Virus record (IMG/VR): IMGVR_UViG_3300049995_000166
Span: 1-20,424 of that record
DNA: 20,424 nucleotides
Direction: 5' to 3' (one strand)
From: a virus
Shown here: positions 1 through 20,424 of the stretch, piece by piece
How the letters are laid out: each line of letters starts with the position of its first letter
Numbering within the stretch: position 1 is the first letter of the stretch
Position numbers and translations under genes: made by a program
The notes under the pieces: model-generated
Databases searched by the model: none
Told to the model about the DNA's origin: nothing
What the model saw: the letters and a program-made list of their open reading frames with translations, nothing else

Positions 1-1406
1 ATCTCTGGTTTAGCGTGAAGGATGCATAGGGATTCGTAAGGTAAAACAGCAGGCTCAGCAACCTCTTCAGAAGGGGGTGTGGGTTCAAATCCCATCTCCG
101 GGCTCTCTGTTGTTTCTTCGGAAGCGACTCCTTGGCTGCTTATAACGGGCTTCGGAACGGATTCCGTGTCCCCTTTCGGTTTCTGCTTAGGGGCAGACTT
201 CACGATGGCGCTGCACACCTGACAATACTGCTGTCCGTCAACCTCAACGGGCTTGTACGTTGGATTTCCGCAGCGGGCGCAGCGGATCCTTTGCCCTTCC
301 TCAGGCCTCGTGACCTTGCGGATGTCAGCCATGGAGGGGGGCTTGCCTTCGGCTTCGATGTGTTCAGCTATGACCTTAGCGACTTCTTCCCGTTTCTCTG
401 GAGGGGCAGCAAGGATCTCTCTAGCTTGCCCTTCAGTTAATTTTTCCAAGTTGCCACGTGGCAAGATAGACATATTTTCTATCTCTAACATTGAAAGATG
501 ACGAGATACCCATCCGGGATCTTTGCCGAAAGCCTGCGCTAGTGCTTCCTGGGTGGGGTATTCCTGTGGATGTTGTTCTAACTGGTGCTTGAGAACGTGA
601 GCCATTTCCATATCTGTTAGGTCTTTACGAGCAATATTTTCTAGGAGACGGATTCTATCAAATTCGATGTCGCTCATTTCCTTGACTATGAGGGGTACTG
701 TTTTCATTCCGAGCTGCCTAGCAGCCAGAAGCCGTCTTTCTCCAGCGCAGAGCTCCACATGGCCGGGCTTCTTTGCAGGCCTGACGATGAGGGGCTCGAT
801 GATCATGCCTGCCGCGTGGATCTCCGTCATCAGCGTCTCTATGCCTTCGCCTATTGCTTGACGGAAAGTGAAAGAGGGGGACAGGATCCTGTCGACTGGA
901 AACTCTGCGTAATAGCCAGGCGTGACAGGGGCGTCCTTGGCTGGGTATTCAGGATTCCACTTCTGCATCGAAGGGGCAAGCGTGGCTGAGGTTGAAGGTT
1001 TCGGTAGGGGAGGGGGAGTGGCTGCTGTGATTATGTCTTTTGTGGGTTGTCCGGCAGCCGCCGCTTCTCCGTGTCCCGGTCCATATTTGGGAGTCTCTAA
1101 TGGAACCTCAGGGAGAGCCTGGGGATCCTTGATTCGGTTTGCTTCGGATGGGGCGGCTGCTTTCGGAAACCTGAAAAACCAGCGGTTAGTATTCTCGTCC
1201 TTGCCTGACTGTCCCCCTGCAGAGGCGCAGGCGCGGTGAATTTTGTGCCAGTCCTCGCCGTCAATGTAGGTGCCTTGCAGCTGGCTAGCAACGACGTCGC
1301 CGCTGTCCTCGGAGAACTCGAACACCTTAACGACTTCCCTAGCTGACTTGTTCAGGAGCTGAGCGAAAACGTTCTCAAGGTCCGTGGCTGAACGTATCTC
1401 CGTCAT
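1..1406 (-). CDS. ParB-like partition / DNA-binding protein (partial, C-terminus off the left edge)
   Basis: The minus strand is open from ATG 1406 to the window edge, giving 468 residues with no stop. The centre is a ParB/Srx nuclease-like domain: residues 220-230 read CAGERRLLAAR, the conserved ParB box, followed by LLENIARKDLTDMEMA at about 254-269. A helix-turn-helix follows at about 285-307 (TQEALAQAFGKDPGWVSRHL). Residues 376-398 form a zinc ribbon (CARC...CQVC), an unusual addition to ParB. The N-terminal 160 residues are not recognised and contain a Pro/Ala-rich linker (about 100-160). ParB proteins bind centromere-like sites for DNA segregation, and phage versions can also regulate transcription. 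No ParA is visible, though it may lie to the left. The start overlaps the upstream stop (ATGA), so it is the last visible gene of the 2613-to-1 operon. Family assignment is firm; the exact role is inferred. Confidence 0.88.
   Translation of the reverse strand, partial: MTEIRSATDLENVFAQLLNKSAREVVKVFEFSEDSGDVVASQLQGTYIDGEDWHKIHRACASAGGQSGKDENTNRWFFRFPKAAAPSEANRIKDPQALPEVPLETPKYGPGHGEAAAAGQPTKDIITAATPPPLPKPSTSATLAPSMQKWNPEYPAKDAPVTPGYYAEFPVDRILSPSFTFRQAIGEGIETLMTEIHAAGMIIEPLIVRPAKKPGHVELCAGERRLLAARQLGMKTVPLIVKEMSDIEFDRIRLLENIARKDLTDMEMAHVLKHQLEQHPQEYPTQEALAQAFGKDPGWVSRHLSMLEIENMSILPRGNLEKLTEGQAREILAAPPEKREEVAKVIAEHIEAEGKPPSMADIRKVTRPEEGQRIRCARCGNPTYKPVEVDGQQYCQVCSAIVKSAPKQKPKGDTESVPKPVISSQGVASEETTESPEMGFEPTPPSEEVAEPAVLPYESLCILHAKPE
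62..103 (+). other. tRNA 3'-end-like sequence (variable arm, T-arm, acceptor strand)
   Basis: On the plus strand, GTGGG (79-83), TTCAAAT (84-90) and CCCAT (91-95) form a textbook tRNA T-arm, followed by a seven-base acceptor-like strand CTCCGGG (96-102). Just upstream, CCTCTT (62-67) and AAGGGG (71-76) can pair around a three-base loop like the long variable arm of a tRNA-Leu or tRNA-Ser. No matching 5' acceptor (CCCGGAG) or D-arm is visible upstream, so this is not an intact tRNA gene. The segment lies inside the parB-like reading frame on the other strand. It could be a viral attachment site matching a host tRNA 3' end, or chance. Confidence 0.35.
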
Positions 1407-1570
1407 TTTGCTATTCCCGCCTTCGTTTTTGGCATACCGAAACCCGTCTTAGGCTTCCGGCTGCAGAAGCCGCGGACCAAACCCGGGTTCAGCCTCGTCC
1501 AGTCCTCGTGCCCGCACCCTCCCTTGGAGGGGCAGTCGTCACAGGGGCAAACAAGAAAAGGCTCAATCAT
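1403..1570 (-). CDS. Cys-rich 55-aa mini-protein
   Basis: ATG 1570 follows GGGGAGG with a seven-base spacer, and its ATGA overlaps the end of the upstream gene. The stop overlaps the start of the ParB-like gene, so translation of all three is probably coupled. The protein is 55 residues long. Its N-terminal part holds a dense Cys/His cluster (CPCDDCPSKGGCGH at about 8-21), plus another Cys near residue 34, and could bind a metal. The C-terminal half is basic (Lys/Arg rich). I do not recognise the family. The tight overlaps and strong ribosome binding site make it likely to be a real gene despite its size. Confidence 0.6.
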   Translation of the reverse strand: MIEPFLVCPCDDCPSKGGCGHEDWTRLNPGLVRGFCSRKPKTGFGMPKTKAGIAK

Positions 1571-1725
1571 TCAAAAACCTCCCCGTTCCTATCTCTAAGA
1601 TTTAGATAATGAATCTCAAAGTCTACGTCCGCAATCGTGAAACCAAAGAAGAACGATTTCCAATCCAGTTCAAAATAAACCTCGTAAAGCCGATCTCTAA
1701 ACCATTTTTCCCTTTGAAATTTCAT
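1567..1725 (-). CDS. small hypothetical protein (52 aa)
   Basis: ATG 1725 lies nine bases after GGAG, and the preceding gene stops four bases upstream. Its end overlaps the Cys-rich mini-protein gene. The 52-residue product is rich in aromatic and charged residues (MKFQREKWFRDRLYEVYFEL at the start, then FFFGFTIADVDFEIHYL), suggesting a compact alpha/beta fold with no membrane segment or metal motif. I do not recognise it. Spacing within the operon and the ribosome binding site are the main support. Confidence 0.5.
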   Translation of the reverse strand: MKFQREKWFRDRLYEVYFELDWKSFFFGFTIADVDFEIHYLNLRDRNGEVFE

Positions 1726-1728
1726 TGT

Positions 1729-1950
1729 TTAAGTCTCCTCGAGGTCTTCATCTAGGGTCTTCTGCGCCTTCTTGATCTGGACTGTCACGTGGTCGCCAAG
1801 GGGGTATCCGGCGTAAACGTCCTTGGAGTCGCTGATCAGGGTTAGGCTGTCGCCGTCAGGAGTTTTGAACACGACTTTGTAGACAGGCGCCTTAGCGGTC
1901 TTCCGGGCGTAGCCGTGGCTGACAACCTCGAAAGTCATTGCTTCAGACAA
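1729..1950 (-). CDS. hypothetical beta-rich small protein
   Basis: The reading frame is open from GTG 1959, but GGAGG at about 1963-1967 sits directly against that GTG and is correctly spaced (ten bases) for TTG 1950, so TTG 1950 is preferred (73 aa). ATG 1938 is a third option. The product alternates hydrophobic and polar residues (VYKVVFKTPDGDSLTLISDS, then DHVTVQIKKAQ), as expected for a small beta-barrel. No family is recognised. The frame overlaps the upstream gene end and is followed four bases later by the next gene, so it belongs to the minus-strand early operon. Confidence 0.6.
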   Translation of the reverse strand: MSEAMTFEVVSHGYARKTAKAPVYKVVFKTPDGDSLTLISDSKDVYAGYPLGDHVTVQIKKAQKTLDEDLEET

Positions 1951-1955
1951 GACTT

Positions 1956-2411
1956 TCACACCTCCTTGACGAGAAGGGTTTTCGGTAAGGGCGTGTATTC
2001 CGCTGTGACCTCAACCGTTTCGCCCCTGAGCACCCGGTTCATGGCTGCGCGGTAGGCTTCGAGGAACGCTTCGTCAGTCATGCAGTGCGGCGTAACGCCG
2101 CGGTAGTTGATGGGGTACCACTTGTTGCCGTTGGGGGGGCTCCACTCGAGCACGTAGTTGCTAGCAATGCGTTGTCCATTGCCGATCACTACGGACCTTC
2201 GCCTCAGCTGGATCCTTTGGGCTTCACTGCTTGGCTGCCTGGGCTTTGGGCTTGATGGATGCGCCTCGCCCCTTGCCAGAACGTGGAACGAAGTATCGGT
2301 TTTAGGCTCGGCGCCGCCACCGGGGAGATGTAGAACATTTACCCGCCCGATTCGCATGGAATCATGTGCAGCCGAGGATAGCTCACGCTCAACAACACTA
2401 TTTTCAACCAA
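1956..2411 (-). CDS. hypothetical protein (151 aa) in early operon
   Basis: The frame starts at TTG 2411, ten bases after AAGGAG at the end of the ribbon-helix-helix gene. The N-terminal 75 residues are low complexity and rich in Ser, Pro and Arg, so probably disordered. The C-terminal half (from about 76, VVIGNGQRIASNYVLEW, through NGNKWYPINYRGVTPHCMTD and EAFLEAYRAAMNRVLRGE) looks folded, with a short beta section then a helix. No family is recognised. The N-terminal boundary is uncertain; an internal ATG exists at about residue 19. Its end overlaps the next gene's start region. Confidence 0.55.
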   Translation of the reverse strand: MVENSVVERELSSAAHDSMRIGRVNVLHLPGGGAEPKTDTSFHVLARGEAHPSSPKPRQPSSEAQRIQLRRRSVVIGNGQRIASNYVLEWSPPNGNKWYPINYRGVTPHCMTDEAFLEAYRAAMNRVLRGETVEVTAEYTPLPKTLLVKEV

Positions 2412-2415
2412 AAAA

Positions 2416-2613
2416 TCAGTTCTCCTTAACAGGTTTTGGCGTATTTCGTTTCAAAAATTCTTTAACGGCTTCTGTTACAGCCTCAGTCTTGTTTCGATAC
2501 TGGGGAAGCCCAAAGTCATCTTTGAGATTCTCAACGAGCCTTTCGACTGCATTGAGAAGCTCTGTTGGAATACGGACTGTTGCCCATTTATCTTCCTCCA
2601 ACTCTTGTGACAC
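2416..2613 (-). CDS. ribbon-helix-helix (CopG/Arc-type) transcriptional regulator
   Basis: The 65-residue protein has the ribbon-helix-helix pattern: a short strand WATVRIPTELLNAVERLV (about 10-27), then an amphipathic helix pair ending in NKTEAVTEAVKEFLKR (about 41-56). Such proteins dimerise and bind short palindromes with the beta-ribbon. It is the first gene of the leftward early operon. It is divergent from a second ribbon-helix-helix gene at 2752, and the shared intergenic region carries repeated GTTAC/GTAAC motifs, so autoregulation or a mutual switch is plausible. The family is clear; the regulatory role is inferred. Confidence 0.8.
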   Translation of the reverse strand: MSQELEEDKWATVRIPTELLNAVERLVENLKDDFGLPQYRNKTEAVTEAVKEFLKRNTPKPVKEN

Positions 2614-2751
2614 TCTTATAACACCTCGGTAACATTATCTTTTCGGAACTTATATTTAAGATTTGTTACACTGACGTTACGCAGCAGTAACAAAAATCTA
2701 TACTCTAGATTCAGAAAAGATAAATACTATGTTACAATAGTGTAACAATGG
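2614..2751. promoter_or_regulatory. divergent promoter region with GTTAC/GTAAC operator-like motifs
   Basis: For the leftward genes, the symmetric sequence CTTATATTTAAG (2649-2660) is a good archaeal TATA box about 36 bases before the 2613 start. For the rightward gene, GATAAATAC (about 2719-2727) is TATA-like and would give a near-leaderless transcript. GTTAC or its complement occurs at 2629-2633, 2665-2669, 2676-2680 and 2687-2691. GTTACA-ATAG-TGTAAC (2731-2746) is a perfect six-base inverted repeat just before the plus-strand start. These are probable operators for one or both flanking ribbon-helix-helix proteins. Confidence 0.6.
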
Positions 2752-3189
2752 ATGAAGATGACAAAAGAGAAATATCCAGAAGACCAGCCAAGAAGTTCAG
2801 AAACTGTTCGGATACCTCAAAGTATGTTATCTGCTGTTGAGGAATTCTTGGGCACAGAGATAGCTAAAAGCAGAGGGTTCAGGTTCAAATCGGACGTTGT
2901 GACTGCAGCAGTAAGAGAATTACTGGATAGATATAGTGCAGCCTTGAAACCTCGATTCATCCATTATAATGTCTATGAAGATCACGTCAGCATCATCGAC
3001 AACGAGCAGCCAGAAGGAAAGAACTGGGTTGACGTGTACTTTCAGAACAGTAAAGCATGGTGCGACTTGTGCGAGAAACACGACTGCGATCACACCCAGT
3101 TTGCGTTGAGTTTGCCTGAAGTTGTAAATGTTCTTGAAGAAAAGGGCTGGGTCGTAGAGGACGGAAAAATCATGAAAGGACCACAATAA
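2752..3189 (+). CDS. ribbon-helix-helix regulator with C-terminal Cys/His domain
   Basis: Residues 15-65 form a ribbon-helix-helix domain: SETVRIPQSMLSAVEEFLG strand and helix, then FKSDVVTAAVRELLDRY. The following 80 residues are a separate domain with CDLCEKHDCDH at about 104-114, a likely zinc site, and a final segment VVNVLEEKGWVVEDGKI. The architecture of N-terminal DNA binding plus a small metal or sensor domain is common in archaeal regulators. ATG 2752 is used; ATG 2758 is also in frame. The gene faces the 65-aa ribbon-helix-helix gene across a shared operator region, as in a two-repressor switch, and the next gene follows 13 bases later. Confidence 0.75.
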   Translation: MKMTKEKYPEDQPRSSETVRIPQSMLSAVEEFLGTEIAKSRGFRFKSDVVTAAVRELLDRYSAALKPRFIHYNVYEDHVSIIDNEQPEGKNWVDVYFQNSKAWCDLCEKHDCDHTQFALSLPEVVNVLEEKGWVVEDGKIMKGPQ

Positions 3190-3202
3190 GGAAGGTGAAA
3201 AG

Positions 3203-3559
3203 ATGCCAAAGGAAGTATGTGTTGATTGCGGAAAAGAATTAGGATTAATGAAATTTAAACCTAAGAAAGAATGGGGACTCACCGGAAATCTTTGTCATGA
3301 TTGCTACAATAAATGGTTAAATCAAGCCAAAGCCGAAGGTGGGGAAGAAAGAATACCTGCCAAACCTGAACCGTCCATAAATAAGGAAGTCTGGACTGGG
3401 CCCAAGTGGGAGTATAGGATTGAACCAGCTGTGTATATTATGGGATGGAATATGGATAATATCAATAAAGATGGCGAAGAAGGATGGGAATCTGTGAACG
3501 CCTTCTATGATGCAAAACATAGCCAAACCTATATCCTTATGAAACGCTCCAAAAGATGA
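3203..3559 (+). CDS. zinc-ribbon protein with DUF4177-like C-terminus
   Basis: ATG 3203 follows GGAAGGTG by about six bases and lies 13 bases after the upstream regulator, so the two are probably cotranscribed. The N-terminal 36 residues contain two CxxC knuckles (CVDCG near 6-10 and CHDCY near 31-35), a small zinc ribbon. The C-terminal 55 residues (WEYRIEPAVYIMGWNMDNIN, then EEGWESVNAFYD, ending in YILMKR) match the pattern of DUF4177-type domains (WEY..., GxEGWE, ...LKR), whose function is not known. Domain recognition is from pattern only. Confidence 0.7.
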   Translation: MPKEVCVDCGKELGLMKFKPKKEWGLTGNLCHDCYNKWLNQAKAEGGEERIPAKPEPSINKEVWTGPKWEYRIEPAVYIMGWNMDNINKDGEEGWESVNAFYDAKHSQTYILMKRSKR

Positions 3560-3667
3560 GAAGATGAAGATAGAGGGGAGGAAAAGAAGTTCTCCGCTTT
3601 CCAAACATCAGCGACCCGAATGGAGTAAATAATGTAATCAAAACGATAAAAAAACAAGTCTAAGAAA

Positions 3668-3829
3668 TCAGATTCCGTTCGCTGTTGTGGCTTTGCATAC
3701 GGGGCACATCCACCCCGCAGGCTTCATAAGATTGCCCCTTTGAACGTAGAACCGGTGCATCTTGACAGGTCTATTGCCACTTTTAGTTTTACAGCTGTTC
3801 GGACATTCAGGACCTGCTTGCCTACCCAA
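3668..3829 (-). CDS. small zinc-ribbon protein (53 aa)
   Basis: A short minus-strand frame starts at TTG 3829, nine bases after GGAG. Two cysteine pairs, CPNSC near residues 9-13 and CPVC near 42-45, are separated by a basic stretch with aromatic residues (MHRFYVQRGN), which fits a single zinc ribbon. It has its own TATA-like sequence upstream (3865-3874). It is convergent with the 3203-3559 gene and divergent from the 3949 operon. No function can be assigned. The unusual start and small size keep confidence moderate. Confidence 0.5.
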   Translation of the reverse strand: MGRQAGPECPNSCKTKSGNRPVKMHRFYVQRGNLMKPAGWMCPVCKATTANGI

Positions 3830-3864
3830 CCTTTTTCACTCCACATTCTTGTAAGGTTATACCT

Positions 3865-3874
3865 GCATATAAGC
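3865..3874 (-). promoter_or_regulatory. TATA-like promoter element for the 3829 gene
   Basis: GCTTATATGC on the minus strand resembles an archaeal TATA box. Initiation about 25 bases downstream would fall near 3843, just before the GGAG and TTG start of the zinc-ribbon gene. Confidence 0.4.
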
Positions 3875-3884
3875 ATTACCATTT

Positions 3885-3940
3885 AATACATTAAACCGTA
3901 ACACTTAAATACTATATAATACATTATATCGTATTGGTGA
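3885..3940 (+). promoter_or_regulatory. promoter of the 3949-4628 operon with a 17-bp direct repeat
   Basis: CTTAAATACTATATAAT (3904-3920) provides an archaeal TATA box about 30-45 bases before ATG 3949, and GGTGA (3936-3940) is a ribosome binding site with an eight-base spacer. Two similar 17-mers, AATACATTAAACCGTAA (3885-3901) and AATACATTATATCGTAT (3918-3934), lie exactly 33 bases apart, about three helical turns, flanking the TATA box. They look like tandem operator sites. Confidence 0.5.
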
Positions 3941-3948
3941 AAGCGTAA

Positions 3949-4098
3949 ATGTCTGGGTTTGAGGAGCGTCGCAGAATGATCAGCAGGTTCCGCCAGGAGG
4001 AAGGGCGTGACCCCGACGATGCGGAGTGGCTGGAGATCTACGCAGCAGCAAGGTTAGGCAGGGAAAAACCGTTTCCTTGGACAACTGGGAGATGGTGA
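3949..4098 (+). CDS. small hypothetical protein (49 aa)
   Basis: The first frame after the TATA box starts at ATG 3949 with GGTGA eight bases upstream. The 49-residue product begins MSGFEERRRMISRFRQEEGR and continues with DPDDAEWLEIYAAARLGREK, so it is highly charged and probably helical. No family is recognised. It overlaps the next gene by a few bases (ATGGTGA). The promoter and operon position support it; the size leaves some doubt. Confidence 0.5.
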   Translation: MSGFEERRRMISRFRQEEGRDPDDAEWLEIYAAARLGREKPFPWTTGRW

Positions 4099-4259
4099 AG
4101 ATGGCTAGGCAGACGTGGCGCGGGTTCGAGTACCTGCGTAGGGAACGGCGGGAAGAGAAGTGCCCCGAGTGCGGCCGTGAGCTCAGTCTAAAGCAGACAA
4201 ACGCGATCTTCGACCGCTGGATCCAGTACTGCAGCTGGTGCGGCTGGGAGGAAGTCTGA
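4092..4259 (+). CDS. zinc-ribbon small protein (55 aa)
   Basis: The frame is open from GTG 4026, but that start lies deep inside the preceding gene. ATG 4092 (ATGGTGA overlap) or ATG 4101 (nine bases after GGGAG) are the likely starts. The product has a basic N-terminus, then two cysteine knuckles, CPECG near residues 24-28 and CSWCG near 47-51, separated by about 18 residues (ELSLKQTNAIFDRWIQY), a classic rubredoxin-like zinc ribbon. Such proteins often bind nucleic acid or act as protein adaptors, and no partner is evident. Its stop overlaps the next start (TGATG). Confidence 0.65.
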   Translation: MVKMARQTWRGFEYLRRERREEKCPECGRELSLKQTNAIFDRWIQYCSWCGWEEV

Positions 4260-4498
4260 TGAGCACAGAAGAAAGGGGGAGAACGAGTTACGTGGACCTT
4301 CTCATTTCGACATTGACGGAGCACGAGAAGACCCTCAGCAGGCTCATTGACAGGCTGGAAAAGGTTGAGGGCCTCCTAGCAGAGGAAGCAGGCGCCAAAG
4401 CCGCTGCGCTCGGCTCGGACACGCTGGTGTACATGAAGGTTAAGCTGAATCGTCCAGTCGACGAGGCAGTGAAGATCATTGAATCTCTTAAGGAGTGA
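4259..4498 (+). CDS. coiled-coil small protein (79 aa)
   Basis: ATG 4259 overlaps the preceding stop, implying coupled translation. Residues 10-48 are strongly heptad-like (LLISTLTEHEKTLSRLIDRL followed by EKVEGLLAEEAG), so a coiled coil and oligomerisation are likely. The C-terminal part (DTLVYMKVKLNRPVDEAVKI) looks like a strand and helix. No family is recognised. It lies between a zinc ribbon and another tiny helical protein in the plus-strand operon. Confidence 0.65.
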   Translation: MSTEERGRTSYVDLLISTLTEHEKTLSRLIDRLEKVEGLLAEEAGAKAAALGSDTLVYMKVKLNRPVDEAVKIIESLKE

Positions 4499-4505
4499 AC
4501 GGAAA

Positions 4506-4628
4506 ATGTCGATGAGCGAGGTTTGGCGCAAGTACGACAGGGCTAGGGCGGCGCTTGACGAGCTTCACGCAGCCCTCGAGAAGCTGGACCGCAAGTTGCA
4601 GCAGCCAAAGAAGGGTAAAAGGGTATAA
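4506..4628 (+). CDS. tiny helical protein (40 aa)
   Basis: ATG 4506 follows the previous stop by seven bases, with AACGGAAA upstream as a weak binding site. The 40 residues are almost entirely helical and charged (VWRKYDRARAALDELHAALE, then KLDRKLQQPKKGKRV) with a basic tail. Codon use matches the preceding genes. It is the last gene of the operon, just before a T-rich terminator. No function can be assigned. Confidence 0.5.
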   Translation: MSMSEVWRKYDRARAALDELHAALEKLDRKLQQPKKGKRV

Positions 4629-4647
4629 AGGCTGCTGGGGCTGGTTG

Positions 4648-4690
4648 CTTTGTTCTTTTAGAAGCTATTTTTATTCTTTTTCAATTATTT
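4648..4690 (+). terminator. T-rich terminator of the plus-strand operon
   Basis: Several T tracts (TTTTAGAAG, CTATTTTTATTC, CTTTTTC) follow the last plus-strand gene, in the style of archaeal oligo-T terminators. The region overlaps the 3' end of the convergent 4671-4970 gene. Confidence 0.5.
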
Positions 4691-4970
4691 TGGCGCCTAG
4701 CTGTTTTTCTAGGTTATCTCTCATACTTTTAAGCTCCATAGCCTTTTCCAGAAGCTGAACAACCTTGTTTTTTTGAAAGACGATTTCTGTTTCTGGCTTC
4801 TCAATCGCAGCTTTAGCCTTGTCGTATTTACCTTCAGCTATGGACATAGACAGGTCCCCAAACAATGAACGTGCTTGATGCAGCTGCTGCAATACTACAT
4901 TCAATTCTTTGATCGTTTTATCAAGCTCTAAAAACATTGAACCGCGATCTTTTTCGGACAAAACATTCAC
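4671..4970 (-). CDS. coiled-coil protein (99 aa)
   Basis: The frame starts at GTG 4970. The product is nearly all helical with heptad repeats (MFLELDKTIKELNVVLQQLH near 12-31, and KNKVVQLLEKAMELKSMRDN near 68-87), with no membrane segment or metal motif. The fold suggests a dimeric or bundle-forming coiled coil. It is the last gene of the long leftward late block, 41 bases after the ABC-ATPase/GNAT gene. A T6 run in the gap (4990-4995) may end the late transcript, in which case this gene has its own promoter. No family is recognised. Confidence 0.6.
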   Translation of the reverse strand: MNVLSEKDRGSMFLELDKTIKELNVVLQQLHQARSLFGDLSMSIAEGKYDKAKAAIEKPETEIVFQKNKVVQLLEKAMELKSMRDNLEKQLGAKIIEKE

Positions 4971-5011
4971 CGTTAAAGAATAGTATTTGAAAAAACTTAA
5001 GGTTATCGCCC

Positions 5012-6517
5012 CTAACGATTCGATTGAACCCTCAAATCCACAGTTTCCGCAGAAGAAACCGCCCCAATTAAGCTAATCGGATGTGGATTAATCCAGAACA
5101 GGTACACTTTTGGCTCCGCAAGGACCGCCAAGCGGCTGAGGACCTTCGCAACCACGTCGAGACTTTGCTTTTCGATCCAATTTTCGAATTCGGGTTTGGT
5201 GACGAAGGGCCGTTTGCAGGCCTGCAGCCTCTTGAAATATCCCACGCCAAGTAGTGCCTTCTTTACCCTTTCCACTTCTTCCCTGCTCAGTTTTATGAGT
5301 AACTCATAATTCGACCGTGCGCTGGCCAACAAGTAGGGCTTGAACCCCAATCCCTCGAGACTCTTAACAGCGTTAATAACTGGTTCGGGCGGCTGACGAT
5401 TAAGGATTCTCCGCATTCCCGCCTTCTCGAAGAAGGGCGAGTACTGGGCCATAACCGCCATAGTCTCTATGTAGGGCCTGTTGACAAGGGGCAATGTTTC
5501 TTCGACAAGCCTTGCCCCTAACCCTATGCTGCGGTACTTCGGGTGCAGGATCACCCGGCTAATCGTTGTCAGGCTCTCGTTAACTTCTGCAAGGGACAGC
5601 TTCTTTCCAACGGCTTCTTTGCGACCGCTGCAGTTGATAGGGGGATAACTGTAAAGTATGACCCCTACGGGTTCGTTGTCGTCCCGCTTTAGGGCAAAGA
5701 TTTTCATGGTGACAGGTCGCGTCTCAGGGTTGCGGTAATGGAACGGCGCCAACGCCTCGTAGTCTTCCAGCGTCCCTTCCTCGATCCGTAGGCCACGGGC
5801 GACGCTGCACACCACCCTTTCCCTGTTAGGGTAATAGCGGACCTCGAGACGTTTACCCCAGCCCTTGTGAATATGCACAGAAGGGGCAAGATCCTCAAGC
5901 AAGTCAGTGTGCGTCGTAGCCACGATAACCGCCTTCCCTTCCCGCCTAGCGTGCTTCTGCACGTTGAAGGCCACGATCTTCGCGGTTTCCCTGTCAAGCG
6001 TTGCGCAGAACTCGTCCATGACCCACCACTGCTTTCCACTTTCGATTAGCTTAGCAATCCGATATCGGTACCGCTGGCCATCGCTGAGCTCCCTGTACCT
6101 CCTTAGAAACAGGTAAGCGTCGTTAAGTCCAACCCTGCTCAGAAGCTCGAGGGCTTCTTTAAGGTCCCTGCCAACGGTCTCAACGATCGGCTTGTTAGGG
6201 TCGGGGTTGGCGCCGTCGACGTTGACCACTTCTCCCCCAAGGTCCTTTTCGATTGCCCTAAGCAGGACGCTTTTTCCGCTCCCGGACTCCCCCGTGATGT
6301 AGACCACGTCCTTGGGACCGATCTTGAACTCTGCGTCGTCGTAAACCACGTACTCTTTGTAATCGTCGACGCCTAAGCCGAAGGCTTCAGCGACTCCAAT
6401 GGTCCTCGGCGTGATCTCCGTTCTAGTTTGGAACTGAACGTGGATCTTGAACTTCCCGGAGCCGCGGTCGTAGATGCGCCTGAACTTGCGGATCCTGAAC
6501 CCTTCACACCTTTTCAT
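5012..6517 (-). CDS. ABC-type ATPase fused to a GNAT acetyltransferase domain (COG2401-like)
   Basis: The 501-residue protein has an ABC-type ATPase in its N-terminal half: Walker A GESGSGKS (76-83), signature LSDGQ (144-148), Walker B WWVMDEF (164-170) and an H-loop His near 203 in TTHTDLLEDL. No transmembrane segments are present, so it is not a transporter subunit by itself. The C-terminal half contains a GNAT-like acetyl-CoA motif, ISRVILHPKYRSIGLGARLV (319-338), inside a region of alternating strands and helices. This combination corresponds to COG2401, an ABC ATPase fused to a predicted acetyltransferase, known mostly from archaeal genomes and of unknown function. ATG 6517 overlaps the end of a small membrane protein gene. 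A role in virion assembly, packaging or host modification is possible because it lies just after terminase, but that is inference. Confidence 0.85.
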   Translation of the reverse strand: MKRCEGFRIRKFRRIYDRGSGKFKIHVQFQTRTEITPRTIGVAEAFGLGVDDYKEYVVYDDAEFKIGPKDVVYITGESGSGKSVLLRAIEKDLGGEVVNVDGANPDPNKPIVETVGRDLKEALELLSRVGLNDAYLFLRRYRELSDGQRYRYRIAKLIESGKQWWVMDEFCATLDRETAKIVAFNVQKHARREGKAVIVATTHTDLLEDLAPSVHIHKGWGKRLEVRYYPNRERVVCSVARGLRIEEGTLEDYEALAPFHYRNPETRPVTMKIFALKRDDNEPVGVILYSYPPINCSGRKEAVGKKLSLAEVNESLTTISRVILHPKYRSIGLGARLVEETLPLVNRPYIETMAVMAQYSPFFEKAGMRRILNRQPPEPVINAVKSLEGLGFKPYLLASARSNYELLIKLSREEVERVKKALLGVGYFKRLQACKRPFVTKPEFENWIEKQSLDVVAKVLSRLAVLAEPKVYLFWINPHPISLIGAVSSAETVDLRVQSNR

Positions 6518-6656
6518 TGTCTTCTTTCCCTTCGTCGTGGTCCCACGGGAACTTCCAGCCCCTACGCTTCTTATCGTGTAGGAGGACGCTGTGCGAAGCC
6601 ATGCCTAAGATGAAGGCGCAGACGCAGCCAACGATCAAGTTTACCAGGTCAATCAT
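6504..6656 (-). CDS. small membrane protein (50 aa)
   Basis: ATG 6656 lies just after the small terminase/terminase genes in transcription order, and the frame ends inside the start of the ABC-ATPase gene (14-base overlap). Residues 4-26 (LVNLIVGCVCAFILGMASHS onward) form one hydrophobic helix; the remainder is charged (HDKKRRGWKFPWDHDEGKED). This is a single-pass membrane protein with a hydrophilic tail. No function is assigned; a role in lysis or membrane interaction is only a guess. Confidence 0.55.
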   Translation of the reverse strand: MIDLVNLIVGCVCAFILGMASHSVLLHDKKRRGWKFPWDHDEGKEDNEKV

Positions 6657-6661
6657 GGCGG

Positions 6662-8116
6662 TCACCCGAACTTGAAAGCCTCGAGGAGGACGGGTTCCGC
6701 TGTCATTTCAACTGTAGCATAGAGACTGAGTGCACATGCCCAGAAGCAATCGTCATGTGTTCCGCTTGGATGATTAAGGGCTATGGACCCATCTTTTCTT
6801 AGCTCAAAACGTTCAACATTGAGTTCGGTAACCCATTCGCTTGGATACGGCATTCGCCATTTAAAGTACGGATACCAAAACTGATTATTGACCATACGTT
6901 GTTTCAGAAGAGTCGCCATCTCCTGTTTCCTAGGGAGCGAAAATCTTACTCCCTCCACATTGTCGATACCATTGTTTTTCATGTCCTCAACTACGTAATC
7001 CTGGTTTGTTGAGTCCACTCTAATCTTGCAGAAGCCGCCCCAACGATCCTGCAGCGTCTTAACGTAACCTATCACAGAAGCGTAGCTCATGTCCAAATCG
7101 AAAATCTTAATATGTCTCAGAAGAAACTTGCCCCCTACTTCCTCGATTATTACTAAGACACTGTGGTCCTGAACTCGTCCAAGGTCCAGTCCAGCGTAAA
7201 GGTTTCCGCTTCTATATGGCCCTTCCCAATCCCACATTTCGAGCTCGTGGCCAAGCGTCTTCTCCGTAGCGATGCACTTGGTAATCAACGATTGCGGCAA
7301 CCAAGCAGACTCGTCCTCAGCCCAATCAGCCTCCATCTCCCGCTTCCATCGCCAAGGATCCTCACTTAACTGCTTACGAATAATCCCAACTGTAACCCTA
7401 TCTAAGGGACCATTCGGTTCAAGAGCTTGCTGCCACGTCACATGACTCCTGACAAAATGACTGTAATCTTCGTTGTGAAAAATCTTGTAGAACACGGAGT
7501 CTGTGTTCCATGGCGTGCTACTGACGAGGACTTTGCCCTTTGTGGTAGAGATGGTTAATAGTATAGCGGTCCAGAGGTCTTCATCATTAGGCGTGTGATT
7601 TGCCTCGTCCCAGTAGATGCAGGATAGGGAGGGCCCTCGAATTGTCTGATCGTTATTTGGAAAACTCTCAATAATGCTTCCGTTAGAAAGGTACAGGACT
7701 GTCTTGGCAGGCTTAGGACAGATCTCCTTTGGGAGTTTGCGCAGGAAGAATTGAATGCGCCTAATCACTGCCTTTGACTGGCGCCACCCAGGGGCAACAA
7801 TGCCAACATGACAGTTTGGATGAGTAAACGCATAATTGAGAAGCAGAGCAGCCGATATCCAACTTTTCCCTGACTGCCGGCTCCAACGCATAGCCACAAA
7901 CTGGTTCTCAACGAATTTCTCAGCAAGATCCATCTGGTACTCCGTAGGCTTGAAACCCACAACTTGCTCGAAAAAGGTGACGGGATCCTTGCTTAGTTTC
8001 TGTACCTTGGCAGCAGCAGCGTCGTCAACTGCTCGTTCATCCTGTTGGAGCCGGAGCCACCGTGGCATTATTTTGTTGGGGCGCATTGCCCTTGGCCTGG
8101 GACGCGAGGTGCTCAT
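6662..8116 (-). CDS. terL: terminase large subunit (DNA-packaging ATPase/nuclease)
   Basis: The protein has the two TerL domains. ATPase: Walker A-like SRQSGKS (79-85), Walker B IYWDEA (167-172) and the coupling motif SSTPW (199-203). RNase H-like nuclease: D311 in LYAGLDLG, D368 in IRVDSTN, and D455/D456 in HDDCFWACA supply the metal-binding acidic residues. It pumps DNA into the prohead through the portal and cuts concatemers. The frame is open to TTG 8134, but GGAGG at 8123-8127 is spaced six bases from ATG 8116, which fixes the start at 484 aa. It overlaps the preceding putative small terminase gene by 80 bases, a tight coupling common for terminase pairs. Placement downstream of the tail genes is unusual. 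Confidence 0.93.
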   Translation of the reverse strand: MSTSRPRPRAMRPNKIMPRWLRLQQDERAVDDAAAAKVQKLSKDPVTFFEQVVGFKPTEYQMDLAEKFVENQFVAMRWSRQSGKSWISAALLLNYAFTHPNCHVGIVAPGWRQSKAVIRRIQFFLRKLPKEICPKPAKTVLYLSNGSIIESFPNNDQTIRGPSLSCIYWDEANHTPNDEDLWTAILLTISTTKGKVLVSSTPWNTDSVFYKIFHNEDYSHFVRSHVTWQQALEPNGPLDRVTVGIIRKQLSEDPWRWKREMEADWAEDESAWLPQSLITKCIATEKTLGHELEMWDWEGPYRSGNLYAGLDLGRVQDHSVLVIIEEVGGKFLLRHIKIFDLDMSYASVIGYVKTLQDRWGGFCKIRVDSTNQDYVVEDMKNNGIDNVEGVRFSLPRKQEMATLLKQRMVNNQFWYPYFKWRMPYPSEWVTELNVERFELRKDGSIALNHPSGTHDDCFWACALSLYATVEMTAEPVLLEAFKFG

Positions 8117-8513
8117 ATTTTTCCTCCATTTCAATCAGCCTTGCTTCTATCTGGCGGTAGTTGATGTAGTCAACCAAAAGATCCTTGTAGGTTCTCGCTA
8201 GAGTTGCCACAACCTGAAGCCTTTGGACTTCAACCTTGTCTAAACCTGACTTAACGGACTCTTTCAAGGCAGCAGCCAGAATCTTTAACGCGTCCTCGAC
8301 GCTTGGCAATTCTTTGGGCAACAATAGAGAAGTAGTAGTCGTATACCCCTTAGCGACTACTACTTCTGAAAGGCCAAGGCGCTCAATTTTCTTTAGAACT
8401 GCTTGTTTGCTTTTGCCAAGTTTTCCCATCATAGTCTCTATTGGTGCCCCTTCCTCGATTAACTTTTTGAGTTGTTTTACTTCCTCAGCTGTCCATGGCT
8501 TCCCCTTCGGCAT
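8037..8513 (-). CDS. putative terminase small subunit (SANT/Myb-like helix-turn-helix)
   Basis: The 158-residue protein starts with PWTAEEVKQLKKLIEEGAPI and SKQAVLKKIERLGL (residues 6-48), a GcrA/Myb-like helix-turn-helix that scans DNA. A linker follows, then a helical segment of about 90 residues (SVEDALKILAAALKESVKSG, LVDYINYRQIEARLIEMEEK) suited to oligomerisation, and a disordered Ala/Asn/Gln tail. Size, DNA-binding N-terminus, helical oligomerisation region and direct overlap with terL all fit a small terminase, which recognises the packaging site. Small terminases diverge too far for certainty by eye; a transcription factor is the alternative. Confidence 0.65.
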   Translation of the reverse strand: MPKGKPWTAEEVKQLKKLIEEGAPIETMMGKLGKSKQAVLKKIERLGLSEVVVAKGYTTTTSLLLPKELPSVEDALKILAAALKESVKSGLDKVEVQRLQVVATLARTYKDLLVDYINYRQIEARLIEMEEKYEHLASQAKGNAPQQNNATVAPAPTG

Positions 8514-8525
8514 CCATTTCTCCCC

Positions 8526-8801
8526 CTAGGCTTTTTTCCCTATTATTACGCCCGTTATCGTGCCTGTGAGCCCGGTGATTGCTGCGAAGACCTCGGCGTT
8601 CCACACTTTCAGGACCACGATGTGGACGATCTCGATTGCCGAAAGAACAACCAAAACCACCATGGTGAACTGCACCAGTAACACGAGCTTCTCGTTCGGC
8701 AGTTCCTCCTGCACCCTGACTTCTCTTGTCGTCCTTTCGGAATCCCTGATGCGCCGTTTAGTTAAGAGCCGCCGGATCCACTCTTTTGAAAAAAGCCGCA
8801 T
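8526..8801 (-). CDS. membrane protein with two helices (91 aa)
   Basis: A basic N-terminus (MRLFSKEWIRRLLTKRRIRD) is followed by two hydrophobic segments, LVLLVQFTMVVLVVLSAIEI (about 40-59) and FAAITGLTGTITGVIIGKKA (about 72-91). The short, two-helix layout with charged ends resembles small viral membrane proteins such as holins, but no family match is clear. ATG 8801 comes immediately after the preceding stop (TAAATG). It lies between small tail-associated genes and the terminase pair. Confidence 0.65.
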   Translation of the reverse strand: MRLFSKEWIRRLLTKRRIRDSERTTREVRVQEELPNEKLVLLVQFTMVVLVVLSAIEIVHIVVLKVWNAEVFAAITGLTGTITGVIIGKKA

Positions 8802-9155
8802 TTATGCCATCCCTACCCTTTCGTATTTGCGGATGCGAACCTTTCTGGACAACAATTGAATTTCGCGTATGGACGGAACCATTTGTTCGCGTCCTAAAAC
8901 CAAAGTTATGGACTCTACGAGCTCGAGGGGAATCCTGGCTGCTCCCCAATCGTTCACGGTCTCAATGACGTCTTTTCCGATAAGAATGTGCTTGCGTTTG
9001 GTGCCTGAGACTCCCAGAAAGATGCCGAGGTCCTTAACGTATATTTCTGGCGCCTCATGACTGTCGTGCAGGCTGCTTCTCACTTCGCTTGCGTCATTCC
9101 ATCTTACAATGATCAAGTCGCCCTTTCGAAGATCGTTTATCCCTACTTCTTTCAA
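8802..9155 (-). CDS. hypothetical protein (117 aa), SH3-like beta fold suspected
   Basis: The frame begins at TTG 9155, eight bases after GGAG, and the TTGA overlaps the previous stop. The N-terminus (INDLRKGDLIIVRWNDASEV) is typical of small beta-barrels that begin DLxxGDxVxVxW. A second strand-rich part (GIFLGVSGTKRKHILIGKDV) and a helical C-terminus follow. No catalytic motif or membrane segment is seen. The position after the tail block suggests a small virion or regulatory protein, but I cannot assign a role. Confidence 0.6.
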   Translation of the reverse strand: MKEVGINDLRKGDLIIVRWNDASEVRSSLHDSHEAPEIYVKDLGIFLGVSGTKRKHILIGKDVIETVNDWGAARIPLELVESITLVLGREQMVPSIREIQLLSRKVRIRKYERVGMA

Positions 9156-9328
9156 GCGATCATCTCCTGTCTGCTCAGCAGGATCCTTACTGCCTGCTTG
9201 ATGGTTGTCTTCGGCTGCACCCTGAACCTGTTTCCCTTAAGGTCAGCAAGCACCATCACGTCGCCTTCCTTCCAGAACACGCCGACAAGACGGTTCGAAG
9301 CGTCGTTCAAGAACCATGCAGGCCTCAC
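9152..9328 (-). CDS. small hypothetical protein (58 aa)
   Basis: GTG 9328 shares a base with the upstream TAG and follows GGAGG by ten bases, and its stop overlaps the next gene's TTG. The 58 residues read as a compact alpha/beta protein (WFLNDASNRLVGVFWKEGDV, then FRVQPKTTIKQAVRILL). Continuous overlaps on both sides and a good binding site strongly support a gene here. No family is recognised. Confidence 0.6.
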   Translation of the reverse strand: MRPAWFLNDASNRLVGVFWKEGDVMVLADLKGNRFRVQPKTTIKQAVRILLSRQEMIA

Positions 9329-9708
9329 TACGGAGGCGCCTCCTGGAGCTTAAGCGTGAAGAACCGGGTGAACTGAGTTGCCTTGGAGCCCTTCGGGTAG
9401 TCGATGTCGACGCCGAGAACGTAAACGAAGGTACTGGTGACACTGTGCAGGTTGCCTTCGTCGATGCTGAAGGAGAGTTTGTTGCCTTCCTTCGCCTTGT
9501 CCTGAAGGTACTTGGCGTTTGACGAAGCCCATGCAACATTGTTTTCGTAGCATCTTAGGACCCATGACCTTAAGATGCCATAAATTTTGGCTTCCTTCTG
9601 GTAGGTTTCGTTTGCCCACTTATCAGAAAATGTGCCGATGACTTCGACTATTTCGCCGATTCCTCCGCCGACGACATTTAAGGTTTTTGAGTCAATGATT
9701 ACGGTCAT
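9328..9708 (-). CDS. hypothetical tail-associated protein (126 aa)
   Basis: ATG 9708 lies one base after the previous stop. The protein has alternating strands and a central helix (KWANETYQKEAKIYGILRSW), and ends in a beta-rich section (STFVYVLGVDIDYPKGSKAT, QFTRFFTLKLQ). There is no signal peptide or membrane segment. It lies just downstream of the large beta-rich tail protein and a 92-aa gene, where baseplate or tail-tip components are often found. I do not recognise the family. Confidence 0.6.
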   Translation of the reverse strand: MTVIIDSKTLNVVGGGIGEIVEVIGTFSDKWANETYQKEAKIYGILRSWVLRCYENNVAWASSNAKYLQDKAKEGNKLSFSIDEGNLHSVTSTFVYVLGVDIDYPKGSKATQFTRFFTLKLQEAPP

Positions 9709-9709
9709 T

Positions 9710-9988
9710 TTAGGTCGCCTCTAAATTAATATTCAAATAATCTGACAAATTTATCGGAATGTCAAGGTATTCTTTCTGGTTGCGGGCGTCGTTAACAATC
9801 GCGATTATTGCGTCCTTAACATCTTTGAGGACAGGTTTTCTCCCCAACAATTTGCTTACTTGTTTAAGGCGCTCTCGCACGTCAGCTAAATCCAAATTCA
9901 TCGTTTTCGTGCCTTCGAATGGTCCATCATATTCAACCGTTGCGAGGAATAACCCAGAGCCTGTTCTTATCTGCGTTATTTTTATCAT
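9710..9988 (-). CDS. hypothetical protein (92 aa)
   Basis: ATG 9988 overlaps the end of the large tail protein gene (ATGA), suggesting translational coupling. The N-terminus is beta-like (MIKITQIRTGSGLFLATVEY), followed by a helical middle (DVRERLKQVSKLLGRKPVLK, DVKDAIIAIVNDARNQ). The pattern resembles small tail accessory proteins but no named family can be given. Confidence 0.6.
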   Translation of the reverse strand: MIKITQIRTGSGLFLATVEYDGPFEGTKTMNLDLADVRERLKQVSKLLGRKPVLKDVKDAIIAIVNDARNQKEYLDIPINLSDYLNINLEAT

Positions 9989-11064
9989 CGAACATCAACC
10001 CCTATGACGCTTATGCAGCCGCCAAACCCTTTGACATTAAGGATTGAATTTGTTACATCTACGACTTCAAATGTATAATCAAGGGAGAGAATTCCTGTCC
10101 CAGTTACGGATTTATAGTAATCTGTCGCGTCGCCAAAACTCATAAACCGCCCCTTGCCGATACTGGCGTATTTCGTCGGATTTATTCCTAGGGGCTCAAG
10201 GATTGCATACACCGTTGAACCTTGCGAAAAGTCGAGGCTCACAGGTTCGTAATAAACGTCTGACAAAAGCCATGGGCATGATATAATATCAGTGTAAACG
10301 GTGCATGTTCTATCACTACCGCTGCCATTATAAGCCTTAATTTTAAGGTTGTGTGCGACGTTCGGGTCTAAGGCTATTACGTATCTGCCGTAACCGCCTG
10401 GAGCATTATGGTCAGAAACAAGTTTATCTGAATTTCGTTCCGTCCATGAAACTTGAACGTCATCAATAAAGATTCTCCAGTTGGTCCAATTCGCGGTATT
10501 TGATTCACCAGGATTCTTCATCACGTCAATGGCGTATGAAGTCGTCATTGTGTAAGTGGTAATTATGCAAACGTATTTTTTTATCGACCCTACCGCCAAC
10601 TTCCGCGTTGCTGGAGGCGTAAAGTTCTGGTCTAATATCGTAGATTCCGTCGCCGCAGGGACTACGGCTGTACCCGTCGGATGGTCTCTTTGTTTGTCGG
10701 AAAAATTGAGGAGTGCGACTTTAGTGTCTTGCAACCTTATTCCTGAGCCCGTGCCAGAAATTCTCGCAGTTTGGAATTCTATGACGTAACTGCCCGCAGG
10801 TAGAACAACGAAAACTTCGCGCTCAATTATAGAAGTGGAAAAATAGCCCGTTGAAACAAGGGGCACGCCGTCAAGCAGCGCCCTTCCAATGCCGTCGTCT
10901 CCCCCTGAGTCGGTTTTCATCCAGATGTAAACTATTTTCGTGGCTGTGATTGTTACGTTAACAGTTTTTCTGTTTTTCCAACCTGTCGCGGTATCTAACG
11001 CGGTTGCGCCTGTCGCAAGGATTTCTTCTTCTGCAACTTGCCTAACCTGTTCACTCAATAACAT
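9985..11064 (-). CDS. large beta-rich tail protein, possibly distal tail/tip or fibre
   Basis: The 359-residue product follows the tape measure by 16 bases. After a short helical N-terminus it is almost entirely strand and turn (KTVNVTITATKIVYIWMKTD, SYVIEFQTARISGTGSGIRL, NWTNWRIFIDDVQVSW, RYVIALDPNVAHNLKIKAYN). Such sequences are typical of jelly-roll or carbohydrate-binding modules in distal tail and fibre proteins. In siphoviruses the gene after the tape measure usually encodes the distal tail protein, which supports that reading, but no specific signature was recognised. Asn/Thr-rich loops suggest surface exposure and a possible host-binding role. Confidence 0.6.
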   Translation of the reverse strand: MLLSEQVRQVAEEEILATGATALDTATGWKNRKTVNVTITATKIVYIWMKTDSGGDDGIGRALLDGVPLVSTGYFSTSIIEREVFVVLPAGSYVIEFQTARISGTGSGIRLQDTKVALLNFSDKQRDHPTGTAVVPAATESTILDQNFTPPATRKLAVGSIKKYVCIITTYTMTTSYAIDVMKNPGESNTANWTNWRIFIDDVQVSWTERNSDKLVSDHNAPGGYGRYVIALDPNVAHNLKIKAYNGSGSDRTCTVYTDIISCPWLLSDVYYEPVSLDFSQGSTVYAILEPLGINPTKYASIGKGRFMSFGDATDYYKSVTGTGILSLDYTFEVVDVTNSILNVKGFGGCISVIGVDVR

Positions 11065-11079
11065 ACTTTTTCACCTAAC

Positions 11080-12483
11080 CTAAAAGAAATATTGTTTTCC
11101 TTTTCCGCCGCCGCCGCCATATTGTCCTCCTCCGCCGCTTGTGCCTAAACTCGTGCTTGCAACTAACGGTAATGACGAAGCGGCAATTGCGAGAATCGTG
11201 CCACCCTTACTTTCAACCCTTATCTTTTTAGTTAATGCCCCCTCACTTGTCGCCTCGATGACGACACTTTTTAGGCTGGATTGAACCTTTTGGGCAATCA
11301 TTTCAACGTTCTCTCCGCTTACTGAACCCTCAACGTTGACAATTGGACCATCAATGTTAATCGTCACGTAGGTATCGCCTCCTCCTCCACTACCGCTAAC
11401 TCCTCCTCCGCCGAAATTTAACTCAGGTGCCTCAATGCCCTTCATGGCTTTGTCGAGAAACTCAAAAGATTCGATGAGTCCTGTGCTTGGCGGCTGGCCT
11501 ACGGTTTTGTAAAGGTCAATCATGCTTTGCGTGTACGAGTCAATCATGCCGGAGGATGTGGTTGCGTTCGAGCCTATGGTGTTGAACCATCCCGCCACGG
11601 AAGTCAACGAGTCGGCGAGCCACTTTAATCCGTCTATGAAGGGTTGGACGACGTTGTTCCACAGCCACGAGAGAGCGTCAGATACGGCGTCAATCGCGGG
11701 CTTAAAAATGTTCATCAACGTCGCCCCGATCTGGTCGACGGCGTTGCGGAAAGGCTCGCAAGTTGCATAGGCAACAGCGAAAATGGCAACCAAGGCGCCA
11801 ATCGCCGTGATAACAAGCATGATGGGGTTTGCGTTCATCGCAGCATTCAAAACCCACTGAGCAGCAGCCGAAACCTTTGCGGCAACAGCGTGAGCGTAAT
11901 GCGACACAGTCGACATATCTAGACCAAGTTTTTCCGCAACCAAACTTAACGTGTGCATTTTCCTGATTTTGTCGAGGCTGTCAATCATCGTAATGGCGGT
12001 CGGAATGACGGAGATGGCGGATTGAACCATTGTTTCGTTCAGGTTGCCCTGCACCATGTCTGCACGTTCAACCGCAACCTGGTAACGTTCCTGAGCCAAC
12101 TGAAGATCCTTGGAGGCAGAGACCGCTTGCTCACTTTCAACGCCATATTTCTCAATCATGGCATTATACTTCTTTTGGGCGTCCTCAACCGAATTAAGGC
12201 TTGATTTAACGGCGAGGTTCGCCCGGTCCACGCTGACTGTCATGTCCTGAACCCTGTCATAAGCATTGTAAAGGGCGAAGGCGGAAGTTGCGACTCCGCT
12301 GAAACCAGTGACGACTCCCCTGAGATTTGTAGTCATCTGTGTGTGTGCAGCCTCAACCCCCTGCGTGGCCTTTTGGACTCCCCCCATGGATTCTTCGGCA
12401 GAGGATTGAACTTTCTCGAAGACCGCGCTTGCATCGTCAACCGCCTTAATTGTGGCTGTTAACTCAGGCAAAGCAAAACTCAT
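11080..12483 (-). CDS. tail tape measure protein
   Basis: The frame is open to ATG 12504, but GAGGAGG placed eight bases before ATG 12483, together with an ATGA overlap with the upstream gene, makes 12483 the start (467 aa). The N-terminal 150 residues are helical and heptad-rich. A hydrophobic stretch follows in the middle (IMLVITAIGALVAIFAVAYA, then a Trp-rich helical part LSWLWNNVVQPFIDGLKWLA). A Gly-rich hinge (GGGGVSGSGGGG) leads to a C-terminal beta/helix segment (VTINIDGPIVNVEGSVSGEN). This is the usual tape-measure layout, and the gene lies after the chaperone pair. At about 1.5 angstrom per residue, a rule from siphoviruses, the tail would be roughly 70 nm. Confidence 0.85.
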   Translation of the reverse strand: MSFALPELTATIKAVDDASAVFEKVQSSAEESMGGVQKATQGVEAAHTQMTTNLRGVVTGFSGVATSAFALYNAYDRVQDMTVSVDRANLAVKSSLNSVEDAQKKYNAMIEKYGVESEQAVSASKDLQLAQERYQVAVERADMVQGNLNETMVQSAISVIPTAITMIDSLDKIRKMHTLSLVAEKLGLDMSTVSHYAHAVAAKVSAAAQWVLNAAMNANPIMLVITAIGALVAIFAVAYATCEPFRNAVDQIGATLMNIFKPAIDAVSDALSWLWNNVVQPFIDGLKWLADSLTSVAGWFNTIGSNATTSSGMIDSYTQSMIDLYKTVGQPPSTGLIESFEFLDKAMKGIEAPELNFGGGGVSGSGGGGDTYVTINIDGPIVNVEGSVSGENVEMIAQKVQSSLKSVVIEATSEGALTKKIRVESKGGTILAIAASSLPLVASTSLGTSGGGGQYGGGGGKGKQYFF

Positions 12484-12839
12484 TCGCCGCGCCTCCTCAA
12501 CCATTCCTCAACCTTATCAAGCAACGCTTCTTTGAGCATGGAAAGGTTCCACAACAGAGGAGGCCCAAGAAAGGCTCTTGGCGCCATTCGGCTTGTCCCG
12601 TACTCGACGTAGGGCGCGTAGTAGACTCGGCTGCCTACACGGTATTCGCCTTCTCCCCCTTGCCACATGATGCTCCTCTGAAGGGTGCCTGTTTTGACTG
12701 GAACAATGTTTTTGGCGTCCGTGACGACCTTCTCGAGGTAGAACTCCATGGCTTCTGCTAGGGGTTCTTTCATGCCTTGGATTTGGCTTAGGGCTTTCAC
12801 GAGTTTGTCTACGCCTTCAACCTTGATGCTCAACGCCAT
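12480..12839 (-). CDS. HK97 gp10-like head-tail/tail completion protein
   Basis: The 119-residue protein matches the HK97 gp10 pattern: an N-terminal helix (LVKALSQIQGMKEPLAEAME), then VPVKTGTLQRSIMW near 46-59, then VGSRVYYAPYVEYGTSRMAP near 68-87, followed by RAFLGPPL and a C-terminal helix. These proteins act at the neck or tail terminus during head-tail joining. In most siphoviruses the gene precedes the major tail protein; here it lies between the tail-chaperone pair and the tape measure. It overlaps the chaperone extension frame by 23 bases and the tape measure start by four. Confidence 0.85.
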   Translation of the reverse strand: MALSIKVEGVDKLVKALSQIQGMKEPLAEAMEFYLEKVVTDAKNIVPVKTGTLQRSIMWQGGEGEYRVGSRVYYAPYVEYGTSRMAPRAFLGPPLLWNLSMLKEALLDKVEEWLRRRGE

Positions 12840-13065
12840 TCTGTTTACTCTCCGCTTTAGGCAGGATCTGTGCGAGTTCGCTTAGGTCGTGGACTTCTTT
12901 GGTTTCTCCTTGGACTGCCGGTGTCGACAATTCAGCGTCGTAGGCTATGCTTTCCAGCCAGAACGCCGCTTCCCGCCACGTCATCCTCCTGATTTCCGCC
13001 TTGCTGAAGCCTAGCCGCTTCAAGAGGTAGATTGCTCTGCCGACGGGCGAACGGGCGAAGTCTCT
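12817..13065 (-). CDS. tail assembly chaperone extension frame, reached by -1 frameshift
   Basis: This frame has no good start: the first candidate is TTG 13023, but the coding-like sequence extends upstream of it without a start codon (RDFARSPVGRAIYL before LKRLGFSKAEIRRMTW). It is in the -1 frame relative to the preceding gene and joins it exactly at the heptamer 13065-13071. The fusion would be 186 aa: 104 residues of the first frame plus 82 from this one. The extension is helical and includes a Trp-rich segment (MTWREAAFWLESIAYDAELS), like the T part of phage GT-type tail chaperones, which recruits tail-tube or tape-measure subunits. An independent protein from TTG 13023 (68 aa) is the alternative. 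Confidence 0.75.
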   Translation of the reverse strand, partial: RDFARSPVGRAIYLLKRLGFSKAEIRRMTWREAAFWLESIAYDAELSTPAVQGETKEVHDLSELAQILPKAESKQNGVEHQG

Positions 13066-13376
13066 AAAGGGCTCGTCTGGAAAAGACTTGGCACGATATC
13101 ATTGACCACTTTCAGCACGATGCGCAGCGGAATCTTGGTCTTCACAGCTTCAAGCGTAACCGAAGGGTCAGCCTTGCTCCACGCCTTAAAGAAGGCTTTA
13201 ACACTCAGGTCAAGCGGGTTCTGGTCCTTTGTTTGGTAGATTTCGGCGAAGTCTTCCACAGTCAAGTCGCAGTACGGAATGTTTCCGCCTAGCTCCTCAA
13301 CGTAGATTTGGTGTTGCATGAGTTTCTCTGTCTTTGCGAGGACCTTAGCGAACGTCAGCTGTTTCTCCTTGGTCAT
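13020..13376 (-). CDS. tail assembly chaperone (G-like, upstream frame)
   Basis: The 118-residue product starts at ATG 13376, 13 bases after a tail-tube-like gene, and precedes the tape measure region, the standard place of lambda G-type tail chaperones. It is mostly helical: LTFAKVLAKTEKLMQHQIYV, a loop with PYCDLTVEDFAEIYQTKD, then a helical region ending VLKVVNDIVPSLFQ. The last 14 residues (ETSPVRPSAEQSTS) are low complexity, as expected if the functional extended form leaves this frame earlier. A slippery heptamer at codons 103-104 would yield the longer GT-type product. Such chaperones coat the tape measure protein until tail tube polymerisation. Sequence identity to known families was not established; position and frameshift carry the call. 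Confidence 0.75.
   Translation of the reverse strand: MTKEKQLTFAKVLAKTEKLMQHQIYVEELGGNIPYCDLTVEDFAEIYQTKDQNPLDLSVKAFFKAWSKADPSVTLEAVKTKIPLRIVLKVVNDIVPSLFQTSPLETSPVRPSAEQSTS
13065..13071 (-). promoter_or_regulatory. slippery heptamer C_CCT_TTA for programmed -1 ribosomal frameshift
   Basis: On the minus strand the sequence CCCTTTA is placed in frame as C CCT TTA: CCT is codon 103 and TTA codon 104 of the 13020-13376 gene. This matches the X_XXY_YYZ rule for -1 slippage (CCC and TTT after slipping). The next codon in the new frame is AGA, leading into the chaperone extension. The original frame ends 15 codons later. No clear stimulatory hairpin or pseudoknot was identified by eye. Confidence 0.7.
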
Positions 13377-13388
13377 TCCTGTTCACCC

Positions 13389-13820
13389 TTAGGCTATGGC
13401 TACGCTTGCCGACTTAGCTCTGAACCCGGTGGTTATGTATGCTGGCGCGTTCTTTGGAGACGCCACTGAAGGCTGCGGGAAGATGACGCCTGTGAGTGAA
13501 ACGGTGATTTTGCTGCCTGTTCCTCCGTCGTATTCTAGGGTCATGGTGTACTCTTCGAATGTCGTCTGAAGCGGCGCTGATCTCTCGAGCTGGATTTTGC
13601 CGTCCGCTCCAACCTTGAAGCCTTCCTTGATTGTGCCTCCGAACTCTTTCAGTAGAGGCGCCCAGATCTGTATGGTGTCGTACCCTATGGTGTCGATGCC
13701 TTCGATGTTCTGTTTAGGCTCGAAGGTTACCTCTTGCGCTATGAAGCTGCCTTTGTCTCCTGGCGTTGTTTTGGTGATTTTCACCGCAACGTTTTTTCCG
13801 ACATACACGTTTGCGCTCAT
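13389..13820 (-). CDS. major tail (tube) protein paralogue, short form
   Basis: ATG 13820 is preceded by GGAGG. The 143-residue protein is beta-rich and shares a strongly conserved block with the adjacent longer gene (from AQEVTFEPKQNIEGIDTIGY at about 28-47, then DTIQIWAPLLKEFGGTIKEG), and a similar C-terminus (VIFPQPSVASPKNAPAYITT). The size, strand content and place immediately before the tail chaperone and tape measure genes fit a siphovirus tail tube subunit. It is about 70 residues shorter than its neighbour because it lacks an inserted N-terminal region. Which paralogue forms the tube is not determinable here. Confidence 0.75.
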   Translation of the reverse strand: MSANVYVGKNVAVKITKTTPGDKGSFIAQEVTFEPKQNIEGIDTIGYDTIQIWAPLLKEFGGTIKEGFKVGADGKIQLERSAPLQTTFEEYTMTLEYDGGTGSKITVSLTGVIFPQPSVASPKNAPAYITTGFRAKSASVAIA

Positions 13821-13850
13821 GTTTCTTTTTTTCCTCCTTTCATTTTGTTA

Positions 13851-14483
13851 CTACGAAATCGTCTTTGCAGTCTGCGCCCTGAACGGCGTGACTATGAAGA
13901 CTGGTGCATTCTTGGGGCTTGGGATGCTGCCTTCTGGAAAACGAACATTGTCCAACCCGACTTTAACGATTGAGCCTCCCTGATTCCAGGTGACGATTAT
14001 GCCGAACGGCTCAACAGTCGTGGTTCTAACAGCTTCTATCCTGTTCAGTTGCTCAAGACTGTTCTTTAAAACTTCCTTGATCGAGCCGGAATATTCTTTT
14101 AGCAGAGGAGCCCATATTTGGATTGTGTCATAGCCTAAAGCGTCTATTCCTTCGATCGCCTGTTTCGGCTCGATCGTGATTTCTTGAGCGTAGTAAGGCG
14201 AGAGATTATATCGATATGATATGTAAACTGTTTTACCAGTGTCTCCAGCAGCAAAAGTCACGACTTTCGTAGTGTCGTTGACGGCGGTCGGCGTAATCGT
14301 GTTGCCGGATCCGTCAACCACGCTAACATGAGCCACCTCATTCGCAACACCATCCTGATCTCTATCGCTTATTGGACCGTTGTTTAAAGTTACCTGGTAT
14401 GGCGAGCCAGGAATAGTTTTTTGCTCTCTATCTATCGGAGTTTGAATTATGATTGATACGTCTTTTCCAACATACGCGCTCAT
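13851..14483 (-). CDS. major tail protein paralogue, long form with inserted domain
   Basis: ATG 14483 follows GGAGGTTTC. The 210-residue protein shares the block AQEITIEPKQAIEGIDALGY (99-118), DTIQIWAPLLKEYSGSIKE and the C-terminal PSPKNAPVFIVTPFRAQ with the next gene. Between the common N-terminus (MSAYVGKDVSI) and this block lie about 70 extra residues with strand-rich character (HVSVVDGSGNTITPTAVND, VVTFAAGDTGKTVYISYRYN) and a DRDQDG motif at 40-45 followed by E49, resembling a calcium-binding loop. The insert may form an Ig-like domain projecting from the tail. The two genes are 30 bases apart and arose by tandem duplication. Confidence 0.75.
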   Translation of the reverse strand: MSAYVGKDVSIIIQTPIDREQKTIPGSPYQVTLNNGPISDRDQDGVANEVAHVSVVDGSGNTITPTAVNDTTKVVTFAAGDTGKTVYISYRYNLSPYYAQEITIEPKQAIEGIDALGYDTIQIWAPLLKEYSGSIKEVLKNSLEQLNRIEAVRTTTVEPFGIIVTWNQGGSIVKVGLDNVRFPEGSIPSPKNAPVFIVTPFRAQTAKTIS

Positions 14484-14486
14484 CTT

Positions 14487-14903
14487 TTATGAAACCTCCA
14501 AAACGTAGAAAATGGGATATCTGATGCTATGACGAAAAATAAGCCGCCTGGTCTCGTTCAACGACATAACCAAAGGCGCCCCAAGGCTTACCCCAATGGC
14601 TCTGAAGTCTGCTAGGGCTTTCAGAAGCACTTTGCGGACTTGGGCGGTTATGAGGTCGCGGCTTTCCTCAGCCCTTGCCCAAACATCAACTTGAACTTGA
14701 GCTTCAGACCATTCGTAGCGTTTTGTTCCGTCATAAGCATCGTTCAAGCCAGATACTTCGCCCTGGTCTACTGTGTCTGTTACTGTTATCTCTGGCAAAA
14801 ACATCATCTTACCCATAGGCCAGTGCAAATAGATTGGTACATTTCCAGCCGCATCGTATCCGAGAAGAGTTCCCAAGGCAGTGTCAGCTTTTAGGACGTC
14901 CAC
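14487..14903 (-). CDS. neck / tail terminator-like protein (start uncertain)
   Basis: The frame gives 138 residues from GTG 14903, but no ribosome binding site precedes that codon. The frame is open back to the upstream TAA (14937-14939), adding TTDLASVKQKI before VDVLKADTALGTLLGYD, which extends a plausible first helix. An ACG codon directly after that TAA lies nine bases after GGGG and could be a non-standard start. The middle has strands (PIYLHWPMGKMMFLPEITVT) and the central YEWSEAQVQVDVWARAEESR pattern typical of tail terminator or DUF3168-type proteins, then a helix and a last strand pair. Location between connector and tail tube genes agrees. Such proteins cap the tail tube and join it to the head. 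Confidence 0.7.
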   Translation of the reverse strand: MDVLKADTALGTLLGYDAAGNVPIYLHWPMGKMMFLPEITVTDTVDQGEVSGLNDAYDGTKRYEWSEAQVQVDVWARAEESRDLITAQVRKVLLKALADFRAIGVSLGAPLVMSLNETRRLIFRHSIRYPIFYVLEVS

Positions 14904-14936
14904 GATTTTTTGTTTGACACTAGCTAAATCCGTCGT

Positions 14937-15284
14937 TTAAACCATCCCCAAGCTTTCTGGTCCTTCAGGCACAACTTTGCCATAGTAGGCATAAATCCGG
15001 TCAACATCAGCTTTCCAAGTATTCAGGTTTTCTTGGATCTGCTGTTCGCTTAAGCCAGATTGGCCCATGCGAAATCTCATGTCAGGCCTTGAAAAAATGC
15101 GGATAGCCGTGAGAAGGGCTGAAAGGTTCTTTATTCTGGTCGGCACCGGAGCAGACTGGACGCCTAGGTCATCATCGATTTGTTGGTCGCTATACACAAT
15201 GATGCTGTTTATGTCCGCGTCATTGATTATGTCAGATGTGACCCCTGTAACGAGGCGGATGTCTGTTGCTATGCAGTAAGGCGT
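14937..15284 (-). CDS. head-tail connector protein (start codon unresolved)
   Basis: Translation upstream of GTG 15197 continues open to the previous gene's TGA (15291-15293) and clearly encodes protein: TPYCIATDIRLVTGVTSDII, then NDADINSIIVYSDQQIDDDL. This fits the helical head-tail connector pattern (DxRxxTG, IxDxDIxxII, IDxxLG). No ATG, GTG or TTG exists in frame between that TGA and 15197. The coordinate given starts at ACG 15284, eleven bases after GGGG. A GTG at 15294 overlapping the stop would be a natural start but is one base out of frame. The C-terminal part is helical (SGLSEQQIQENLNTWKADVD). Connector proteins form the ring between portal and tail. Confidence 0.7.
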   Translation of the reverse strand, partial: TPYCIATDIRLVTGVTSDIINDADINSIIVYSDQQIDDDLGVQSAPVPTRIKNLSALLTAIRIFSRPDMRFRMGQSGLSEQQIQENLNTWKADVDRIYAYYGKVVPEGPESLGMV

Positions 15285-15290
15285 GCTTGG

Positions 15291-15518
15291 TCACTCCCCT
15301 TTCAGGAGATCTCTGAGTTGGTCCACGATTTCTTTGAACTCTTCCGGGGAGACGTTGTCGTCGTCAAAGGCGTCAACAATTGTTTTCAGGGCCTTGGATA
15401 GGGCCTGAGCTTTACCTTTCACCTTAACGTATTTGTCTCGACCAAAATATGCCGCTGCTGCCGCAGTCACCGCAGAAACGATTGTGCCTGCTACCAGGGC
15501 AACTAAACCGATATCCAT
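15291..15518 (-). CDS. single-pass membrane protein (75 aa)
   Basis: ATG 15518 starts a protein with one N-terminal hydrophobic helix (IGLVALVAGTIVSAVTAAAA, about 3-22), then a basic turn (YFGRDKYVKVKGKAQ) and an acidic helical tail (FDDDNVSPEEFKEIVDQLRD). It may be anchored in the membrane with its tail in the cytoplasm. No family is recognised; a small holin-like or virion membrane protein are options. It is the first gene after the A-tract array at 15560-15620, and a weak TATA-like AAATAAAT lies about 27 bases upstream, so it may start a transcript for connector and tail genes. Confidence 0.65.
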   Translation of the reverse strand: MDIGLVALVAGTIVSAVTAAAAAYFGRDKYVKVKGKAQALSKALKTIVDAFDDDNVSPEEFKEIVDQLRDLLKGE

Positions 15519-15559
15519 GCCCTATTATGTTAAGGGAGCATGATTTATTTGATTCTCAC

Positions 15560-15620
15560 CAAAAATGACACACAAAAATTGACGTACAAAAAATGTGTGT
15601 CAAAAATCAGCATACAAAAA
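15560..15620 (-). terminator. phased T-tract array with inverted repeat (terminator and/or operator)
   Basis: CAAAAA occurs on the plus strand at 15560, 15573, 15587, 15601 and 15615, spaced 13, 14, 14 and 14 bases. On the transcribed minus strand this is five TTTTTG tracts, a strong candidate for an archaeal oligo-T terminator at the end of the winged-helix gene. A nine-base inverted repeat, TGACACACA (15566-15574) and TGTGTGTCA (15594-15602), lies within it and could form a hairpin or bind a dimeric regulator. Confidence 0.5.
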
Positions 15621-15870
15621 GCGTACGTAACTGTTTTCCTTTTTCCGTTATTTCGTAAGGAAATCTGGACCCTTTGTTTCCCAATTTCCTGATGTAGCCT
15701 GCCCTTTCCAGATAATTCATTTGGTGGCTGAAGGTTCTGTCTGTCGCAAAAGGCTGGCATGACCCCAAAGCCTTCTTTTTCAGGTCAGTCCAATTAACCC
15801 TGCCCTTTGAAAGCGTCTCCAGAATGGTTCTTCGCAGCTGATCCTTCTCTTGATCCTTCAACTGAGCCAT
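15607..15870 (-). CDS. winged-helix DNA-binding protein (87 aa)
   Basis: The protein has the helix-helix-recognition helix-wing order: QLRRTILETLSKGRVNWTDL, KKALGSCQPFATDRTFSHQM, NYLERAGYIRKLGNKG, then wing RFPYEITEKGKQL. This matches small archaeal winged-helix regulators of the MarR/ArsR-like class. ATG 15870 abuts GGAGGT, whereas TTG 15861 is spaced nine bases from it and may be the true start (84 aa). It overlaps the zinc-ribbon gene upstream by 13 bases. The A-tract and inverted-repeat array lies at its 3' end and is a candidate binding site. Its place inside the morphogenesis block is unusual and suggests an inserted accessory cassette. Confidence 0.75.
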   Translation of the reverse strand: MAQLKDQEKDQLRRTILETLSKGRVNWTDLKKKALGSCQPFATDRTFSHQMNYLERAGYIRKLGNKGSRFPYEITEKGKQLRTLFVC

Positions 15871-16139
15871 ACCTCCACTGGCTTAAGGGCTGAATAGTAC
15901 CTGCATGATGGGCAATAATAGATTATGTCCATGGGTTTGTCAGTGTCTCCCTTGGCTGTCTCGCTTTCAAATGGTCCGTAGGTGCTGGGCGTCAGGTCAG
16001 GCGTGTAAGGCTGCATCCCGGCTCCGCAAAGGGGACAAAACTTGTAGCAGTCGCAAACTGCGATGTCCGCGGGTCTTCTTCGCTTTAGAATTGCGCCGCA
16101 GTTGGAGCAGACGCCTTCGGCAAATCCAACTTTGTTCAT
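15858..16139 (-). CDS. multi-zinc-ribbon protein (93 aa)
   Basis: Three cysteine clusters are present: CSNCG near residues 11-15, CDCYKFCPLCG near 29-39 and CPSCR near 76-80. These would make one or two zinc ribbons. A linker rich in Pro, Thr and Ser lies between (YTPDLTPSTYGPFESETAKG). No enzymatic motif is present. The gene follows the second beta-propeller-like gene and overlaps the winged-helix gene, so the two may function together, for example as a regulator and adaptor. No named family. Confidence 0.65.
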   Translation of the reverse strand: MNKVGFAEGVCSNCGAILKRRRPADIAVCDCYKFCPLCGAGMQPYTPDLTPSTYGPFESETAKGDTDKPMDIIYYCPSCRYYSALKPVEVWLS

Positions 16140-16146
16140 TTTGGAA

Positions 16147-17040
16147 TCACTCTATCAGCATTCTATAGAATTCTTTGCCTGACTGATTGGCGTAATACAA
16201 ATATTCCTGGTCATCTTCCTTTACAAAAACTAGATTGTGGCAACCCACACCCGTTCCTGAAACATAAGGAAAAGTCCCTACAGGATACATTTTGTCTTCA
16301 TCAAGATGATAACAATAAACTCTCTGAGTCGCAGTTTTCTGGATGTATATTTTGTTTAAGCCGTCATAAGCAACGCCCGTTCCAGTCGAGAAAGTTTCTG
16401 TTTTAGGTGTATAAGAAATATCTGCACTCCATAATCCAGTGCTTATCGTGAAGTAATAGATGGATGACGAACCGCCTCCTCGCAGATAGTATATTCTGTC
16501 TGGATTAAAGCCATAAGTCCAAAGTAAAGCGCATCCTGCTCCAGGAACTGCGGGCAGGACGGGACTCATCTCCGTCCAAGAATCGTTTAAAATTGAGTAG
16601 CGGTACCACTTCGTTGAATTATTACCTATTAGGTAGATGTAGTCGTCGTTGCCTTGAGCGTTATATTCCGTACACGTATGCACCATACCAGAATCGATTG
16701 ACCATTCACTGGTCAAACCTGGGAAGGAAGTGGAAACGAAATACCAGCCTTCCCTAGCAAATTCATAGAAACAAAGAAAAGCATACGGACTTAAATTAAA
16801 TGGGGCAAATAGCCAGATTCCCTTTCTGCTCGGGTCGTTCATGTGCACTATTATTCTGTCAGTTCCTAGTACCATTGATGTAAGTACTATATAGGAGTCC
16901 GTCCATCGGTCGTACCGCCAGAAGGTAGCGGGAGTGCCTCCTAAAAATACATAAATAAACCTGTCGGTTCCTCTTAAGTCATTGAACACGCAGGTTCCTA
17001 GGAGTGCATTCGCTGGTAGAAACCTCAGCCACTGAGACAT
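16147..17040 (-). CDS. Kelch-like beta-propeller protein, second copy
   Basis: ATG 17040 (297 aa) aligns with the paralogue's conserved WLRF segment; TTG 17064 is an alternative with eight extra residues. The sequence consists of repeated four-strand units with aromatic, Asp and Gly positions (RFIYVFLGGTPATFWRYDRW, NDDYIYLIGNNSTKWYRYSI, LNKIYIQKTATQRVYCYHLD), characteristic of Kelch or similar propellers. It ends YLYYANQSGKEFYRMLI, nearly the same as its neighbour. There is no signal peptide. In viruses such propellers are often surface or receptor-binding parts. Its place between capsid and connector genes, in tandem with a diverged copy, suggests a virion decoration or adhesin; that role is inference. 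Confidence 0.7.
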   Translation of the reverse strand: MSQWLRFLPANALLGTCVFNDLRGTDRFIYVFLGGTPATFWRYDRWTDSYIVLTSMVLGTDRIIVHMNDPSRKGIWLFAPFNLSPYAFLCFYEFAREGWYFVSTSFPGLTSEWSIDSGMVHTCTEYNAQGNDDYIYLIGNNSTKWYRYSILNDSWTEMSPVLPAVPGAGCALLWTYGFNPDRIYYLRGGGSSSIYYFTISTGLWSADISYTPKTETFSTGTGVAYDGLNKIYIQKTATQRVYCYHLDEDKMYPVGTFPYVSGTGVGCHNLVFVKEDDQEYLYYANQSGKEFYRMLIE

Positions 17041-17050
17041 TGCCAAATGT

Positions 17051-17998
17051 TTAGAACCACCCAATCAGCATTCTGAAGAATTCGGTTCCAGACTGTCTTC
17101 TATAGTACAGGTATGTTGCTCCGTCGTCGGTTTTAATGAAGGCTAAAGCGTCTCCTGCCAGCGCTGTGCCTGATGTGTATGGATACATTCCTCCAGGATA
17201 CATCTTGTTTTCGTCAAGTTGGAAGTAATATTGTCTGTGGGTTGCGTCTTTCTGTATGTATATTCTGTTCAAGGTGTCATAAGCACACGAACTTCCCGTT
17301 GTGAAGGTTTCTGTTCCTGGGTAATAAGTCACTGCTGTCCATCCTGGCGTCCCGATTGAGTAATAATAGAGGGTTGCGGTTGCGCCGCCTCTAAATGCAT
17401 ACAATCTATCTGCATTAAATCCCCAAGTCCAGCAAAGGTGGCACCCTGCGCCAGCCGTAGCCGTAATTGGATTTGCCATGACGGACCAGGAGTTTCCTGC
17501 AATAGAATACCGATAGAAGGGAGTTGCGCCGTTTCCTATCAAATATATGTAGTCATCGTTTCCAGCAACGTTGTAAGTTGAGCAAGTATGAACCAGGGAG
17601 CCATCAGTGCCCCAAATGGCTGGCAAAGTCGCTACCGAACGAGAAGTCCAAACATTAGTGGCAATGTCGTAATAGCCGAAGCCGCATTGAGTGGTGTAAC
17701 CGTTTAGCAGCCAAATCCTGCCCTCAGCCCCTTGGGAAGGGTCGAAAACCATGCAGGTTCCAGCACCCCAAGTTCCAGAACCTCCCAAAGCACCGGGAGA
17801 TGCCAATAATTCAAAGGAATCTGTCCAAGTGTCGTATCTATAAAAAGCGGCAATTCCAGCCATGATATAGATAAAACGGTTGGTGCCTCTTTCATCAGTA
17901 CAAATACAATGACCCGCAGCAGAGGTCACAGGGATAAATCTTAACCATTGAAAATTCGGCAGGTCAATTCCTTTTTTCAAATTTAACGTTACAGGCAT
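17051..17998 (-). CDS. Kelch-like beta-propeller protein, first copy
   Basis: ATG 17998 follows GGAGG by ten bases. The 315-residue protein has six or so repeats with the pattern strand, Gly, strand, Tyr (RFIYIMAGIAAFYRYDTWTD, GRIWLLNGYTTQCGFGYYDI, NDDYIYLIGNGATPFYRYSI, LNRIYIQKDATHRQYYFQLD), each pairing an xIYxx strand with a Tyr-rich strand as in Kelch propellers. It is a full-length paralogue of the following gene (shared WLRF start, TETFTTGSS centre and QSGTEFFRMLI end). The N-terminal 15 residues (MPVTLNLKKGIDLPN) are extra and may be an attachment segment. A surface or host-recognition role is likely but inferred. Confidence 0.75.
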   Translation of the reverse strand: MPVTLNLKKGIDLPNFQWLRFIPVTSAAGHCICTDERGTNRFIYIMAGIAAFYRYDTWTDSFELLASPGALGGSGTWGAGTCMVFDPSQGAEGRIWLLNGYTTQCGFGYYDIATNVWTSRSVATLPAIWGTDGSLVHTCSTYNVAGNDDYIYLIGNGATPFYRYSIAGNSWSVMANPITATAGAGCHLCWTWGFNADRLYAFRGGATATLYYYSIGTPGWTAVTYYPGTETFTTGSSCAYDTLNRIYIQKDATHRQYYFQLDENKMYPGGMYPYTSGTALAGDALAFIKTDDGATYLYYRRQSGTEFFRMLIGWF

Positions 17999-18003
17999 CT
18001 TAT

Positions 18004-18216
18004 TTATTCCTCCTTAAATTTTTCATATTGAACTTTGTACTCTTCAGCGATTCTTTTGGCGATTCTTTCTGCTTCCGTCTTCGTCATTAACTGGAAGCCT
18101 TCTACGCTCGGTTTTATGTCTTGGTCCATGACGACTGCGCCGTCTTCACGGATTATCCGAAAACCGTAACCTTTTCTCCTTTCGTAAACTTCTGATTTAA
18201 ACTCCAATTTAATCAC
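18004..18216 (-). CDS. small hypothetical protein (70 aa), YegP/DUF1508-like pattern
   Basis: The frame starts at GTG 18216; TTG 18207 lies six bases after AAGGTG and is an alternative. The sequence GYGFRIIREDGAVVMDQDIK followed by a helix (TKTEAERIAKRIAEEYKVQY) gives a strand-strand-helix unit like DUF1508 (YegP) domains, in which a segment with a GxxxRIxxxNGxxV-type motif precedes a helix. Function of that family is not established. It is the gene before the propeller pair, five bases from the first. Confidence 0.55.
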   Translation of the reverse strand: MIKLEFKSEVYERRKGYGFRIIREDGAVVMDQDIKPSVEGFQLMTKTEAERIAKRIAEEYKVQYEKFKEE

Positions 18217-18217
18217 C

Positions 18218-18577
18218 TTATGAAAATGTCATCTTGCTCCTTTGGCACTCGTTATATTCGATGTTTGCTCGCTGCATAACTTCAAACCGCTGGTCAACAG
18301 GGACTTGGAAAACGGGCAAAACGCCTTGTTGTGAACCAACACTGGGCGATGCTGCTCCTGAAGTCGCGCCTCCAGTTGGTATGGTGTTAGCCCCATATAG
18401 AGCGCCTGGACTAAGATTGTCTGCGCTAACTCTCAATCCCGAATTTGGGGTGGTGGTTAAAGTTAGTTTTCCCAAGATTGCGAGTAATTGGTTAAGTTTT
18501 TGCAGTTCCTGGAATATGCTTTTGAATGCTTTTTCGTATTGCCCCGACGGATAAAATGCTTCTTCTGATTCAGCCAT
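18218..18577 (-). CDS. hypothetical protein (119 aa) downstream of the capsid gene
   Basis: The frame reaches TTG 18628, but ATG 18577 with AGGAAG upstream is the better start. The N-terminal third is helical (EKAFKSIFQELQKLNQLLAI). The middle is low complexity, rich in Gly, Ala, Ser and Thr (GANTIPTGGATSGAASPSVG), probably flexible. The C-terminal part is more ordered (VPVDQRFEVMQRANIEYNEC). There is no signal or membrane segment. It may be a minor structural protein. Nothing named is recognised. Confidence 0.55.
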   Translation of the reverse strand: MAESEEAFYPSGQYEKAFKSIFQELQKLNQLLAILGKLTLTTTPNSGLRVSADNLSPGALYGANTIPTGGATSGAASPSVGSQQGVLPVFQVPVDQRFEVMQRANIEYNECQRSKMTFS

Positions 18578-18760
18578 TTCAAATTCTTCCTGTCTCGCTA
18601 CGGGAGAAAGCCAAGGGAGACAATTCAACTTAATCCAAACTCTCAGGCAATTTTCCCTTATTCAAAGATTTCTCTTTAAATTGGTAATTATTTGCTGTTG
18701 AATCCGAATCAAGTCTTAACCTTGAATTATCTTCCTCCCATAGTTTCGAGGGTTACTCCT

Positions 18761-18785
18761 GCCAACACAAAAAAGAGATGTTGGC
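18761..18785 (-). terminator. hairpin with T-rich loop downstream of the capsid gene
   Basis: GCCAACA (18761-18767) and TGTTGGC (18779-18785) are perfect seven-base inverted repeats. The minus-strand loop carries TCTCTTTTTTG. This lies 32 bases after the capsid gene stop and may terminate or attenuate capsid transcription. The remaining gap up to 18577 shows no gene; ATTTAAAG near 18675 is only a weak TATA candidate. Confidence 0.45.
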
Positions 18786-18817
18786 GTCGTCTCAATTTTC
18801 AGGGACTCAAAGGGAGT

Positions 18818-19735
18818 TTAATTCGTTCCTCTTGCGACCGCTTTAGTTCTAAGAATGCCGACGCCTATACGCTCTGAGCCAAAGACGCCGTACATGCCTC
18901 TGCCGGTGTCTTCGTAAGGCTTCGTGTTCACGTCTCTTCTGAGAAGCATTACTCCAGCGGAACTGAGGTCTATCGCCAAACTTTTGGTCAGCAAAGAACT
19001 TCTAACGAAGGTGACACCGAGAGATGTGTGATATACGACGCCGTTCCTCATGTTGGAGGGGTCACGGTATAGACTACTGAGGAAGTTGTCGAGTTTCATT
19101 AGTCCACCGAATTCGGCTGCCTTCATAGCCACAACAGTAGTGGAGAAGTCCTCTGCGTCCACAGCTGCAATCAGGTCTACTATTTGTGCCCAAGTTGGCG
19201 CTCCTGCGGTGATTGTCTTTTCTGCTCCTCCTGCAAGGCTTGCTGCGGCTATGCCGTTGTATGCTGCTATGACTTTCTCGGTTTCATACCTTCCTATTGC
19301 TCTTCCAATTGCTTCTATCTGCCAGCGAAGAACGTCCCAACTTGCGTCTTCAACGAAACTTTCTGTCCATTCCTTCTTGCTGTTGATTTCTTTGTCCGCC
19401 TTGACGTCTTGCATTTCGGGTCTGGCGCCTGTGTCATAGGCGGGTCCTTCGCCTTCCCAAGCGTAGGCTCTAATTTCCTTCGGGAATCGTTCAAGAGCGT
19501 TCTTTGTCGGGATTACTTTTATGATTTCTCTGCCGATTAATTTAGGCTGAGCAGCAGCCCAAACAACGTCTTGCACGGCGCCTAAGGCTCCGGCGACATC
19601 GCTGTAAAGTCCTTCTTTGATGAGTTTCTTGTATACTGGATTATCCTGTGCCATGGCTACATATTTGTTCCAGACTGTCTCGCCGAGTTCTGAGTCTTTC
19701 AAGATTGCTTCTTTAAAGGTTAATTTGTTGTCCAT
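18818..19735 (-). CDS. major capsid protein (HK97 fold)
   Basis: The 305-residue protein has an N-terminal helical region, then the strand-turn E-loop region AYAWEGEGPAYDTGARPEMQ (about 91-110), the long spine-helix region EDASWDVLRWQIEAIGRAIG, and a P/A-domain part with AAGAPTWAQIVDLIAAVDAE-like character, finishing in RGMYGVFGSERIGVGILRTK, which is the beta-rich end typical of HK97-type capsid proteins. It lies immediately after a decoration-like gene and before the tail genes. No separate long scaffold (delta) domain is visible, so a separate scaffold or none may be used. ATG 19735 sits one base after the decoration-like gene. Confidence 0.82.
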   Translation of the reverse strand: MDNKLTFKEAILKDSELGETVWNKYVAMAQDNPVYKKLIKEGLYSDVAGALGAVQDVVWAAAQPKLIGREIIKVIPTKNALERFPKEIRAYAWEGEGPAYDTGARPEMQDVKADKEINSKKEWTESFVEDASWDVLRWQIEAIGRAIGRYETEKVIAAYNGIAAASLAGGAEKTITAGAPTWAQIVDLIAAVDAEDFSTTVVAMKAAEFGGLMKLDNFLSSLYRDPSNMRNGVVYHTSLGVTFVRSSLLTKSLAIDLSSAGVMLLRRDVNTKPYEDTGRGMYGVFGSERIGVGILRTKAVARGTN

Positions 19736-19736
19736 G

Positions 19737-20204
19737 TTACTCGCCTGGGCAATCCAGAAGGACTAATCCTGTGTCTGTGTCAGCGAACGTTTGAGCGGCG
19801 ACGCCGACTCTTCCCTCAATTTTGTCGAATTCCGTTTGCACTGTTGCTTCAACATACGCTGCGGGCGCATCTAAGGCGGCGCTGACTACGACTACTCCGA
19901 GCGCTCCAGGCGCAATTTTTGCTCCGAGAGGTATGGCTCCTGAGCCAGTGACCTTAACTATTCCTTTCCTGCAGATTGGAATAATGTCTCCTAATACGCC
20001 TGACTTCAGCGCCATGCCTGCGACGTTTTTGTCTCCTAAGCCTGCTGCGACGACGCTTCCGATTTCTCCTGCGGTGTGAGTGCTCCATGAGACGAGTTGT
20101 CCCTTCGTTACTACTCCTTGAAGTTTAGCTTTATAGACTTCAGCGTTCGCTTGGTCTAGGCATTCTCCAAGTGTTACAGCGGGAAATAAATCAATACTTG
20201 GCAT
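19737..20204 (-). CDS. capsid decoration/stabilisation-like protein (DUF2190-like)
   Basis: The 155-residue protein is strand and Gly/Ala rich, with segments GVVTKGQLVSWSTHTAGEIG, GMALKSGVLGDIIPICRKGI, VKVTGSGAIPLGAKIAPGAL and GVAAQTFADTDTGLVLLDCP. The order (initial strand, then VAGxAL, then GxV, then GxxxxA) is typical of phage DUF2190 or head-stabilising proteins upstream of the capsid gene. The ribosome binding site GAAGGA precedes ATG 20204. The location directly before the major capsid protein supports a capsid surface or head-assembly role. Confidence 0.7.
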   Translation of the reverse strand: MPSIDLFPAVTLGECLDQANAEVYKAKLQGVVTKGQLVSWSTHTAGEIGSVVAAGLGDKNVAGMALKSGVLGDIIPICRKGIVKVTGSGAIPLGAKIAPGALGVVVVSAALDAPAAYVEATVQTEFDKIEGRVGVAAQTFADTDTGLVLLDCPGE

Positions 20205-20269
20205 TTTTTATTCCTTCAATTTTTTATTATGCCGTCCAGTTCGTCCAGTCCAGCATGTCAAACTTGTGA

Positions 20270-20424
20270 CTATGATTTACGTTTTGGCTTCGAAACTTTT
20301 TGAAGTTCTAGAATTTCATCTGTTGAAATTTTGGATATTTCTTCAGCAATCGCATCCATCTGATTAGAAGACAACGGCGGAGAGAAAACTCTTAGAACTT
20401 CTATTACTTTACCTTTATCCAAAT
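20270..20424 (-). CDS. partial unknown protein, C-terminal 50 residues
   Basis: The frame is open from the right edge to TAG 20270-20272. The visible part (LDKGKVIEVLRVFSPPLSSN, then QMDAIAEEISKISTDEILEL) is helical with acidic and basic ends and finishes in KVSKPKRKS. It lies upstream of the decoration and capsid genes, where scaffold, protease or portal-associated proteins are found, but the fragment shows no motif. Confidence 0.55.
   Translation of the reverse strand, partial: LDKGKVIEVLRVFSPPLSSNQMDAIAEEISKISTDEILELQKVSKPKRKS

Follow-up and report, generated by a model that had tools for sequence, protein, structure and literature searches.

Predicted ribosomal frameshifting in the tail assembly chaperone genes of putative Bathyarchaeia tailed viruses

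The tail module and its slippery site

The window, that is, the whole 20,424-nucleotide stretch of viral DNA analysed here (IMG/VR record IMGVR_UViG_3300049995_000166), carries on its minus strand a tail module with the following gene order: two tail-tube paralogues, a tail assembly chaperone, an ORF in the -1 frame, a tail-completion gene similar to HK97 gp10 and the tape measure gene. The features on which the analysis rests are as follows.

18818-19735, minus strand: major capsid protein (phrog_10; 88% identity in L002), used as query for relatives and host
13851-14483, minus strand: putative tail tube protein, paralogue 1, assigned by similarity to paralogue 2
13389-13820, minus strand: putative tail tube protein, paralogue 2, just before the chaperone gene (phrog_290 minor tail protein, E=0.0048)
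13020-13376, minus strand: probable G-like tail assembly chaperone in frame 0, 118 aa plus stop codon, assigned from its ORF, its homologues (L206, L207, L045 and L110-L112), its fold and phrog_4976
13065-13071, minus strand: slippery heptamer C_CCT_TTA, found by sequence, with an identical heptamer in the identical place in L112, L207, L209, L210 and L211
12817-13098, minus strand: -1 open region encoding a second, T-like domain, read from 13071 to 12820 with the stop at 12819-12817, identified with a profile of the relatives' T domain and with hhalign
12480-12839, minus strand: tail completion protein, HK97 gp10-like (phrog_5, E=1.4e-19), whose start overlaps the 3' end of the -1 ORF
11080-12504, minus strand: short tape measure protein of 474 aa (best E value among PHROG tape measure families 4e-16; 41-50% identity to the tape measures of Bathyarchaeia proviruses L130 and L131)

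According to the initial annotation, the tail tube and tape measure genes flank the chaperone pair. This position stands, with the amendment that one gene, for tail completion, separates the pair from the tape measure gene. The adjacent tail-tube paralogues are 54% identical over their shared part, and the upstream copy has an insertion of ~60-70 residues near its N terminus. Elsewhere on the minus strand, two tandem related proteins of 305-315 aa with repeats of an RFIY/DDYIYLIG motif, probably β-propellers, are encoded between capsid and tail genes (16147-17998), and a 501-aa protein combining an ABC-type ATPase domain with a GNAT acetyltransferase domain adjoins TerL (5012-6517).

The 118-aa protein is assigned as a probable chaperone from profile and fold matches. 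Profile matches to phrog_4976 (tail assembly chaperone) are weak and recurrent (E=0.068 for the window, 0.0052 for L206 and 0.031 for L111). The AlphaFold2 model (mean pLDDT 70.5) shows order up to about residue 98; the remainder, from approximately the shift site onward, has very low confidence. In the PDB, the model comes closest to 2ob9, the tail assembly chaperone of HK97, both chains of which ranked first, although the likeness is weak (E=0.45, probability 0.69, TM 0.44-0.48, 12-13% identity). Among predicted viral structures, several of the model's closest neighbors carry a tail assembly chaperone annotation, one of them from the haloarchaeal virus ChaoS9.

On the minus strand, positions 13071-13065 read CCCTTTA (TAAAGGG at 13065-13071 on the plus strand) in the register C_CCT_TTA, with CCT and TTA forming codons 103 and 104 of the 118-aa ORF (13376-13020; local sequence ...ACG AGC CCT TTA GAG...), just as the initial annotation had it. 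Between 13098 and 12820 the -1 frame contains no stop, a stretch of 93 codons, or 84 counted from CCC and 82 past the slip, the last in agreement with the length originally given. The predicted fusion would thus be 186 aa long (104 + 82). Past the heptamer, the -1 frame has its first possible start codon at TTG 13023, a distance of 16 codons, and ahead of that codon it encodes 'RDFARSPVGRAIYL'. As a baseline for chance, we counted 223,636 in-frame codon pairs from these viruses. Heptamers of the form X_XXY_YYZ with Y=A/T make up 0.30% of them, which corresponds to a 7% chance of finding one in the 26-codon overlap, and CCCTTTN makes up 0.0076%, corresponding to 0.2%. Taken alone, the heptamer is suggestive but weak evidence for frameshifting; it is the comparison with relatives that convinces. 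A search for a 3' stimulatory RNA structure in the window and 12 relatives gave no consistent signal (z of ~0.2 for the window), and an Rfam search returned no match.

Relatives, probable host and conservation of both frames

When the chaperone, the -1 frame and the tail tube were used as queries against the phage collection, neither DNA nor protein comparison yielded a usable match, and scans of viral contigs with the chaperone or the tail tube as single proteins matched nothing. The tail-tube alignment matched two Candidatus Bathyarchaeota genomes. A peptide-pattern scan of genomes based on the capsid alignment found no match, unlike the later capsid profile search, which matched 56 of 257 Bathyarchaeia genomes, in some cases on contigs >1 Mb. 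The TerL of the window is 52% identical to that of L154, which comes from a contig of 2.15 Mb. The window's tape measure gene and the three genes that follow match two proviruses of a single Bathyarchaeia genome (L130 and L131). These homologous virion genes in Bathyarchaeia chromosomes point to Bathyarchaeia as the host, in line with the archaeal tailed virus assumed at the outset. Several genomes (G001, G078, G101 and G105) have three to five copies of the capsid protein each, so poly-lysogeny seems common in Bathyarchaeia. Relatives found in IMG/VR through the capsid protein share head genes (88% for L002; 62-67% for L003, L004 and L056-L058), and their tail modules are often different.

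The chaperone homologues, drawn from Bathyarchaeia genomes and viral contigs, are ~25-40% identical and keep a second ORF in the -1 frame. The break between the frames is marked by C_CCT_TTA in five loci (L112, L207, L209, L210 and L211), C_CCT_TTT in the closest homologue (L206), C_CCT_TTC in L111, T_TTT_TTA in L110, L198, L201, L180, L199 and L203, and T_TTT_TTG in L181 and L200. Heptamer type and frame relation are thus kept, with two exceptions: L045 has the -1 ORF without a canonical heptamer, and the chaperone homologue in L179 (genome G089) lacks a second frame upstream of the tape measure gene, so the frameshifted domain has possibly been lost there.

The second frame itself is conserved. 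A T-domain profile, built from the relatives' second-frame domains with the window left out and run against all 261 window ORFs of at least 40 aa, has a single good match, which is the -1 ORF at 12820-13098 on the minus strand (E=7e-5, top of the 261; the next is at 0.26). Alignment of the relatives' T domain to this ORF with hhalign gives a probability of 92 and E=7e-7. Within the set formed by L112, L207, L209, L210 and L211, substitutions at the three codon positions number 78/53/283 for frame 0 upstream of the site and 45/14/120 for frame -1 downstream of the frame-0 stop. The third-position excess thus passes from frame 0 to frame -1, and the -1 pattern is already dominant in the short dual-frame stretch (6/4/14). 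Judged by this periodicity, both frames are under coding constraint.

Could the second frame be a separate gene, translationally coupled to the first and started internally, either at TTG 13023 (giving 68 aa) or at an ATG at -1 codon 29, with the heptamer a coincidence? The window does contain that TTG, and some A/T-type heptamer is expected in the overlap with the 7% probability given above. However, the window residues that precede TTG 13023 already align with the relatives, in line with the earlier impression that the frame is coding ahead of this codon. Moreover, of 12 homologues checked, 10 have no ATG, GTG or TTG in the second frame before codon 32 of ~60, and L181 has none at all, while the start of the conserved domain is close to the slip site. 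Since heptamers also recur at the same place in all homologous lineages but two, we regard independent initiation as very improbable. Less credible still is the reading that the true gene is one ORF, broken by decay or by a mistake in sequencing or assembly. The source is indeed a metagenomic contig of 20.4 kb, but in independent contigs and genomes of diverged sequence the two frames are likewise offset by -1 and meet at a slippery site, and the constraint acts on both frames. Equally hard to credit is a fusion made by RNA-polymerase rather than ribosome slippage, which is conceivable for those relatives whose sites are A_AAA_AAN or T_TTT_TTA runs, whereas the window and its nearest homologues have CCCTTTN, where runs of only three to four identical bases are too short for usual transcriptional slippage.

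Chaperone families with -1 and +1 second frames

A second chaperone family occurs in Bathyarchaeia proviruses. It has a conserved -1 domain with the motif FRLCKEFGWT, and a shift heptamer lies upstream of it in 22 of 22 loci (L117, L119, L123, L132, L134, L136, L137, L140, L142, L145, L146, L149, L150, L152-L155, L157, L158, L162, L171 and L172), being T_TTT_TTA in 16 and A_AAA_AAN in the other 6. The viral L058 has T_TTT_TTA before the same -1 domain, which together with the proviruses makes 23 further -1 loci. In L003, A_AAA_AAA stands immediately before the stop.

In a third family (L002, L004, L056, L057, L062-L073 and L116), the second frame is +1. The junction reads [TC]TT TTT CG[TCG] in all 14 distinct loci, i.e., a +1 site of the type UUU_CGN, against a background in which TTT accounts for 48% of Phe codons and CGN for 62% of Arg codons; the substitution periodicity switches to +1. 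The homology of second domains across the three families (window, L058 and +1 types) was not established by profile comparison, which gave a probability of 47% for the window against the L058 type and <1% for the others. Candidate frameshift pairs were dismissed as chance if they lay outside the tail genes or overlapped over very long stretches.

The head region and β-propeller-like genes of L002 are nearly identical to those of the window (88% for the capsid protein), and its tail module has no detectable similarity. On sequence comparison, this is a sharp exchange of modules, which would also have swapped -1 for +1 frameshifting. Since -1 and +1 chaperones occur in such closely related viruses, both directions serve the same gene position. 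Frameshifted chaperones are probably near-universal in the tailed viruses of Bathyarchaeia, with a direction that can be swapped within the tail module (-1 at C_CCU_UUA versus +1 at UUU_CGN at 88% capsid identity). The ribosomes of these hosts would thus support both directions, mostly at UUU-containing sites, among them U_UUU_UUA of the HIV type and UUU_CGN of the influenza PA-X type.

Predicted mechanism, precedents and implications

It is highly likely, as the initial annotation proposed, that the chaperone gene of the window is expressed with a programmed -1 frameshift fusing its two frames, giving a 118-aa G-like and a 186-aa G-T-like product. The homologues keep the two-frame layout and the heptamers and mostly lack an early start, which disfavors independent initiation and assembly error alike. 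We infer from this comparative evidence that shifting occurs; its low efficiency and the λ-like roles of the products are predictions. In this scheme, the 118-aa gene would encode the G-like tail assembly chaperone of a Bathyarchaeia tailed virus, and the majority of ribosomes would terminate at the gene's own stop. A minority would slip one base back at C_CCU_UUA, with tRNA-Pro in the P site re-pairing from CCU to CCC and tRNA-Leu in the A site from UUA to UUU, and would continue in the -1 frame to 12820 to produce the G-T-like fusion. By analogy with phage λ, the shared N-terminal part may coat the tape measure protein, the extra C-terminal domain may recruit tail-tube subunits, and a low ratio of long to short product would be required.

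Frameshifting in tail chaperones is a well-established trait of tailed phages; for the bacterial siphoviruses, it was reportedly described by Xu, Hendrix and Duda in 2004. The window differs from phage λ, whose gpG/gpGT heptamer is G_GGA_AAG rather than C_CCT_TTA, in having the tail-completion gene between chaperone pair and tape measure, and no sequence homology to λ G or T is detectable at the thresholds used. The UUU_CGN motif of the +1 chaperones listed above is common to influenza A PA-X and amalgavirus, which concern other genes in another domain of life and are irrelevant to the window's own -1 site.

The initial annotation also held that a clean archaeal example would show the strategy to be shared across domains. 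This had in fact been reported before, in haloarchaeal viruses, with -1 tail-chaperone frameshifting in HVTV-1, HCTV-1, -2 and -5 and Hardycor1 and +1 in HSTV-2 and the HF1 group (PMC5009743, PMC8211752, PMC7911831, PMC7230728). Haloarchaeal viruses thus resemble those studied here in having predicted chaperone frameshifts in either direction, and the +1 motif of the HF1 group, TTT-CGC (PMC7230728), is the same TTT-CGN found in our +1 relatives. The hosts, however, differ: Halobacteria there, and here, by our reading, Bathyarchaeia (Thermoproteota). Among the papers covered, those dealing with viruses or proviruses of Bathyarchaeia or with archaeal Caudoviricetes (PMC10848311, PMC11705971, PMC8651126) do not discuss chaperone frameshifting for these viruses. 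While the phenomenon itself was already known, what is new here is a well-supported set of frameshifted tail chaperones in another archaeal phylum.

Annotators should be aware that gene calls in the genomes of these viruses miss the second domain or split it. The approximately fifty natural sites, with several types of shift site and both directions, offer material for testing frameshifting by archaeal ribosomes. Tail-chaperone frameshifting would extend beyond haloarchaeal viruses to those infecting a class of Thermoproteota that is largely uncultivated.
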